From contig NZ_CP030117.1 in the NCBI RefSeq assembly GCF_001039275.2, forward strand, positions 4,496,501 through 4,560,500: 64,000 nucleotides of DNA. Reading direction: 5' to 3'. The position numbers and the translations under genes are program-made. The DNA comes from Brevibacillus brevis. Lineage in GTDB: Bacteria; Bacillota; Bacilli; Brevibacillales; Brevibacillaceae. The notes under the pieces were generated by a model. That model ran no database searches. It was not told the DNA's origin and was given only the letters and a program-made list of their open reading frames with translations. This document shows, piece by piece, positions 1 through 64,000 of this stretch. The number at the start of each line of letters is the position of its first letter. Position 1 is the stretch's first letter.

Positions 1-1066
1 GCAAGAGCCATGTAATCGGATAAAACAAGTAACCAAGCCAGTCAAACAAAGGGGTAAATTCGGCCAGCACCAACCCGAGTAAACCGACCGACATGATGGA
101 CGGGAGAATACTCATGGTCATGATGAAGCCATCCCGCAAGTTCTCCCAAATGTTCCGTGTTAGCGGCAGCGCCTTTTCCGCCGCTTCCATCGCTTCCGTC
201 CACGCCTGGCGCAACCGCTTTTCCTTGATTACTTTTTCAGGATCTCCGTCGTCCTGGTAATACGCATCGCTCATGCTGGACAGCGGCCAAATACGCACCG
301 TCACTGCGGTTACGAGAAATGTCACTACGAGCGACACCCAGAAGTAGAGATTCCAGTAATTCATCAAATCCAATGTTTTCGCAATGACGATCATAAATGT
401 CGCAGAAACGGTGGAAAAGCCTGTTGCAATAATGGCTGCTTCTTTAATCGTATACTTGCCTTCTTTGAATACCCGATTCGTGATCAAAAGACCGATCGAA
501 TAGCTTCCCACAAAGGAAGCCACCGCATCTACGGCAGAGCGGCCAGGTGTTTTCCAAATCGGGCGCATGATCGGTTGTACCAGTACACCGATAAATTCCA
601 AAAGCCCGTAGCCAACCAGCAGAGCCAAGAACACGGAGCCGATCGGAACCACCATACCTACGGGAATCACCAGTTTTTCGAAGAGAAATGGCCCCATATC
701 CTTGTCCAGCAGCCATGCAGGCCCCGCCTGAAAATAGATCAATAGAGCGATAGGTACTCCCAGTACTTTTAGCGCGGAAAAGACAAGGTTTACTTTGCTC
801 TGCTTCCAACTGCCCGTTACAAACGGATAAATGGCCCCAAGCACAATTACAAGCAAGGCATATACCGGTATCGCACTCGGCATGATTTGCCGAACCCATG
901 TCACGATATGATCCAGCATAATCGAGCTCGTGTTATGAATCGTAACAGGGATAAAAAAGACGAAAATGCCAATGAGACTAAAAACAAAAAACTTCCAAGC
1001 ATGTGTGGTGGATACGGCTTGCTGCCTAGGATGCGGTGCAAGATTGCTGTTCGAAATATTGCCCAT
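1..1066 (-). CDS. YjiH-like nucleoside-recognition (GATE) family membrane protein, 3' end outside window
   Basis: An open frame runs from an ATG at 1066 off the left edge with no stop, so at least 355 residues are coded. The start follows a GGGGGG ribosome site. It begins MGNISNSNLAPHPRQ, then has a clear hydrophobic helix (FFVFSLIGIFVFFIP) and further membrane segments; the visible end reads LAEFTPLFDWLGYLFYP. This pattern matches the YjiH/nucleoside-recognition membrane family, which often sits beside hut genes. It lies 71 bases after hutI on the same strand, so a role in histidine or urocanate transport is plausible but inferred. Family call is moderately sure; substrate is unknown. Confidence 0.7.
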   Translation of the reverse strand, partial: MGNISNSNLAPHPRQQAVSTTHAWKFFVFSLIGIFVFFIPVTIHNTSSIMLDHIVTWVRQIMPSAIPVYALLVIVLGAIYPFVTGSWKQSKVNLVFSALKVLGVPIALLIYFQAGPAWLLDKDMGPFLFEKLVIPVGMVVPIGSVFLALLVGYGLLEFIGVLVQPIMRPIWKTPGRSAVDAVASFVGSYSIGLLITNRVFKEGKYTIKEAAIIATGFSTVSATFMIVIAKTLDLMNYWNLYFWVSLVVTFLVTAVTVRIWPLSSMSDAYYQDDGDPEKVIKEKRLRQAWTEAMEAAEKALPLTRNIWENLRDGFIMTMSILPSIMSVGLLGLVLAEFTPLFDWLGYLFYPITWLL

Positions 1067-1137
1067 ACATGTCCCCCCATTTCAAAGACAAGCCGGTCTC
1101 CCCCACTTCTATCCGTTTTCTTTTGCTCTCTTTCGTA

Positions 1138-2412
1138 TTACGCCAGTCTGCCCCCAGCGACGACAATATTTCCGTTTTTGATTACCGTGTTTACGTGGTT
1201 GATTCCATACCGATATTGCAAGGTCATGAAATCAGGAACGTCAAAAATCGTGACATCTGCTTTTTTTCCAATCTCAAGACTGCCGACTTCATTGGCGCAG
1301 CGGATTGCGTGAGCAGCATTGATGGTAGCTGCCGTCAGCACCTCGGCTGGCGTCATCCCCATTTTCAGACACCCCAGATTCATGATGAGTGGGAGCGAAA
1401 CCGTTGGAGACGAGCCCGGATTGCAGTCTGTCGAAATCGCGACAGCCACGCCACGATCAATCATTTTCCTGCCATTTGCAGACTCTGCCATCAGGAAAAA
1501 CGCCGTTCCGGGCAGTAACACAGCGATGACACCCGCTTCTGCCATCTGTTCAATCCCCTTGTCGGAGGCGCGCAGCAAATGATCCGCAGATACCGCGCCA
1601 ACCGAAGCTGCCAGCTCTGCTCCTTCATAGGGTTCGATTTCGTCCGCATGAATCTTCGGCAGCAACCCATGACGGACCCCTGCTTCGAGAATGCGTCGGG
1701 ACTGTTCCGGGGTAAACACACCTCTTTCGCAAAACACATCATTAAAAACAGCCAGCTTGCGACGGGCGACCTCTGGGATCATTTCCTCGATGACCACGTC
1801 TACAAATGCATCCGGGTTTTCCTTGTATTCGCGCGGCACCGCATGTGCACCCATGAAAGTACTGACGATGTCGATGGAATGTTCCTCATGCAACTGCTTA
1901 GCGACCTCGAGCTGCTTTAGCTCATCCTCCAATGTCAGGCCGTAGCCGCTTTTCGCCTCGACGGTTGTGACCCCATGCAGCAGAAATTGGTCGAGACGCT
2001 GCTTACTCTGGGCAAACAACTCTTCGTGGGTAGCTGCACGTGTCGCTGCGGTAGTCGAGTGAATTCCGCCGCCATTGTTCATAATCTCCATATAGGTCGC
2101 ACCGTTTAGCCGCATGTTAAACTCGTTTTGCCGACTGCCCGCGTGCACCAGATGTGTATGCGGATCAATCAGCCCTGGCGTGACCAGCTTACCCGAAGCA
2201 TCGATGATTTGCGCCTCATGCACACGGTCTCGATAGGAAAGCGCCAGCTCTTCATCTGTTCCTACACGCTGGATAACGCCGTCTTCTAACCAGATGCTTC
2301 CGTCCTCGATGATCGACAGCTCGTTCATTTGCGCTCCTACTACAGGGGAAGAGGAGCCGCCAGCCAGCGTGGCAAGCTGACTGGCGTGGCGAATCCATAC
2401 AGGTTTAGTCAT
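1138..2412 (-). CDS. hutI: Imidazolonepropionase
   Basis: Hydrolyses 4-imidazolone-5-propionate to N-formimino-L-glutamate, the third step of histidine degradation, in the cytosol. The 424-residue length is normal for HutI. The amidohydrolase metal motif is present (LIDPHTHLVHAG), with later metal/substrate histidines in GAHAVPREYK and KIHADEIE, and an ADHLL segment. Its ribosome site (AAGGAG) lies inside the last codons of hutU, whose stop is only a few bases away, so the two are translated as a pair. No sign of damage. Confidence 0.97.
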   Translation of the reverse strand: MTKPVWIRHASQLATLAGGSSSPVVGAQMNELSIIEDGSIWLEDGVIQRVGTDEELALSYRDRVHEAQIIDASGKLVTPGLIDPHTHLVHAGSRQNEFNMRLNGATYMEIMNNGGGIHSTTAATRAATHEELFAQSKQRLDQFLLHGVTTVEAKSGYGLTLEDELKQLEVAKQLHEEHSIDIVSTFMGAHAVPREYKENPDAFVDVVIEEMIPEVARRKLAVFNDVFCERGVFTPEQSRRILEAGVRHGLLPKIHADEIEPYEGAELAASVGAVSADHLLRASDKGIEQMAEAGVIAVLLPGTAFFLMAESANGRKMIDRGVAVAISTDCNPGSSPTVSLPLIMNLGCLKMGMTPAEVLTAATINAAHAIRCANEVGSLEIGKKADVTIFDVPDFMTLQYRYGINHVNTVIKNGNIVVAGGRLA

Positions 2413-2417
2413 GGCTC

Positions 2418-4088
2418 TTACTCCTTCATCATCGGAATGTGGACGCCTTTTTCCTTGGCTGTTTGAATCGCGAGGTCGTACCCTGCATCGACATGTCGGA
2501 CGATGCCCATGCCTGGATCTGTCGTGAGAACGCGCTCCAGACGACGTGCTGCTTCTGGTGTTCCGTCAGCCACTATGACCATTCCAGCGTGGAGAGAGTA
2601 GCCCATGCCAACGCCGCCACCATGGTGTACCGATACCCAGCTCGCTCCGCCTACCGCATTGATCATGGCATTGAGAATCGGCCAGTCTGCAACCGCATCG
2701 CTGCCGTCCTTCATCGCTTCTGTCTCACGGTTTGGCGAAGCGACAGAACCGGAGTCCAGATGATCACGTCCAATGACGATAGGGGCCGATAGCTCACCGC
2801 GCGCCACCATCTCATTGATGATTTGACCAAAACGGGCACGCTCACCATAGCCTAGCCAGCAAATGCGGGAAGGCAGTCCCTGAAACTGAATGCGCTCCTG
2901 CGCCATACGAATCCAGTTGCACAGATGCGTGTTGTAGGAAAACTCGCGCAGAATGACTTCGTCTGTCTTGTAAATATCCTCAGGGTCACCGGACAGTGCT
3001 ACCCAACGGAACGGCCCCTTGCCCTCACAAAATTGCGGACGGATGTAGGCTGGCACGAAGCCAGGGAAGCGGAATGCATCCTCCACACCTTCGTTTTTTG
3101 CCACCTGCCTGATGTTATTGCCATAGTCGAAAGTAACGGCTCCTTTTTCCTGCATGGCGAGCATGGCGCGAACGTGTTCAGCGATGCTTGCTTTTGCGCG
3201 AGATTCGTACGCTTTCGGATCGCGTGTCCGCAGTTCGGCTGCTTGCTCCAGTGACATGCCGATGGGAATGTAGCCGTTGAGCGGATCATGCGAGGAGGTC
3301 TGATCCGTCAGCACATCCGGGATAAAGTCGCGAGCCAGCATGGCATTCAGCACTTCAGGTGCATTGCCTAACAGCCCGATGGAAATGCCTTTTTTGTCGC
3401 GTTTCGCTTCTTCCGCCAAACGGATCGCTTCGTCCAGACTTTCTGTCATCACATCCAGGTATTTCGTGTCCAGTCTGCGTTGGATACGGGTCGGGTCCAC
3501 CTCGATATTGATGCTGACACCACCATTGAGCGATACGGCCAACGGTTGCGCACCACCCATGCCCCCCAAGCCTGCAGTCACGGTAATCGTTCCGGTCAGC
3601 GTGCCTTCAAAATGCTGGCGTGCCAGTTCTGCAAACGTCTCGTACGTTCCTTGCACGATGCCCTGGCTGCCAATGTAAATCCAGCTTCCCGCTGTCATTT
3701 GTCCGTACATCATCAAACCCTTTTTGTCCAGCTCGTGGAAATGCTCCCAATTCGCCCAGGCAGGCACCAGATTCGAGTTAGCCAACAGTACACGCGGCGC
3801 ATCCGTATGCGACTTGAATACAGCAACCGGTTTCCCGGACTGGATGAGGAGTGTTTCATCACTCTCTAATGTTTGCAATGTTTTGACAATCGCATCGAAG
3901 CATTCCCAGTTCCGTGCCGCCTTGCCAATTCCGCCGTATACGACCAAATCCTCTGTACGCTCCGCTACATCAGGATTGAGGTTGTTCAAAAGCATGCGCA
4001 ACGCCGCTTCCTGCACCCATCCCTTTGTGTGTAATTGGGTACCCGAAAAGGCTTGGATCATTTGCTCAACGGATTGTGTCGTCGTCAT
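2418..4088 (-). CDS. hutU: Urocanate hydratase (urocanase)
   Basis: Converts urocanate to imidazolonepropionate using tightly bound NAD, the second step of histidine breakdown. The frame opens upstream, but the ATG at 4088 (or the one directly before it, 4091) follows an AGGTGG ribosome site and gives about 556 residues, the usual HutU length. Recognisable urocanase segments include [12 protein letters not shown], the glycine-rich [12 protein letters not shown] and [12 protein letters not shown]. It is first of hutU-hutI-YjiH. A terminator (4159-4185) separates it from the upstream regulator gene, so it should have its own promoter in the roughly 70-base gap; I see no convincing sigma-A match there. 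Confidence 0.97.
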
Positions 4089-4158
4089 CATTCCCACCTG
4101 CTTTTCTAAAAGGATGTATTTCTTAGCTCCATTGTAAAAAAGCAAGGAAAGACAAAAA

Positions 4159-4185
4159 AGGCACCGCGCTTTCGATTTGGTGCCT
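4159..4185 (-). terminator. Terminator after the AraC-type regulator gene
   Basis: A perfect 7-bp stem (AGGCACC / GGTGCCT) with a 13-base loop is followed, reading minus, by TTTTTTG. It lies between the regulator stop (4252) and hutU. TTTCGATT recurs three times around it (4170, 4190, 4243), which could be regulatory but is short and T-rich. Confidence 0.75.
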
Positions 4186-4251
4186 CTATTTTCGATTCAT
4201 TTGCAACCGCATTCATGGTTTGACGAAAAAATCTGTCTTTTCTTTCGATTT

Positions 4252-5748
4252 CTATCTTTTCTTCTGATTTCGTAACAAACGTGGAGTTGTCCCTGTCTTT
4301 TCCTTAAAAATTTTACTGAAATAATTGGCGTTAATGAATCCACATCGCTCTGCCACCTCTTGGACAGACAAGGATGTCTCGAGAAGCAATCGGCGTGCTT
4401 CTTTTACTCGCAAGGATGTGAGTATCTGGCGAAAAGAGCTTCCTTGCTTTTGTGCGAGCAGTGTACTGAAATAGGAAGGGCTGCGGTCGATATAGCGCGC
4501 GACTTCCTCCAAGCGCAGTGCAGGATCGGTGTAACGCCCTTCTATATAACGAATCGCCTGTTCCACGACATCTACGCGGGACTCGTCGACGGAATGATGG
4601 GCGGCATCAAGAAGCTGATTAATGAACAGCAGCAGTTCCACGACGATCCGATACAAAATCGGCGAGTAAAGAATCGTTTCGAAAACCCGGTGATACTCCT
4701 CTTCCAAAGATGCGGAGTCCAGACCTCGTGATATCATGTAGCGCCTGACTTGGGCCAAAATACTTGTCAGCCGAATACGCAACAGTCCCGGCTCCGGAAA
4801 AGGCTCTTCCTTGTAAAAGAAATGTGTATACAGCCACTGCTTCAACTCTTCCCGATTGCCTTCATCCAGCATTTCAACCCACGTGCGCTGTTCGGCTGGC
4901 GTCAAAAATGGGTCTATCATCGTCCAATTCACACGATGATCCACGACCGTCACTTGCCGATATCCTTTGAAAAAGCGGACTTGCAGGGCTTGGCTCGCTT
5001 CCGCATACGATTCGTTCAAGCTCTGCTCATGGTTGCTTGCGTCATACATAACCAAAAAGAGCGGCGCATCATTGTTTGCTTCCCAATCCATCAGCAAGCG
5101 CTTGCCCATTTGGTGGAGCGTAGAAGGCGAGACCGCAGCATCCACTGGAAATACCCCCACAATGGCCTCCCCTAGCGGCAAAAGATCGGGCTTGTCGCGA
5201 AACGGATATTCCTCAAAAAAGCGCAGCAGTTCCGGATGCCTTTTCGGCTCCTCCAGTTGAGCCAGCATGAGTGAATAAGACTTGGCTTGTGCATGCCCGG
5301 GGAAAAACAGGTCAAGATACGTGACGTCCCTAGCATTGTCCGATCCCGTTCCCTTCTCTTCGCTCATTCGCTTTCGATCCAAGCGCTCCTGGCAGCATCT
5401 CGTCAGGATTCTCCTGATGTATTCCGGTGTCTGTGGCTTCAACCATAGATCGCGTGCCAAAAGTCCAATCCCCTGCATTGCCCGCTCAAACGTCGCCTCT
5501 GATGTGGTCACCACAACGGTCGGACGATACTGGTCCACCAAAAGCTTCAGCCGGTCCCACTGCCCGCGCCCGATCATGTCCAGTTCAATACAAAGCACTT
5601 CGGGTGTATGCGCTTCCAACATTTCGAAAACGTCTTCCATGGTCCCGGCACTATGCACCTTGTCATACGGAATGGCATAGCTGTTGACGAGCCATCCGAT
5701 CCCGATTCGTTCGTTCTGGTCCCGATCCGCTATCAAAATGCTGGGCAT
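4252..5748 (-). CDS. YesN/AraC-type response regulator with degenerate receiver domain, probable hut regulator
   Basis: A 498-residue regulator. Residues 1-120 form a receiver-like domain (PSILIADRDQNE, then PEVLCIELDMIG). Aligned with normal receivers, the phosphorylated Asp is Glu55, so it probably is not switched by phosphorylation. A long middle region follows, then two AraC helix-turn-helix units near the C-terminus (LEEVARYIDRSPSYFSTLLA; VQEVAERCGFINANYFSKIF). ATG at 5748 follows GAGGAGG. It sits directly upstream of hutU on the same strand, suggesting it controls histidine use in place of the HutP antiterminator of Bacillus subtilis; no hutP is visible here. Function in hut control is inferred from position. 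Confidence 0.85.
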   Translation of the reverse strand: MPSILIADRDQNERIGIGWLVNSYAIPYDKVHSAGTMEDVFEMLEAHTPEVLCIELDMIGRGQWDRLKLLVDQYRPTVVVTTSEATFERAMQGIGLLARDLWLKPQTPEYIRRILTRCCQERLDRKRMSEEKGTGSDNARDVTYLDLFFPGHAQAKSYSLMLAQLEEPKRHPELLRFFEEYPFRDKPDLLPLGEAIVGVFPVDAAVSPSTLHQMGKRLLMDWEANNDAPLFLVMYDASNHEQSLNESYAEASQALQVRFFKGYRQVTVVDHRVNWTMIDPFLTPAEQRTWVEMLDEGNREELKQWLYTHFFYKEEPFPEPGLLRIRLTSILAQVRRYMISRGLDSASLEEEYHRVFETILYSPILYRIVVELLLFINQLLDAAHHSVDESRVDVVEQAIRYIEGRYTDPALRLEEVARYIDRSPSYFSTLLAQKQGSSFRQILTSLRVKEARRLLLETSLSVQEVAERCGFINANYFSKIFKEKTGTTPRLLRNQKKR

Positions 5749-5790
5749 AAGCCGTCCTCCTCGACCATTACCTAATTAAATAGCAAAAGA

Positions 5791-5822
5791 AATACCAGCC
5801 TAAAGAGAATGGGGCTGGTATT
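5791..5822 (-). terminator. Terminator after the small secreted protein gene
   Basis: Perfect 10-bp stem AATACCAGCC / GGCTGGTATT with a 12-base loop, followed on the minus strand by a T-rich tract (TCTTTTGC). It lies just past the stop at 5844. Confidence 0.8.
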
Positions 5823-5843
5823 AGTTTACCATATTGACTGCTA

Positions 5844-6059
5844 TCAGTCCGTCTTCAAAAGTCTTACATGGGTCTTCCACTCATCGGGATCTGGAGGTGG
5901 CATGATCTTGGCGTCTTGCCAGTCAGTTGGTTTCGCGTTCGGGATGAAATGATAGTGGGACCCCGCATTTGAGTTACTTGAAGAGTGTGCACTTACAGTA
6001 GTTGCACAAACAAGCATCCCTATTAATAAAAGCTTGGTGAAGATAAACTGTTTTTTCAA
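5844..6059 (-). CDS. Small secreted protein of unknown function
   Basis: 71 residues from a TTG start preceded by AGAGGTG at good spacing. Residues 1-24 look like a signal peptide (MKKQFIFTKLLLIGMLVC, cleavage near TVSAHS). The mature part is about 47 residues, hydrophilic, with Ser/His/Asn-rich start (HSSSNSNAGSHYHF), a proline run (MPPPDPDEW) and no cysteine. I do not recognise the family. Its own ribosome site, signal peptide and strong terminator argue it is real. The sequence is AT-richer than its neighbours. Confidence 0.7.
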   Translation of the reverse strand: MKKQFIFTKLLLIGMLVCATTVSAHSSSNSNAGSHYHFIPNAKPTDWQDAKIMPPPDPDEWKTHVRLLKTD

Positions 6060-6129
6060 GGACTACACCTCTTCCCCTTCGTATTCATTACCCGTAAGAC
6101 GGGGACAGAAGAGTTTTGTTTCATCGAAA

Positions 6130-6159
6130 AAAAGGTTGCCCATAAATGGACAACCTTTT
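6130..6159 (-). terminator. Terminator after lepB
   Basis: Perfect 9-bp stem AAAAGGTTG / CAACCTTTT with a 12-base loop; on the minus strand it ends in a run of seven T. It begins 12 bases past the lepB stop. Confidence 0.88.
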
Positions 6160-6171
6160 CTCCTTCACGTT

Positions 6172-6729
6172 TTACTTCTTGAGAGGATTTTCGATCATGG
6201 TTCCCATCACATGATCCAGCGGAATAAAGCCAATATCGCGGGAATCTGTGCTGTTATTCCGGTTATCCCCCATGACATAAACATGATCGGCTGGAACCGT
6301 GATCTTTCCGTCCGCTACGTATTCCATCGTTTCTTTGATGTATGGTTCGTTTAATGCCTCACCGTTTCGATATACCTTGTTGTCTTTGAACTCTAGTACG
6401 TCGCCTGGTCTTCCAATGACCCGCTTCACATACATCGTGTGGTCATCGCCCTGACCTGTGACCAGCGATACCAATGGATGCCCCACGATATCGTCCATCA
6501 AAGTACGGTCACGCTCTACCCGACTGTCAATCACGACAATATCGCCGTAATCTGGCAAATAAGAAAACGTGTGTGATAGTTTTGACACATATATGCGCTG
6601 CTCGTCTTGTAAGGTAGGGTCCATGGAATGCCCATCAACCTTGAACGGTTGAAATACAAAGATTCCGAGGACAAGAGCGAAAACGACAGCAAAAGTTATC
6701 GATCGAATCCATCCTAAAACTTCTCTCAT
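6172..6729 (-). CDS. lepB: Type I signal peptidase
   Basis: Membrane-bound serine protease that removes signal peptides from exported proteins. 185 residues, the usual short Gram-positive (SipS-like) form, with one N-terminal membrane helix (residues 7-27). The catalytic Ser is in VDGHSMDPTL (Ser35) and the general-base Lys in MYVKRVIGRPGD (Lys102); the C-terminal box MGDNRNNSTDSRDIG is intact. ATG follows GGAAGGAG. It is a single gene with its own terminator. Paralogues are common in these genera, so which Sip it is cannot be told. Confidence 0.95.
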   Translation of the reverse strand: MREVLGWIRSITFAVVFALVLGIFVFQPFKVDGHSMDPTLQDEQRIYVSKLSHTFSYLPDYGDIVVIDSRVERDRTLMDDIVGHPLVSLVTGQGDDHTMYVKRVIGRPGDVLEFKDNKVYRNGEALNEPYIKETMEYVADGKITVPADHVYVMGDNRNNSTDSRDIGFIPLDHVMGTMIENPLKK

Positions 6730-6830
6730 TTTCTTTTGGCACTCCTTCCTTTTACCATTCTATTTTCCTGTATCGAAACCATCATAACACATTATCCGCC
6801 CAATCCCAAAAAATCGGCCAGACGCATAGA

Positions 6831-8612
6831 TCAGGTGAGACCGTACTCGCGCAGTTTCCGAAACAGCGTTGCCCGACTTATCCCTAATAGCGCAGCTGCT
6901 TCTTCTTTTCGTCCGTTTCTATCCCGGATTTGTTGCATCGCGGTATTGATTGCTGCCCGTTCCAATTCTTTCAGCATCAGTCCTTGCTTTTGCCAGTCGA
7001 ATAGCCCCTGACTTTCTTTTACGGAATGTAGGGAAGATTCTCGTAGAATTCCCGTTCGAATGGGCAAGCTCGACGGCTGAACCCAAGAAGTTGCTTCCAT
7101 ATTGACCGCGTACTCGATTACATTTTCCAGCTCTCGGACATTTCCTCTCCAGTCGTGATGAAACAGGACGTTTTGCGTCTCTTGGGAAAAGCCGTGCATC
7201 TTCTTCCCCGCTCGATTCACATGCGCCAAAAGGATATCGTTTGCCAAAGGCAGTATATCCTCTCTACGTTCTCGCAGCGAAGGCAAGTAAATGGGAATCA
7301 CATGCAATCGATAGTACAGATCCAACCGAAACAACCCCGCGTCTACCCGCTCCTGCAAATCCAGATGGGTCGCTGCAATGATCCTTGCTGTTAAGCGTAT
7401 GGGCTTGCCGTTACCTCCGATTCGGAACAGTTCCTTTTCTTGCAACACGCGCAGCAGCTTGCTCTGTAAATGCATAGGCATATCCCCGATTTCATCGAGA
7501 AACAGTGTGCCTTTTCCTGCGACCTCGAATAATCCCGGTTTTCCACCTTTTCGCGCTCCTGTGAATGAGCCTTCCTCATAACCGAACAATTCGCTTTCTA
7601 TTAAATGCTCAGGAATTGCCGCGCAATTAATCGAGAGGAACGGTTCGTCTCGGCGCGGGCTTGCCTGATGTATGGCTTTGGCAAAGAGCTCCTTGCCAGT
7701 ACCACTTTCACCTTGGAGCAGGACAGTCGAATCACTGGCTGCCACACGTTTTGCCACTTCCTTTGCCTGTACGATCGCAGGACTGTTTCCACCGATCATC
7801 TGAAAAGGGTCTGGCTCCGAGTATCCACTCACCTGCCTTGCAATTTGCACGACTTCCTGTACATCATCAAGCGTAATCACCCATTCTTTGACCGTTCCTG
7901 CCAGTAGAATGGGCTTGATAGCAAACAAAAATGTCTTGTCTTCCTGCCCGATGGACAAAACGACCTGCTTTGGTGCAGATTGCGCGGCATCAGCACGGCG
8001 AATAGCATCTATCCATTCTGCTGTTTGACTGTCGTTGTGATCGAGCTGCAAATATAGCCGGGCACGCTGGTTCGCCTGTATGATCCGATTGTCTTGATCG
8101 ACGAGAAGCATGGCCTTGTCCATTTCATCCATGACGACACGCAGCTTTTCTACCGTATGCATCTGCTCGACGTACAAATAGTGCTCTTTTAGCTTAATGG
8201 CAATCAGCTCGGCCATTTTTTGCAAATAGGTCAATATCGCATCCACATCCGCAAACAACCGCTCACGCTGCTCCTCATCGAAAGCGAGCAGGCCGATCAC
8301 ACCTATATTTTCATTGTCTAGTTGTATCGGGCAACAAATCTCTCCCGTCTCCTTGCAATTTCCATAATGTATACAGGGACGGCACCGCTCATCCTGCCCC
8401 GGATGCATAATCACAACAGGATGCCCGGCGAGCAACGACTCCCGGTATATATGGTCCTCTCCTGCCATCGTCCGCAAAACGCCAGCCTCATTCTTCCCCG
8501 TCCCTGCGATCCGTAAAAACTGACTGTCCGCAATCTCTACCTCTACGCGCAGAACGGATGCAACAGCCGAAGCAATCTGTTGCACACTTTCTTGAATATC
8601 TCGCAAGGGCAT
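6831..8612 (-). CDS. Sigma-54-dependent transcriptional activator (YgeV-like)
   Basis: 593 residues, matching E. coli YgeV in length. The N-terminal sensory part (about 1-150) carries a cysteine-rich segment ([18 protein letters not shown]) that could bind a metal or cluster; a PAS-like region follows. The AAA+ domain has Walker [11 protein letters not shown], the sigma-54 contact loop GSFTGA and Walker [11 protein letters not shown] Fis-type helix-turn-helix ends the protein ([18 protein letters not shown]). A TATAAT lies in the 73-base gap upstream and the ATG follows GGGAGGGG. It should act at the sigma-54 promoter at 11129-11145 upstream of the ammonia-lyase gene; the inducer is unknown. 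Confidence 0.92.
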
Positions 8613-8685
8613 CTGGCTTCCCCTCCCGTCAATCTCTTGCCTCCATTATAGCGCATCACAGGAGAAGCCTGCCCTTATGCATTTT

Positions 8686-9846
8686 TTACCTACAAAAATC
8701 ACAAATCGTCTCCACCAAGATGGCACTCATGTCTACTATGCTATCCACCTCTACGTATTCGACTGCCGCATGCAGGCCAGCTCCTGCTGGTCCAAACAAA
8801 ACAGTAGGGATTCCTGCTTCCTGCAATAATGCTGCATCCGTCCATCCCGAGAATCCGCATACATCGGGTGTTTTTCCCATCACGCTCTTACACGCCGCCT
8901 GAAGGGCTACATAAACGGGTTCATCCAGCCCGACTTCAAACGGCTCTCTCAAAAATGACAGCTCGGCGCTTGCTTGGAACGTCTCATCTTCAGTGTGCAG
9001 CTTCTGTAGTAATGCTTTTATTTCATTTGTAACGTCTGCCTCTGTTTCGCCCGGCAACGTCCTTCTCTCCCAGTCGATACGGCAATAGTCTGGGTAGGTG
9101 GATAGCTCTGTTCCGCCCTGAATGAGTGAAGCATGGACAGATGCCGCACCGAGTATCGGATGAACTGGACCTTGAGCCAACCTGTCCGAGAGACGCTCCA
9201 GCTCTTGCAGGACTCTGCCCGCCCGAACGATTGCATCAATCCCTTCTGCTGGACGACTTCCGTGAGCTGCCTTCCCCAGCACCTCGCATTTGACCCAGGC
9301 AAATCCTCTGTGAACGACGCCAATCGCCAGATCGGAAGGCTCACAGCATATCGCCGCATCTGCTTTGTAAGCCTTTACCAGCTCCTCCGTGCCGATGCTT
9401 TTATATTCCTCGTCAGCGACAAAAGTCAAAATGACATCTCCTGCCAACGGAACCTTTGCTTGTGCGATTGCCTCTACTGCGGCGATCATGGCCCCCAGAC
9501 TTCCCTTCATGTCCTGACTGCCTCTGCCGAAAATTTTGTTGTCCATAAGGGTAGGCTCAAACGGGGGAATCTCCATGCGTTTGACGCTTACCGTATCCAT
9601 ATGTCCATTGAGCATCAAGGATTTGCCGCCGCCTGTCCCCCGTAGGATCCCGACGACATTGACCGCTGTGTCGTTAATAGGTGTGACATGGACCTCCAAT
9701 CCAGCCGCCTCCAAACGCTCGCGAATAAAAGCCGCGATCGCTTTTTCGCCCGGTCCATCCTCATCCAGATACGGGTTCACCGAATCAATCCGAATCAAAT
9801 CCTGCACCAATGAAATCAGTTCGTCTCGATTGATCGTCACGTTCAT
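8686..9846 (-). CDS. M20 family deacylase/deacetylase (ArgE/DapE/YgeY-like)
   Basis: Zinc-dependent amidohydrolase of the ArgE/DapE/ACY1 family, 386 residues from the ATG at 9846, which overlaps the upstream stop as ATGA. Metal ligands are visible: NGHMDTVSV, GRGSQDMKGSLG, ADEEYKS and CCEPSDL; a last ligand His may be in FGPAGAGLHAAVE. It is coupled to the diaminopropionate ammonia-lyase gene, as ygeY is linked to ygeX in E. coli. It probably releases an amino acid from an N-acyl or N-carbamoyl derivative for the lyase. The exact substrate is unknown. Confidence 0.9.
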   Translation of the reverse strand: MNVTINRDELISLVQDLIRIDSVNPYLDEDGPGEKAIAAFIRERLEAAGLEVHVTPINDTAVNVVGILRGTGGGKSLMLNGHMDTVSVKRMEIPPFEPTLMDNKIFGRGSQDMKGSLGAMIAAVEAIAQAKVPLAGDVILTFVADEEYKSIGTEELVKAYKADAAICCEPSDLAIGVVHRGFAWVKCEVLGKAAHGSRPAEGIDAIVRAGRVLQELERLSDRLAQGPVHPILGAASVHASLIQGGTELSTYPDYCRIDWERRTLPGETEADVTNEIKALLQKLHTEDETFQASAELSFLREPFEVGLDEPVYVALQAACKSVMGKTPDVCGFSGWTDAALLQEAGIPTVLFGPAGAGLHAAVEYVEVDSIVDMSAILVETICDFCR

Positions 9847-11087
9847 TTTGTCATATCCTCCTCTTGTCGACATGCGCCTTCCCAGATGATACGTCTGTAG
9901 ATATCCCGATCCGTATCCCCTTCCGTACTAAAGCACAAAACAATGGAATTTTCATTCAAGCCAAGCTGCTCACGCTGTTGATGATACATGGGCTTGCTCA
10001 TTAAGGCAGCGAGTAGTCCTACCCCGACTGCTCCACTTTCCCCGCTCACAATGGAAGGGTCGGTTCCAGTCGGTGCCGCAAGTATACGCATGCCGTTTGC
10101 CGCCACGTAATCGGCACAGCTGACGAAGAAGTCTGCATGCTCCCGCAAGATTTCCCATGCCATCGGATTCGGTTCTCCACATGCCAGACCTGCCATGATG
10201 GTTCCGAGTTCGCCCGAAGCTGCATGTGGTTGCCCGTCATTTTCTTCTGCTGAAAGGACCATGCAATTGGCGCTATGCGGCTCGACGATCACGGTTGTCA
10301 GGTCTTTGTTTGCTTGCGCCGCTACGAAATGTCCCAAGACTGCGGCGGCCATGGAACCGACACCTGCCTGCAAGAACAGGTGTGTCGGCTGTTTGGCGTC
10401 GATGAGAGCTGAGAGTTGTTCCATGGCCTCTGCTGCCATTGTTGTATAGCCCTGCATGATCCACGCGGGAATGGTCGTGAAGCCTTCCCATGCCGTATCT
10501 TGAATCACTTGCCAACCACGTTCTTTGGCCATTTGTTCAGAAAGACGCACGGCTTCATCGTAGTTTCCATTGATGACGTGAGCCTGTGCGCCGGCCTCGC
10601 GTATCGCATCTACCCGTTGCTGGGCGGAGCCTTTAGGCAAATACACAACGGCATGCTGTCCGAGCGCCTTGGCAGCCCACGCAACTGCCCGTCCGTGATT
10701 GCCATCTGTCGCAGTGACGAAGGTGACTTCTCCGATTCGCTCTCTCATTTCTTGGGAGCACAATGCTTCAAAGGTCATCTCTTCTGTCGATTTCCCCAGC
10801 TTATCGCACAAGAAACGAGCCATCGCGTAAGAAGCTCCCAAAACCTTGAAGGCATTGAGCCCAAATCGTTTGGATTCATCTTTTACCAGGACCTGTCCTA
10901 CTCCCAGCTCATGTGCTAACGCAGGCAATATAACGAGGGGAGTCGGCTCGTAGTTTGCGAGAGATTGGTGAAAAGCTTTGGCAAAACGGGTTTCTTTTTC
11001 GGTCAAATAGGTGGGAATGCGAGAGCTCTCGCTATTTTTTCTCTTATTTTTTACGACGTAGATTGGGGGTTGATGACGTTTTTCCAT
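9843..11087 (-). CDS. dpaL: Diaminopropionate ammonia-lyase
   Basis: PLP enzyme of the fold-type II (threonine dehydratase-like) family that splits 2,3-diaminopropionate into pyruvate and two ammonia. The 414 residues include the PLP-lysine segment GLNAFKVLGASYA, the asparagine loop TATDGNHGRAVAW, and the glycine-rich phosphate loop near QAGVGSMAAAV. ATG at 11087 follows GAGGAGG. It is the first gene after a sigma-54 promoter and is coupled to the M20 deacylase by a 4-base overlap. E. coli YgeX is the best known relative; ygeX is a synonym. Confidence 0.94.
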   Translation of the reverse strand: MEKRHQPPIYVVKNKRKNSESSRIPTYLTEKETRFAKAFHQSLANYEPTPLVILPALAHELGVGQVLVKDESKRFGLNAFKVLGASYAMARFLCDKLGKSTEEMTFEALCSQEMRERIGEVTFVTATDGNHGRAVAWAAKALGQHAVVYLPKGSAQQRVDAIREAGAQAHVINGNYDEAVRLSEQMAKERGWQVIQDTAWEGFTTIPAWIMQGYTTMAAEAMEQLSALIDAKQPTHLFLQAGVGSMAAAVLGHFVAAQANKDLTTVIVEPHSANCMVLSAEENDGQPHAASGELGTIMAGLACGEPNPMAWEILREHADFFVSCADYVAANGMRILAAPTGTDPSIVSGESGAVGVGLLAALMSKPMYHQQREQLGLNENSIVLCFSTEGDTDRDIYRRIIWEGACRQEEDMTK

Positions 11088-11128
11088 CAGATGTGTTCCT
11101 CCTCGGGTGGTTTCATCCTTATTGATAG

Positions 11129-11145
11129 AGCAAGGATCGTGCCAA
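11129..11145 (-). promoter_or_regulatory. Sigma-54 (-24/-12) promoter of dpaL
   Basis: Read minus: TTGGCACGATCCTTGCT, a full match to the -24 (TGGCAC) and -12 (TTGC) elements with the required 10-base GG-to-GC spacing. Predicted transcription start is near 11118, leaving a leader of about 31 bases that ends in a good ribosome site. It fits the sigma-54 activator encoded two genes downstream. Confidence 0.93.
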
Positions 11146-11186
11146 CGGTAATGAGGCGCGGATGGCTTATTGTTTCGGTGGTAACC

Positions 11187-11242
11187 GTATCAAAATGAGA
11201 TTGAATTGTATCAATTTGATACTTTAAGTCTTGTTTTGATAC
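11187..11242. promoter_or_regulatory. Upstream activator sites for the sigma-54 activator
   Basis: Holds a perfect 15-bp palindrome GTATCAATTTGATAC (11208-11222) flanked by GTATCAAAA (11187-11195) and its inverted match TTTTGATAC (11234-11242). The centre is about 95 bases upstream of the predicted start, the normal place for enhancer sites of sigma-54 activators. The most likely ligand is the Fis-type HTH of the 6831-8612 protein; binding is inferred. Confidence 0.75.
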
Positions 11243-11267
11243 TCGCCATACCAACTACTGTGGTGGG

Positions 11268-11469
11268 AGGAAACAGGAGAAAACGCTCCAGCTTCTTGGG
11301 TCACCAGCTAGGGGGATTGACTGTACGTCTCCATGGAAAAAGCGAAACCGCGTCCAAAGTAGGGACTCAGGGATGCTTTTCAGAGGTGGACGCTTAAAGG
11401 CGTGTTTCGCTTTTTCCATTGCGCCTCGGTAGGTGCCCCAAAGATCTTCGCTTATTTCTCCTGTTTCCT
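11268..11469 (+). ncRNA. Structured element, copy A (possible novel RNA or hairpin mobile element)
   Basis: Closed by a perfect 15-bp terminal stem (11268-11282 with 11455-11469). Inside are GGGGGATT (11311) and ACTGTACGTCTCCA (11320-11333). A perfect 16-bp hairpin follows (11333-11348 with 11404-11419), extended by a 7-bp stem (11350-11356 with 11387-11393), with CCAAAG (11354) and CTCAGGGA (11366) toward its tip. GGTAGG (11428) comes after the hairpin. The same blocks and stems, with different paired bases, recur at 59794-60006. No credible reading frame. Strand is set by the shared blocks; transcription is not shown. Confidence 0.65.
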
Positions 11470-11731
11470 TACGAGCGAATGGGTTTTCAAGTGGCTTTTA
11501 AAGATTGAAAACAAACAGTCAGTCCTAGCGACTTTCGAAGTCCAACCTAGCTTCGCAGTGATTTGCGGGCAAAAGAAATACAACGTGCTCACCGCTACGT
11601 AGCGGCTACCCCTTTTGCATTTCCCCGCAAATTACTGCGGAGCGGTCAGTCCCCACATCCTAGCAGGACGTAGCCCGGAGCGTAGACTGGAAATATTCTT
11701 CTCTCCACCGCGGCCCCGTTAACAAGAATAA
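11470..11731 (-). other. Gene-free interval with a second long inverted repeat (possible degenerate copy C)
   Basis: No gene is supported. A 16-bp stem (11554-11569 with 11624-11639, one wobble) encloses a 7-bp stem GCAAAAG / CTTTTGC (11569-11575 with 11612-11618) and a 14-bp palindrome (11592-11605). Read minus, the flanks GGGGACTGACCGCTCC and AGGTTGGACTTCGAAAGTC resemble the blocks of copies A and B, so this may be an inverted, diverged copy. GACTTTCGAAGTC at 11530-11542 is a further small palindrome. Confidence 0.4.
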
Positions 11732-11756
11732 CCACCTGCATAACTCTCACAGGTGG
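11732..11756 (-). terminator. Probable terminator after the VOC gene
   Basis: Perfect 7-bp stem CCACCTG / CAGGTGG; read minus it is followed by a moderately T-rich tract (TTATTCTTGTT). It lies 22 bases past the stop at 11779. Confidence 0.55.
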
Positions 11757-11778
11757 CATCATGAGCGATAGAAGAACT

Positions 11779-12192
11779 CTATGCGTTATTCTCTTCATCC
11801 TCAGCGGAAGGCCATCCACCCCATAGGTGGTTCACATGCCCATCTGGATCACGAAATCTAAAGCTGTAACCTCCGCCTCGCTTATACGTCATTTCACTTA
11901 CTTCGATTCCTTTGCTTTTTAACTCCTCATAAACCTCATGGATTTGGTCTACCTGCAAGGAGATGATTGGCTGGGCTTGTCCTGACATATCAGTAAAGTC
12001 CAAACGCGGAACTTCTGGACAACGAATGAGCCCGAGACCTACTCCGCCTACGTTCAACCAAGCCTCATTGTCTCCGGGTGAAAATTCAAAAGTAAACGGA
12101 ATGCCGAGTACATCGCGGTACCACTTTACGGATACCTCCAAGTTTTTGACAGGCAGCTGTACAACCGCAAAATTACGCACATGGATACTCAT
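11779..12192 (-). CDS. VOC (glyoxalase/bleomycin-resistance) superfamily protein
   Basis: 137 residues from the ATG at 12192, which follows AAAGGAG; the longer open frame lacks a ribosome site. Typical VOC features are present: a start FAVVQLPVKNLEVSVKWY, FRDVLGIPF-like strand, and the C-terminal FRFRDPDGHVNHLWGGW. The fold supports metal-dependent lyases, dioxygenases and drug-binding proteins, and the substrate cannot be read from sequence. It follows the ECF sigma gene by 77 bases on the same strand, and that sigma factor ends in a similar motif. Confidence 0.85.
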   Translation of the reverse strand: MSIHVRNFAVVQLPVKNLEVSVKWYRDVLGIPFTFEFSPGDNEAWLNVGGVGLGLIRCPEVPRLDFTDMSGQAQPIISLQVDQIHEVYEELKSKGIEVSEMTYKRGGGYSFRFRDPDGHVNHLWGGWPSAEDEENNA

Positions 12193-12269
12193 TTGTGTTC
12201 GCTCCTTTATTTCAAATATGTACTTTACCCTCATGAACGAAAGAAAAGAACAAAAAGAAACGGGTACCT

Positions 12270-13022
12270 CTACCATTTCTGAAAAAAATGCAGCAAATGT
12301 CCATCCGGGTCACGAACAGCAAAGAAAAGGCGATCGCCTGCTACCGAAACCTTTTCCACGCTCACGCCCTGTTCGGCGAGGCGCAGATACGTTTGACAAA
12401 TCGCATAAGCATCCCCCGCACGAAAGGCAGCCAAAAATTGCTCGAACCCTTCTTTTGATACAAATCCGGACGAATCACGACGTCCAGCTTTGTCGATTTT
12501 CTTTTTGCTGGATGGGCTTTCATCCTGTCTGGATTGCTCAGCCAACACGAGCAAGCGCTGGCGAGCCCTCTTCACCCCTTCTTTCACTGCCCCTACTGTC
12601 GTATGTAGCAATGTGGCTGTTTCCTGCGCCGTAAACGAAAAAATGTCCATCATGAGAATCAGCACCATCTGTCTGGCATTTAGACGATTAGCCAGTTGCT
12701 CGAACATCTCTCTCTGCACAAACGTATCGGATACAGTGGATTGATGCAGATAGTTCGCTTCATCAAACAGGACGGGATGCTCATTCGCCTTTACTTTTCG
12801 GCAATGATCGATCCAAGCATTCGTGGCAATTTGCCTCAAAAATGCCTTGGTTAGTTCTCTGTCTGGAGCCTTCTGTAGGGAACGATACACCTTCGTCAAT
12901 GTTTCTTGCAGGAGATCCTGCGCATCCCAGTCGTTTTTCGTGAGGGACAAGCAATGCTTTTGGATATCCGCAAGAAAAGGTTTTACACGCAAAAAGGAAG
13001 CCTCATCCTCATCCGCCCCCAT
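12270..13022 (-). CDS. ECF-type sigma factor with VOC-like C-terminal tail
   Basis: 250 residues, longer than the usual 160-190 of ECF factors. Region 2 lies at about 25-95 (WDAQDLLQETLTKVYRSL; LRQIATNAWIDHCRK) and region 4 at about 115-165 (LILMMDIFSFTAQETATLLH; VGAVKEGVKRARQRL). A charged linker rich in Ser/Lys follows, then a tail ending LFFAVRDPDGHLLHFFQKW, which matches the C-terminal half of VOC proteins, including the gene next door. GGAGGG precedes the ATG. No anti-sigma gene is adjacent. It could respond to a ligand through the tail, as other ECF factors with C-terminal extensions do; this is inferred. Confidence 0.85.
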   Translation of the reverse strand: MGADEDEASFLRVKPFLADIQKHCLSLTKNDWDAQDLLQETLTKVYRSLQKAPDRELTKAFLRQIATNAWIDHCRKVKANEHPVLFDEANYLHQSTVSDTFVQREMFEQLANRLNARQMVLILMMDIFSFTAQETATLLHTTVGAVKEGVKRARQRLLVLAEQSRQDESPSSKKKIDKAGRRDSSGFVSKEGFEQFLAAFRAGDAYAICQTYLRLAEQGVSVEKVSVAGDRLFFAVRDPDGHLLHFFQKW

Positions 13023-13110
13023 ACGATCCCTCCGAAACTTTTTCGACTATTCATACTTATTTTCAAAAAAATAAAGAACGCTGTCAACAAAGACCATGTA
13101 AAAATAGGAA

Positions 13111-13153
13111 AGCGACCGTCCAGAACGGATTTTTCCCGCTCAGGACAGTCGCT
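13111..13153 (-). terminator. Probable terminator at the end of the rRNA methyltransferase gene
   Basis: Inverted repeat AGCGAC-C-GTCC / GGAC-A-GTCGCT (10 pairs, one mismatch) with a 23-base loop, just after the stop at 13157; read minus it is followed by TTTCCTATTTTT. Confidence 0.55.
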
Positions 13154-13156
13154 GCT

Positions 13157-14014
13157 TTATTTCCTGCCAATCAACACAACCAAGTCTATCGTCATGTCCA
13201 CTCCTGCCAAGTCAGACACCCGGCTCAACTGCTCAGGTGTCGCCCCCCACGCCAACGGAGTCATCTGGAGCAAAGAGGAAAGATTTCCTTCATCCAGTCG
13301 GAACTGATACTGAACCCGTTCCTTGCCGATTAGCTGGAAGCTGGCTTTGAAGTGCTCGATCGTACGATGATTCGCATATTTTGTTTTGGGTGACTCTTGA
13401 TACAAGACTTCTCGTAGCTCTCGCAAATAGTTGGCCTCTGGAATGACTTTGATCATTCGTCCATCATCAGCCAGGAGTCTATGAAACTCATCCGTATTGG
13501 ACGGAGATAACAGATTTAAAATGGAGTGGAACTGTCTGTCGGCAAACGGCGCCTTCGTCAAATCACCGACGCACCAAACTACTTCTGGATCGTTCTTTGC
13601 CGCAAGCATAACTCCCTCTTTCGCGAGATCGACACCCACTCCGATAAAGGAGGCTCCGCTTGTTTGCATCACCCTCTGCCGAACCTGCGTCAGATGATAG
13701 CCCTCGCCACATCCTGCATCCAGTACGTACATCCGGCTTTCCTCAGGTTCTGTCGTGTGCAGGATGACTTCACTCAACACGTCATACAATGGATCAAAAA
13801 AACCTTGCTCCATTATCGCCCTTCTCGCTGCAAACAATTGCCTGTCATACTTTGTTTTGTAGGTTCGCGCAGCCAAGTGAACATAGCCGTGCTTGGATAA
13901 ATCAAAGCAATGATGATTATTGCATACCAAGCTGGTTGCAGGTACGTTTTGCATAGCCGCCTGGCAAATTGGACAACGAAAAATCCCCACATGCTGGGAG
14001 ATAGCTGTAGACAT
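13157..14014 (-). CDS. 23S rRNA (guanine-N1)-methyltransferase, RlmA-like
   Basis: About 285 residues from the ATG at 14014, seven codons inside the open frame and preceded by GGGGTG. The N-terminus carries the RlmA zinc site (FRCPICQAAM, then CNNHHCFDLSKHGYVHL). The SAM-binding motif I is LDAGCGEGYHL, and a conserved LLSPSNTDEFHR segment lies where the catalytic loop is expected. Family members methylate G745 or G748 of 23S rRNA, and some confer resistance to macrolides. Which position is modified cannot be decided here. It stands alone between two operons. Confidence 0.88.
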   Translation of the reverse strand: MSTAISQHVGIFRCPICQAAMQNVPATSLVCNNHHCFDLSKHGYVHLAARTYKTKYDRQLFAARRAIMEQGFFDPLYDVLSEVILHTTEPEESRMYVLDAGCGEGYHLTQVRQRVMQTSGASFIGVGVDLAKEGVMLAAKNDPEVVWCVGDLTKAPFADRQFHSILNLLSPSNTDEFHRLLADDGRMIKVIPEANYLRELREVLYQESPKTKYANHRTIEHFKASFQLIGKERVQYQFRLDEGNLSSLLQMTPLAWGATPEQLSRVSDLAGVDMTIDLVVLIGRK

Positions 14015-14035
14015 CAAAAAAAGCACCCCATTCAT

Positions 14036-14325
14036 TCGTATTTCGGTGAATGAAAAAAGGCACAGTCAAATAAACCCCAAGCATTTTCAAAAAAATGCGG
14101 GATTACGTTGATCTGTACCTCACATTACCGAAGACGAATGAACTGGATGATCATGGTCTGTAACACTCCTGCTTTTTGATGAAGTCGGCATCACGTGGAC
14201 GCTCAACTACAATTGTAGCACATTTCAGCAATCTACAGGGAGGATACAATAGGGGGCAGGTTCGCAGTCTTTGTCATGTTTTTAGCTTCCCTGCCCATTC
14301 CCGCTCCAAAAGGAATTTTTTGCCC
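14036..14325. other. Intergenic stretch with two minor palindromes
   Basis: No gene is supported. It holds CTACAATTGTAG (14207-14218), whose core fits the TACA-NN-TGTA pattern of BlaI/CopY-type operators, and GGGCAGG / CCTGCCC (14254-14260 with 14290-14296), which could be a weak terminator for the polysaccharide operon ending at 14326. Nothing else stands out. Confidence 0.3.
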
Positions 14326-15285
14326 TCACTCCAGTAGCATGACCTCATCGTATTTCATCAGAATGCTACCTTCCTTGTACTCCCCCACTTTTGGCATATT
14401 CACCAGACCCTTTATGTTTTGGAGAAGCGCACACACACTGTTCACTCCGCTTTCGTGAGCATGCGGATACCCGCCGCCAAAACGGGGATTGATCTCCGAC
14501 ACAACGTACTGATCTCCCACCAAAAAACAATCGATGTCAATAGGCCCACGCGGCTCTAGGACACGAATGAGTTCCTTCGCTAATGACAGCAAACGCGGAT
14601 CTTTTACCGCGAGGGAGCGATCCGTCTCCCCTGCCCGCATTCGCAGCTTTTTGCGGGTAAAAAGTGTCACCAGCTCCCCCGAGATCAAATCCACATAGCC
14701 ATCCACTCCGTACTCCTCTGCCTGTAAGAACGGTTGAATGACGACATCCTCCGTTTTTTCCATGAGCACGGACAATTCTTGATCATTCTCCACACGTGTG
14801 ATACCCAAACTGGCACTTCCATACCGTGGCTTGACGATTAATGGATACGTAATCTGCCCTGCCAAAAGTGCTGCTTGTACCTCGTCCATTTTTGTAAAAG
14901 TGGGAATGGCGGGAATCTGGTGCGCGGACAAAAAATCATACGTAGCCAGCTTATCCAGGCACATCTCGATTACATCCCGGCTGGACACGATCACCTCGAT
15001 GCCCTGCATGTAGAAACGATCCGCATGCGCAGCCAACAGTGTTAGCTCTGGGTCTATTAAAGAGAGGATTGCCTTGATCTCGTACCGTTGGCACATTTGC
15101 AGCAGGGCATCGAGATAACCAGGATCATCGATACGCGGCACCTGCTCATGATGATGGGCAGCGTACAGGGCCGGGGCCGTCAGATCGCAGTCGACTGCTA
15201 TGATTTTGCCAGTGTCACCCCATTCGCGTACAAAATAGTGGAGCAGCTTGACTCGTCTGCCTACACTAGTCACAAGTACGTTCAT
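14326..15285 (-). CDS. ATP-grasp family ligase (CarB/PylC-like), end of polysaccharide operon
   Basis: 319 residues. A Rossmann-like pre-ATP-grasp domain (MNVLVTSVGRRVKLLHYF) is followed by an ATP-grasp core with YPLIVKPRYGSASLGI (phosphate loop), IQPFLQAEEYGVDGY and the metal-binding end SEINPRFGGGYP. Such enzymes join a carboxylate to an amine through an acyl phosphate. Its ATG directly abuts the upstream stop (TGA ATG), so it is translated with the PLP decarboxylase gene. As last gene of the operon it may attach an amino acid or amine to a sugar or carrier; this is inferred. Confidence 0.85.
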   Translation of the reverse strand: MNVLVTSVGRRVKLLHYFVREWGDTGKIIAVDCDLTAPALYAAHHHEQVPRIDDPGYLDALLQMCQRYEIKAILSLIDPELTLLAAHADRFYMQGIEVIVSSRDVIEMCLDKLATYDFLSAHQIPAIPTFTKMDEVQAALLAGQITYPLIVKPRYGSASLGITRVENDQELSVLMEKTEDVVIQPFLQAEEYGVDGYVDLISGELVTLFTRKKLRMRAGETDRSLAVKDPRLLSLAKELIRVLEPRGPIDIDCFLVGDQYVVSEINPRFGGGYPHAHESGVNSVCALLQNIKGLVNMPKVGEYKEGSILMKYDEVMLLE

Positions 15286-16557
15286 TCAGTTCATTACCCC
15301 CTGCTTGTCAACCTGAAAACAATAAACCGATTCGGGAATGAATTGTTGGAGAGTCTCTTTTCCCCTCACAACGACCGCTTCCTTTCCGTCGATAGCGAGA
15401 ACCGGCGGCCTCTCGCGAATAAATGGTGGATTAAAGACGAGCGTATACGCCCCTACGTGTCCGAAGACAAAATAATCCCCGATATCAGGCAATGGCCCCG
15501 TGTAGCCTTGAAGCAAATAATCTTTTTCCATGCATGTATACCCGACGACATGGTAGCTCGCTTCGGCAACCGACTTGCGGTTGCACACAAGTCGGGCTGG
15601 CAATAGGTGCGCGTGCATCGTCGGCTTAACATTGTGAATGCTTCCATCCACGAGAACAAACCGCTCTCCTCTGTTTTCTTTTACATCGATGACTTGGCAA
15701 ACGAAATCAAGGGCATCTGCCACGAGTGAAATACCTGGCTCCAGAATCAGCAGCGGCGCATGATCCAGCTCTGCCAGCTCCTCCTTCACGACAGACGTAA
15801 TCGCTTCGGCGTACTCTTCAAAGGTGGGTACAGCCGTCATCCCGAACGTGGTCGGGAGCTCGCCATAGAATCCGCCTCCAATATCGATAAAAGCAAGCCG
15901 CTCGCCCAAATGCTCCTTCCCCAATCGGCATAGATGGCGCGTAATTTGGCGATACACACCCACACTGCGATTGGTGGAAAAGTGTCCATGTAACCCGACT
16001 ACATGCACATTCGGGACGACAGCCAACTGGCTCAGGGCTTTTTCCAAATTGCCGTTTTCGACGCAAAAACCAAATCGGCTGACCTCGTACCCATTTTGCA
16101 GAGGACTCACTCCACCCCTGGCCAAATCCACATTAATCCGCAGCCCGATCCGAAACGTATGCTCGGGATACTGCTTGGCATAGGCCACCACCCACGGTAT
16201 TTCCGAAAAAGAATCCAGATTGATCAGGCTCCCCTGCTCCAAGGCAAGGAAAATGTCCTCTTCCGTTTTGAGCGGGCCGTTAAAAATGATCGACGCAGGA
16301 TCGACGCCGAGTTTTCGTGCCAATTCGTACTCCATTCGCGAAACGACTTCTGCATGCGCCCCTAACTGATGCAGCTTTTGGCATAAAAACGGCAAGTAAT
16401 TGGTCTTATACGAATACGCCACGATTACATGCTCATAGCGTCGAGTAAAAGCCCGTTGGAAACGACGATAGTTCTCGGCGAGCTTTACTGTGTCCAGTAC
16501 GTAAAAAGAAGACAAGCAGAGACTGCGCCATTTTTCTATCTGCTCATAACTATACAT
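15286..16557 (-). CDS. Fold-type III PLP-dependent decarboxylase (DAP/ornithine decarboxylase-like)
   Basis: 423 residues of the alanine racemase/DAP decarboxylase fold. The PLP lysine is in VAYSYKTNYLPF, the glycine loop in IDIGGGFYGE, the HGH motif in VGLHGHFSTNR and the catalytic cysteine in VGYTCMEKDYL. LVDGSIHNVKP replaces the more usual LVDAG form. It overlaps the aminotransferase gene by 8 bases and abuts the ATP-grasp gene. It probably decarboxylates a diamino acid or amino-acid conjugate used to decorate the polysaccharide, rather than serving lysine synthesis, given the operon. Substrate unknown. Confidence 0.85.
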   Translation of the reverse strand: MYSYEQIEKWRSLCLSSFYVLDTVKLAENYRRFQRAFTRRYEHVIVAYSYKTNYLPFLCQKLHQLGAHAEVVSRMEYELARKLGVDPASIIFNGPLKTEEDIFLALEQGSLINLDSFSEIPWVVAYAKQYPEHTFRIGLRINVDLARGGVSPLQNGYEVSRFGFCVENGNLEKALSQLAVVPNVHVVGLHGHFSTNRSVGVYRQITRHLCRLGKEHLGERLAFIDIGGGFYGELPTTFGMTAVPTFEEYAEAITSVVKEELAELDHAPLLILEPGISLVADALDFVCQVIDVKENRGERFVLVDGSIHNVKPTMHAHLLPARLVCNRKSVAEASYHVVGYTCMEKDYLLQGYTGPLPDIGDYFVFGHVGAYTLVFNPPFIRERPPVLAIDGKEAVVVRGKETLQQFIPESVYCFQVDKQGVMN

Positions 16558-17722
16558 GGCGCACCCCCTGTTGCTGGTTCAGGAGGCAATTCGTGATAAC
16601 ACCGATGACTCGCTCCTGCTGTTCAGCGATCAAGCTGGAACCGGACGGCAAGCAAACACCTTGGGCAAATAGCCGATCGGATACACTCTCATCGGGCTGG
16701 TGCGGATAATATTGGCACTGCGCGAACAACGGTTGCAGATGCATCGGCTTCCACACGGGACGGGCTTCGATATTTTCTTTGCCCAGTGCATCGATCAGTT
16801 GTGCAGCAGAGAGTGTTGTGTCGGCTGGATTCAGTGTCAGCACGGTCAGCCATCTGGTGGATCGCCCTGTCGCCGGCTCAGGCATGAACGAAATACCAGG
16901 CAATGGTCCAAGGGCTTGTTCATAACGCTTGTAAATCCCTCGCCTCGCCTCGATTCGCTCCTCCAAAACGCGTAGCTGCCCCCGGCCAATTGCCGCCAGT
17001 ACGTTGCTCAATCGATAATTGTAGCCCATCTCTTCATGCTGGTAATGCCTGGCTGGCTCCTTCGCCTGCGTTGACCAGAAGCGTGCCTTTTCGATCGTCT
17101 CAACGTCATCGGAGACGAGCATTCCACCACCTGAAGTCGTCATGATTTTATTGCCATTAAACGAAAAGGTCCCAACATGCCCAAAGGCACCGCTCATTCT
17201 CCCTTTGTATACAGCCCCTAACGATTCTGCCGCATCCTCCACCACGCGCACCCCATACTGCTCACAAAGCGCCATCAACGGCCCCATATCTGCGCTCTGC
17301 CCATATAAATTGACGATGACGACCGCCTTGGGCAACTTGTCCGCTGCTGCCGCTTCCCGCAGGGCTCGCTCTAATGCCAGCGGAGACATATTCCAAGACC
17401 CTTCCTCGGAATCAATGAATACTGGAGTCGCTCCCTGATACAGAATCGGATTGGCACTGGCGACGAAGGTGAAGCTGGAGCAGAACACCGTATCACCCGG
17501 AGCGACGCCTGCTAGCCTTAGCCCGAGATGGATAGCAGCTGTACCAGAGGACACAGCCAGTGCAGCTTTTACGCCCACATACTGGGCAATCTCTCGCTCA
17601 AAAGCATCGACGTGTTCCCCCAACGGTGCGATCCAATTGGAGGCAAAGGCGTCTGCCACCAAGTCCCGCTCGTCCTCCCCCATATGTGGCGGTGATAAAA
17701 AGATCCGCTGCTGCGCACTCAT
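16550..17722 (-). CDS. DegT/DnrJ/EryC1/StrS-family sugar aminotransferase (PglE-like)
   Basis: 390 residues; PLP-dependent transfer of an amino group to a keto-sugar nucleotide. The start LSPPHMGEDERDLVADAFASN is typical of PglE-type enzymes; other marks are SSGTAAIHLGLRLAGV, EDAAESLGAVYKG, and the PLP lysine in FSFNGNKIMTTSGGGM. A 4-base ATGA overlap links it to the upstream FemAB-like gene. With the CapD/PglF-like dehydratase earlier in the operon, it should make a UDP-4-amino-4,6-dideoxy sugar (bacillosamine route). The pairing is inferred from co-occurrence. Confidence 0.92.
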   Translation of the reverse strand: MSAQQRIFLSPPHMGEDERDLVADAFASNWIAPLGEHVDAFEREIAQYVGVKAALAVSSGTAAIHLGLRLAGVAPGDTVFCSSFTFVASANPILYQGATPVFIDSEEGSWNMSPLALERALREAAAADKLPKAVVIVNLYGQSADMGPLMALCEQYGVRVVEDAAESLGAVYKGRMSGAFGHVGTFSFNGNKIMTTSGGGMLVSDDVETIEKARFWSTQAKEPARHYQHEEMGYNYRLSNVLAAIGRGQLRVLEERIEARRGIYKRYEQALGPLPGISFMPEPATGRSTRWLTVLTLNPADTTLSAAQLIDALGKENIEARPVWKPMHLQPLFAQCQYYPHQPDESVSDRLFAQGVCLPSGSSLIAEQQERVIGVITNCLLNQQQGVRHV

Positions 17723-18750
17723 TTCGACGTCCCCCCATTGCGATAGGCAGGAAAAAAATCTTGCTCACCAGCCTGATCGACTTGTAATTTCTGGCACAAA
17801 GCCAAATACACTTCCTCATCGTGAACTTTCTTGCCCATCCAGTAAGGAAAATGATTGCCATTTGCAAACGAGGACTTGAAACGGAACAAACCATCTCCAT
17901 CCAGATTCCCTCCTCCAAGGAGAAGCAGCTTTGCTCCATCCAGCTTTGCCTGCTGGATCATGGCGTCGAAGAGGAGGTGATTGACGCCAAGCGCCATGTC
18001 TTCCGTATGGGATGCTCCTAGCTGATAATGGGCGAATTGATTTCCACTGAGCAAAAGCACGCCCGCCACCGGCCGTTCCTCATGCATGGCAAGCAGAAGC
18101 CGCGGCTTGCACAGCGCTGTTTTTTTCATGAGTCCCACAAAAAATTCCGGTGCATAGTAGTAGATCGCCGCGGCTTGATTGCGATCCATCGTCTCCCGAT
18201 GTAGCTGGATAAAAGAAGGAAGCCAATCGGTTCCGCCCAATGTAATCCGGATGTCGTTTGCCACTGCCTTCCTCATATTTCGTCCGACGTTTTGCGTATA
18301 GCGGGCGCGAATGTAGGCAAGTGTGGGGCGCAAATCCACCGCCGTTACCATCCTCACCAGATCCAGTCGCATTTGACCCGCGAATAGCTCCGCATTCCCC
18401 AGCAACGGATGAAAGCGAACCGTTTCCGTCAGATAGTTCTTGTACCGACAGTAGACGTGGAATTGCTCCTGGAACAATTGGGCAGCCGTCTGACCCCCCA
18501 CAACAAACGGCCCTCCGTATCCTATCGAAACCAAATCGGCATAGCCGGGAATCCACTCATCCAGACGTCTGACCAAATACGGGTAGAAAACCTCATTCTC
18601 CCCACTCTTGAAAAAAACAGCTTCTGGCGTGCCCTGTTCCATTTTCGCGTATAGCTGTACGTATTCTTTCGTGTAGGACACATCTAATTTTAAAAACCTT
18701 CGCAAATATTCGGTCCAATCATCCTGTTCCGAAAGTACGATCAGGCTCAC
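17719..18750 (-). CDS. FemAB/GNAT-like acyl or aminoacyl transferase
   Basis: About 343 residues. The open frame starts at 18783 with a GTG that lies too close to its ribosome site; the GTG at 18750, seven bases after GGGAGGG, is a better start. The protein has two GNAT-like halves with KNVGRNMRKAVANDI-type and HRETMDRNQAAAIYYY segments seen in FemAB/BioF2-like acyltransferases. It overlaps both neighbours and lies between the sugar transferase and the aminotransferase. A role in acylating an amino sugar, or adding an amino acid to it, is likely; the donor (acyl-CoA or aminoacyl-tRNA) is unknown. Confidence 0.75.
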   Translation of the reverse strand: MSLIVLSEQDDWTEYLRRFLKLDVSYTKEYVQLYAKMEQGTPEAVFFKSGENEVFYPYLVRRLDEWIPGYADLVSIGYGGPFVVGGQTAAQLFQEQFHVYCRYKNYLTETVRFHPLLGNAELFAGQMRLDLVRMVTAVDLRPTLAYIRARYTQNVGRNMRKAVANDIRITLGGTDWLPSFIQLHRETMDRNQAAAIYYYAPEFFVGLMKKTALCKPRLLLAMHEERPVAGVLLLSGNQFAHYQLGASHTEDMALGVNHLLFDAMIQQAKLDGAKLLLLGGGNLDGDGLFRFKSSFANGNHFPYWMGKKVHDEEVYLALCQKLQVDQAGEQDFFPAYRNGGTSK

Positions 18751-19366
18751 ATGCTTCCCTCCCAGCGCGCTCTCTGTTTTCACTCCCTCTGAAGTCTTCT
18801 ACCGTGACGCTGCCCTGCTGATTTATGCCTGTCGATTGAAAAACGCGCTTGATCGTCAGACCGATAATCCGCATATCCAGAAAAAAGCTGCCATTTTCTA
18901 CATACCAGACGTCCAGCTCGAACTTTTGCTCCCAGTCAATCGCATTTCTCCCATTGACCTGCGCCCAGCCTGTAATCCCCGGCTTTACGTCATGTCGCTT
19001 CAACTGCCGCGGCGTGTACAGGGGCAAGTACTCCATTAGTAGCGGTCTCGGCCCTACGAGGCTCATTTCACCACGAAGCACATTCCACAATTGCGGCAGT
19101 TCATCCAGGCTATACTTGCGCAAAAGTGTTCCGAAAGATCCCAGTCGCTCCTCGTCAGAGAGAAGCCCTCCACTCTCATCGCGTTCATTAGTCATCGTGC
19201 GAAATTTATAGATGAAAAATGGTTTTCCGTGCAAACCTGGTCGCTCTTGTACAAACAAAACCGGAGACCCCAGCTTCCAACGGATGAGCAGACTCACCAG
19301 CAAAATCAGCGGGGACAGAATAACGAGCATCAGGAAGGAAACGCAACGATCAAACAAGGACTTCAT
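18719..19366 (-). CDS. Initiating sugar-phosphate transferase (PglC/WcaJ family)
   Basis: 215 residues from the ATG at 19366, which follows AGGAGG; the longer frame upstream is out-of-phase overlap with the deacetylase gene. It transfers a sugar-1-phosphate from a UDP-sugar to undecaprenyl phosphate at the membrane, starting each repeat unit. One N-terminal membrane helix (FLMLVILSPLILLVSLLI), then FVQERPGLHGKPFFIYKFRTM-type core, the DELPQLWNVLRGEMSLVGPR signature and PGITGWAQVNGRN are intact. It is the short monotopic form, typical of the PglC type. Confidence 0.95.
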   Translation of the reverse strand: MKSLFDRCVSFLMLVILSPLILLVSLLIRWKLGSPVLFVQERPGLHGKPFFIYKFRTMTNERDESGGLLSDEERLGSFGTLLRKYSLDELPQLWNVLRGEMSLVGPRPLLMEYLPLYTPRQLKRHDVKPGITGWAQVNGRNAIDWEQKFELDVWYVENGSFFLDMRIIGLTIKRVFQSTGINQQGSVTVEDFRGSENRERAGREACEPDRTFGTG

Positions 19367-20360
19367 GCCGCACCTCCTGTTGATTCCACTTCGCTGCCGC
19401 TTCCTCCATACTGAGGCTCTGCATGCCGTACCTCTCGCGTAACATGGTGTAATGCTGGAGTATTTCCTCCAAAAAGGACAGATTCTCTTCGATGTGGTTC
19501 CCAAAATTCTCCGGATGCCACCACAGATGATACAAGCGTTTGTGCTCCGCAGTATGAGTGAGGTCGCATTTGATTCTCTTCATGCGCCATTTTTCCAACC
19601 GCTGTAGCCGAGGAGAATAAGGACGCAAAAACCGGCTGGATGCAACATCGACCATTCCCTCTGGACTGCGCTGCAATGATTCATAGTTGTTATGACCAGA
19701 GAGATTTACATACGCATCCATGAGTCGCATGGCTCGTTTGAACAATGTCTCTTCGGCAGCCCCTCTTGTGTGATACATCCAAGACTGCTCGTTGCCCCGA
19801 TAGGAACGGAACCCCTTTTTCTTGCACAAAGATAAGTAGGCAGACTGCACCTGATTTCGTGGAAAAACGATGCTGGAAGGGGAGTATCCTTTTTTGCGCG
19901 TCACTTTATGAAAAGAATCAAGGTCAGCAGCAAAAGCTTCGGGAGTCTGCCCCGGCTCTAGACAGTAATAGTGGGAAAGGGTGTGGCTTCCGATGAATTG
20001 ATGCGGGTAAGAGGATATCAGCTTAATTAAGGAAGGAGCAAAATGATACGGATCGACCTGCTCATGCTCTCCAATCGCATCTGTGTCCAAATAGGGGTAG
20101 GGTGACAGTTTTTCATCGGAATACGCCGGGAGATGCCGTGGGACGACGCCTGCTAGCTCCTTGCGCGACTCGCAAAACAAAAAACCGACAGTAGCCCAGG
20201 TGACGTGCATTTCATACTTGGCAAACAGCTCCAAAAGTGCGGGGATCACTTGACGAACACCTAACAAATTTTGCTCATAGGACTGAATGGTTCTCTTGTC
20301 TCGGACGCCCCAGTAAAGTTCAAAGTCTAGGGAAATGACGAATGCTCCCGTCTTGTCCAA
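19350..20360 (-). CDS. Polysaccharide deacetylase family protein (cytoplasmic form)
   Basis: 336 residues from a TTG start. The NodB fold is seen as FVISLDFELYWGVRD (metal Asp), VTWATVGFLF, and the metal pair in GSHTLSHYYC. There is no signal peptide, so it likely acts inside the cell on lipid-linked or nucleotide-linked sugars, like other de-N-acetylases in capsule clusters. It overlaps the upstream glycosyltransferase by 34 bases and the downstream sugar transferase by 17. Removing an N-acetyl group would expose an amine for the acyl/aminoacyl transferases downstream; this is inferred. Confidence 0.88.
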   Translation of the reverse strand: MDKTGAFVISLDFELYWGVRDKRTIQSYEQNLLGVRQVIPALLELFAKYEMHVTWATVGFLFCESRKELAGVVPRHLPAYSDEKLSPYPYLDTDAIGEHEQVDPYHFAPSLIKLISSYPHQFIGSHTLSHYYCLEPGQTPEAFAADLDSFHKVTRKKGYSPSSIVFPRNQVQSAYLSLCKKKGFRSYRGNEQSWMYHTRGAAEETLFKRAMRLMDAYVNLSGHNNYESLQRSPEGMVDVASSRFLRPYSPRLQRLEKWRMKRIKCDLTHTAEHKRLYHLWWHPENFGNHIEENLSFLEEILQHYTMLRERYGMQSLSMEEAAAKWNQQEVRHEVLV

Positions 20361-21556
20361 TCTTCTCCGCTGCCTCCTTTCTCCTGCCCTCTTTCTTCTC
20401 GTACCTGACCAGTCAGTTGGGCAAATAATGTCGCTTGCTTCGCAAGGACCGTTCGCTCATCGAAGTGCTCGAGCGCGATGCTGCGGCTATTCTGCCCGAA
20501 TGCTTCCCTGAGTCTGGAATCGACTACGAGCTTTTTTAAGGCTGTATACAAGGGACATACCTGTTTCGGTTCTACTAAAAATCCGTTGACACCGTCCCTG
20601 ACTTCCTCCCGACATCCACGGATATTCGTGGCGACAATCGGTTTTGCCATCGCCATCGCCTCAATGATGGAGCGAGGCAGCCCTTCGCGGTGAGAGGGAA
20701 GAACAAAAATATCGCTTGTGGCCATCAGCTCCGGAATGTCAGTGCGGAATCCAGCCAAAATGATTTGCGGATGCTGTCGGCAAAGCTCCTCGAAGTCTTG
20801 ACCTCGCTGATCGCGTTCACTGGAGGACACGTCCCCCACCAACAAGAGGCGCAGGCGCGGAAATTCACCCGCCAGCTTGCGAAAGGCTTCCAGCAGCTCA
20901 AAAATTCCTTTCTCCGAAACCATGCGTCCTACATAGGTGATCACCACATGATCATCTCGCAGCCCCAGTGAGGACTTGATAGTCTGGACCTTTTCTCTCG
21001 TTACGTGTCGCGGGTGAAAGCGTTCTGTGAGATCAACGCCATTGCCAATGTGCAGAATCCGCTCCGTCTGGGAGGAGAAGCCATCCTTCACGCTCAACTC
21101 ATAATCCTCTCGACTCTGAAGGAAAAGATAGTCGGTCATATGCCGGGCAAACCATTTTTCCAGCGTGTAGTACATCTGATACGTACTTTTGCTCATGCCC
21201 TCATGAAAGAAGTAGCCGTGCGCTGTATAAATGACATGCGGTACTCTTGCCAGCCTTGCTGCCACGCGCGCGAGAACAGCGGCAATCGGCGTATGAACAT
21301 GCACGACATCATACTTCTCCCTTTTCAACAGCCGATACAATGCCCAAATTGTCACCAAATTGGAAATCGGGTCGATCTTTCGCTTAATCGGGATTCTTCT
21401 GAGCGTCAATCCCTTTGCTGTTAGCACATCAAAGCGCCCCGTATCCGAACACGCAGTATGCACCTCGTAGCCTTCACCCATCAGCTTTTCAATCAAGGGA
21501 AACAATAAACTTTCTACAGAGCGGTCAATTGCGCATACTTGCAAGATTTTTTTCAA
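20327..21556 (-). CDS. Family 4 glycosyltransferase
   Basis: About 409 residues if the TTG at 21556 (start KKILQVCAIDRSVE) is used, which follows GGCGGTGATC; the ATG at 21571 lacks a ribosome site. GT-B fold retaining transferase: N-terminal glycine-poor acceptor domain, HTPIAAVLARVAARLA, then VGRMVSEKGIFELLEAF and the donor EX7E region PSHREGLPRSIIEAMAMAKP. It adds a hexose-type sugar to the lipid-linked repeat unit in the cytosol. It overlaps the polymerase gene by 32 bases. Donor and acceptor sugars cannot be told. Confidence 0.93.
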   Translation of the reverse strand: MKKILQVCAIDRSVESLLFPLIEKLMGEGYEVHTACSDTGRFDVLTAKGLTLRRIPIKRKIDPISNLVTIWALYRLLKREKYDVVHVHTPIAAVLARVAARLARVPHVIYTAHGYFFHEGMSKSTYQMYYTLEKWFARHMTDYLFLQSREDYELSVKDGFSSQTERILHIGNGVDLTERFHPRHVTREKVQTIKSSLGLRDDHVVITYVGRMVSEKGIFELLEAFRKLAGEFPRLRLLLVGDVSSSERDQRGQDFEELCRQHPQIILAGFRTDIPELMATSDIFVLPSHREGLPRSIIEAMAMAKPIVATNIRGCREEVRDGVNGFLVEPKQVCPLYTALKKLVVDSRLREAFGQNSRSIALEHFDERTVLAKQATLFAQLTGQVREERGQEKGGSGEDWTRREHSSFP

Positions 21557-22727
21557 GCAGATCACCGCCATTTTTGGTCTGACGCGTATTGATTTCGGCT
21601 GTCACGAAATACAGCGCGAGCATGATCCAGAAAAACGTTTCGCGAATTCCGTTATGAGTGAGTCCGTACAAAATTTGGAAGATAAGTGGATACCAAGCAA
21701 CCAATCGATGCCCACGGGCCGCCCCATAAATCACGAGAATGAACAACACTGTGCCCATTACGCCGTAGGAAAAGAACAGATTGGCTAAGGTAGAATGGAG
21801 TTCCAACGAAATGCTGCTGTTAAATCGCTCGTACATCCCTTCCCCTGCTCCGAACAAAATGTACTCCGGATGGTTGGCAATCCGGTCATAGCCCCGCGCT
21901 GCCAAATTGTCATCCGAATCTTCGCCGAGTGTTACCATTCGTTCTTCAATTTGCGTGTAAATAGAAGCATCGCTCAGCACGTTTTCGTTGGTGTACAAAT
22001 AGATGAAGAAAACAGTGAAGGACGAAACGAGCACGCATAGCAGATTCATCCAGAACAAGCCCGTTCGTTCTTTGATGGAGAGGAGCAAAAAAACGAGGTA
22101 CATCCCTACAGCACTAATGATCGCTGCTTTGGACAAGGACGCTGCAATGATGCTGAACGCCGTGCCGATAGCAATAAAGAGAGGAATGGTCTTCACAGAC
22201 ACGAAGCGAGCGCACAGCAGGCATATCCCCATGCACAAAAGCCCAAAATAGCCGAGCTGGTTCGGATTGTTGAAGAACAAGGATTGCCTGAACTCTCCGC
22301 TATCCGGTGACAGTCCTGACACGAGAATGAATGCCTGAACGAGCAAGGAGGTGGACGTAGCCAAAAAGACCCATTTGACGTACTCTTGAGGGTTGCGCCT
22401 GAACAAAATAGTCAAGGCAAGCATCACGGCTCCGTTGTACAAATACCACTTGGTCGAGCTGAATACATCCATTTCCCCACCGAGTGCAATCGTCCATATG
22501 CCATTCACCATCATAATGTCGTACAAAAACAGAAGGGTAAGGAAGAGAAAAAGCCCGAGTCTGCGGTTGACCCGACCCAGCCGAAACAAGAAGCTGTAGG
22601 CGATCAAGATAAGCATGATAAAATCGGCGATTTGCGGATTGCCACTTGGGAAGAAGTAGAAGGGCTTAAGCACCACATATAGCAAAAGCAGGACCTTGTC
22701 CGGTGAGAGTTTCTCCTTGATCATCAT
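21525..22727 (-). CDS. O-antigen ligase/polymerase-like membrane protein (Wzy candidate)
   Basis: 400 residues with about ten to twelve hydrophobic segments and a larger outside loop near residues 250-310 (DDNLAARGYDRIANHPEYILFG), the pattern of Wzy/WaaL proteins. It should polymerise repeat units on the outer face of the membrane. The ATG follows the upstream stop directly (TAAATG). It is the only Wzy candidate in the operon and is matched with a flippase and a Wzz/BY-kinase pair. Sequence in this family is weakly conserved, so the call rests on topology and context. Confidence 0.85.
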   Translation of the reverse strand: MMIKEKLSPDKVLLLLYVVLKPFYFFPSGNPQIADFIMLILIAYSFLFRLGRVNRRLGLFLFLTLLFLYDIMMVNGIWTIALGGEMDVFSSTKWYLYNGAVMLALTILFRRNPQEYVKWVFLATSTSLLVQAFILVSGLSPDSGEFRQSLFFNNPNQLGYFGLLCMGICLLCARFVSVKTIPLFIAIGTAFSIIAASLSKAAIISAVGMYLVFLLLSIKERTGLFWMNLLCVLVSSFTVFFIYLYTNENVLSDASIYTQIEERMVTLGEDSDDNLAARGYDRIANHPEYILFGAGEGMYERFNSSISLELHSTLANLFFSYGVMGTVLFILVIYGAARGHRLVAWYPLIFQILYGLTHNGIRETFFWIMLALYFVTAEINTRQTKNGGDLLEKNLASMRN

Positions 22728-23444
22728 TTACCTGTGCGCCAGTTGGTTGGTGAATTGCAGGATTCGCCGATAATCCTCCCACGTATCAACCTCTGCCCAA
22801 AACAATCCCGGTGGTATTTGTGCGACATACACATTCCTTTCGCCCAAAAAAGAATAGAGAACATTTTCCCACCACAAATCATACTGTTTCTCCTGAATCA
22901 ACCTTTGTAAGCGCGGCAAAAATATCGGCAGAAAACTCTCTTGCAGTTTGGCAATTCCAACGTATTCGCCAGTTGTCTCTTCCAGTGAGAGCTCCTTTCC
23001 ATGGCGGAGCAGCAATCCGTTTTCATAGCCAAATTTATAATCCCCCTCAAAACGACGGACTGGATCAGCAAACATGACGGGACACGCGGTCTCTTGCAAC
23101 ACGACTTCCAGTACCTTCGATTCAAAGTAAACGTCGGCGTTCAACAGCAAGCAGTCGCTTCCTTGCAAAAACTCGCGGGCGAACCAGAGGGACACCATAC
23201 TATTCGTCCGATCATAAAAAGGATTGTGATAAAAACGAATAGGTTCATCTCTGAGCAACTGGGTAATCACGTTAGCTTGATAGCCCACCACCATCGCGAT
23301 CTCTTCAATTCCGTGGCGCCTTAGCTCCGTTATCGTATTTTCAATGAGTGATTGGCTTCCGATATCAACTGTACATTTGGGAATTCCATCAATGTGCTCG
23401 TTAATTCGTGACCCGAGACCTGCTGCCATGAGTAGTGCCTTCAT
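22728..23444 (-). CDS. Sugar/alcohol-phosphate nucleotidyltransferase (LicC/IPCT-like)
   Basis: 238 residues, GT-A-like nucleotidyltransferase: nucleotide loop ALLMAAGLGSRI, GIPKCTVDIG, and the metal Asp in LLLNADVYFES. The best analogues are CTP-using enzymes that activate small phosphorylated alcohols (choline-P, inositol-P, aminoethylphosphonate). This fits because it overlaps by 44 bases with a CDP-alcohol phosphotransferase gene. Together they should make and use a CDP-activated alcohol. The alcohol is unknown, and NDP-sugar synthesis cannot be excluded. Confidence 0.82.
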   Translation of the reverse strand: MKALLMAAGLGSRINEHIDGIPKCTVDIGSQSLIENTITELRRHGIEEIAMVVGYQANVITQLLRDEPIRFYHNPFYDRTNSMVSLWFAREFLQGSDCLLLNADVYFESKVLEVVLQETACPVMFADPVRRFEGDYKFGYENGLLLRHGKELSLEETTGEYVGIAKLQESFLPIFLPRLQRLIQEKQYDLWWENVLYSFLGERNVYVAQIPPGLFWAEVDTWEDYRRILQFTNQLAHR

Positions 23445-24216
23445 CCGACTCCCCTCCTTCTTTCAGAGATGGCATGACGTATTTGATGTTCAGCTTCAGC
23501 TTGTACATCGATCTGGCCAGTCCGACGAACAGGTGGTAGAAGGTCCATAGGAGCAAAAATAGCATCTGACCGCTGATTGCCCACAGAAATGCGGTAACAA
23601 GCACGCCCAATTGATAGCCCGTTTGGGTAAGAAAAAGGAAGACCAAAGCATCGATCGATTTGCTGCGCTTTCTCATAGAGACTGTTTCGTGAGAGATTTT
23701 CCCTTGACTAAAGACGAGATCGGAGCCATTGGTCGCCAAAATCTCTGCAAAAATCGTGAGCAGAATCAAATAGAGCAGCCACGGACCCCATATCGCGTGA
23801 TGATTCATGATGCCGTATATCACACCGAATGACACCAGGTAGAGCGCATAGTTGAGCCCGATGTCCAGCCATTCTCCTCCCTTGCTCTTCTGGTTGCGCA
23901 TGCGAGCTACTTCCCCATCGACGCAATCCGCCAAGTAGCACACCTGACAGAAGAAGCAGCCGAGCAGAAAGGATGCCGCCGTTCCGTACATAAATGCTGC
24001 TGCGCTAAGGAGTCCGGCGATAATGCCCCCGATTGTAATTGCGTTGGGGGATATTTGTGTTTTGCGGGTCAGCAATAAGCTCACGTAGATGGAGATGCGA
24101 CGTGTGAAGTAGTACGACCAAAATTCCTCTCTGCTCCACGGCTTCTGCACCTGCACACGGCAATGGCGTGTCTCTTCACTATCCCAAAACATAGACGGAT
24201 ACAGCTCATCCTTCAC
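23401..24216 (-). CDS. CDP-alcohol phosphatidyltransferase family membrane protein
   Basis: 271 residues from a GTG after AAGGTGG. The family motif begins normally (DCVDGEVAR) and continues GGEWLDIGLN, but the fourth Asp, the usual catalytic base, is Asn (codon AAC). Several hydrophobic helices follow. It normally transfers a phosphate-linked group from a CDP-alcohol to an acceptor hydroxyl in the membrane. Here it is coupled to a cytidylyltransferase-like gene in a polysaccharide operon, so it may put a phospho-alcohol on a lipid-linked sugar or build a phosphodiester precursor. The Asn change may alter or weaken activity. Confidence 0.85.
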   Translation of the reverse strand: MKDELYPSMFWDSEETRHCRVQVQKPWSREEFWSYYFTRRISIYVSLLLTRKTQISPNAITIGGIIAGLLSAAAFMYGTAASFLLGCFFCQVCYLADCVDGEVARMRNQKSKGGEWLDIGLNYALYLVSFGVIYGIMNHHAIWGPWLLYLILLTIFAEILATNGSDLVFSQGKISHETVSMRKRSKSIDALVFLFLTQTGYQLGVLVTAFLWAISGQMLFLLLWTFYHLFVGLARSMYKLKLNIKYVMPSLKEGGESDEGTTHGSRSRVTN

Positions 24217-24231
24217 GGTAAGCCACCTTCT

Positions 24232-25629
24232 TCATGACCTCGTCTCCTGGAGCGAGACGGAATATTTTTCGGATAAAAACGGGATATACCACGTACGAAA
24301 GCCAAAATATTTGGATGCCCAATACGAAGCACAAAGATCTCGACAGATCAGGCTGATTGAAGTAGCAATGGCGGCCCCAATAATTCCATACAGCGGAATG
24401 AGACAAGCGTTTCCGATTATGTTTAGTGCAGCTGAACAGACAAGAATATTGCGGGCCGTTTTTTGATGCCCGGTCATCGTCAATAAGGGGATAACACTGC
24501 CTGTGCAAAAATTGACAAACTGCCCCATGCACAGGATTACAAGGACGAGGCTCTCGCTCGCAAACTCTTCGCCAAAAAAAGTGAGCAATGGAACGGCACA
24601 TATCGCCACTAGCAGATTGAGAGGAGCAGAGGTGAAGAAAATGAGCCGATTGGCAAACGCAATCATCTTTTTCAAGCCGTCCATATCATTACGTGCGTAC
24701 AGCTCAGAGAACTTCGGAGAGAGGATCGTATTGATAGAAATCAGTGCAAAGCCCGTCACCATTGCCAGACGAATGACCACACTGTATACTCCGACTGTTT
24801 TTGCATCCGTAAAAATGCCCAGCATGATCATATCTGTCCACGTCATGATCAATTCCATCGACGCACTGAGATACATCGGGAGTGCGACTGCAATAATTTC
24901 CCTCAACCCAACACCAGGCTCTCCCGCAGTCGGCTGTACACTGTTACGGAAACCTCTGCTCGTCGCATACCACTGCCCCATCCCATAGACGGCATTCAAA
25001 ATAACAGCAGCTGCGAGCAGTTGAATCAAGAGCATCGTACTGGGTTCAAAAAAAGGAATGGCGATGAAAAGAAACGCCAAGTGCAGAAAACGCATACCGA
25101 CGATATCGACAGTGATCGAGATGACAACCCGATGAAGTGCCCGAAATGCAGATGCATACAGCCTTGCGAGTGACACAAACGGGAGCATCCACGCGACGAC
25201 TCGCAGTGCCTCTGCTGGCAGCTCCCCTGCAAACACGTAGGCAGACACCTGCTCTGAGAACACATGCAAAAGTACCCCAAGCACAATCGAAATCAGTGTC
25301 GCCCACAGCACTACTTTGTTGAATACTTCGGAAATCTGATAAAGCGAGCCTTTCGCGCGAAACTCCGAGAGAAAGCGGATGATGGCTGTATCTGTCCCCA
25401 AAACGGCCAGCACCATTCCAATGTTCATCAGGGTGATCGTCAGCGAATAGATGCCCAGGCTCTCGGCTCCATACTCTCTGGCAATGTAGAACTGCAAAAG
25501 ATAGAGCAGTACGAAGCCAAGGAGCCGAAACAAAAACGTGAAGGCCGAGCCGCGAATCACTTCGTGAACATCGCGATCGTTATGCAGACGGTTCCATTGT
25601 CGTTGCCAAGCTAATTTGAGGGCATGCAT
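24232..25629 (-). CDS. Polysaccharide repeat-unit flippase (Wzx family)
   Basis: 465 residues with about 12-14 membrane segments of the MOP/MVF superfamily. The start after a short cytoplasmic tail reads GSAFTFLFRLLGFVLLYLLQ, followed by YIAREYGAESLGIYSL, a classic Wzx first-helix pair. It moves the undecaprenyl-linked repeat unit across the membrane. It lies 23 bases after the kinase gene and 15 before the CDP-alcohol transferase, within one transcript. Substrate choice cannot be read from sequence. Confidence 0.92.
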   Translation of the reverse strand: MHALKLAWQRQWNRLHNDRDVHEVIRGSAFTFLFRLLGFVLLYLLQFYIAREYGAESLGIYSLTITLMNIGMVLAVLGTDTAIIRFLSEFRAKGSLYQISEVFNKVVLWATLISIVLGVLLHVFSEQVSAYVFAGELPAEALRVVAWMLPFVSLARLYASAFRALHRVVISITVDIVGMRFLHLAFLFIAIPFFEPSTMLLIQLLAAAVILNAVYGMGQWYATSRGFRNSVQPTAGEPGVGLREIIAVALPMYLSASMELIMTWTDMIMLGIFTDAKTVGVYSVVIRLAMVTGFALISINTILSPKFSELYARNDMDGLKKMIAFANRLIFFTSAPLNLLVAICAVPLLTFFGEEFASESLVLVILCMGQFVNFCTGSVIPLLTMTGHQKTARNILVCSAALNIIGNACLIPLYGIIGAAIATSISLICRDLCASYWASKYFGFRTWYIPFLSEKYSVSLQETRS

Positions 25630-25652
25630 GCTTACAAACGCCCCGCTTTCCG

Positions 25653-26342
25653 CTATGCGTTGTACCCATATCCGTAGTAGCCTTCTCTCTTCCCTACCTT
25701 TTTGTTGTTGAGAACAACACCGAGCAGATTGGCGCCTGCCGCTTTTAACTGCTCTACCGCCTTGACGGCAGAATCCCGCTTCGTCTTGCTTGCATCCACC
25801 ACCATGACACAGCCGTCCATTTCCCTCGCCAGCACCATTGCATCGCTTACGATTAATGGCGGGCTGTCAACAATCACAAAGTCATAGTTCTGGCGCAGGT
25901 ATGCCATCAATTCCAAGAGCCGTGGCGTCCCGAGCATTTCCGCTGGATTATGCGGGATTGGCCCTGCCGTAATGATCGACAGCTCTGATACGCCAGATGG
26001 TTGGATGATATCGGGAATCTGGCACATATCCGAAAAGTAAGAACTGATCCCGTACAGATTCGGCATATCAAAGGTGAAATGTACGCGCGGATTGCGCAAG
26101 TCAAAATCAAGTAGCACCGTTTTTTTGTGATCCTTTGCCATCATTAAGGACAGATTGGCAGCGGTGATCGTTTTTCCCTCAGAAGCCCCTGGACTGGTGA
26201 CTAAAATCGTTTGCATCAGCTTGTCGCCCATGGAAAACTGAATGTTTAAGCGAAGGGTACGGTAGCCTTCTACCAGCGGTGACAGTGGCTCCCAATGGGC
26301 GATCAGCTTTTGGTAACGATCATCAGGCTTCTGCCTTCTCAT
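25653..26342 (-). CDS. BY-type tyrosine kinase (CpsD/YwqD-like)
   Basis: About 229 residues; the ATG at 26342 is better spaced from GAGG than the one at 26348. It has Walker A SPGASEGKTITAANLS, Walker A' VLLDFDLRNPRVHF and Walker B FVIVDSPPLI. The C-terminus has a tyrosine cluster (REGYYGYGYNA), the autophosphorylation tail. It needs the membrane modulator encoded just upstream (26323-27075), with which it overlaps. The pair controls polysaccharide chain length and export through phosphorylation cycles. Confidence 0.95.
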   Translation of the reverse strand: MRRQKPDDRYQKLIAHWEPLSPLVEGYRTLRLNIQFSMGDKLMQTILVTSPGASEGKTITAANLSLMMAKDHKKTVLLDFDLRNPRVHFTFDMPNLYGISSYFSDMCQIPDIIQPSGVSELSIITAGPIPHNPAEMLGTPRLLELMAYLRQNYDFVIVDSPPLIVSDAMVLAREMDGCVMVVDASKTKRDSAVKAVEQLKAAGANLLGVVLNNKKVGKREGYYGYGYNA

Positions 26343-27075
26343 ACTCATTCCTCACTTCCTCCACCTTGGGCTGGCGAAATGCCTTCCGCGTTTTTTTGTC
26401 AATCACCGCAATGGTTGCCAGTACAGGTAAGCCTAAATACTCCTCCACTTCTTTTTCCGATTGAAGTCGGGTATCCATCTGTACAAGCAAGAAGACGACG
26501 ACCATAGACGTTGCCAACCCGAGGACAAAGGCGATCACCGAATTGAGGATCGGTTTTGGGCTTACTGGAATGGCCGCCGGATTGTTTCGGGCTTCCGCCA
26601 AAATATGCACGTTGTTCATGCTAAGCATTTTGACGACTTCTCCCTGAAAGGTCGTCGCGATTGTATTGGCAATGAGCACAGCTCTGCCCTGATCCGGGTC
26701 TTCTACCGTAATGGAAATGACCTGCGAGTCCTTGACTGGCTCCACCTTCGTCTGAAGCAGCAGATCCTCCATCGTAGCGCCGGCCCCGATCACTTCGAGC
26801 ACGCGTTCCATTACCCGCGGACTTTCAATAATCACGCGATAGGTCTCAATTAATTTCAGATTGGAATCAATTTCCGCGACAGATAGCATGCTCTCTACGG
26901 TTGAATCCAGCGAGCGATTCACTAATATTTCCGTCTTAGCCTGATAAATCGGTGTCAGTAAATAGAAGCTCACGAGCGCTGTTCCGATGGTGCACAAAGA
27001 GGTAATCAAAAGGATCAGCTTCCATCGCTTCAACAACATCAGGAGTATTTCACGAAAATTAAGCTCCTCATTCAT
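26323..27075 (-). CDS. Wzz/CpsC-type chain-length modulator and kinase activator
   Basis: 250 residues with a membrane helix near each end (LILLITSLCTIGTALVSFYL and ILNSVIAFVLGLATSMVVVF), an outside domain between them and a proline-rich PAAIPVSPKP before the second helix, as in CpsC/YveK proteins. The short cytoplasmic tail should activate the BY-kinase encoded next. It overlaps both neighbours. Together with the kinase it sets chain length in Gram-positive capsule and EPS systems. Confidence 0.94.
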   Translation of the reverse strand: MNEELNFREILLMLLKRWKLILLITSLCTIGTALVSFYLLTPIYQAKTEILVNRSLDSTVESMLSVAEIDSNLKLIETYRVIIESPRVMERVLEVIGAGATMEDLLLQTKVEPVKDSQVISITVEDPDQGRAVLIANTIATTFQGEVVKMLSMNNVHILAEARNNPAAIPVSPKPILNSVIAFVLGLATSMVVVFLLVQMDTRLQSEKEVEEYLGLPVLATIAVIDKKTRKAFRQPKVEEVRNEYEKAEA

Positions 27076-28156
27076 CCTGCTTCCCCCTTTGCCCCGCTAT
27101 GCTGTCACTTCCTTCTTTCGGCAGTTGTACGGGAGGTTCGATTTGTTTTTGAAAAGTTGAAAGACTCTCAGTCAACCTCTCACGCTCTTGCGGGCTGACG
27201 ATATAGTAGTAGATTCCATTGATCATTTGACCCTTTCCTTCCAAACGAATCGTCTCGACGGAGGTAACTGCCGTGCTGTAGCTTAGGGCAAGCTGCTTCA
27301 TCACATCAAAGGTCATGTTCGTTTTCACGTATTTCCCCATCGTCGTAAGCACATCATTCAATCGAGTAGGCGATGCAAGGGTTACACCTTTATCCAGCAA
27401 TGCCTTGATGATTTCTTGCTGTCTTTCGTTGCGACCGAGGTCGCCTCTCGGATCTTCGTAGCGCATGCGAGCGTAGACCAAGGCTTGCTTCCCGTCTAAC
27501 TGGATGGGACCGACCGGAAAGGTGTAATCGGCATAAGTAAAGGCTAGCTTGTTGTTGACCTCCACTCCACCCAGTGCATCGATCACACCTGCGAATCCTT
27601 CCATATTCGCAGTCACCACGTAATCAATGGGAAATTGAAGAAACTGTTCCACGGTGTCTACTGCCTGCTGCACGCCGCCGAATGCATAGGCGTGATTGAT
27701 CTTATCTTGGGTACCTTTGTGAGCCATAGCGGTTCGCGTATCACGTGGTATGCTGATGAGCAACGCCGATTTCGTTTTCGGGTTGACGGAGAGTACGAGG
27801 ATCACATCAGAGCGCCCCTTGTCATTCTCTCGTTCATCAACGCCAAGAAGCAGCAGGGTGATTGGTTCTTTGGGCAAGATAGCGGAGTGCTCCACTTCAG
27901 CCGCAGGTGGTGTAGTTTCTTCTGGGGAATTCACGGTCGGCGATTGCCTCACTGATGCTGGTTCAGTTGCTACAGGTACCTCGACAGATTTCTGTGTGCG
28001 GATAGGGAGGTACATTTTGCTTGCCGTTTCTTTTAACGACAGATAGACGTACACACCATAACCACTCAAACTGATGAGACAAATCAACCCTCCCCATACA
28101 AACAGCCGCTTCCACTTTATCGTGGCGATCTTTTCCTTCCATTGGCTGACGCTCAT
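27068..28156 (-). CDS. LCP (LytR-CpsA-Psr) family glycopolymer ligase
   Basis: 362 residues: one N-terminal membrane helix (LFVWGGLICLISLSGYGVYVYL), a linker rich in Thr/Pro/Ser, then the LCP domain (LLLGVDERENDKGRSDVILV, SIPRDTRTAM, YARMRYEDPRGDLGRNERQQ). LCP enzymes move undecaprenyl-linked polymers onto peptidoglycan outside the cell. Its place in the operon suggests the polysaccharide is wall-anchored rather than freely secreted. It shares a 4-base ATGA overlap with the upstream gene and overlaps the Wzz gene by 8 bases. Confidence 0.95.
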   Translation of the reverse strand: MSVSQWKEKIATIKWKRLFVWGGLICLISLSGYGVYVYLSLKETASKMYLPIRTQKSVEVPVATEPASVRQSPTVNSPEETTPPAAEVEHSAILPKEPITLLLLGVDERENDKGRSDVILVLSVNPKTKSALLISIPRDTRTAMAHKGTQDKINHAYAFGGVQQAVDTVEQFLQFPIDYVVTANMEGFAGVIDALGGVEVNNKLAFTYADYTFPVGPIQLDGKQALVYARMRYEDPRGDLGRNERQQEIIKALLDKGVTLASPTRLNDVLTTMGKYVKTNMTFDVMKQLALSYSTAVTSVETIRLEGKGQMINGIYYYIVSPQERERLTESLSTFQKQIEPPVQLPKEGSDSIAGQRGKQDE

Positions 28157-30048
28157 CCGATCGCCACTTGATAAGGGACTGGCGTAGACTCTTCCTTCAC
28201 GTAAGAAGTGGAATGATAGCCTGGAACGATCCCTTGCAAAATCTCGATGATGGATTGTTTGTCCTCCAGCGTCGCTCCCTTGTCTGCAATTTGCTCCAAT
28301 CGGGCGATCCCTGCCAAGAGTTCATTCCAGGAAAAATCGAGCGGCTTCCCAATGAAGATCCGATTATGGCAAGTAGACGACAAGCCTTCTTCCGCCGTTA
28401 AAATTTCTTCGTACAACTTCTCCCCCGAACGAATTCCCGTGAATACAACCGGAATATCCTTCCCGGGCTCCAAGCCTGCCAAGCGAATCAGGTCGAGGGC
28501 CATATCGACAATTTTGACCGGTTTCCCCATATCGAGGATGAATATCTCCCCTCCCTGAGCGAGTGCTCCCGCCTGGATGACGAGCTGGGCCGCCTCAGGA
28601 ATGGTCATAAAGAATCTCTCCATATCTGGATGTGTAATGGTAATCGGTCCACCTGCCCGGATTTGATTGAGAAAAACGGGAACGACACTCCCCCTGCTCC
28701 CCAGGACATTTCCAAAACGAACAGCCGCAAACCGGGTAAGTCCGAAATGGTTATAGCCCTGGATTAGAAGCTCAGCGATCCTTTTCGTAGCACCCATCAC
28801 ACTGGTTGGATTCACTGCCTTGTCCGTCGAGATCAGGATGAAATGAGAGACGCTAGTTTCCAGCGCGCATTCCGCAACGTTTTTCGTACCCAGAATGTTA
28901 TTCTTCAAAGCCTCACACGGGTTGTTCTCCATTAACGGTACATGCTTGTGAGCTGCCGCATGAAAAACAACGGCGGGACGATACTCATGCATAATCGATG
29001 CAATTCTTTTTCTGTCACGTATATCCGCAATCAGGCTGACCGTCTCCTGCTCAGGACACAAACGCGAGAGCTCCAGGCTCATTTCAAAAATGCCGTTCTC
29101 TTCGTTCCCCAAGAGAAGAAGTTTCCTTGGGCCAAATCTAGCTATTTGTCTGCAAAGCTCGGACCCAATCGAGCCGCCCGCTCCTGTCACAAGTACAACT
29201 TGCTGCCGCAAGTACCCCGTAATCTCTTCCAGATTTAGCTGAACAGGCTCCCTCCCCAATAAATCCTCCAACGCTACATCCCGAATCATGTTCATCGTGA
29301 TTTTTCCACTAATGATGTCTGCTACATGCGGCAAAATTTTGACGCTCGCTCTCGTCGTTTTGCAAATGTCGAAAATCTCCTTAATCGTCTGCCGGGAAGC
29401 CGATGGCATGGCAATTACGATGTCTGATATGGAAAGTCGTTGCACCACGCGGGCGATGTCAGCCCGATTCCCCACAACGGGCAGGCCGTACACACGCAGA
29501 TTTTGTTTGCTGGACTCATCATCGATAAAGGCAACGGGACGCAGCTCCGACAAAGGCGAGGTTTTCATCTCTCTGGCTACGAGCACACCTGCGCTACCTG
29601 CCCCGATAATTAATGTGCGCCTGCGATCCTGCGTTCTTTTCTCTCGCTCTTCATACCACCACTTCCATACAAACCGAGAGCCTGTGATCCCGAGCAAAAC
29701 AAAGGCTAGCGTCATGAGAAAAAGTGAGGTGGGAAATCGGATGGACCAACCAAGCAGGTACGTCATTTTCAGTACGAGGTAGAGAGCCAAGATGGAAATG
29801 CTCGTGGCTGAAATAATCGAGACCAGTTCACGAACACTGACATAGCGGTATACAGGTCGATAAAGTTGAGCAAAGTGCATGCCTGTCACGACGAACAGTA
29901 CGTGGCCCATCATCAAATACATAGGTTGATATTCGCTTATCTCTGTGAAAGAAAAATCAAATCGAACCAGGCAGGCCAACCAGACAGCCAAGCTGATAAT
30001 TCCTGCGTCCGATAAGCTTAACCAGAATCTTCTCTTCCGGTAGCTCAT
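28153..30048 (-). CDS. Membrane UDP-sugar 4,6-dehydratase (CapD/PglF-like)
   Basis: About 631 residues. The ATG at 30048 (start SYRKRRFWLSLSDAG) is nine bases from GGAG; the frame opens earlier. Four N-terminal membrane helices are followed by a nucleotide-binding domain (LIIGAGSAGVLVAREM) and an SDR catalytic domain (LVTGAGGSIGSELCRQI, FHAAAHKHVPLME, SVMGATKRIAEL, where Met replaces the usual Tyr as in PglF). It makes UDP-4-keto-6-deoxy sugars from UDP-GlcNAc. With the PglE-like aminotransferase and the PglC-like transferase in the same operon, it outlines a bacillosamine-type pathway. Confidence 0.93.
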   Translation of the reverse strand: MSYRKRRFWLSLSDAGIISLAVWLACLVRFDFSFTEISEYQPMYLMMGHVLFVVTGMHFAQLYRPVYRYVSVRELVSIISATSISILALYLVLKMTYLLGWSIRFPTSLFLMTLAFVLLGITGSRFVWKWWYEEREKRTQDRRRTLIIGAGSAGVLVAREMKTSPLSELRPVAFIDDESSKQNLRVYGLPVVGNRADIARVVQRLSISDIVIAMPSASRQTIKEIFDICKTTRASVKILPHVADIISGKITMNMIRDVALEDLLGREPVQLNLEEITGYLRQQVVLVTGAGGSIGSELCRQIARFGPRKLLLLGNEENGIFEMSLELSRLCPEQETVSLIADIRDRKRIASIMHEYRPAVVFHAAAHKHVPLMENNPCEALKNNILGTKNVAECALETSVSHFILISTDKAVNPTSVMGATKRIAELLIQGYNHFGLTRFAAVRFGNVLGSRGSVVPVFLNQIRAGGPITITHPDMERFFMTIPEAAQLVIQAGALAQGGEIFILDMGKPVKIVDMALDLIRLAGLEPGKDIPVVFTGIRSGEKLYEEILTAEEGLSSTCHNRIFIGKPLDFSWNELLAGIARLEQIADKGATLEDKQSIIEILQGIVPGYHSTSYVKEESTPVPYQVAIG

Positions 30049-30088
30049 ATTCATCCGCTCCAGGTGATCGTTATTCAAAGAATGGTCA

Positions 30089-31369
30089 TCATAAACGCCA
30101 CAGACTAATTTCTGCCGGGCATGTTTCGCGGTTTAGCACGCTTTTCACGTCTGCGATGACACCTTGCCCCTGATACAAGAGCCCTGCAAGCTCCTCCCAT
30201 CCCAGGTGCAGATATTGCTCATGAGGGACGGCCAATACGATTCCGTGGGCAGGCTGCAGGTCTTCCCACTCTCGCAATTGAATCCCGTATTCCTCTCTCG
30301 TTCGCTCTGGACAAGCCAATTCATCTGTCACTTGGACCTCTACCCCGAACTCCTTCAGTTCCTGAATAATGTCGATGACCCGACTATTGCGAATGTCCGA
30401 CACGTTTTCTTTAAAGGTGATGCCCATGATCGTAATTCGCGAGCCTTGAATCGCAATATTTTGCCAGATCATTTGCTTCACGAGTGAGGTCGCGACGAAC
30501 TTGCCCATACCGTCATTGATCCGTCGTCCAGCCAGTATGACCTGCGGATGATAACCAACACTCTCCGCCTTGTATGTCAAATAGTACGGATCGACGCCAA
30601 TGCAATGACCACCGACGAGTCCTGGAGAGAACGGAAGGAAGTTCCATTTTGTTCGAGCGGCCTCGAGCACATCTGCCGTAGAAATGCCCAAGCGGTCAAA
30701 AATAATCGAAAGCTCATTGATCAAGGCGATATTGATGTCGCGTTGCGTGTTCTCAATCACCTTGGCTGCCTCTGCCACCTGAATCGAGGGAGCTTTGTGA
30801 ATACCTGCCTCTACTATCAACCCGTACATCTCGGCAATCGTTTCACATGTCTGGCGATCTTGCCCTGAAACGACCTTGACGATCTGGGACAATCTCCGTT
30901 CCTGATCCCCCGGATTAATTCGTTCAGGTGAGTAGCCGACGAAAAAATCAGTCCCCGCCAGCTTTCCAGACGCTTGTTCCAATACAGGAATACAAATCTC
31001 TTCTGTTGCCCCTGGATAGACTGTCGATTCATAGACGACGATGGTTCCTGAAGCGAGATGTTGCCCAACGCTTTCAGAAGCGAGAATGAGTGCCCGCATA
31101 TCGGGCCGTTTCGCAGAATCGACAGGAGTGGGTACCGTGATGATGATAAAATCGCACGCTGCGAGACTTGCGGGGTCATCTGTATACGTGATGTTGGCTC
31201 GCTTTAGCTCATCCGTCGACATCTCTCCCGTTTCATCCATTCCGCCCTCCAGACTGCGTATGCGACTTTCGTCTATGTCAAAACCAACTACTGGAAGCAC
31301 TTGCCCAAAAGCAATCGCGACAGGCAGTCCTACATACCCAAGACCTACTACTCCCACTTTATTACGCAT
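30089..31369 (-). CDS. UDP-sugar dehydrogenase (WecC/TviB/Ugd family)
   Basis: 426 residues from the ATG at 31369, inside the end of the epimerase gene. NAD-binding start KVGVVGLGYVGLPVAIAFG, catalytic segment GGHCIGVDPYYLTYKAE with the thiol Cys, and SVTGVDI-type substrate region are present. It oxidises C6 of a UDP-sugar twice to the uronic acid. The sequence is closest in feel to UDP-HexNAc dehydrogenases (WbpA/TviB/WecC), but UDP-glucose cannot be excluded. With the next-door epimerase it gives an acidic sugar for the polymer. Confidence 0.92.
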   Translation of the reverse strand: MRNKVGVVGLGYVGLPVAIAFGQVLPVVGFDIDESRIRSLEGGMDETGEMSTDELKRANITYTDDPASLAACDFIIITVPTPVDSAKRPDMRALILASESVGQHLASGTIVVYESTVYPGATEEICIPVLEQASGKLAGTDFFVGYSPERINPGDQERRLSQIVKVVSGQDRQTCETIAEMYGLIVEAGIHKAPSIQVAEAAKVIENTQRDINIALINELSIIFDRLGISTADVLEAARTKWNFLPFSPGLVGGHCIGVDPYYLTYKAESVGYHPQVILAGRRINDGMGKFVATSLVKQMIWQNIAIQGSRITIMGITFKENVSDIRNSRVIDIIQELKEFGVEVQVTDELACPERTREEYGIQLREWEDLQPAHGIVLAVPHEQYLHLGWEELAGLLYQGQGVIADVKSVLNRETCPAEISLWRL

Positions 31370-32345
31370 GAGCGACACCATAATAGCTGACGTACCAGTC
31401 TACAAAGCGAGCTATCCCCACATCGACTGGTGTTTTCGGCCGAAAGCCTGTCGCCTCAAACAGAGCTTCCACTGACGCATAGGTAGCAGGAACATCCCCC
31501 GGCTGGATGGGCAAATAGTCGCGAATAGCCTTTTTACCCAGCTTCTCTTCCAGAATCGAGAGAAACGTAAGTAAATCGATCGGCTGGTGATTCCCGATGT
31601 TGAACACCTCATGCGGCGCCTTGTCCCCCTCCCTTTGGGGAATTCGATTCATCAGTCGCAGCATCCCTTCGACGATATCGTCCACATACGTAAAGTCCCT
31701 TGTCATGTTGCCGTAGTTGAAAATGCGGACAGGCTCTCCCGACAAAATCGCCTTGGTAAACGTATAGAGCGCCATATCGGGTCGGCCCCAAGGCCCATAT
31801 ACCGTAAAGAAGCGAAGTCCCGTTGCAGGCAAGCCGTATAAATGACTATAGGTATAGGCCATCAGTTCATTGGCTTTTTTCGTTGCTGCGTACAAGCTGA
31901 CCGGCTCATCTACGGGATCGTACTCCGCAAATGGTAGCTTGGTATTCCCTCCGTAGACGGAGCTTGAGGATGCGTAGAGCAAATGCTTGACTCTCGACCG
32001 TCGGCACCCTTCCAAAATGTGTAGAAACCCGGTGATATTGGAAGTCGTATAGGCATGAGGATTTTCCAGACTGTACCTGACACCCGCTTGAGCGGCCAAG
32101 TGAATGACAATCTCCGGCTTCATTTCTCGGAACAACTCGTCCATTTTGCTCTGATCTGCAATATCCGCTTTGATAAAACGAAAGGTTGGATACGCTTGGA
32201 GGATTTCCAGTCGTTTGCTCTTCAAGACCGGGTCGTAATACTCATTGCAATTATCTACCCCCCACACCGTCTGTCCTTGTTCCAAAAGCCGTCGTGTAAC
32301 ATGAAAACCGATAAAACCAGCTGATCCTGTCACCAAAATCGACAT
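31362..32345 (-). CDS. NAD-dependent UDP-uronate 4-epimerase (SDR), first gene of the polysaccharide operon
   Basis: 327 residues from the ATG at 32345 after AGAGGTGG. Extended SDR: SILVTGSAGFIGFHV, YASSSSVYGGNTKLPF, catalytic SLYAATKKANELMAY. VDNCNEYYDPVLKSKRLEIL is typical of UDP-glucuronate 4-epimerases. It is the first gene of a chain of 17 genes with overlaps or gaps under about 45 bases, ending at 14326. The promoter should lie in the roughly 190-base gap to the divergent beta-helix gene; I see no consensus sigma-A pair, so an activator or other sigma factor is possible. Confidence 0.92.
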   Translation of the reverse strand: MSILVTGSAGFIGFHVTRRLLEQGQTVWGVDNCNEYYDPVLKSKRLEILQAYPTFRFIKADIADQSKMDELFREMKPEIVIHLAAQAGVRYSLENPHAYTTSNITGFLHILEGCRRSRVKHLLYASSSSVYGGNTKLPFAEYDPVDEPVSLYAATKKANELMAYTYSHLYGLPATGLRFFTVYGPWGRPDMALYTFTKAILSGEPVRIFNYGNMTRDFTYVDDIVEGMLRLMNRIPQREGDKAPHEVFNIGNHQPIDLLTFLSILEEKLGKKAIRDYLPIQPGDVPATYASVEALFEATGFRPKTPVDVGIARFVDWYVSYYGVAHA

Positions 32346-32537
32346 ACTATCCACCTCTTTGCTTATTCATACGGAGGTTCTAGGACAAATATGCCAGTGG
32401 TTGCCCAAAGTTTATGGAACACATTTTTGCGTAGTCCATGCCCTTTTTACTAAATGGTTGTCAACATTTGAGAAATGGTTGAATGAAATGAAAAGAAGAC
32501 AATCTTGTCTACCCATTTCTTGGAGGAGAATGCTTTT
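32346..32537. promoter_or_regulatory. Divergent promoter region between the polysaccharide operon and the beta-helix gene
   Basis: 192 bases without a gene. It should hold the promoters of both directions. AAATGGTTG is repeated 20 bases apart (near 32453 and 32473) on the beta-helix side. I find no clear -35/-10 pair, so the boundaries are inferred. Confidence 0.4.
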
Positions 32538-34076
32538 ATGTGGATTGATGTAAAAACGTACGGAGCAAAGGGGGATGGAGTGACCGACGATACCCAAGCA
32601 ATCCAGGCTGGCTTGACTGCTGCTCTAAACCTGCAAATTCCATTATTTTTCCCGGCTGGCACCTATGTCATTGAACCAAACAACCTGGAGGTCATCCTAG
32701 GGGCAGGAAAAAGCCTAGTGATGCAGGGAATCGGTCCTTTTTCCGTGTTAAAAAGGAAAGCCAATTCAACAGCAGCAGATTGGCGCTGGCTGTTCTCGAT
32801 TACGTCCACGGGTGGTGATGCTGATTCCTTTGTAGTCAACAATCTAAAGATTGATTCCAATGCCCGGGCAAACCCGCTGCCTCCCGATCCTTACGATTAC
32901 GAGCATAGCGCCGACTTCTACATTCGTGGTGCCGGTCCTAGCAGCTATATCAATTACGTAGCGTTACGACAAGTATGGTGTACGGATGGAGTCGCCGACC
33001 ATTTTTACTTTGCCGGGGAAACGAACTGCTATGTCCGCACTGTGCAAGTTACCGATTTTTATAGCGATAACCGCAAGAGAACACGCTCAGATATTACAGT
33101 CACAGGTGGCCTGGAACGTCTAAATGCAGCGAATGTAGCGTGTGATCGTTTTGAGGTCGAGCTCAATAAAGGTTACGATGGAGCCACACCCATGCTCGTA
33201 AACCTGAGCAATATCTCTTGCCGTCAACAGCTCGACTTGGAGGGAGATCTGTCCTCCCCGATGGTCGTGCAAGGTAGTCAGCTCGTTTCGCTCGCCAGCT
33301 TCAGTCTCACTGGCATGACAGGCTGTATCAGCTCCTCGGTTTTCTATACGGCACCTGATCAGAAAAATCGGGTGAACTTTATGAAAAACATGACCTTCAG
33401 CAACTGTCGCTGGGTATTGCATACGACCGCACAAGGAGGTACAAAGACGGTTGGTACCGGTCTGACCGTGGATTACTCGGATGTAGGTCTTGTATTTGAT
33501 GGCTGTAGCTTCGAGGCCAATGATACGGCGACTTCCATCGGCGGCTACGCCTTGAGCTTGGAGCCATGGGATGTGCTCGCCGAGAGACAAGTTACCGTGA
33601 GAAACTGTTCGTTTGACCCTCGGCTGATCCAAAACATTTCGTTGAACCGCTGCGGAAATGTCTCCCTCATAAACAACCGTTATTCCGGTTCTGATCATGC
33701 GATCATGCTCTACGGCACCGGAACGTACCCATTGGTAGTCACCGTGGATGGAGGCGACTTCAGCCAGGTTACTGGAAAAATGTTTTATCACAAGTCTTCG
33801 GATAAAATAACCCTCTCCATGAAAAACCTCCCTGTTCCTGTTTCCCTCACTAGCGGCTACAAATCCGAAAACTCTTCCTTTATCCCAACTGTTTCGATCA
33901 ACGAACGTGTGGTGTATGTCGCAGCAGCTCCCAGTGCCTCCGTCAAATACGGCGGTCTCAAAGGCGATACACTACGCTTGATCACTCCTGTAAACAATCA
34001 ACCATGCGAATGGATTGCGACTACGACAAATAAGACTGCCTGCACCTGGCTAGCGACCAAAACGGCCAAAAGCTAA
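32538..34076 (+). CDS. Right-handed beta-helix protein (Pectate_lyase_3/tailspike-like)
   Basis: About 512 residues from the ATG at 32538, nine bases after GGAGGAG; the frame opens earlier without a ribosome site. The N-terminus has the hallmark DVKTYGAKGDGVTDDTQAIQ of pectate-lyase-3/glycosyl hydrolase 28-type helices and tailspikes. Later regions show repeated short strands with Asn/Cys ladders (VTVRNCSFDP, VSLINNRYSG). There is no signal peptide. It lies divergent from the polysaccharide operon, so it may be a polysaccharide-binding or -cleaving protein; catalytic residues cannot be assigned. A strong terminator follows. Confidence 0.8.
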   Translation: MWIDVKTYGAKGDGVTDDTQAIQAGLTAALNLQIPLFFPAGTYVIEPNNLEVILGAGKSLVMQGIGPFSVLKRKANSTAADWRWLFSITSTGGDADSFVVNNLKIDSNARANPLPPDPYDYEHSADFYIRGAGPSSYINYVALRQVWCTDGVADHFYFAGETNCYVRTVQVTDFYSDNRKRTRSDITVTGGLERLNAANVACDRFEVELNKGYDGATPMLVNLSNISCRQQLDLEGDLSSPMVVQGSQLVSLASFSLTGMTGCISSSVFYTAPDQKNRVNFMKNMTFSNCRWVLHTTAQGGTKTVGTGLTVDYSDVGLVFDGCSFEANDTATSIGGYALSLEPWDVLAERQVTVRNCSFDPRLIQNISLNRCGNVSLINNRYSGSDHAIMLYGTGTYPLVVTVDGGDFSQVTGKMFYHKSSDKITLSMKNLPVPVSLTSGYKSENSSFIPTVSINERVVYVAAAPSASVKYGGLKGDTLRLITPVNNQPCEWIATTTNKTACTWLATKTAKS

Positions 34077-34086
34077 GGGGAATGAA

Positions 34087-34128
34087 AAACATCCATCTTG
34101 CCCCTCGTTGTGGGATAGATGGATGTTT
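34087..34128. terminator. Bidirectional terminator between convergent genes
   Basis: Perfect 11-bp stem AAACATCCATC / GATGGATGTTT between the stops at 34076 and 34133. T-rich tracts follow on both strands. Confidence 0.8.
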
Positions 34129-34132
34129 GTTA

Positions 34133-34528
34133 TTAGGCAATACGCTCCAAATCCGGATTGTACCGTTTCACATAGGTATAAATTTCTTCCCCAAGCAATT
34201 GTGTTCTCACAAGCTCATCTGCCTGTTCACTCAAATGCTGGGTGAGTTGATTGGTTCCATTTTCGATGCGTCTTTTGGCAGCCTCAGGCAGTGTCAATAC
34301 ATGCGGTACGAGCAATTGCAGGTACCAAACGCCCTTTTCTTCCTCGGAGACATCGATCTCCAGTTCCATATCCGAACTGTCGAAATCGTACAGCTGGTTA
34401 AAGAGCGCTTCCCTTTTTTCCAGCGTCATTGCGGTAATGTCGATTTTTTCCACGCTCAAATAATACTCTTCATTGAACAAGACAATTTTGTCGTCAATCT
34501 CCTGATACTTTTTCGCCAGCGGATTCAT
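34133..34528 (-). CDS. Conserved-looking hypothetical protein
   Basis: 131 residues from the ATG at 34528, spaced well from AAAGGAA (an ATG two codons earlier is also possible). It is acidic, without signal peptide or membrane segment, and has an SDMELEIDVSEEEKGVWYLQ stretch that predicts mixed alpha/beta. I do not recognise the family. It is a single gene between the beta-helix gene (convergent) and sftA (same strand, separate terminator at 34611-34633). Existence is well supported by its start signals; function is unknown. Confidence 0.65.
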   Translation of the reverse strand: MNPLAKKYQEIDDKIVLFNEEYYLSVEKIDITAMTLEKREALFNQLYDFDSSDMELEIDVSEEEKGVWYLQLLVPHVLTLPEAAKRRIENGTNQLTQHLSEQADELVRTQLLGEEIYTYVKRYNPDLERIA

Positions 34529-34610
34529 CGTCATCGTTCCTTTCCCTCTCACATCTATTCCTATAGCATACTACCTTACTGAATATTTAGGCAACTCGTC
34601 CGTGTAGAAA

Positions 34611-34633
34611 GGGCCTTGCTCTATGCAAGACCC
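34611..34633. terminator. Terminator after sftA
   Basis: Stem GGGCCTTGC / GCAAGACCC with one mismatch and a 5-base loop, eight bases past the sftA stop. The plus-strand side is followed by CGTTTTTT, the minus side by TTTCTA. Confidence 0.6.
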
Positions 34634-34640
34634 TCGTTTT

Positions 34641-37553
34641 TTACAGGAGTGTCGACCCCTCCACTACGGCTTGTGCGTCCTCCTTGGAAATAAGGACGGC
34701 GCGAGCCTTACCGCCGCTTTGTCCTGCGACGTACCCATCTGCCTCCATCATTTCGATGAGACGGGCAGCACGGTTATATCCAACGCGGAAACGGCGTTGC
34801 AATCCAGATGCAGAAGCTTGTCCCTGATCAGCCACGAACACGAGCGCTTCCAGATACAACGGATCATCTCCGCTGTCAAACGATGCAACCTGCTGCTCCA
34901 AATCTTCTTTGCTGAAAATGTAGGCAGGCTTTCTTTGCTTTTTAATCATGTGCGTAATTCGCTCAATCTCGTCATCCGAAACGAAGTTCCCTTGCAGACG
35001 AACCGGAGTCGTGCCGCTCTCAAGGAATAGCATGTCCCCTCTACCCAACAGTCGTTCTGCCCCAGACTGATCGAGAATCGTACGCGAGTCAACTTGGGAG
35101 AACACGGCAAAAGCAAGACGAGTCGGTACGTTTGCCTTGATGTTTCCAGTAATGACATCCACGGATGGGCGCTGTGTCGCCAGAAGCAAATGAATACCAC
35201 AAGCACGTGCCTTCTGAGCGATCCGGATAATGCAATCCTCCACATCCTGCGGCGAGACCATCATCAGGTCAGCCAACTCATCAATGATGATCACGATATA
35301 AGGTAGCTGATCATCTGTTGTCTGATTGTAACGGTCGATATCACGAACACCCGCATCTACGAATAGCGCATAGCGCTTCTCCATTTCTTCCACAGCCCAC
35401 TTGAGAGAAGCTGTTGCCTGCTTGGCCTCCGTCACGACAGGCGTAACCAGATGCGGCAGATGATTGTAAGGGGCGAGCTCTACCATTTTCGGATCGATCA
35501 AGAGCAATCGCACCTGCTCAGGAGTCGCCTTGTAAAGCAGACTGACGATGATAGAGTTGATGCAGACACTTTTACCCGAGCCTGTCGAGCCGGCAATCAA
35601 ACCGTGCGGCATCTTTTTAATATCCGCAATAATCGGCTCTCCGCCAATGTCCATACCGAGTGCGACCGCCAACGGGGATGAATGCTCCTGAAACTTGTCT
35701 GAGCTGATAATCTTTTCGATTAATACAGGCTGGCTGGACATATTCGGGACTTCGATTCCGATGGCATTGCGTCCTGGAATCGGTGCCTCGATGCGGATGT
35801 CTTTTGCAGCCAAATTCAGCTTGATATCGTCAATCAATCCCGTAATCTTGTTCACTTTTACCCCGGGAGCCGGTTGCAATTCAAAGCGTGTCACGGATGG
35901 GCCTTTGACAATCCCTACCACCTGAGCGCTGACATTGAAGTTCGCAAGCGTCTCTTCCAATAACAGCTTTTGAATTTGGGTATGCTCATCGTCGTCATCG
36001 CTGACCGGCGGGCTCGGATTCAGCAGTCCCAAATCCGGCAAGGCGTATGGCGGCTGTGCAGACTCTGCTCCTTGGTCAGCTTCAGTGGACGGGGCTTTTA
36101 CCTGAACAGCAGGCTGCCTAGTTATCGATGCCTGAGACATGTTCACGGACTGTGCAGCGGATGAAGCAGAGACAGGGACATGTACGGTTTCTGGTACGGT
36201 TTCTGCAACAGATTCTACAACTGGTTCTACAATCGGTTCCACAACTGGTTGAGCAATGGATTCATGCTCAGTTGGTTCTGATTGCTCTGTTTGCTCTGGC
36301 GTCTCTTCGTAACCCGCTCCTGCTGAACTGAGCTCTTGTGGTGAATCAACTTCTGCTCTCTCTAGCAAACGGCTAATTGCAGTTGCATAGGCAGGCTCTT
36401 CGACGCCATCGCCCTCTAGCTCCGTTTCGACTGCTTGATTCTCCTCCCCAACAGAAGGAGACTGTATGTTATCGCCATCATTCTCGCTCTCCACCTGCAC
36501 AACCGCACTGCTTGTAGTGATTAATCTATGCTCGGCTTCCTCATGGGCTAGCCGCTCTTCCATCGGTAGAGTGTCGTCTGCCGATTCTGGTTGCCCAATA
36601 GACTCCGATCCCTCTTCTCCGGCATTCACGCTCGCCAATGGTTCTGCAAGTCCTATCTCTTCAGTTTGTGCCTGTTCTTCCTCATGCTCTTCTACTACCG
36701 TCTCATCCATTTGTACGGAAGCAGCTACCTCTTGTTCGGAATCTAGTGCTTCTGCGACAGCAGAATCCGAAGCAGTCGCTTCTCTTTCGTTATGTACAGA
36801 TTCATCTTCAACAACAACATGCTGCGGTTCATTTTGCTCAACAGTAGCAGTCTCTTGCTCCTCTGGAAAATACCGCTCGCTCATTTCTTGTTCCCACTGC
36901 TTCACTTGCTGCAAATGTTCTTCTTGCTCCAGACGCGGATAAATGATTCCCGCAGTCGTATGAATCCGATGCTCTGCCTCGCGCGTCGCCGGAGTTATCT
37001 TCCCATAAACCGGGGAAACAATTTCAGACGGCTGGTAAACACGCTTTTCTTCTGGAGAAAAAACGGGCCTCGTTACTTTTTCCGCTTCTTTTTGCTGCGG
37101 CATACGGTTTGGACGCTGCGGTATCTCGATGTTGTTTTTGACAAGTTCAGGTTTCTTTTTCTCGAAAACAGGCTCTGACTTTGTTTCCAGCACGCGTTCA
37201 TTTGCTGGCCGCACCGTTTCACGCTTGGATTCGAATCGCTCACGAGGTGCCTGCTGGCGACTGCGTTCATTCGATTCGGCAGGAGTTACGCTTTGATTAC
37301 GCTTCTTCTCCAAATAGTCATCCGGGACAACTGGAAAACGAAATTGACGGTCTCTTCTTTGACGCACATTGTCTTCTATATCTCGATTGTTTACCCGTTC
37401 TTTTGGGTATATACTTTTTGTTTTCGCCTGAGGCTGACGGGGAGCGGGATTACCTATTGGGTTACTGGTACCTGCTGGACGTCCTTCTTCCTCTATTTCT
37501 TCTTCTCTTTCTCCCTGAAAAAAGTTCATCAGCTTTTGAAGCCACGACCACAT
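34641..37553 (-). CDS. sftA: FtsK/SpoIIIE-family DNA translocase, SftA-like
   Basis: 970 residues from the ATG at 37553 (start WSWLQKLMNFFQGERE) after AAAGGGCG; the frame runs on upstream but lacks a start signal. Unlike SpoIIIE there are no N-terminal membrane helices, the mark of the soluble SftA type that clears DNA from the closing septum. A long acidic, Glu/Val/Thr-rich linker fills roughly residues 100-470. The motor has Walker A GSTGSGKSVCIN and Walker B YIVIIIDELADLMM, and the C-terminal winged-helix gamma domain (RRFRVGYNRAARLIEMMEAD) reads polarity signals. Length is close to Bacillus SftA. Confidence 0.9.
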   Translation of the reverse strand: MWSWLQKLMNFFQGEREEEIEEEGRPAGTSNPIGNPAPRQPQAKTKSIYPKERVNNRDIEDNVRQRRDRQFRFPVVPDDYLEKKRNQSVTPAESNERSRQQAPRERFESKRETVRPANERVLETKSEPVFEKKKPELVKNNIEIPQRPNRMPQQKEAEKVTRPVFSPEEKRVYQPSEIVSPVYGKITPATREAEHRIHTTAGIIYPRLEQEEHLQQVKQWEQEMSERYFPEEQETATVEQNEPQHVVVEDESVHNEREATASDSAVAEALDSEQEVAASVQMDETVVEEHEEEQAQTEEIGLAEPLASVNAGEEGSESIGQPESADDTLPMEERLAHEEAEHRLITTSSAVVQVESENDGDNIQSPSVGEENQAVETELEGDGVEEPAYATAISRLLERAEVDSPQELSSAGAGYEETPEQTEQSEPTEHESIAQPVVEPIVEPVVESVAETVPETVHVPVSASSAAQSVNMSQASITRQPAVQVKAPSTEADQGAESAQPPYALPDLGLLNPSPPVSDDDDEHTQIQKLLLEETLANFNVSAQVVGIVKGPSVTRFELQPAPGVKVNKITGLIDDIKLNLAAKDIRIEAPIPGRNAIGIEVPNMSSQPVLIEKIISSDKFQEHSSPLAVALGMDIGGEPIIADIKKMPHGLIAGSTGSGKSVCINSIIVSLLYKATPEQVRLLLIDPKMVELAPYNHLPHLVTPVVTEAKQATASLKWAVEEMEKRYALFVDAGVRDIDRYNQTTDDQLPYIVIIIDELADLMMVSPQDVEDCIIRIAQKARACGIHLLLATQRPSVDVITGNIKANVPTRLAFAVFSQVDSRTILDQSGAERLLGRGDMLFLESGTTPVRLQGNFVSDDEIERITHMIKKQRKPAYIFSKEDLEQQVASFDSGDDPLYLEALVFVADQGQASASGLQRRFRVGYNRAARLIEMMEADGYVAGQSGGKARAVLISKEDAQAVVEGSTLL

Positions 37554-37722
37554 GTTGCAACGCCCTTTCTTCACTAACCATCTTTTCCCCTTCATCTTAC
37601 CACGAAAAGGGGGCAGAATTAGCTGGATTGTGATTTTTTTCCGTTTTTGCGAAACCTTTTCTCTATTTGCGCGTAGAACAAAGGGGGAATAAAAAATAAT
37701 ATACATAGGGGAGGAACACATC
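37554..37722. promoter_or_regulatory. Divergent promoter region of sftA and the lipoprotein gene
   Basis: 169 bases between divergent starts, AT-rich toward the lipoprotein side, where a TAATAT lies about 20 bases before a GGGGAGGA ribosome site. No strong -35 box is seen. Confidence 0.4.
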
Positions 37723-38994
37723 ATGTGGAAAAAAGGTAGCGCCCTTCTGGTAGCAGGTACAGTACTGCTGACCGGTTGTGCAGGCGAGGCATCCCTGGTG
37801 CGTGATTCTATCGTAGCGACAATTGACAAGCCAAACTATGATTTTGAAGGCTCCTTGAAGCTGACAGGCGACGTTGAGAAATTGCCTGAAGCTTTCGGAG
37901 AACCGGCCGACAAAGAAGGACAGGCGTTGTTGTCCGCTTTGAAAGCAGGCGTAACAGTAAAAGGCTCCCAGCTGGATCTGGACACTGTGAAGTTTGAAGT
38001 AGAAGTAAAAGACGACAAGCTCCTGCGCGACAACAAGCTCTGGACAGGTGACAAAAAAGCATCTGTTGAAACGATCGTTGACGAAGACAAAGTCTACGTG
38101 AAGTCTCCACTGGACAGCAAATACCTGGTAATCGATTCGAACGCATCCAATCCTTTCATGGCTGGGGTTGACTCCGATGCTGCTAACGCTGCAAAGCTGA
38201 AAGACTACCAAGACAAAATGAACGACCTTACTTTCAACTTTGTTAAAAAGTATGTAAGTAAATACGGCTATACATTGGCAGACGCGAAAAACCATGGCAA
38301 ACAATCCGTTACATTGCCGAACGGCGAAAAAGTAGAAGCGACTCACGTAACTGTAAAAATCGACGCAAAAGAATTGGTAAAAATGTTCTTCTTCACAGCT
38401 AACGATGCAGTAGCTAGCAAAGAAGTAAAAGATTTTGCGATCGATATGATGGTACTGACCACTTCCATGACAGAAGATCTGTACCCAGAACTGGGCAAGA
38501 AAACTACAGAAGCTGAGAAGCGCGCAAATGCAGAAGCAATGATCAACGAAAGCATGGCTGAAGCGAAAAAATGGCTGGATGAAACAGGTAAAACATACAC
38601 ACCTGAAAAAATCGTAGAAGAAATGAAAAAAGAAGGCTTCCACAAGCTCGCTTGGAACCTCGACTTCTACATCGACAGCAACAAAATGCCTGTGAAACAA
38701 ACAAGCGATCTGAGCGTAACTTTCCAAGCTCCTGAAATGAAGCAAGCTGTAACAATTGGTCTGGCTGCTGATCAATATGCATACAACTTCGGAAAAGCAA
38801 CCAAGTTCAATGCACCAGCAAAAGATGCTGGTCTGACAGTAGAACAGCTGGTGAAAGATGAAAAAGCAATCAACAGCTTTAGCGACAAAGGCTTTGTTCG
38901 TCCAATCGCTGAGAGCATGGTTGATCAACAAAAATGGATGGAAGAATTGACTGAGGATTTGGAAGTTGAAGAAGCAACGACCACTACGAAGTAA
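37723..38994 (+). CDS. Lipoprotein of unknown function
   Basis: 423 residues with a lipoprotein signal peptide: KKGSALLVAGTVLLTGC ends in a lipobox with the lipidated Cys at about residue 19. The mature protein is lysine- and glutamate-rich, has no other clear motif, and looks like an alternating strand/helix surface protein (TVKGSQLDLDTVKFEVEVKD). Codon use is strongly biased to AAA/GAA/GTA, suggesting high expression. GGGGAGGA precedes the ATG and a strong terminator follows. It is divergent from sftA. I do not recognise a named family; it is anchored outside the membrane. Confidence 0.85.
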   Translation: MWKKGSALLVAGTVLLTGCAGEASLVRDSIVATIDKPNYDFEGSLKLTGDVEKLPEAFGEPADKEGQALLSALKAGVTVKGSQLDLDTVKFEVEVKDDKLLRDNKLWTGDKKASVETIVDEDKVYVKSPLDSKYLVIDSNASNPFMAGVDSDAANAAKLKDYQDKMNDLTFNFVKKYVSKYGYTLADAKNHGKQSVTLPNGEKVEATHVTVKIDAKELVKMFFFTANDAVASKEVKDFAIDMMVLTTSMTEDLYPELGKKTTEAEKRANAEAMINESMAEAKKWLDETGKTYTPEKIVEEMKKEGFHKLAWNLDFYIDSNKMPVKQTSDLSVTFQAPEMKQAVTIGLAADQYAYNFGKATKFNAPAKDAGLTVEQLVKDEKAINSFSDKGFVRPIAESMVDQQKWMEELTEDLEVEEATTTTK

Positions 38995-39008
38995 TATTTT
39001 TCCTCACG

Positions 39009-39043
39009 AAAAAAGCACGGCGCCACTCGCGTCGTGCTTTTTT
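39009..39043. terminator. Strong bidirectional terminator
   Basis: Perfect 11-bp stem AAAAAAGCACG / CGTGCTTTTTT between the lipoprotein gene and cysC, with T runs on both strands. It serves the lipoprotein gene and the sulfate operon. Confidence 0.92.
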
Positions 39044-39057
39044 ACCTACCCATAAAA

Positions 39058-39663
39058 CTAGAGAATCTGGTGCTCCTCCAGGTATGTAAGGACAATCTGG
39101 ACAGATTCTTCAATCGTCTGCTCGTCGCTCTCAATGACCAGTTCCGCTTGAAGAGGCTCTTCATACGGCGCCGAAATCCCCGTAAACTGACCAATCTCTC
39201 CGCTTCTCGCTTTTTGGTACAATCCCTTCACATCCCGGCGCTCACACTCATCCAATGAACATTTTACATATACCTCGATGAATTCTCCCGCTTCTACGAG
39301 ATTACGCGCAAGCTCCCGGTCCTCCCGATAAGGAGAGATAAATGCCGTCAAGGTAATCACACCTGCATCTACGAATAGCTTCGCGACCTCGCCAATTCGG
39401 CGAATATTTTCTTGTCTGTCCTCAGCCCCAAACCCCAATCCGCGGTTTAAGCCGTGACGTATATTGTCACCATCCAGTACGTAACTGGCTAGCCCTCTTT
39501 GATGCAGTTCGTGTTCGACTGCATTGGCCAACGTCGATTTGCCAGCACCTGACAGCCCCGTAAACCATAAGACACAGCTTTTGTGGCCTGCACGCTTCTG
39601 ACGGTCTTCTTTGGTTACCGTCGTCTGATGCCATACGATATTCGCGGTGCCCTCTCTACTCAT
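39058..39663 (-). CDS. cysC: Adenylylsulfate (APS) kinase
   Basis: Phosphorylates APS to PAPS with ATP. 201 residues with P-loop [14 protein letters not shown], the substrate segment [15 protein letters not shown] and [17 protein letters not shown] follows GGAGAG. It is the last gene of the sulfate assimilation operon, 39 bases after sat. Confidence 0.96.
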
Positions 39664-39702
39664 CGTCTCTCTCCTCTCCTATAACCGCATTCTTCTAGCC
39701 GA

Positions 39703-40842
39703 TTATACGGACACTGGTCGCAGCCCTTCGATCAGTACCTGCGCGACCTCAGGACGGCTAAATTGAGGTGGCGGAGCCTCCCCGCGCGCAAGCATTTCCC
39801 TCACCTTTGTCCCGGACAGCGCGACATGGTGCTCACTATCATGCGGGCACGTTTTGGTAGAAGCCATGTTTTCGCAGCTCCTGCAATAAAAGCTGTTCTC
39901 AAAAAATAACGGCGTAATCCCTAGCTCCTCTGGCTGGAACTGGCGGAAAATATGCTGGGCATCGTAAGTCCCGTAGTAGTTGCCAACACCTGCGTGGTCC
40001 CGGCCTACAATAAAATGAGTGCAGCCGTAATTCTTCCTTACCAATGCGTGAAAAATCGCTTCCCTCGGTCCTGCGTAACGCATGGCAGCCGGGAACACAG
40101 CCAACTCTACCCGGGTAGCCGGATAGTATTTTTCCAGCAATACCTGATAACTGTTCATCCGCACATCAGCAGGGACGTCATCTGCCTTCGTTTCGCCCAC
40201 GAGAGGATTCAAAAAGAGACCATCGACGATTTCGAGAGCTGACTTCTGGATGTATTCATGTGCGCGGTGGACTGGGTTGCGTGTCTGAAAGCCGACAATC
40301 GTTTTCCAGCCCTTTTCGGCAAATCGTTCTCTCGTTTGTGCCGGATCGAAGTGATAGCTAGCAAAGCGACCTTTTTCGGTGCGCTTTACCAACGTAATTG
40401 GGCCAGCCAAATAAACGGCGGGACGCTCCAGCAGCTTTTTCACCCCGGGATGATTCGTATCGTCAGTGCCATAAACGAGCCGAGCTTCCCGCTCCTTGTC
40501 GGGTGAATAAATATCGGAGATCGCAAGAATGCCATAAACCGTACCTTGATGGCTCAACCGTACCTTGTCTCCGATCTGCAAGGCTCCTGCGACTGTGGTC
40601 GAGACCGGAAGCGTGATCGGAATGCTCCAAACGGTACCATCTGCCAGTCTCATCTGCTCTACGACAGAAATATAATCCGCCCGATTCAAAAACCCCGCAA
40701 GCGGACTGTAGCCCCCAATCCCGATTAATTCCAGATCTGCGAGTGCAAATGCATCTATCTCTACCTCATGCGTAGTCACCGACAGGTCTACCTGTGGATC
40801 AAATCGGTTTACCAGCTCTCCCCCGTGAGGTTTCCCACTCAT
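39703..40842 (-). CDS. sat: Sulfate adenylyltransferase (ATP sulfurylase)
   Basis: Makes APS from sulfate and ATP. 379 residues from the ATG at 40842 after AGGAGGGG. The nucleotide motif [16 protein letters not shown] and the [17 protein letters not shown] motif are intact. A zinc-like Cys set ([17 protein letters not shown]) is present as in the homo-oligomeric bacterial/archaeal type, and no kinase domain is fused. Confidence 0.96.
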
Positions 40843-40885
40843 ATTAAAAGCCCCTCCTATCCTTGGTTTGTTCTTCTCTTTTTCG

Positions 40886-41602
40886 TTACCTAGCGAGATG
40901 CAGGCCACATTCCGTTTTCCCCGCTTGTGCCCAGCGCCCTGCTCTCGAATCTTCGCCCTCTTTTACAGGACGAGTACAAGGAGCGCAGCCGATGCTCGGA
41001 TAGCTCTGGTCGTGAAGGGGGTTGTACGGCAATTCAAATGTCCGAATGTACTGCCATACTTCCTCCGACTTCCAATGAATGAGCGGGCAAATTTTTAGCG
41101 ACTGGAATTTTTCATCGCGATTAACAAACTCGACATCCGCTCTCGTGGCCGACTGCTCTCTGCGTAGTCCTGACATCCAGGCAACCGCTCCGGTCAGCAC
41201 ACTTTCCATCGGCTGCACTTTGCGGATATGGCAGCACATATCCGGCTGCCTGCTCCACAATTCATCGCCATGGAGGTCTGCCTGCTGTGCCAGCGTGATG
41301 TCCGGCTGCTTGACCGTTATCCGCAGCGCGGGATACCTCGCTCTCACCTGTTCAATCAAGCTATACGTCTCGGAAAAGTGGAGATTGGTATCCAAAAAAG
41401 TGACCTTGGCATCCTTTTTCACATCGCTGATCATATCGAGCAGCACCATGGCCTCGGCCCCAAAGCTACACGAATAAATCAAATCATCTGAAAACGTTTT
41501 ATAGGCCCATTTGATTACATCTATGGTGTCGCCCTTTGCGAGACTATTATTGATGGAAGCAAGTTGTTCCTTTGTAGCTGACGCATAATTCAGCTGGCTC
41601 AT
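40886..41602 (-). CDS. cysH: APS/PAPS reductase
   Basis: Reduces APS or PAPS to sulfite with thioredoxin. 238 residues. [12 protein letters not shown] begins the PAPS-reductase core; the catalytic C-terminal tail is KTECGLHL. The pairs CCHIRKVQP and GCAPCTRPV supply the four cysteines of a 4Fe-4S cluster, the mark of APS-type reductases, though Bacillus CysH enzymes can use both. The presence of cysC leaves the preferred substrate open. Confidence 0.95.
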
Positions 41603-41617
41603 GTGCCCCCTCCTTGA

Positions 41618-43120
41618 TCATTCAGCGTACGATCCTTTCTGCGAAGCAGTCGTCGACAAGACAAGTGTCTGCCCATGCTTGGCATGCTCGCGCCACGCCA
41701 TGAGCTCATTTGTATGGCTGCTTACGGATTGCCAGCCCATTTCTCTCGCCGCATCTGCTGCTTCCTTTCCGACACATACGATCCGTGTCCTTGACCAGGC
41801 ATCGCCAGCGAATTGCGCCAGCGCAAAGAGCGTATGGGCGTCATCCGTCGCTAGCCAGTCAAATGACAATTCTGCCTTTTTCGAATCGAGGTGCCTCTGC
41901 TCCCATTCGAGCATACCCGCTTGGATCACTTGAATCACCTTGCCGTGGTCCAACATGATTCTTTGCGGCTTTCTTGCCCCTGCGTACAGCACCTTCTCTT
42001 CCTTTTCCAAGGCAAGCAGCTCGGGGAATGCCAGCAGAGGTGTGTTTTCATCCAGCACCAAGTCCGGATATATCCCCCGTTTCTCAAAAGCCTCAAAAGC
42101 CCGTTGTCCACAAACAGCCAGCTTGCTCGTCAAGCGCCGTACATCATAACGCTGTTGTCGCAAGGCAGAAGTAAAAAAGGATACTTGCTGCTCATTCTCG
42201 AAGACGAGCCAACGATAAGTAGCAAGCTCTGCCAATGGTGTGTCAAACGTGCAGCGTTCGATCAAAGGAATCGGCATGACTTCGGCTCCCAACTGCTCCA
42301 AGGCAATCACGAGCTCGCTATTTCCTTCCTCGCTTGCTCTTCTTGCAACAGCTACTCGTTGACCGAACAAAGGGCGCGATTCGTACCAGTTCAGCGATTC
42401 CCGCAGACGTACGACCTCACCCACGATAATGATAGCGGGTGCGGCAAAACGAGCCTGCTCGACTTCCTTATCTATCGTCCCAAGCTTGCCGATCAACGTC
42501 TCCTGTTCACGCACCGTCCCCCAGCGTACGAGAGCAACGGGCGTATGGGCGTCTTTTCCATGTGCAAGAAGGCGCTCCCTGATGCGAGACAGATTTTTCA
42601 CACCCATGTAGATGACCAATGTTTCCATCGAGGCGAGGGCTGCCCAGTCCGGCTCCTTTCCCGCATTTTTTTCACACAAGTGACCAGTGACAAAAGCGAC
42701 GGAAGAATTGTAGTCACGATGCGTCAGCGGAATACCCGCATAGAGCGGAGCGGCCATCCCGGAAGTAATCCCTGGGACGATCTCAAACGGAATAGAATGA
42801 TCGCGGCACATCTGCGCTTCCTCTCCTACCCGCCCGAACATGCTCGGGTCCCCGCCTTTCAGTCGAACGACGCATTTCCCCTTTTGAGCTTCCCGGATGA
42901 GCAGGAGGTTGATCTCTTCTTGCGGCAATGTATGATGATCGGCCTCTTTCCCGCAATAGATGAGGGTGGCTCCCTTTTTTGCGTACGAGAGAAGCTGCGG
43001 GCTTGCCAGGCGATCGTACACAATCACATCCGCAAGACGAAGTGACTCCATGCCGCGAATCGTCAGTAGCTTGGGGTCACCAGGCCCTGCTCCGACAAAG
43101 ACGACTCTGCCTGTGTTCAT
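41618..43120 (-). CDS. cobA: Uroporphyrinogen-III C-methyltransferase fused to uroporphyrinogen-III synthase
   Basis: About 500 residues from the ATG at 43120 after AAGGAGG. Residues 1-245 are the SAM-dependent methyltransferase that makes precorrin-2 (VVFVGAGPGDPKLLTIRGM, VRLKGGDPSMFGRVGEEA, VPGITSGMAAPLYAGIPLTH). Residues 250-500 match HemD (FGQRVAVARR, GAEVMPIPLIE, KLAVCGQRAFEAFEKRG). The fusion is known in Bacillota. It supplies siroheme for the sulfite reductase in the same operon. The precorrin-2 dehydrogenase needed for the middle step is not in this operon. Confidence 0.95.
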   Translation of the reverse strand: MNTGRVVFVGAGPGDPKLLTIRGMESLRLADVIVYDRLASPQLLSYAKKGATLIYCGKEADHHTLPQEEINLLLIREAQKGKCVVRLKGGDPSMFGRVGEEAQMCRDHSIPFEIVPGITSGMAAPLYAGIPLTHRDYNSSVAFVTGHLCEKNAGKEPDWAALASMETLVIYMGVKNLSRIRERLLAHGKDAHTPVALVRWGTVREQETLIGKLGTIDKEVEQARFAAPAIIIVGEVVRLRESLNWYESRPLFGQRVAVARRASEEGNSELVIALEQLGAEVMPIPLIERCTFDTPLAELATYRWLVFENEQQVSFFTSALRQQRYDVRRLTSKLAVCGQRAFEAFEKRGIYPDLVLDENTPLLAFPELLALEKEEKVLYAGARKPQRIMLDHGKVIQVIQAGMLEWEQRHLDSKKAELSFDWLATDDAHTLFALAQFAGDAWSRTRIVCVGKEAADAAREMGWQSVSSHTNELMAWREHAKHGQTLVLSTTASQKGSYAE

Positions 43121-43175
43121 TCCAAATTCGTCCTCCTTGCTGCTTTGTTCCTTCACAGGAAGAGTCTTGGCCGTT

Positions 43176-43415
43176 TTAAGTAAATGTAGAGGTTTCCACT
43201 ACGTACCCGACTCCTTGGCGTCCGAGCGGCTTCTTTTCCACCAGGCTCAGCTCCTTGATACGAGGTGGCGTTATCGTATGTCGCAAGAGATTGTTCTCGG
43301 CTGAAGAGAAGGCTCGCTCATCCGTTTTTGCGATCACCACAACTGTCAGTAACCGCCCTTCCTCTAGCACAGCTTCCAGCTTGTAAAGGTAGCTCTCTGC
43401 TTGTTCCTCTCCCAT
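43176..43415 (-). CDS. Small conserved protein, DUF3906-like
   Basis: 79 residues with a strong GGGGGG ribosome site. It starts with YLYKLEAVLEEGRLLTVVVI, keeps ETDERAF-like and NNLLRH segments and ends GVGYVVET, resembling small DUF3906 proteins that I recall near sulfite/siroheme genes. No membrane part or cysteine is present. It sits between the sulfite reductase and cobA-hemD genes. Function is unknown; it may help siroheme assembly or reductase activity. Family assignment is from memory and only fairly sure. Confidence 0.65.
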   Translation of the reverse strand: MGEEQAESYLYKLEAVLEEGRLLTVVVIAKTDERAFSSAENNLLRHTITPPRIKELSLVEKKPLGRQGVGYVVETSTFT

Positions 43416-43453
43416 GACATGTCCCCCCTGACCAGGCTATACCCGCACGAGCA

Positions 43454-45070
43454 TTACGCTGGTTGCAGAATGGCGTCAACCTGTCCTTGGATATGGGAAA
43501 GTCCTACCCGCTCCACGTAGCGCCAGTATGGTTCGCCTTCCTGACGATCCGCCTTGTACAATGTGACCAATTGGGCAAGGAACGGACCGAGTCTATCCAC
43601 AGTAATCCGCGCGTTAAGCTTGCGGTTGAATTGCGGCTCCTCCAGTGTCCCGCCAACGTAGATGTCAAACGCCTCTACCATCCCGTTCGATGTCTTGACC
43701 AATGCGCCTTGCAGGCCGATATCCGCAATTTGACGCTGACCACAAGAATTCGGGCAACCAATCATATGAATGCGCAGCGGTGTTTCGAGAACGACTGTAT
43801 CATCCAAATATTGAGCTAGTGAACGCATCCGCTCCTTGGTCTCCACGATAGCCAGATTGCAATATTCCGTACCTGTGCATGATACGGCATACCCGACAAA
43901 CGTATTGGGCTGCCATTTGAAGCGGTTCACAATCATCGGCTCTTCGCGGAAAGCTGCGACCTTCGCTTCGGGAATGTTGCGAATCAGGACATTTTGCGTG
44001 TTACAGGTGCCAATCGTCCCATCGCCATATTCGTCTGCCAGACGTGCAAGTTCATTTAGCTCCCCTGCATTCATCCGCCCAACGGGAACAGACAAGCCTG
44101 CGTAGTATAGTCCTGCTTGGCGCTGCTCGTGAATGCCGTAAAAATATCCACCATTCCAGCCCGAGGTTAAATCGATACCACCCGGCTCAAGCTCGCCCAC
44201 CAGCTCCAGTAATTGCTCCGTGAACTTTTCCGGTCCCCAGTCAGCGACCAAGAACTTAAGACGTGCATGCGTACGTTTTTGACGGTAGCCGAAATCGCGG
44301 AACAAAGTCGTAACTCCTGCCGTTACTTTGACGACCTCTTCTGGTCGCACGAACACATCCAGTTGCTTCGCCAAGTATGGCTTCGCTGACAAGCCTCCAC
44401 CTACCCATACATGAAAGCCGATTACTTCCTCGCCAGCCATGACTTTTTTGGCCGGAGTGAAAGCCAGATCGTTAATTTGCGCATGCGCGGCGTTATGGAT
44501 ATTGGCAGAAACTGATATTTTGTACTTGCGTGGCAGATTGGAGAAGTCACGATTGAGCAAGAAGAATTTTTCTAACTCCGCTACGATGGGACGTGTATCC
44601 AGCACTTCATGCGGATCAATACCTGCCAGTGGGTTCCCCATGATTTGCCGTGGACAGTCTCCACATGCTTCAAAAGAGGATAGCCCCGCTGATGCGAGCC
44701 GATCAAAAATGTCAGCGAGTGATTCTACCGTAAGCCAGTGAAATTGCACGGCCTGACGTGTGGTCACATCCACCAGATCACGTCCATAAATTTCCGCGAT
44801 TTTGGCGAGCACCCGAGCTTGTTCACTGCTCAAAATGCCTCCAGGTATGCGAACGCGCATCATGAAGTGGCCGTCCTTTGGTCGCTGCTGATAAACGCCT
44901 GCCCACTTAAATCGATCCATATCAGAAGATTCAATCGATGCGAAGCCTTCTTTGGAATAGGTGTTTACGATCGTTTCGATGACATCCAGTCCGTCTTTTT
45001 CCAGCTTCGTAAACTCCATTTTGTTGAGGGATGGATCAGCAGCCCACTTCCACTGCTTTCTCTCTGCCAT
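43454..45070 (-). CDS. Assimilatory sulfite (or nitrite) reductase, siroheme/4Fe-4S type
   Basis: 538 residues. Two ferredoxin-like half domains (MRVRIPGGILSSEQARVLA and the later LSVPVGRMNAGEL) flank siroheme-binding parts; cluster cysteines are in SCTGTEYCNLA and IGCPNSCGQRQ. It reduces sulfite to sulfide with six electrons. No CysJ-type flavoprotein is in the operon, so ferredoxin is the likely donor. Sulfite is favoured over nitrite because cysH, sat and cysC are co-transcribed. Its start overlaps sirB by 35 bases. Confidence 0.93.
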   Translation of the reverse strand: MAERKQWKWAADPSLNKMEFTKLEKDGLDVIETIVNTYSKEGFASIESSDMDRFKWAGVYQQRPKDGHFMMRVRIPGGILSSEQARVLAKIAEIYGRDLVDVTTRQAVQFHWLTVESLADIFDRLASAGLSSFEACGDCPRQIMGNPLAGIDPHEVLDTRPIVAELEKFFLLNRDFSNLPRKYKISVSANIHNAAHAQINDLAFTPAKKVMAGEEVIGFHVWVGGGLSAKPYLAKQLDVFVRPEEVVKVTAGVTTLFRDFGYRQKRTHARLKFLVADWGPEKFTEQLLELVGELEPGGIDLTSGWNGGYFYGIHEQRQAGLYYAGLSVPVGRMNAGELNELARLADEYGDGTIGTCNTQNVLIRNIPEAKVAAFREEPMIVNRFKWQPNTFVGYAVSCTGTEYCNLAIVETKERMRSLAQYLDDTVVLETPLRIHMIGCPNSCGQRQIADIGLQGALVKTSNGMVEAFDIYVGGTLEEPQFNRKLNARITVDRLGPFLAQLVTLYKADRQEGEPYWRYVERVGLSHIQGQVDAILQPA

Positions 45071-45848
45071 GCTCGTACATGCTCCTTTGTGTGAAGATGT
45101 CAGTTACCAATGCCATTCGAATCGATTGGCTCATCCAGTCTGCAATCAATGGGTGGGGCAAGTACGCGCTGCCTTCATAGCGATAAGCCAACCCCGCAAG
45201 CCGTTTTGGGATTGCTTGTCGCGTGAAGTAGCCCTGGCTGACGAACAGAGGAAGCACGAGGACATCCCCTTTTTGTGCCAGTGAACAAGCTTGATCGTAC
45301 AGGGTATCGGGCCTCAGTGTCGCATATCCGGCAGCGGCAAATTGGTAGCGGTTTTGCAAGCGGAATGTCAGGCGCAAGAGCAGCTTTTCCCAGCGCTCAT
45401 GGCATCCAGGCAAGTCACTGCCGTGCCCGACGAGCAACAAAGCCTCCTGACTAGGCAAGCGTGATAGACCTGCGATTCGCTCTGCTACGATCTGCTCGAC
45501 GTTTCCGTGATCCTCCAATGGCGGACACCAGAGAATTCTTGCCTGAACCGGAACGCGAATCAGGTCAGTCTCTCCTGGCGGCCATGGGTCTAGTCCAAGC
45601 ATCGCGCGGATTTCCCCTACATGATTACTTCCTGCTGTAGCGAATAGCGGGACGACGACAATCGTTGTCGCTCCTGATGCTTCCAGACGTTTTACCTCGT
45701 CGCTGATGCTTCGTCCTTCCACTCCTCCCAAGTAAGCTACCCGAATTGGCAAATCAGTGCGGCACTGCCAAACGGCTGATTCCACCAACGCCAACCAGTC
45801 AGGATCGGGTGAACCGTGAGCAATTACCAAAACCGCTGTTTTCGCCAT
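45036..45848 (-). CDS. sirB: Sirohydrochlorin ferrochelatase (CbiX/SirB family)
   Basis: Inserts iron (or cobalt) into sirohydrochlorin, the last step of siroheme synthesis. 270 residues, a two-lobed CbiX: TAVLVIAHGSPDPDW and LLVGHGSDLPGC each give a metal-binding His. VVPLFATAGSNHVGEI is typical. It is the first gene of the sulfate/siroheme operon, behind a consensus promoter. Iron is inferred from its link to the sulfite reductase gene. Confidence 0.92.
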   Translation of the reverse strand: MAKTAVLVIAHGSPDPDWLALVESAVWQCRTDLPIRVAYLGGVEGRSISDEVKRLEASGATTIVVVPLFATAGSNHVGEIRAMLGLDPWPPGETDLIRVPVQARILWCPPLEDHGNVEQIVAERIAGLSRLPSQEALLLVGHGSDLPGCHERWEKLLLRLTFRLQNRYQFAAAGYATLRPDTLYDQACSLAQKGDVLVLPLFVSQGYFTRQAIPKRLAGLAYRYEGSAYLPHPLIADWMSQSIRMALVTDIFTQRSMYEHGREKAVEVGC

Positions 45849-45878
45849 CGGATAATCCCCTTATCCAAACTTATTTTG

Positions 45879-45905
45879 TAATTCATATATGTTTACTCGG
45901 AATTA
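45879..45905. promoter_or_regulatory. Dyad operator overlapping the sulfate operon start (CymR-like candidate)
   Basis: Perfect TAATTC / GAATTA dyad with a 15-base spacer lying over and just after the -10 box. The position suits a repressor. CymR, the cysteine-metabolism repressor of Bacillota, binds AT-rich GGAATTA-containing sites, so it is the first candidate. This is inferred. Confidence 0.5.
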
Positions 45906-45930
45906 TAATTGGGATGGATTGCTCCGTCAA
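45902..45930 (-). promoter_or_regulatory. Sigma-A promoter of the sulfate assimilation operon
   Basis: Read minus: TTGACG (45925-45930), 17 bases, TATAAT (45902-45907), near-perfect consensus. It leaves a leader of about 45 bases before sirB. Confidence 0.9.
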
Positions 45931-45965
45931 TAACAAAATCAATATTCCACTTGAACATAATAAAA

Positions 45966-45993
45966 AAGCAACCGCTATCTCGTGCGGCTGCTT
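45966..45993 (-). terminator. Terminator after the esterase gene
   Basis: Stem AAGCAACCGC / GCGGCTGCTT (one mismatch) with an 8-base loop; on the minus strand TTTTTTATT follows. It begins 10 bases past the stop at 46004. Confidence 0.82.
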
Positions 45994-46003
45994 GCAGCGT
46001 TTG

Positions 46004-46897
46004 TTATTTTGTTGTAAATACATCTTTTAAAAAATTCGAAACCTGAGAACGTGCTTGAACCCCTTTATCCATAATCCCAGCCAGCCAAAAGAATCCATGG
46101 ATCATTCCCTCATAGCACTTATATTCTACAGGAACTCCAGCTTCCCTCAGACGCTTGGCATATTCCGCACCATCGTCTCTTAAAGGATCGTATTCTGCTG
46201 TAATAATAAGTGTCGGTGGTAAATTCTCCAAGTCATTGTTCAATAAAGCTGAAGCAAATATATTGTATCTGTTAATTTCGTTACCTAAATAGTTTTGAGC
46301 TGCCCAGAAAACTCCCTTAGTCGTAAGCAAATAACCTTCGGCATTGTCACGGTATGATTGTGCCTTGTCGAAAGTCAAAGTAAGATCAAGGTTCGGATAA
46401 ACTAATACCTGAGCCGCTAATGAGAGATTGTTATACTTTTGTGCCATCGTGGCAACTCCAGCAGCAAGATTTCCGCCTGCGCTGTCCCCACCAATTGCTA
46501 TTCTTGTTTTATCTGCATTCAGCATGGAACAATTTTCAGCTACCCATTTGGTAGCTTCATAACAATCCTCTAGAGGAATCGGGAATTTATGAGTAAAAGC
46601 TTTGCGATACTCAACTGAAACAACAATACACTCAGCTTCATGTGCTATGTTTCGGCATAAGGTATCCACTTCATTAATGTCTCCTGCCACCCATCCACCA
46701 CCATGCAAATAAACAAAAACAGGTAATGAATCTCTTTCATTTGGCGTATAAACTCGAACCTTGATATCACCGTTCTTTACAGGAATTTGAAAATCCTCTA
46801 CTTTCGATACAGCTTTTGGTTCCCCATGCTCTCCATGAAGGGAAGTAACATCATTCACTCGTGTAAGATACGTTTTAGCTTGTGGATCTAAGGTCAT
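46004..46897 (-). CDS. Alpha/beta hydrolase, HSL-type esterase
   Basis: 297 residues of the hormone-sensitive lipase family. The oxyanion motif is VYLHGGGWVAGD, the nucleophile elbow IGGDSAGGNLA, the acid/His pair in EYDPLRDD and GMIHGFFWL. There is no signal peptide, so it is cytosolic. It is 25 bases downstream of the arylamine N-acetyltransferase gene on the same strand. The pair may clear xenobiotic esters and amines. DNA here is visibly AT-richer than the flanking operons. Confidence 0.93.
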   Translation of the reverse strand: MTLDPQAKTYLTRVNDVTSLHGEHGEPKAVSKVEDFQIPVKNGDIKVRVYTPNERDSLPVFVYLHGGGWVAGDINEVDTLCRNIAHEAECIVVSVEYRKAFTHKFPIPLEDCYEATKWVAENCSMLNADKTRIAIGGDSAGGNLAAGVATMAQKYNNLSLAAQVLVYPNLDLTLTFDKAQSYRDNAEGYLLTTKGVFWAAQNYLGNEINRYNIFASALLNNDLENLPPTLIITAEYDPLRDDGAEYAKRLREAGVPVEYKCYEGMIHGFFWLAGIMDKGVQARSQVSNFLKDVFTTK

Positions 46898-46922
46898 AAA
46901 TTAGTCCTCCTAAATTTTTTTA

Positions 46923-47681
46923 TCAAATCTCGATCTGAAAATAGCGACGAGCCGTTTCCTCAATCTCGTGTTCTTCCAGTTTTTGTTTTGTTTTCTCTTT
47001 GCCGTTAACGATGATTAACGTATTTCCTAACAAGGTGATACGTCCATTTTCCGTCACTCTGGAAAGGAAATACATCTTGTTGAACATGGATTCAGGAGAT
47101 GTTTCCGTTAGAACACAGATTGGATGGATGTTCTCTAAATTCCATTGACGGGAAGGTGTATCAAATCGATATTGATTTTCCCACTCCTCGTCGGTCTTCT
47201 TTTGCAAATAGTAAAGGGACTGGGTCTCATCCTTGTATACGCGGTAAACTCCATCACTATCAATAACCTCACCGCCACTCATTGGAACAGGGAGTCGTGG
47301 CGAATTACCGCCCATGCCTACATCCACCAAGTATTCCTCGTTATCTAGCGGTACGATGTTGAACAAATGGGCGTTTTCAAGAGCCCAGACCCCATTTCCT
47401 ACATAGACGGTTCCTGCCATCAGATAAGGCGCAAATCCCAGTTCTTTTAGCAGAAAATAAAATATTCCGTTTAACTCGTAGCACACTCCACCCTTTTTAG
47501 CATGGACAATTTTTTGATAGAGGTCTTCTTCACGCAAAGATAGAGGTTTTTTTGCGAGAATGTCGAGATTCTCAAAGTGAACGTTGAGTGCATGCTGTTT
47601 TTGGAGATGGGATAAATAGACGAGATTCCGCTCTCCTTTTCTTTCAGCCTGAATGTGGTCTAAATATTTTTGGGTGTCCAT
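46923..47681 (-). CDS. Arylamine N-acetyltransferase
   Basis: 252 residues from the ATG at 47681 after GAGGTG. The Cys-His-Asp triad is visible in KKGGVCYELNGIF, LENAHLFNIV and EYLVDVGMGG. It moves acetyl from acetyl-CoA to arylamines or hydrazines. It lies divergent from a LysR gene, with a 30-base palindrome between them, so it is probably an inducible detoxification gene. Confidence 0.93.
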   Translation of the reverse strand: MDTQKYLDHIQAERKGERNLVYLSHLQKQHALNVHFENLDILAKKPLSLREEDLYQKIVHAKKGGVCYELNGIFYFLLKELGFAPYLMAGTVYVGNGVWALENAHLFNIVPLDNEEYLVDVGMGGNSPRLPVPMSGGEVIDSDGVYRVYKDETQSLYYLQKKTDEEWENQYRFDTPSRQWNLENIHPICVLTETSPESMFNKMYFLSRVTENGRITLLGNTLIIVNGKEKTKQKLEEHEIEETARRYFQIEI

Positions 47682-47756
47682 GATGTCATTCACCTCATTT
47701 TTATACTTAATCATTTAAAATGTTTTCGTTTACGCTTTTATTATAAAGTTGATCAT

Positions 47757-47786
47757 TGATAAATAAAAATATATATTTATTTATCA
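47757..47786. promoter_or_regulatory. Palindromic operator between LysR and arylamine N-acetyltransferase genes
   Basis: Perfect 11-base arms TGATAAATAAA / TTTATTTATCA around an 8-base AT centre. It contains T-N11-A-type spacing usual for LysR regulators and lies in the 148-base divergent gap. Confidence 0.65.
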
Positions 47787-47829
47787 TATTAATAACATTG
47801 GATATATCAATTCGAGGTGGGAACAAAAG

Positions 47830-48714
47830 ATGGAATTGCTCCAACTCAAGTATTTTCAAACAGTTGCTCGTACGGAACATATGACAAGAGCAGCACAGGA
47901 ATTGCGCATAGCCCAACCAGCTCTCAGTGTTACCATCGCACGTTTAGAGGAAGAATTAGGGGTACCGTTATTTGATCGTGTCGGGCGACAAATCCGCCTG
48001 AATGTTTTCGGAAAAGCTTTTCTGAACAAGGTGGATATAGCTCTTGGAGCCTTAGACGATGGAAAACGCGAAATTTCAGACCTGGCTGGATTGGAACGTG
48101 GAAGTGTTTTGTTGGCTACGACAACCTTGAATCGGGTATCTGAATTGCTAGCACCTTTTCTATCCTTATATCCCCATATCAGCTTTCGCATCACCCAAGC
48201 AACGACAGAGGAATTGAAGGTTCAACTGCTCGAAAAAGGGGAAATCGACTTTTGCCTCACTTCTTCCTCGATTGATCGGCCGGGAATCTGCAATCTATCC
48301 TTATTGACGGAAGAAATCGTACTGGCAGTGCCAAGTGCGCATCGTCTCGCAGGCCGCCATCGAATCCACCTCAGCGAAGTAGCAAATGATCCGTTCATCA
48401 GTCTAAAACCGGGGTATAGCTTCCGTGAGATCACCGATGCTTTCTGTCGAGAGGCTGGTTTTAGACCCAATATCGTATGTGAAGGGGACGAACCTGCAGC
48501 CATCAGCGGCTTGGTACGAGCTGGCCTTGGTGTTGCATTTTTACCAATTGCCGCCAAAAAGGAATTACCACCGCTTACGCTCCTTCATATTGAGGAGCCT
48601 GTTTGCCAATGGACTCCTCATTTGGTTTGGCATGAAAAGCACTACTTGTCACTTGCTGCACAGACCTTTCGTGAATTTGTTGTACAGCATTACGCTCTCG
48701 AAAAAATCACATAA
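47830..48714 (+). CDS. LysR-family transcriptional regulator
   Basis: 294 residues. N-terminal winged helix-turn-helix (LLQLKYFQTVARTEHMTRAAQELRIAQPALSVTI in outline) and a two-lobed periplasmic-binding-like effector domain from about residue 90. ATG follows GGTGGGA. It is divergent from the arylamine N-acetyltransferase/esterase pair and probably activates it and controls itself through the palindrome between them. The inducer is unknown. Confidence 0.93.
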   Translation: MELLQLKYFQTVARTEHMTRAAQELRIAQPALSVTIARLEEELGVPLFDRVGRQIRLNVFGKAFLNKVDIALGALDDGKREISDLAGLERGSVLLATTTLNRVSELLAPFLSLYPHISFRITQATTEELKVQLLEKGEIDFCLTSSSIDRPGICNLSLLTEEIVLAVPSAHRLAGRHRIHLSEVANDPFISLKPGYSFREITDAFCREAGFRPNIVCEGDEPAAISGLVRAGLGVAFLPIAAKKELPPLTLLHIEEPVCQWTPHLVWHEKHYLSLAAQTFREFVVQHYALEKIT

Positions 48715-48717
48715 AAA

Positions 48718-48744
48718 AGCTGCCAGGCCTAATGCCTGACAGCT
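48718..48744 (-). terminator. Terminator after the potassium channel gene
   Basis: Stem AGCTGCCAGGC / GCCTGACAGCT with one mismatch and a 5-base loop; TTTTTTATG follows on the minus strand. Confidence 0.78.
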
Positions 48745-48750
48745 CTCCCC

Positions 48751-49518
48751 TTATTCCTCACTCTTTTTCCTCGTTCGACGATACAGCAAATCCATACTTT
48801 CCTTGAGTGTCTCATACTCGCGCTCGGTCAAGTTTTCGATCTGTTGGATATTGGCGATCGTCTGCTTTTTGATCTCTTCGGTTAAGCGATCTTTCTCATC
48901 CTGGCTTTTGCTTTCATGTGTCTCTGTCCAGTGCGTAGCAAAATTCGCCGTCAAAGCTCCCAGCATCCCGATCCCCGTTATCATCAAGATCGTCGCCATG
49001 ATCCTTCCACCTGCCGTCACAGGCGAAATATCACCGTAGCCGACTGTCGTGGTTGTCACTATCGACCACCACAACGCATCAGAGAAGCTTTTGATATTCT
49101 CGTTTACACCATATTCGAGCAAATAAATAGCAGTCGAGCTCCACAGCATAATGATCGTGACGACACCAAATACTTGACGCATCGGGCCTGATCGAATGAT
49201 TCCCAGTAAAAATGGCGAAGCACGCACGATGCGCACCAGCCGAAGCACGCGCATGATTCTGGCTAAATACAAATAAGAGTCCAATGGAATCATTGCGATC
49301 AGATCGAACCAGTTAGCAAAAACGAATTTTCGCTTGTCTTTCGCCCTCCATAGCCGGAACAGATACTCGGCAATCAGCAGGATGATCAGCCCATTGTCTA
49401 CCTTGTCCATCAATTCATCAGTCAGCAGAGGATGATTAGAGAAGTCTGCGAACAACAGGATCGCATACGTAATCACGAGCATAATGATAAAAATCTCATA
49501 CATGACGCGCCAGAACAA
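48751..49518 (-). CDS. Voltage-gated-type potassium channel
   Basis: 255 residues from a TTG start five bases after GGAGGAG. Several membrane helices include an S4-like arginine series (ARIMRVLRLVRIVRAS), a pore helix and the selectivity filter TTTTVGYGDISP. A C-terminal cytosolic coiled-coil-like tail (about residues 195-255, charged) should join subunits. It conducts potassium across the cell membrane. The same-strand DUF350/YjfC genes upstream end in their own terminator. Confidence 0.92.
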   Translation of the reverse strand: MFWRVMYEIFIIMLVITYAILLFADFSNHPLLTDELMDKVDNGLIILLIAEYLFRLWRAKDKRKFVFANWFDLIAMIPLDSYLYLARIMRVLRLVRIVRASPFLLGIIRSGPMRQVFGVVTIIMLWSSTAIYLLEYGVNENIKSFSDALWWSIVTTTTVGYGDISPVTAGGRIMATILMITGIGMLGALTANFATHWTETHESKSQDEKDRLTEEIKKQTIANIQQIENLTEREYETLKESMDLLYRRTRKKSEE

Positions 49519-49577
49519 AAAGACTCCTCCCTGTGCTCATAAGTGCTTGTTCAAAATATGATCTGTTCCGCATCGAA

Positions 49578-49659
49578 AAAGAGGCGAGAACCTGAAGCGG
49601 GAGGAGCCAAATGTAGAGAACCTACACGAGCACCAGACTTCGAAGGTGAACGCCTCTTT
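49578..49659 (-). terminator. Branched terminator after the DUF350 gene
   Basis: Outer stem AAAGAGGCG / CGCCTCTTT (9 bp), continued by ACCT / AGGT, encloses a smaller hairpin TGTAG / CTACA (49612-49626). Read minus it ends in TTTTTC. The whole has a cloverleaf look but no tRNA fit. Confidence 0.65.
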
Positions 49660-49665
49660 CCATGC

Positions 49666-50103
49666 TTAGTAGCTGATCAGCGCAGCCATCAACAAGCCCG
49701 CAGCAATACTCAACCGCGAAGCGAAAATACCGACGGATACGTTCCCGTTCGGAATTTCAGACACGACTTTAAATGGTGTGACCCATTCGAACAAATAAAA
49801 AATGATGACTTGAAATACCATTCCTACAATACCCCAGATGACCAAATCCCACAAGTTAACGGAGTGGTATACAGCCGAAGCGAGGACGATTGCCAAACCG
49901 ATGATTTTCCCTCCCAAATCGTGCGAGGCTGCTTTTGCCGCTGCCATTTTCTTCGGATCATCAGTCTGTGCTCCCTGCTTGATCAGATCAAACTCCTTGT
50001 AAGGAGTCGTAATCGTAAATACAAAAATCCCCACAGCCAATATCGGAATGGTCACTGCCAAATACGCTAAAAAGTTTAATACGTAATCCAATTGTCCCAA
50101 CAT
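49666..50103 (-). CDS. DUF350 membrane protein (YjfL-like)
   Basis: 145 residues with four hydrophobic segments in two similar pairs (FLAYLAVTIPILAVGIFVF; GKIIGLAIVLASAVY), as in DUF350 proteins. E. coli YjfL is the reference. It is the last gene of a same-strand set with a YjfC-like ATP-grasp ligase, a small lipoprotein and an unknown soluble protein; the yjfL-yjfM-yjfC group is likewise found together in enterobacteria. Function is unknown; membrane scaffold for a lipoprotein-modifying system is an inference. Confidence 0.82.
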   Translation of the reverse strand: MLGQLDYVLNFLAYLAVTIPILAVGIFVFTITTPYKEFDLIKQGAQTDDPKKMAAAKAASHDLGGKIIGLAIVLASAVYHSVNLWDLVIWGIVGMVFQVIIFYLFEWVTPFKVVSEIPNGNVSVGIFASRLSIAAGLLMAALISY

Positions 50104-50124
50104 GTAAGTTGTCCTCTCCTTTCG

Positions 50125-51375
50125 CTACTTGTCTATGCCGACCGGCAAATAATATGACAGGTTGTTTGTAATCGGTCCCCCGACACGGGCTACAATTGCT
50201 GATGCCTCAGTGCCGATCCAAAAGGACCCCCAGAGCAGCCGTCCAGCATAAGCTCCCTTCATCGTCTGAACCGTTATCTCTGGAAGCTCCACCCGTTTCT
50301 GATAAACCATCGGCTGCTCCCAGTAAAACTCTTCCTGATCCTTCTCTTGCAGCGTACCATCTGATGCAAACAGCATGACACCGCCACCTTCCCGTCCAAA
50401 AATCGGCTTCGTGACGTAGTCCTCCCTGCCTGCAAATCGATTTTCAAAATAAGTCGGCAGCATGTAAGCTTCGATGATCGCGTGTTCCTCTTCAGTGAAA
50501 AATTCATTCGCCTCATGCAAGTTCCAGATGAGCGCCTGCAAAGCCTTCGTCTGAATGAGAAACGCAGAAGGAGGATTAATAATGGCCAGCTTTTTGCGGG
50601 CAATCAACGAAAGCACATGCTCACCAGTCGGGTAGCCATCTTCATCCTGTTCTACCGCCAGCTTTTCCAAAGCATGCAGACGGTACAGCACATCAACTGG
50701 CAGTAGCTCCTCATTCTCCTTTACATAGAGACGATCTTGCCAAACACGCAAATGCTCCAAAGCGGCAAACCGGGCAGAAAGACCCGATTGGTTCAGTAAG
50801 TACACGGTCGTTCCCTTGTCTTCCTCATGCCAGTCGAGCGAGCTAAACCAGACAGAATCCGTGTCATAGCCCTGTGCCTGATACGCGTCGATCACCTTGC
50901 TGAACGCTGACCGCAACTGCTGCTCCATCCCTTCATTCGGGTCCTCACGCAGGAAATGACGACAAGCACGACCGTTCACATAAAAAGCCTCGACGATTCC
51001 TGTAGGGGTATCACTGTTGCACTCAAGCATCTTCAAACCTTCTGTCGTCTGGGCAAAATCAAAGCGTCCTATCACAGTCGGCACTGTTTGGGAAACGACG
51101 ACCCTGACTGCCTGCAATGCCTGCTTTGGCACTCCTAGTTCCAACAACAGGGAGTCCTCTGCTCGCTGCAATACCGGGACGACCTTTGTAAAGATTTGCC
51201 CAAGCCGCTCGGTTGCCTTCTTGATTTCCTCACGAAAGGAGGAAGGGATCAGGTGGATATCATAAAGCGCATACTCCTCTCCATACATCCAATCCCAGGT
51301 AAAAACGCCCTCTTCCCGCATCGGGCCATACAGTGCCTCTCGTTCTCGTCGGTTATGGTCTTCCACTTCCCTCAC
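50125..51375 (-). CDS. Glutathionylspermidine synthase-like ATP-grasp ligase (YjfC family)
   Basis: 416 residues from a GTG at 51375 (the GTG at 51366 is also possible). It is the synthetase half only, without the amidase domain. Typical parts are RFDFAQTTEGLKMLECNSDTP, TKPIFGREGGGVMLF and the ending GSFWIGTEASAIVARVGGPITN. The fold joins a carboxylate to an amine using ATP. Its gene directly follows a small Ser/Gly-rich lipoprotein gene (one base between stop and GTG), so that lipoprotein may be its substrate. Real glutathionylspermidine synthesis is unlikely in this group. Confidence 0.85.
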   Translation of the reverse strand: MREVEDHNRREREALYGPMREEGVFTWDWMYGEEYALYDIHLIPSSFREEIKKATERLGQIFTKVVPVLQRAEDSLLLELGVPKQALQAVRVVVSQTVPTVIGRFDFAQTTEGLKMLECNSDTPTGIVEAFYVNGRACRHFLREDPNEGMEQQLRSAFSKVIDAYQAQGYDTDSVWFSSLDWHEEDKGTTVYLLNQSGLSARFAALEHLRVWQDRLYVKENEELLPVDVLYRLHALEKLAVEQDEDGYPTGEHVLSLIARKKLAIINPPSAFLIQTKALQALIWNLHEANEFFTEEEHAIIEAYMLPTYFENRFAGREDYVTKPIFGREGGGVMLFASDGTLQEKDQEEFYWEQPMVYQKRVELPEITVQTMKGAYAGRLLWGSFWIGTEASAIVARVGGPITNNLSYYLPVGIDK

Positions 51376-51376
51376 C

Positions 51377-51637
51377 TCACCCGGAGCTGGAATAGCCCGA
51401 GCTGCCGATACCGCCCTTGGAGCTGCTCGTGCTTATCCCACTCGATACTCCGGATTTGCCCTTGTAAGACCTGTAAGTAGAGCTCGAACCCCCACTGCTA
51501 CTGCTATCGTCACAATAGCCGTCATTGTCGTTATCGTAGCAATCATCATCATAGTCATCCCCGGAAGAACAACCGCTGATCGCAAGTGCGGCTGCGACGA
51601 ACAGACCGACTACTTTCTTCGATTTCGTTTGTGCCAT
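51377..51637 (-). CDS. Small Ser/Gly/Asp-rich lipoprotein linked to the YjfC-like ligase
   Basis: 86 residues. Signal peptide KSKKVVGLFVAAALAISGC with lipobox Cys at about residue 23. The mature part has an acidic patch (DDYDDDCYDNDNDGYCDD) that looks fit to bind metal, a Ser/Gly run, and the flexible tail SSKGGIGSSGYSSSG. It lies directly before the ATP-grasp gene. It corresponds in place, though not clearly in sequence, to YjfM. The free C-terminal tail could be the site of amino acid or amine addition; this is inferred. Confidence 0.75.
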   Translation of the reverse strand: MAQTKSKKVVGLFVAAALAISGCSSGDDYDDDCYDNDNDGYCDDSSSSGGSSSTYRSYKGKSGVSSGISTSSSKGGIGSSGYSSSG

Positions 51638-51648
51638 TTTTCTTCCTC

Positions 51649-52095
51649 CTACACTGGCTTCGCGTAGTAAACATAAACCTGCCGATCTTCATCCACCTCG
51701 GCTGATGTCTTCTCCCATTCGCGTCCATTCACGTACAAATAGTCGCTTTGCAAATGCAAGAGAGCATCGTCATCGTCCTTGAAGTAAAACGTGTGTACGA
51801 GCGGATAAACGCTTGCATTTTCTTGATATTCACGCATTTCGATCTGGATGCTGCCCCAGCGTGCAGTCACAGCCTCCGCGTAATCGACAGCCTGCTCTTC
51901 TGTTGAGCGCTTGACGTAAATGACATACGTGCCGTTCTCGATTGCACAGGACGTCTTTTCATAAACGACATGCCCCTTCACCAAATAATCGCAAGCGAAA
52001 CGCAAGGAGACCTCATCTTTGTTCACGTTGTCGTAGTAAAACTGAACAGGGTATCCTCTCGCCTCATCCAGCAGCCGATATTCCATTCGTGCCAT
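51649..52095 (-). CDS. Unknown soluble protein, first gene of the YjfC/DUF350 set
   Basis: 148 residues from the ATG at 52095 after AGAGGTG. No signal peptide or membrane helix. It is rich in Tyr, Asp and Val, with two similar halves: residues around GYPVQFYYDNVNKDEVSLRF with VKGHVVYEKTSCAIENGTYVI, and PLVHTFYFKDDDDALLHLQS with VNGREWEKTSAEVDEDRQVYV. This suggests an internal duplication. I do not recognise the family. The next gene starts 11 bases later. Confidence 0.7.
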   Translation of the reverse strand: MARMEYRLLDEARGYPVQFYYDNVNKDEVSLRFACDYLVKGHVVYEKTSCAIENGTYVIYVKRSTEEQAVDYAEAVTARWGSIQIEMREYQENASVYPLVHTFYFKDDDDALLHLQSDYLYVNGREWEKTSAEVDEDRQVYVYYAKPV

Positions 52096-52240
52096 TTTTC
52101 TCACCTCTTTTACCTATCACAGAATAGCAAATCATTCGCAACAATTTTATACGTGCGCTGAAACATTTGGTTGCCAATAAATGAAAAGAAATCCAGCAGA
52201 GCCATAAACCGCTACATTAGTCCTGCTTCTTTTGTACCCG
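52096..52240. other. Short intergenic stretch
   Basis: About 145 bases between two minus-strand genes; it should hold the promoter of the YjfC/DUF350 set. No clear promoter box, hairpin or repeat was found. Confidence 0.3.
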
Positions 52241-53017
52241 TTACTGTCGAATCATACTGCGAATCGTTTCATGCAAAGGTCCGTTGCTCGCCACTAATGA
52301 AGGAGTGTGATCTTGCTGGAATGGCTCATGCTGATACGGTTTTCCAGACCAGTCCGTAATCGTTGCACCCGCCTCCTTGGCGATGACAATTCCGGCGGCC
52401 ACATCCATAATATTGGATCGTTGCATCACGATATAATCGAGCCATCCGTTTGCCAACAAGCACCAGTCCAGTGCAGGCGCAATATTTCGCATGAGACGCT
52501 TGGTCTGGAATACAAACGGTTCCGTAAACGCCATCTCTTCTTCCTTCGTTACCGTGTCGCGTCCACGGATGTATGTACCGACTGCACGAGTGAGGTCTTG
52601 GCGGTGATTGACATTCAATCGTTTTCCGTTCAAATAGGCTCCTTTCCCTTTCTCCGCCCAAAACATTTGACCCGCTACCGGATTGTAGACGACGCCTAGC
52701 ACCAGCTCGCCCTTGTGCTGCAACGCAATCGAGATCGAGAAATACGGGTAGCCGATAAAATAGTTATTCGTTCCATCTAAAGGATCGATAATCCACAGAT
52801 ACTCTTCCTCGCGGGAAACCATTCCGACCTCTTCTGAAAAAATGGTATGTGTCGGGAAGTGGCGATGCAGTACCTCAATGATGCGCTGTTCACTGCCTTT
52901 ATCCTCTGGCAGCTTCACGTCGTTATGCAATTCCTCATCGGGCACGAGCTGTTCGAGAAAACGTTCCTTCAAAAACGCTCCCGCGACACTTGCTGCTTCT
53001 TTTGCAATTTCGATCAT
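52241..53017 (-). CDS. Inositol monophosphatase family phosphatase
   Basis: 258 residues. Metal motifs are present: SEEVGMVS (Glu), WIIDPLDGTNNYF (Asp/Asp/Thr) and the last metal Asp in NIMDVAAGIVIAKEAG, where Met takes the place of the usual Trp. The fold removes phosphate from myo-inositol-1-phosphate, fructose-1,6-bisphosphate or PAP (CysQ type). The substrate is open; a CysQ-like role would fit the sulfate genes 7 kb away, but nothing specific shows it. Confidence 0.9.
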   Translation of the reverse strand: MIEIAKEAASVAGAFLKERFLEQLVPDEELHNDVKLPEDKGSEQRIIEVLHRHFPTHTIFSEEVGMVSREEEYLWIIDPLDGTNNYFIGYPYFSISIALQHKGELVLGVVYNPVAGQMFWAEKGKGAYLNGKRLNVNHRQDLTRAVGTYIRGRDTVTKEEEMAFTEPFVFQTKRLMRNIAPALDWCLLANGWLDYIVMQRSNIMDVAAGIVIAKEAGATITDWSGKPYQHEPFQQDHTPSLVASNGPLHETIRSMIRQ

Positions 53018-53129
53018 GACATTTCGCTCCTTTATTACGTTTGGAACACTTTTTTGAACAACCTTCCACTTGCACTTGCCTAGGAAACATTACTAATATA
53101 GAAAGACACCCGAAGGAGGGGGGATAAAC

Positions 53130-53507
53130 ATGAACACCGACTTCATTCGGCTGAAAAATATGGAAGGTGAACTCAAATTCACCCAAATGAACAATAGCTA
53201 CGGCTTCTCTGTCACCACAAAGGAGCTCGTTTTTTTCAAGCCACACATGACCTACCATTTGTTTTTGCAGGATATCATCAGCATGGTTCCGCTGAAGCTG
53301 GACGCTAGCCCTGTCACGTTTCGGCATCAGAGTGAAACGGTTCACGCCTCGTTTGGTTCCGATTACTACAAGCTGACCGTCAAGTGGGCGCGGATTGTTT
53401 CGCGGTCCGGTATCGTCGAAAAAGAAGACATGGAGTTTATCGTGCCGCTTTCCACCAAAATGCTCACGTATATTTCGGAATACAGCGGTCTTGTTATCAT
53501 CAAATAG
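53130..53507 (+). CDS. Small protein of unknown function
   Basis: 125 residues from an ATG after a very strong GGAGGGGGG site. It is soluble, without cysteine, with alternating strands (GELKFTQMNNSYGFSVTTKE; FRHQSETVHASFGSDYYKLTV) that suggest a small beta-barrel or PilZ/PH-like fold. I cannot name the family. It is a single gene, divergent from the inositol monophosphatase family gene, with a strong terminator. Confidence 0.75.
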   Translation: MNTDFIRLKNMEGELKFTQMNNSYGFSVTTKELVFFKPHMTYHLFLQDIISMVPLKLDASPVTFRHQSETVHASFGSDYYKLTVKWARIVSRSGIVEKEDMEFIVPLSTKMLTYISEYSGLVIIK

Positions 53508-53514
53508 CACCGTC

Positions 53515-53552
53515 AACCCTCGTTCTCACCTGTTTGGTGTAGAGCAAGGGTT
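53515..53552. terminator. Bidirectional terminator
   Basis: AACCCTCGTTCT pairs with AGAGCAAGGGTT (one mismatch, one wobble), and CACC / GGTG extends the hairpin; TTTTTT follows on the plus strand. It lies between convergent genes. Confidence 0.82.
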
Positions 53553-53554
53553 TT

Positions 53555-54043
53555 TTATTTCCGATCATTTTTGGATAGCACAATGAACGTTCCTGTACCG
53601 TGGGCGATCCGCCTATCCCGATCATCGTAAACACTACCCTCCATGACGACCAGCGTGTTTCCGCGGTGTAAAAAGCTCGCTTCTGCGCGAAGCCGCTCCC
53701 CGATTCCCGGAAGTAAATAATTGATCTTTAGCTCTGTCGTCACTGCATACTGATTGGGTGGCAAGGACCGATTGATCAAGGAGCCCATCGTTGAATCGAT
53801 CAAGGTCGCGAGAATTCCTCCATGAACAACTCGCCCTGAATTGTGCATAAAAGGGGTCAGAGGCAATTCGAAGCGATACGACTGTCTTTCTTCGTCTATG
53901 AATTCTCCCTTTAACCCAAGAAATCCAGAGATAAACGCGCTATTCCGTTCCCGCTTTTGATGAATGGCAGCAACAGCCAGCTCGAGAATGCGGCGCTCCT
54001 CTTCATTCCCGTCCGACCAGATGTTTTTTAATTCATCTAACAT
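53555..54043 (-). CDS. PaaI-type hotdog-fold thioesterase
   Basis: 162 residues from the ATG at 54043, eight bases after GGAG. It has the PaaI core: MHNSGRVVHGGILATLIDST with the catalytic Asp, then TELKINYLLPGIGERLRAEA. Such proteins hydrolyse acyl-CoA thioesters, often of aromatic or medium-chain acids. The substrate is unknown and neighbours give no hint. Confidence 0.88.
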   Translation of the reverse strand: MLDELKNIWSDGNEEERRILELAVAAIHQKRERNSAFISGFLGLKGEFIDEERQSYRFELPLTPFMHNSGRVVHGGILATLIDSTMGSLINRSLPPNQYAVTTELKINYLLPGIGERLRAEASFLHRGNTLVVMEGSVYDDRDRRIAHGTGTFIVLSKNDRK

Positions 54044-54052
54044 TTTGTTCAC

Positions 54053-54263
54053 TCCAACCGAAATAGAATCGATTCTTCTATTTTATCCCAAACAAGCTGA
54101 TTTCGCTATGATTCCTAAGCTTATGGCAATCGAGAGCAGCTGTCCGAATCATTCGAGACTGAGCAAATGTTCAGACTTTTACAGTTGTTTCTGTTATTAA
54201 AAATTGATAAGATAGTTCAAAATATAAGACAGGCATTTCCGCATTGGAAGGGAGTTTTTCAAA
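54053..54263 (+). promoter_or_regulatory. Leader/promoter region of ilvD
   Basis: About 210 bases. AATGTTCAGACTTTT (54166-54180) matches the CodY box at 11 of 15 positions, a weak candidate that would fit ilvD control. I looked for a T-box leader and found no GGTGG antiterminator element or leader terminator. Confidence 0.3.
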
Positions 54264-55940
54264 TTGGCCAGACAACGAAGTGACATGATCAAAAAAGGAT
54301 TCGACCGCGCACCACACCGCAGCTTGCTCCGTGCAGCAGGTGTAAAGGATGAGGATTTCGATAAACCGTTTATCGCCATTTGCAACTCGTACATCGACAT
54401 TATTCCAGGTCACGTGCACTTGCAGGAGTTTGGAAAGCTGGTCAAAGAAGCCGTTCGTGCTGCTGGCATGGTTCCATTCGAATTCAATACGATTGGTGTT
54501 GACGACGGAATCGCTATGGGACATATCGGGATGCGCTACTCCCTCCCGAGCCGCGAGATCATCGCAGACAGCTTGGAAACCGTTGTTGCTGCTCACTGGT
54601 TTGACGGCATGATCTGTATTCCGAACTGTGACAAGATCACGCCTGGGATGATCATGGGTGCACTTCGTGTCAACATTCCAACCGTCTTTGTAACCGGTGG
54701 TCCTATGAAAGCCGGAAAAACGAGTGATGGCCGCTCCATCTCACTTTCCTCCGTATTCGAGGGTGTCGGAGCTCACCAAGCAGGCTTGATCAACGACCAG
54801 CAACTCGAAGAGCTGGAGCAATATGGATGCCCGACTTGCGGTTCCTGTTCCGGTATGTTTACAGCAAACTCGATGAACTGTCTGCTTGAAGCCATCGGTT
54901 TGGCTCTGCCTGGCAACGGTACCGTACTCGCTGTCTCTCCTGAACGTCGCGAGCTGGTGCAATCATCTGCTGAAAAACTGAAAAATCTGATTGAACGCGA
55001 CATTAAGCCACGCGACATCGTGACACTCGAGGCAATCGACGATGCATTCGCACTTGACATGGCGATGGGTGGGTCAACCAATACCGTTCTCCATACACTG
55101 GCTATCGCACAAGAAGCAGGCATCGAATACCCGATCGAGCGCATCAACGAAGTAGCGAAGCGTATTCCACATATTTGCAAGCTGGCGCCTTCCTCCGACT
55201 ATCATATCGAGGATTGCCACGAGGCAGGCGGCGTATCAGCAGTTTTGAAAGAAATCGCGAAAAAAGCAGGCGCGATCCATCCAGACCGTATCACTGTCAC
55301 GGGCAAAACCCTTGGCGAAAACATCGCTGACGCCGAAATCCAAAATGATCAAGTCATTCGTCGTCTGGACAACCCGTACAGCGCTTCTGGCGGTCTCGCT
55401 GTTCTGTTCGGCAACCTGGCGGAGCAAGGCTCGATCATCAAAACAGGCGGTGTCGATCCTTCTATTAAAAAGCACGAAGGTCCAGCCATCTGCTTCGACT
55501 CCCAAGAGGAGGCTCTGGCAGGAATCGCTGCTGGCAAAATCAAATCCGGTCATGTTGTCGTCATCCGCTACGAGGGACCTAAAGGCGGCCCAGGTATGCC
55601 AGAAATGCTAGCTCCTACCTCACAAATCGTGGGTATGGGCCTCGGTAAAGAAGTCGCTCTCGTTACAGACGGACGCTTCTCCGGTGCATCTCGCGGGATC
55701 AGTATCGGCCACGTGTCTCCAGAAGCCGCAGAAGGCGGTCCAATTGCCTTCGTACAGGACGGAGATATCATCTCGATTGACCTCGAGGAGCGCACGATCG
55801 AGCTACACGTGGATGAAGCCGAGCTGGCTCGCCGCAAAGAAGACTGGAAAGAATTCGAGCCAAAAGTAAAAACAGGCTATCTGGCTCGTTACTCCAAGCT
55901 GGTAACGAATGCGAGCATGGGTGGTATTTTGAAAATCTAG
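54264..55940 (+). CDS. ilvD: Dihydroxy-acid dehydratase
   Basis: Converts dihydroxy acids to 2-keto acids in valine, isoleucine and pantothenate synthesis. 558 residues from a TTG start after AAGGGAG. Iron-sulfur cysteines are in [25 protein letters not shown] and [16 protein letters not shown]; the C-terminal [20 protein letters not shown] is intact. It is a single gene here, away from any ilvBHC cluster, with a strong terminator. Confidence 0.97.
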
Positions 55941-55956
55941 TGTTGCAAGTAAAGGC

Positions 55957-55999
55957 AAAACCCTTCCTTTGTGAATCACCGTCACTCAGGAAGGGTTTT
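55957..55999 (+). terminator. Terminator after ilvD
   Basis: Perfect 12-bp stem AAAACCCTTCCT / AGGAAGGGTTTT followed by TTGT; begins 17 bases past the stop. Confidence 0.88.
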
Positions 56000-56045
56000 T
56001 GTATTGACTTTTCCATCTATTCCCTCATACAATCAAGTTAATAAA

Positions 56046-56061
56046 TTTTAACTGGTTAAAA
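56046..56061. promoter_or_regulatory. Operator upstream of the ArsR-type regulator
   Basis: TTTTAACTGGTTAAAA, a near-perfect palindrome 16 bases before the start codon. Its core recurs as TTAACCGGTTAA before the exporter gene. Confidence 0.7.
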
Positions 56062-56076
56062 GGATTGTGATGAATA

Positions 56077-56685
56077 TTGGAGCAAAAGTCGATTTTTATC
56101 ATCGAAAACTATGATCAGCTAAAAGTGATCAGTGACCCGTTACGCACAAAAATGCTGATGCGTCTGGTGGAAAAGCCGCACACAGGGCAACAGCTTTCCC
56201 AGCTTTTTGGACTGTCCCGTGCGAAGATTCTGTACCACCTGCGTGAGCTGGAGAAGCATGGCATCATCCAGTTGGTTAAAAAGGAAGAAAAGGGCGGCAA
56301 CATTCTCAAGTACTATCAGGCGGTGGCAAGAGGCTTCATACCTGCTGATCATCTGCTCACGTATACGGAGTCGAAGGAGGCTACCAGACAATCCTATGTC
56401 GAAGTGTTGCAACGGGCGAAAACAAGAGCGCTCAGTGCTCCTGAAAAAGCCTTTGCACTGACGTCAACGGAAGTCGAGAAATGGCCGCGCATCTCCCTAC
56501 AGTCTGAAGTCAGAGTCAGCGAGAAGGCGTTTGTGTCCTTTTTGCAAAAATACCGGAGCCTACTCCACGAATTGCAGCAAAGCTCCCTGGATGACCCCTC
56601 TTCGCAGCAAGATTACTACCTAATGATTACGGGATTTCAAATTGATGAACCGTTATTCAAAAAGGATGGACAGGCAAGTATATGA
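56077..56685 (+). CDS. ArsR-like winged-helix transcriptional regulator
   Basis: 202 residues from a TTG, the only in-frame start after an upstream stop. The N-terminal winged helix (LKVISDPLRTKMLMRL; TGQQLSQLFGLSRAKILYHLRELEKHG) is of ArsR/HTH_20 type, like regulators of MFS exporters. The C-terminal 110 residues form an unknown effector domain; the metal cysteines of true ArsR are absent, so it likely senses a small molecule. It is followed by a terminator and an MFS gene carrying the same operator. Confidence 0.88.
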   Translation: MEQKSIFIIENYDQLKVISDPLRTKMLMRLVEKPHTGQQLSQLFGLSRAKILYHLRELEKHGIIQLVKKEEKGGNILKYYQAVARGFIPADHLLTYTESKEATRQSYVEVLQRAKTRALSAPEKAFALTSTEVEKWPRISLQSEVRVSEKAFVSFLQKYRSLLHELQQSSLDDPSSQQDYYLMITGFQIDEPLFKKDGQASI

Positions 56686-56708
56686 AAAACCTATTCGAGT
56701 AGGTTTTT
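56685..56708 (+). terminator. Terminator between regulator and exporter genes
   Basis: Perfect 9-bp stem AAAAACCTA / TAGGTTTTT with a 6-base loop and trailing T residues. It starts at the regulator stop codon, so the exporter has its own promoter. Confidence 0.8.
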
Positions 56709-56721
56709 CTTTCGGACACGC

Positions 56722-56749
56722 GGTTAATATTTTTTAACCGGTTAATATT
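56722..56749. promoter_or_regulatory. Operator upstream of the MFS exporter
   Basis: TTAACCGGTTAA (56734-56745), a perfect palindrome, within a direct repeat of GGTTAATATT (56722 and 56740). It ends just before the AAGGAGAG ribosome site. It should bind the ArsR-type regulator encoded upstream. Confidence 0.72.
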
Positions 56750-56766
56750 AAGGAGAGTGAATTTTC

Positions 56767-58050
56767 ATGGAAGCTGTCCCCAAGCAAACTAACCTTCCGT
56801 CGGCGGATACATCCCGCTTGTTTTCGAAACCTTTTACCCTTCTTTGGATGTCCGCCCTTTGTTCCGGACTCAGTATCTCACTCTTTCTTTTCTCGCAAAC
56901 TTGGTATATCATCCAGGTTTTATCTCAGGAGGCCTCATTAGGCATCGTATTTATGGCGGCAACCATTCCCAGGATCGTCTTCATGCTGATAGGCGGAACG
57001 CTCGCTGATCGGATGAGCAAAAAGAGTATCCTGTCAATCACGAGCATGTTGAAAGCATTTTTGATGCTGTTGCTTGGAGGAATCATCTTGTGGGGGTATT
57101 CCTCGCTTGCCCTGTTTGTTTGTTTCGCTTTCTTCTTCGGTACCATTGATGCCTTTTATTGGCCCGCTCAAAATTCGTTCATACCGTCAATCGTACCCTC
57201 TTCTTCCCTTTTGCGTGCGAATTCTGTGCTGCAAACGACAAGCCAAACCTCACAGCTGCTCGGTCCTGTTCTTGCCGGTTTTGTGATTGAGTGGGGAAGT
57301 TACCCCGTTTTATACGGCTTTGTGGGGTTACTTCTTCTCGTTGCAAGTGTATCTGCATGGTGCATGCCGAAACAGGAACAAGCTGTTCTTTCCAAGCCAC
57401 AGCAAAGGCTCAAGGAATCTATACAGGAAAGCTTCTGTTATGTCAAACAATCGGATTTCCTTCCCTTGCTATTGACCTCCATCATCTGCCTGAACGTATT
57501 TTTGATGGGCCCCTTATACATCGGTTTGCCGATTTTTGTAGATCAGGTGTTAGCTGGTTCTACCCTACAGTACAGCTTTTTGGAAGGGGCACTCGCTTTT
57601 GGCATGCTTGCCGGGGCAATCGTGCTCGCACTCACGACACTGGGTCAAAACAGGTTGCAGATCACCTTTCTTTTCATGATGATGCAAGCGCTTGTCTTCT
57701 TTGCTTTTAGTCTCACTCAACAGTTCTGGCTCAGCTTGCTTATTCTATTTACGCTCGGCGTCACGTTTTCTCTCATTAATATTCCGATTCTCTCTCTTGT
57801 GCAGGAAAAGGTACCACAAGCCTCGTTGGGGAAAGTCATGAGTTTGGTCTCGCTTTCCTCTCTTGGTTTGCAGCCGATTTCACAGGCGCTGACGAGTCTT
57901 TTGATCGCATGCGGACTAACGGCCAAGGAGGTTATGCTGCTTGCCTCCATCCCTCTCTTCATTGCTTCCTGTTTCTTTTATTGGCGGCAAAAGAACGCAC
58001 GGCCTGCAAAGAGATCCGATTGCGTTTTGCGCGAAAGCAAAAAGGGATGA
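56767..58050 (+). CDS. Major facilitator superfamily exporter (MdtH/EntS-like drug:proton class)
   Basis: 427 residues with about 12 membrane segments. The MFS motif A-like loop GGTLADRMSKKSIL lies after helix 2, and ALFVCFAFFFGTIDAFYWPA resembles the MFS_3 exporters. It probably pumps out a toxic compound and is repressed by the ArsR-type protein next to it. The substrate is unknown. A strong terminator overlaps its stop. Confidence 0.92.
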   Translation: MEAVPKQTNLPSADTSRLFSKPFTLLWMSALCSGLSISLFLFSQTWYIIQVLSQEASLGIVFMAATIPRIVFMLIGGTLADRMSKKSILSITSMLKAFLMLLLGGIILWGYSSLALFVCFAFFFGTIDAFYWPAQNSFIPSIVPSSSLLRANSVLQTTSQTSQLLGPVLAGFVIEWGSYPVLYGFVGLLLLVASVSAWCMPKQEQAVLSKPQQRLKESIQESFCYVKQSDFLPLLLTSIICLNVFLMGPLYIGLPIFVDQVLAGSTLQYSFLEGALAFGMLAGAIVLALTTLGQNRLQITFLFMMMQALVFFAFSLTQQFWLSLLILFTLGVTFSLINIPILSLVQEKVPQASLGKVMSLVSLSSLGLQPISQALTSLLIACGLTAKEVMLLASIPLFIASCFFYWRQKNARPAKRSDCVLRESKKG

Positions 58051-58072
58051 TCTGCAATGGATCATCCCTTTT
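58040..58072 (+). terminator. Terminator at the end of the exporter gene
   Basis: Perfect 13-bp stem AAAAGGGATGATC / GATCATCCCTTTT with a 7-base loop, overlapping the stop codon. Confidence 0.88.
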
Positions 58073-58160
58073 CTTTCGTATTTACAAGACTTTCCTGTTC
58101 ACTCATCGCAACTTTACCGCGTGCGAGACGTATTAGTAAGTAGAGAGCCAGACGAGTAGT

Positions 58161-58661
58161 TTACAAGACTCGCCGTGCCGAAACGAAGCGTTTCTCCCAG
58201 GACGTACCCTTAAAGGTCGAATACGTCACTCCCGGTTTTCCATATGTATGTAAGAGTTTGTTGTTGCCTGCATAAATCGCCACGTGTGTAATCCGTTTGG
58301 ACGTCGTCGTTGTACTCGCCTTGAAGAACACCAGGTCTCCTTTTTTCAGGTTCGACTTGGACACACTCGTTCCTACCTTGGCTTGATCGCGAGAAGTGCG
58401 TGGCAAGCTCTTGCCGACTGCGACTTTAAAAACGCGCTTTGTAAAGGAAGAGCAATCAAATACGGCTGTGGTATTACTGCTCGCACCGAATTTATAAGGA
58501 GTACCCATATACTTTCTTCCCGTGGCAATGACCTTGTCCGCCTTGGATTGCGTCCACGCTGCCTCGGCTACATTTTGCTCTCCCGGCAGTGGAGCGACAA
58601 TCGTTGTGACTCCCAATGCTACTCCCATTACGATTCCTATGAGGGCTTTTTGTAATTTCAT
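58161..58661 (-). CDS. Secreted NlpC/P60 peptidoglycan hydrolase
   Basis: 166 residues from the ATG at 58661, nine bases after GGGAGG. Signal peptide about residues 1-34 (ALIGIVMGVALGVTTIVAP, cleavage near AEA). The C40 peptidase domain has the nucleophile in AVFDCSSFTKRVF, the base in THVAIYAGNN and the third polar residue in LLHTYGKPGV. It cuts stem peptides of the wall. There are no LysM or SH3 wall-binding repeats. WalR-like direct repeats lie about 120 bases upstream. Confidence 0.93.
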   Translation of the reverse strand: MKLQKALIGIVMGVALGVTTIVAPLPGEQNVAEAAWTQSKADKVIATGRKYMGTPYKFGASSNTTAVFDCSSFTKRVFKVAVGKSLPRTSRDQAKVGTSVSKSNLKKGDLVFFKASTTTTSKRITHVAIYAGNNKLLHTYGKPGVTYSTFKGTSWEKRFVSARRVL

Positions 58662-59111
58662 GCTGTTCATCCTCCCTTTTCTTTTGAAAAAAGATCCCTG
58701 CTCAACAAGGGACCATTTTATGCAAAGTTTGGCTGACCTCTCACTTGTTCTCTACTTTACCAAAGCTCACACTCTATGAAATTACCAAAAACTTACCAAA
58801 AACTATTTTTCCAACTGGATACGATTACCGCTTGACGCCTTCACGCTTGATTTAACAGGCATTCCTCAAATTTTCAGTCTATTTCCTTACCAGAATGTCC
58901 CTCGCAAATTGGCAAAATTTATCCAGCCCCCTTTTGTTAAAACCCGCGTTCCATGCGACTTTTGTCCTAGATCCATTTACAAAAATCCCCTTTTGCCTCC
59001 CTTTTCACGTAATCTGCATTTGGAATCTCGCTTCCCTTTCTTCTCTCTCTACTTGCAACTAGCAGGGAGTCATCGTAAAGTAGATAGGAGTTCGTTTTGA
59101 AGGAGGCACAT
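58662..59111. other. 450-base divergent region between the NlpC/P60 gene and trmB
   Basis: No gene is supported. TTACCA occurs three times (58757, 58782, 58793); the last two are spaced by five bases like an OmpR-family box. The trmB side ends in AAGGAGG. The rest is pyrimidine-rich with no strong hairpin. Confidence 0.45.
58782..58798 (-). promoter_or_regulatory. WalR-like direct repeat upstream of the wall hydrolase gene
   Basis: Read minus: TGGTAA, five bases, TGGTAA. The WalR (YycF) box is TGTWAH-N5-TGTWAH; each half differs at one position. WalR controls many wall hydrolase genes. A third half-site (58757-58762) lies closer to the gene. Inferred. Confidence 0.45.
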
Positions 59112-59756
59112 ATGCGACTGCGTAACATTCCAGGTGCCGAAGCGGCCCTGAGAGAATATCCTACGTTCGTAGACAATCCCCTTTCCTATAAAGGAAATTG
59201 GAAGGAACGCTTCGGGAATAACAATCCGATTCACGTGGAGATCGGCTGCGGAAAAGGACGTTTCATTAATACATTGGCCGAGCGTCACCCTGACATCAAT
59301 TTCATTGCGGTTGAACTGAAGGCGGAGGTCGTTCTGCGCGCTGTCCAGCGTACGGAGTACAAAGCTGTTCCGAATCTGGCTTTTGTCCAGTTCGACGCTT
59401 CCAAGTTGACCGAGTTGTTTGCCGATCACGAAATTTCTCGCATCTATCTGAACTTTAGTGATCCGTGGCCAAAAACCCGTCATGCGAAACGCCGTCTTAC
59501 TTACAAAAGCTTCTTGAACACCTATCGTCAGGTGCTTGTGGCAGACGGTGAGCTTCATATGAAGACAGATAATGAGAACCTTTTTGAGTTTTCACTCAAC
59601 CAATTCGCTGCGGAGCGCTTCCAGATGCGCAATATCACCTTTGACCTGCACCAGTCCAAGCTGGCAGCAGATAATGTGATGACGGAGTATGAGGAACGCT
59701 TTTCTTCTCGTGGGCAGCGCATTTATCGGGTGGAAGCGAGCTGTGTGATTAAGTAA
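59112..59756 (+). CDS. trmB: tRNA (guanine-N7-)-methyltransferase
   Basis: Methylates G46 of tRNA with SAM. 214 residues from the ATG at 59112, five bases after AAGGAGG; the TTG at 59097 lies inside that site and is rejected. SAM motif VEIGCGKGRFINTLA, NFIAVELKAEVVLRA, and the family signature LNFSDPWPKTRHAKRRL with TDNENLFEFSL are all present. Copy B of the structured element follows on the same strand. Confidence 0.95.
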   Translation: MRLRNIPGAEAALREYPTFVDNPLSYKGNWKERFGNNNPIHVEIGCGKGRFINTLAERHPDINFIAVELKAEVVLRAVQRTEYKAVPNLAFVQFDASKLTELFADHEISRIYLNFSDPWPKTRHAKRRLTYKSFLNTYRQVLVADGELHMKTDNENLFEFSLNQFAAERFQMRNITFDLHQSKLAADNVMTEYEERFSSRGQRIYRVEASCVIK

Positions 59757-59793
59757 ATCTAAAATCCTATTGGTTTGAGTCAACATAGGGGAG

Positions 59794-60006
59794 GAGAAGA
59801 AAAAGCACAGTTCTCTTCGACTCTGACACGCCCGCATGGGGGATTTCACTGTCCGTCTCCACTTCCAAAAGGGGACCGTCGAGCCAAAGCCACCCTACGG
59901 GCGGAAGTTTCTCAGGGAAGAAGTGTTCGACAAGCGTGGTCCCCTTTTGGAAGTTCCGACTGGGTAGGCGTTGTCAAGGTCTGCGAGCCCTGCGCTTTTT
60001 CTTCTC
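59794..60006 (+). ncRNA. Structured element, copy B (possible novel RNA or hairpin mobile element)
   Basis: Closed by a perfect 13-bp terminal stem (59794-59806 with 59994-60006), continued by three more pairs after one mismatch. Shared blocks in order: GGGGGATT (59838), ACTGTCCGTCTCCA (59848-59861), CCAAAG (59884), CTCAGGGA (59911), GGTAGG (59963). A perfect 16-bp hairpin (59862-59877 with 59938-59953) is extended by GTCGA / TCGAC (59878-59882 with 59927-59931). Stem sequences differ from copy A but pair equally well. It lies 38 bases after the trmB stop and before a terminator, with no credible reading frame. Confidence 0.65.
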
Positions 60007-60069
60007 GCTAGCTTTGTTGGTTCATCGGAACTTTCTAAATACTTGTCAAAAATCATAAGTACAAAAAAG

Positions 60070-60121
60070 ACCCTCCACGCACTCAAGTAAGCTTTGGAAC
60101 TTACTTGATGACGTGGAGGGT
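60070..60121. terminator. Strong bidirectional terminator
   Basis: Outer stem ACCCTCCACG / CGTGGAGGGT (10 bp) and inner stem CAAGTAAG / CTTACTTG, with T runs on both strands. It ends the citrate-type regulator gene and probably the trmB/copy B transcript. Confidence 0.88.
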
Positions 60122-60124
60122 TTT

Positions 60125-60823
60125 TTATTCTTTTTGCCGCCCGACGCTCTTGTATACGCGCTCTGGACGTCCGACGACACCGTATGAAAGGTCTGCGATG
60201 GCGTCTCCTTTGGCTACCAGATATTCTAGGTATCGCCTTGCTGTTGAACGGCTAATGCCTGTTTCTTTGCTGACCAAATCGGTCGTGGCCTCCTGTGTCT
60301 GCATGAGAAAGCCTGAAATCTTGTCCAGAGTAATTTGGTCGATCCCTTTAATTGCCCTTGTCTCGGTAGTCTTCTTTTGGCCAGTCCGGGCAATGAGCTC
60401 ATCGATTTGGGCTTGACTGATCTGATCGGTGTCTTTTTTCCAATCGCTTACCTTTTGCCTGAACTCCTGATAATTCCGTAACGTTTGTTGCAGACGCGCA
60501 AAGATAAGTGGCTTGGTAATAAAATCGAATACGCCATAGCGGATCGCCTCTACAACCGCATCCACTTCTTTGGCAGCAGTGAGCATGATGACATCTGTTG
60601 TAGGGAACTGCTCCTTTATGATCGATAAAAAATCGAGGCCGTCCATATCCGGAAAATAAATGTCGAGCAACACAAGATCAGGCTGCAAAATTTCCATTTG
60701 GTCCTTGGCTTCTTGCCCATTCGTAGCAATGCCAATCACCTCGTAACCCTCTACTTTTTCCACGAAGCGTCGGTTTACTTCTGCAATTCTCAGGTCGTCT
60801 TCAATAATGAGTACCCGTATCAC
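60125..60823 (-). CDS. Response regulator of citrate/dicarboxylate two-component system (CitT/DcuR family)
   Basis: 232 residues from a GTG at 60823, nine bases after GGAGG. Receiver: acidic pair in LIIEDDLRIAE, phospho-Asp54 in LVLLDIYFPDMDG, Lys in FDFITKP. The C-terminal helix-turn-helix (ATTDLVSKETGISRSTARRYLEYL) is the CitT/DcuR type. It overlaps the kinase gene by 23 bases. It should activate the citrate transporter gene just upstream, perhaps through the repeats at 63871-63919. Confidence 0.93.
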   Translation of the reverse strand: MIRVLIIEDDLRIAEVNRRFVEKVEGYEVIGIATNGQEAKDQMEILQPDLVLLDIYFPDMDGLDFLSIIKEQFPTTDVIMLTAAKEVDAVVEAIRYGVFDFITKPLIFARLQQTLRNYQEFRQKVSDWKKDTDQISQAQIDELIARTGQKKTTETRAIKGIDQITLDKISGFLMQTQEATTDLVSKETGISRSTARRYLEYLVAKGDAIADLSYGVVGRPERVYKSVGRQKE

Positions 60824-62432
60824 CTCTAACGGCCTCCTTCCGTTCTGCCGTACGTGCATCCTTTGGTATCGTCACAGTAAAAATCGTTCCGCCTACCGGA
60901 TTTCCCGTATGCGAAATACTGCCGTGTACATGTAAAACAGCATGTTTGACTAAGTGCAGTCCGTAGCCATGATTCTGCTGTTGTTTGGTAGAGAAGCCCA
61001 GTTCAAAGATTCGTTCAGCATTTTCTTCGGAGATGCCTGGTCCTCGGTCCTCTACCTCTATGAGCAAGACCTCTTCCATATTGAGCAAAAAGATCGTGAT
61101 TTCTGGTGCAAAAGCGCCTGGTGCTTTTACAGCATCCATCGCATTATCTATCAAATTGCCAAGAATGACAATCAGTTGCGAGCGATCAATCGAGGCAGGA
61201 ATGTCACGGAAGTTACTTTCCGGATCAATTTTCAATTCCACTTTGCGTTCGTTGGCTTGATTCAGCTTCCCGAGCAACAAGCCACCTATCAGCGGGTCAG
61301 GGACTTCTTGCATAATAAACGTCGTATTGTGGACATGCACATTTAGCTCAGCAGAGATCGTTTCAATGGCTTCCTGGTACGATTCAAGCTGGATGAGGCC
61401 TGATATGAGATGCAGTTTGTTGGAATACTCATGCGTCTGGGAACGAAGGACTTCCGCATACTCCTTCACTCGTGACAGCTCCTGTGTGACCTCGAACAGC
61501 TCCGACCGATTGCGAAAGCTCGCTACTGCACCCATAACATGGCGCTCCTTATCCATAATCGGGACCCGGTTCACGACTAATACATGCCCGTCCACATTTG
61601 TTTCGCGGTCAAATTCGGCTTTCCCTGTCTCAATCACCTCATGAAGGCCCAGCGAACGAACCAGCTCGTCCTGTTTGTCCATGATACTGTCTTTATCCTT
61701 CGCTTTCCCCAGCATATGGAGCGCGGTCTGATTTGCGAGCGTGATCGCTCCTTCCTTATTGACTGCCACAATGCCTTCGCGAATCGATTCCAGTACAGCT
61801 TGATTTTCCTGATACAATCGCCCGATTTGTTCAGGCTCCAAACCAAATATCGCTTTCTTTACATTTTGTGAAAGAACGAGCGTAGCCACCACACCCAAGA
61901 GCAAGGTGACGATGCCGATGACGAAGATTCGATTGCGATACGATTCGATCGTTTCATTTATATCCTCAAACAAAAATCCGACAGAAACGACCCCCATCAC
62001 CTTTCCTTCCTCATCATAGATTGGAGTCTTTCCTCTGAGTCCGGGGCCAAGCGAACCGACGGTCTCCGAGATGATGGATTGCCCCTCAAATACTGCTTCG
62101 TTGTCGCCTCCCACCATCTTTTTGCCAATCTGCTCTGGATCAGGATGTGAATAGCGGATGCTTTGCAAATTTCCTACGGTGATAAATGCCGCATTCGTGT
62201 CCACACGTATTTTTTCCACGATTGGATTGATAATCTTGGCAGGATCTTCTGCGTCAAACGCCTGTTTGATCTCGGACATCTGCGCGACGGTCTTGGCGGT
62301 ATGCAGTGCGCGCGTCCCGATCTCATGCTCCAATACGCCTGCCAGCATCTGTTCAAACATCGTACCGAGTATAACAATCACGCCAAAAAGGAGCGAGCAA
62401 ATAATCAACATCAGCTTGCTGTGAAAACGCAC
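60801..62432 (-). CDS. Sensor histidine kinase of citrate/dicarboxylate family (CitS/DcuS-like)
   Basis: 543 residues from a GTG at 62432 after GAGGAGGG. Membrane helices at about 8-28 and 170-190 flank an outside PAS-like/Cache sensor (IRYSHPDPEQIGKKMVGGD). A cytosolic PAS domain follows, then the phosphoacceptor His in RSQTHEYSNKLHLISGL and the ATPase boxes (GNLIDNAMDAV, DRGPGISEENAERIFELGFS, HGYGLHLVKHAV). The ligand is probably citrate or a related acid, judged from family and from the transporter gene next to it. Confidence 0.94.
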   Translation of the reverse strand: MRFHSKLMLIICSLLFGVIVILGTMFEQMLAGVLEHEIGTRALHTAKTVAQMSEIKQAFDAEDPAKIINPIVEKIRVDTNAAFITVGNLQSIRYSHPDPEQIGKKMVGGDNEAVFEGQSIISETVGSLGPGLRGKTPIYDEEGKVMGVVSVGFLFEDINETIESYRNRIFVIGIVTLLLGVVATLVLSQNVKKAIFGLEPEQIGRLYQENQAVLESIREGIVAVNKEGAITLANQTALHMLGKAKDKDSIMDKQDELVRSLGLHEVIETGKAEFDRETNVDGHVLVVNRVPIMDKERHVMGAVASFRNRSELFEVTQELSRVKEYAEVLRSQTHEYSNKLHLISGLIQLESYQEAIETISAELNVHVHNTTFIMQEVPDPLIGGLLLGKLNQANERKVELKIDPESNFRDIPASIDRSQLIVILGNLIDNAMDAVKAPGAFAPEITIFLLNMEEVLLIEVEDRGPGISEENAERIFELGFSTKQQQNHGYGLHLVKHAVLHVHGSISHTGNPVGGTIFTVTIPKDARTAERKEAVRGDTGTHY

Positions 62433-62480
62433 ATCGTTCCCTCCTCTTCTTCTCATTGTATCTCATTTCGCTTGATGACG

Positions 62481-62511
62481 AAAAAAGAGGCCATGAGCAG
62501 GCCTCTTTTTT
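62481..62511 (-). terminator. Terminator between the transporter gene and the kinase gene
   Basis: Perfect 12-bp stem AAAAAAGAGGCC / GGCCTCTTTTTT with a 7-base loop. It lies between the transporter stop (62535) and the kinase start (62432), all on the minus strand, leaving under 50 bases for a separate kinase promoter. Confidence 0.9.
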
Positions 62512-62534
62512 TATTTCTTCCTTTTTATAGTTGA

Positions 62535-63851
62535 CTAGAACGAGATGACTCCGGTAAGAAGAGCAAGCGCAATCATCACGATCGATGTTCCAAACGCCCA
62601 TTTCAGGATGAACTTTTGGGTTTCCGCATAATCGACCCCAACCATTCCGATCAACAGGTATTGTGCTGCAAACAACGGGCTGAGTACATGCAGCGGTTGA
62701 CCCAGGATGGAAGCGCGACCAATTTCCGCCGGATCGATTCCGTAAGCTGCTGCTGCATTCGCCAGGATTGGAACGATCCCGAAGTAATACGCATCGTTCG
62801 ACATGAAATAGGTGAATGGCATGCTTGTCAGCGCTACGAGCAGAGGCATATGGGAGCCAAGTGAATCTGGAATCCAGGAAACGAGTGTGCTCGCCATCGC
62901 ATCGATCATTTTCGTTTCGGTCAGGATACCTGTAAAGATTCCCGCAGCGAAAACCATGGACACGGTAGCCAGTGCGTTAGCTGCGTGGGCTGCAATTCGC
63001 TCTTTCTGATCTTGCATTTTCGGATAGTTAATAAACAGGGCAATGGCAAAAGCGAGCATGAACATTGTCGGCAATGGCAAGAAGCTCGTAATCAGACCGA
63101 CCATCAAGGCTGCTGTCAACAACAGATTGAACCAGATCAGTCGCGGACGTTTCAGTGCAGCAGTCTCAGCAGTCTCATCCGTCGCCGCTACTTCCTGTCC
63201 TGCAAGCGATTGCAAATCTTCATCTGGTATCTCCATAATCCCCAGACGCTTACGCTCTTGTTTGCCCAGAATACAGGCTACGATCATCACCCACGCAATT
63301 CCGCCAATCATCACAGGAATAACAGGGACAAAAATATCGGAAACATCCATATGGAGTACACTCATGACACGGGCTGTCGGTCCACCCCAAGGCGTCATGT
63401 TCATGACACCGAGTGCGAGCATCGGCATGACTGCCAAAATCATCGGTCTGATTCCCAGCTTGCGATACAAAGGCAGCATCGCCGTAACGGTAATCATATA
63501 AGTCGTGGTTCCATCTCCATCCAGTGCAACCAAGGTAGCGAGAATCGCTGTACCTACAATAACCTTCAGTGGGTCACCCTTCACAATTTTCACGATTTTC
63601 TTAATTAATGGATCAAATAGACCTGCATCCATCATGACCCCAAAGTACAGAATGGCGAACAATAGCATAATTCCCGTAGGCGCAATTTTCTTGATGCCTG
63701 CAAGCATCATGTCGCCAATTTCTGTACCAAATCCGCTAATCAACGCAAAAACAACAGGAACAACAATTAAAGCAACTAATGCCGAAAGCCGTCTCGACAT
63801 AATCAAGTACATGAAAACGGCTACCATGAGAAATCCAAGTAATGCCAGCAT
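62535..63851 (-). CDS. CitMHS-family citrate (metal-citrate) transporter
   Basis: 438 residues with about 12 membrane segments. Family marks include LLFAILYFGVMMDAGLFDP, VALDGDGTTTYMITVTAML and MNMTPWGGPTARVMSVL, plus the second-half MPFTYFMSNDAYYFGIVPIL. These proteins take up citrate with Mg, Ca or other divalent ions in symport with protons. The central loop (about 195-235) is hydrophilic. The two-component genes follow on the same strand, as in Bacillus citrate systems. The metal preference cannot be told. Confidence 0.94.
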   Translation of the reverse strand: MLALLGFLMVAVFMYLIMSRRLSALVALIVVPVVFALISGFGTEIGDMMLAGIKKIAPTGIMLLFAILYFGVMMDAGLFDPLIKKIVKIVKGDPLKVIVGTAILATLVALDGDGTTTYMITVTAMLPLYRKLGIRPMILAVMPMLALGVMNMTPWGGPTARVMSVLHMDVSDIFVPVIPVMIGGIAWVMIVACILGKQERKRLGIMEIPDEDLQSLAGQEVAATDETAETAALKRPRLIWFNLLLTAALMVGLITSFLPLPTMFMLAFAIALFINYPKMQDQKERIAAHAANALATVSMVFAAGIFTGILTETKMIDAMASTLVSWIPDSLGSHMPLLVALTSMPFTYFMSNDAYYFGIVPILANAAAAYGIDPAEIGRASILGQPLHVLSPLFAAQYLLIGMVGVDYAETQKFILKWAFGTSIVMIALALLTGVISF

Positions 63852-63870
63852 ATCCTAGTTCCCCCTTGCA

Positions 63871-63919
63871 AGAATGCGCTTACAATGATGTTGTAGCAAC
63901 CATGACGAATGCGCTTTCA
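63871..63919 (-). promoter_or_regulatory. Two direct repeats in the transporter leader (cre-like or CitT sites)
   Basis: GAATGCGCTTACA (63872-63884) and GAATGCGCTTTCA (63907-63919) differ at one base. Read minus they are TGTAAGCGCATTC and TGAAAGCGCATTC, whose left halves match the CcpA cre consensus exactly. Both lie between the predicted start and the gene. Confidence 0.6.
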
Positions 63920-63931
63920 TATTGTGCTGTC

Positions 63932-63937
63932 ATTATA
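63932..63937 (-). promoter_or_regulatory. -10 box of the transporter promoter
   Basis: TATAAT on the minus strand. No good -35 box is seen (TTCGGA at 16-base spacing is the best), which fits an activator-dependent promoter. Confidence 0.5.
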
Positions 63938-64000
63938 ACAATGTTCGTAAAAATCCGAATAGAATATGCGCATAAACTGTTTTAACCGCATTTCCTCTAT

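Follow-up and report, generated by a model that had tools for sequence, protein, structure and literature searches.

Dispersed folded DNA repeats of fixed replication polarity lie beside intrinsic terminators in Brevibacillus brevis

Results

Two structured elements and the genes beside them

The window analyzed here is a stretch of 64,000 nucleotides from the chromosome of Brevibacillus brevis (NZ_CP030117.1; genome G000 below). It contains two copies, A and B, of a structured element that a first-pass annotation had placed at 11268-11469 and 59794-60006. Both were recovered there with five shared blocks in the same order, and the elements reach past these coordinates on closer delimitation (Table 1). 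The 14-base block ACTGTnCGTCTCCA stands without mismatch in both copies (11320-11333 and 59848-59861); its sole further match in the window carries two mismatches and is chance-like. Across the 6.44-Mb genome this block occurs nine times, never when read backwards, and the one occurrence of the nine that falls within coding sequence is attributable to chance. None of 200 dinucleotide shuffles, against which the fold z values in Table 1 were taken, folded as well as the copies.

Beside copy A, and missed in the first-pass annotation, lies a homologous minus-strand module, D, and the two form a convergent A→ ←D unit of ~470 bp. The TTTTAAA...AAAAGATTG tail of the window A module recurs in other A copies. 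Copy B is a solo module with outer ends GTTTGAGTCAACATAG and TTTGTTGGTTCATCG, whose outer sequence is conserved in 7 copies. One copy had been described as upstream of dpaL and the other as behind trmB, but neither relation proved meaningful, as the elements follow the terminator of a co-directional gene on their other side. The terminator next to copy B went uncalled in a simple scan, whose limit on stem-loop length it exceeds.

Table 1. Features at the two element loci of the window
Feature	Position	Strand	Remarks
Module A (copy A)	11254..11475	+	Core 11297-11441; R1 match 120.4 bits, partly by construction, as this copy was among the R1 training sequences (alignment A2); fold z -3.7
Module A parts, in order			Terminal stem, P2, small hairpin with GGGGGATTGACTGTACGTCTCCA, 16-bp main stem, inner stem, GGTAGG
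Spacer and 3′ tails between the convergent modules	11476..11519	.	TTTTCAAGTGGCTTTTAAAGATTG...; read from sequence
Module D, facing A	11520..11717	-	Core 11520-11684; R2 match 118.9 bits, partly by construction, as this copy was among the R2 training sequences; 5′ outer boundary placed by eye near 11717
Intrinsic terminator of VOC-family gene	11731..11757	-	Directly upstream of the D 5′ end; terminator-like site GCCACCTG...CAGGTGGT TATTCTTGTT
VOC-family gene	11779-12276	-	ORF; its terminator adjoins the D module
Module B (copy B), solo	59773..60040	+	Core 59824-59977; R1 match 175.5 bits; fold z -4.8
Terminator hairpin of response-regulator gene	60069..60122	-	T-run 60060-60068 (- strand); read from sequence; conserved in 7 relatives
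Response-regulator gene	60125-60859	-	Reverse-complement B begins directly downstream of its terminator

Family size, subfamilies, and spread

A covariance model (R1) built from 10 copies found 45 strong copies in G000. Its weak matches exposed a subfamily of homologues that lie on the opposite strand, and a second model (R2), built from 11 of these, found 47 additional strong copies. Such a search, which the first-pass annotation had proposed, gave ~95 modules of ~200 nt in G000 and tens in most relatives. Four subfamilies were distinguished in G000, namely B (19), A (29, truncated ones included), C1 (24), and D (23). D modules nearly always face A at a fixed spacing in A→ ←D units of ~470 bp, and B modules are solo. 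The outer ends of A-D units are alike and inverted (GCTGYRGTGG), and solo B and C1 modules have no simple TIR. A GT[AG]G-like tetranucleotide at the 5′ foot of the hairpin was, by eye, frequent in C1, D, and A and absent in B.

Two further observations concern the surroundings of these copies. A divergent B-like copy (L093, G000:875990, 103.9 bits) lies at 865-890 kb, where five element sites are clustered. Several C1 modules are followed in the same direction by an extra repeated hairpin of ~85 nt, GAAGCACTGTCACATGTTT...AAACATGTGGCAGGGCTTC with GGAAGGAGACCGCCCG inside (L147:1735-1815 and L136:1314-1392; also L132, L144, L145, and L152). This hairpin has no Rfam match, and at one locus its sequence shows high conservation between species.

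Within the genus, 24 of 26 genomes carry elements; at the level of the order, carriers number 32 of 39 genomes and belong to 5 of 7 genera. The count of R1 matches in a genome reaches 78, in G006. Some congeners have zero to two copies, and G003 and G025 have none. A combined model (R3) gave no match in 397 other Bacillota genomes, in each of which 7 candidates were scored, a design that distant relatives could escape. A pattern search of genome contigs matched only Brevibacillus fortis, formosus, and porteri; searches of viral contigs with three patterns and of phage and plasmid collections by distant blastn gave no family match. The first-pass annotation had matched the element to no Rfam family, and this held for all 4227 families at gathering score in the window. 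At permissive cutoffs, copies A and B (E ≤ 10) and the C1 and A-D loci (E ≤ 1, no group II intron among the matches) gave only chance-level matches, of eukaryotic lncRNA/miRNA type and to sRNAs. Among open-access papers, to which the literature search was confined, no description of such elements in Brevibacillus was found.

Covariation and the nature of the pairing

The compensating stem changes first claimed from two copies were borne out on 92 distinct A/B sequences, in which 90.6% of cells were paired and 33 of 36 pairs showed double changes, and on 52 distinct C/D sequences with double changes in 32 of 39 pairs; since the sequences were aligned by fitting to the models, the exact values lean towards structure. 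Neither any of 500 shuffles nor slid structures reached this covariation, and slid structures paired merely 44 to 51% of cells on the A/B alignment. An RNA helix tolerates G·U pairs, and an excess of them is expected where pairing is selected in RNA. In the main stems, however, G·T was no commoner than A·C (24 versus 35 of ~2,550 cells). This suggests that main-stem pairing matters at the DNA level, on both strands, or that the arms are corrected by template switching. In the P2 region of C/D, G·T was favored over A·C (131 versus 28), and one-strand or RNA-like folding is possible there.

These data bear on the proposal that the elements are a host-beneficial structured RNA, derived for example from 3′ UTRs by read-through behind terminators and kept in multiple copies. 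The very strong covariation, the conserved unpaired blocks, and the G·T preference in P2 of C/D all speak for it, as does a conservation of orthologs that resembles that of coding sequence (see below). However, the A/B and C/D homologues are oppositely oriented within the same units, so that a single transcript cannot show both in the same fold, and the main stems lack a G·T preference. No promoter beyond chance was found at window copies A and B, and the near-absence of copies from some congeners and the core deletions at some orthologous sites likewise argue against this proposal, which we consider unlikely.

Orientation relative to replication

In G000, A and B modules are almost uniformly head-on to replication (B, 19/19; A, 28/29; together 47/48), and C1 and D modules are co-directional with it (D, 23/23; C1, 22/24; together 45/47). 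These assignments take dnaA at position 148 as the origin side and the terminus as half-way round the chromosome, since no match to a dif pattern was found in G000. Among the best-scoring matches listed for five other complete genomes, B was head-on in 88 of 88, many of these copies being orthologous and hence not independent. One of the other genomes, G002, fits the head-on rule for B even though its assembly is opened at another point and given in the opposite direction. The only modules of G000 that break the polarity rule are C1:6402638 (-), 4937728 (+), and 1658627 (-), one of which lies 41 kb from dnaA.

On the uninvolved side, only ~60% of the neighboring genes are on the leading strand, a figure from gene-orientation calls that are partly noisy (at the window A-D unit a spurious plus-strand ORF was picked over the VOC gene). 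Gene orientation or terminator placement alone therefore would not yield near-perfect polarity, and fork direction must matter.

The units of G000 are also clustered toward the origin (KS p = 9e-6, 68 units), and the interval from 2.72 to 4.07 Mb has none, though in one relative a copy lies near the terminus. All C1 modules of G000 lie in the origin-proximal half, the farthest at 0.51 of the way to the terminus. Near-perfect polarity and an origin-proximal bias speak for an account in which selection keeps the orientation of sites that serve replication or chromosomal polarity, for example segregation signals or primosome sites of the lagging strand. Yet homologous modules have opposite polarity, the congeners G003 and G025 live without elements, none surrounds the terminus, where segregation signals would be needed, and adjacency to terminators would be left unexplained. 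We regard this account as very unlikely.

Position behind terminators and behavior at orthologous sites

We examined the flanks with C1 read forward, D read forward and followed by A reversed, and B reversed. In this reading direction the element 5′ end lies directly behind an intrinsic terminator in 43 of 62 cases, compared to 8.2% of background windows. In-sense terminator hairpins were found in the 5′ flank at 14/22 C1, 15/21 D, and 14/19 reverse-complement B elements; the 3′ flanks gave 0 to 2 matches per set.

The comparison of orthologous sites took in four and a half of eight sites. B site 5913159 holds an element in 7 species and lacks it in 2, with the gap falling beside the T-run of the same terminator. 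No target-site duplication was visible at this site, and exact element ends are uncertain. The difference probably reflects insertion rather than loss, although the empty site could reflect a deletion. Elements at three orthologous sites were 94 to 95% identical between species, compared to 92 to 95% for the farther, mostly coding flanks and 80 to 92% for the adjacent 60 to 70 bp. As the elements are as conserved as the farther flanks and more so than the adjacent sequence, these values point to selection or gene conversion and not to decay. Copies from different sites within one genome were 92.2% alike, versus 94.6% when one site was compared across genomes, and in G012 two copies from separate sites group with each other. 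This near-equal likeness indicates homogenization, recent spread, or shared constraint.

Long palindromes are expected to be lost during replication, and internal deletions of the hairpin were seen at some occupied orthologous sites in some species. At loci L031, L118, L125, L206, L284, and L286, such a deletion has removed the core hairpin.

Searches for a mobilizing enzyme

No Y1 transposase (PF01797) was found in G000, in a search whose control was found in Escherichia coli, nor was Y1_Tnp found in G011, G023, G015, and G007, all of which carry 30 or more copies. No reverse transcriptase (PF00078, RVT_1) was found in G000 or in the copy-rich G002, G011, G012, G018, G022, and G023. The 20 ORFs tested around two element clusters, including that at 865-890 kb, encode ordinary metabolism and no transposase. 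A resident Y1 transposase or reverse transcriptase was accordingly rejected as the mobilizer in G000, and a reading of the elements as REP or IS200/IS605 remnants moved by a Y1 transposase of this genome is unsupported.

Two rival accounts invoke such enzymes. In the first, the elements would have spread like group IIC introns, as RNA inserted in trans by a group II reverse transcriptase since lost from the lineage. Bacterial class C introns insert directly downstream of rho-independent terminators, with a strong lagging-strand bias (PMC8919778), and the elements share both targeting rules. The missing reverse transcriptase in G000 and its six copy-rich relatives argues against this route, as do the genomes rich in reverse transcriptases, G010 (27), G003 (10), and G021 (13), which have the fewest elements, with the exception of G016, which has 29 reverse transcriptases and 57 elements. 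Copies A and B also lack a group II intron match at E ≤ 10, and we judge the route distinctly improbable. The group II intron-like reverse-transcriptase genes of G010 and G021 themselves switch strand about half-way round the chromosome, as a lagging-strand bias would predict.

In the second, the elements would be giant REP-like elements moved by a RAYT or IS200-type Y1 transposase. They are hairpin DNA with, by eye, a frequent GTAG/GTGG-like 5′ foot in C1, D, and A modules; proteins of the RAYT/IS200 type act on single-stranded DNA, and IS200/IS605 elements target the lagging-strand template (PMC6006769). REPs, however, are far shorter (21 to 65 nt; PMC6006769), B modules have no GTAG foot, and Y1_Tnp was not found in the five copy-bearing genomes named above; we consider this route very unlikely.

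Discussion

Taken together, the data favor, at a probability of about 0.58, non-autonomous foldback mobile DNA elements that are inserted beside terminators on the lagging-strand template by a candidate enzyme other than a resident Y1 transposase or reverse transcriptase. What was observed directly is the number of copies, their structure, their adjacency to terminators, their polarity relative to replication, and one orthologous site that is occupied in some species and empty in others; from polar, terminator-adjacent placement we infer insertion through single-stranded DNA. An element would fold during replication as a single-stranded DNA or RNA intermediate, and the folded element would be joined, directly 3′ of an intrinsic-terminator hairpin, into the exposed template of the lagging strand. 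Joining behind a terminator at the fork would give the same orientation relative to the fork each time and would avoid coding sequence. Mobilization would presumably occur in trans, by an enzyme possibly no longer resident, since neither RVT_1 nor Y1_Tnp was found in G000, G011, and G023.

The failure to find a mobilizing enzyme, the absence of a visible target-site duplication, the non-decaying orthologs, and the G·T-favoring P2 all count against the reading as mobile foldback elements. More tentatively, the repeats could belong to a new foldback element class, inserted behind terminators into the lagging-strand template by machinery that is neither Y1 nor a group II reverse transcriptase, with hairpins selected as DNA. 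The first-pass annotation had left the choice between a functional structured RNA and a hairpin transposed as a single strand. The covariation on which both rested is real, and the replication-fixed orientation, the placement at terminators, the opposite polarity of subfamilies, and the absence of a main-stem G·T excess lean toward the DNA reading.

A strict polarity relative to replication marks elements that move through single-stranded DNA at the fork, and ~95 polar copies in a genome with neither of the enzymes known for such polarity would point to an unrecognized enzyme or to host factors that move hairpin DNA. The elements are ready natural polarity markers for Brevibacillus chromosomes. 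They also warrant annotation, because any covariation screen would take the copies for structured RNA genes; the comparison of G·T with A·C separates RNA-level from DNA-level covariation and could be applied to other candidate noncoding RNA families.

Comparison with known systems

Like HEARO/omega RNA and 6S RNA, the elements are structured and ~200 nt long, but they have no Rfam match (the window at gathering score, copy A at E ≤ 10). With MITEs such as Bcr1 of Bacillus cereus, RUP, and NEMIS they share the character of folding, noncoding intergenic repeats without a transposase of their own, and the A-D units, though not solo B or C1 modules, add similar inverted outer ends; they differ in that no target-site duplication was seen, in that each end is a complex covarying structure, and in their replication polarity. 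The resemblance to REP/BIME sequences with RAYT (TnpA_REP) extends to hairpin DNA dispersed between genes, a division into several subfamilies, pairs in inverted arrangement, a GT[AG]G-like foot (by eye, and absent in B), and a proposed processing of single-stranded DNA, yet the elements measure 200 to 470 bp, occur in a genome without Y1, and show a strict, measured replication polarity. Class C introns are matched in terminator-adjacent insertion and strong lagging-strand bias, unlike which the elements come with no reverse transcriptase, no detected group II RNA domains, modules of only ~200 nt, and main-stem pairing that looks like DNA. In their placement the elements resemble both group IIC introns and REP sequences, yet they fail defining features of each, and we file them, as an undescribed family of folded DNA repeats, as a variant of the dispersed structured repeats of bacteria.
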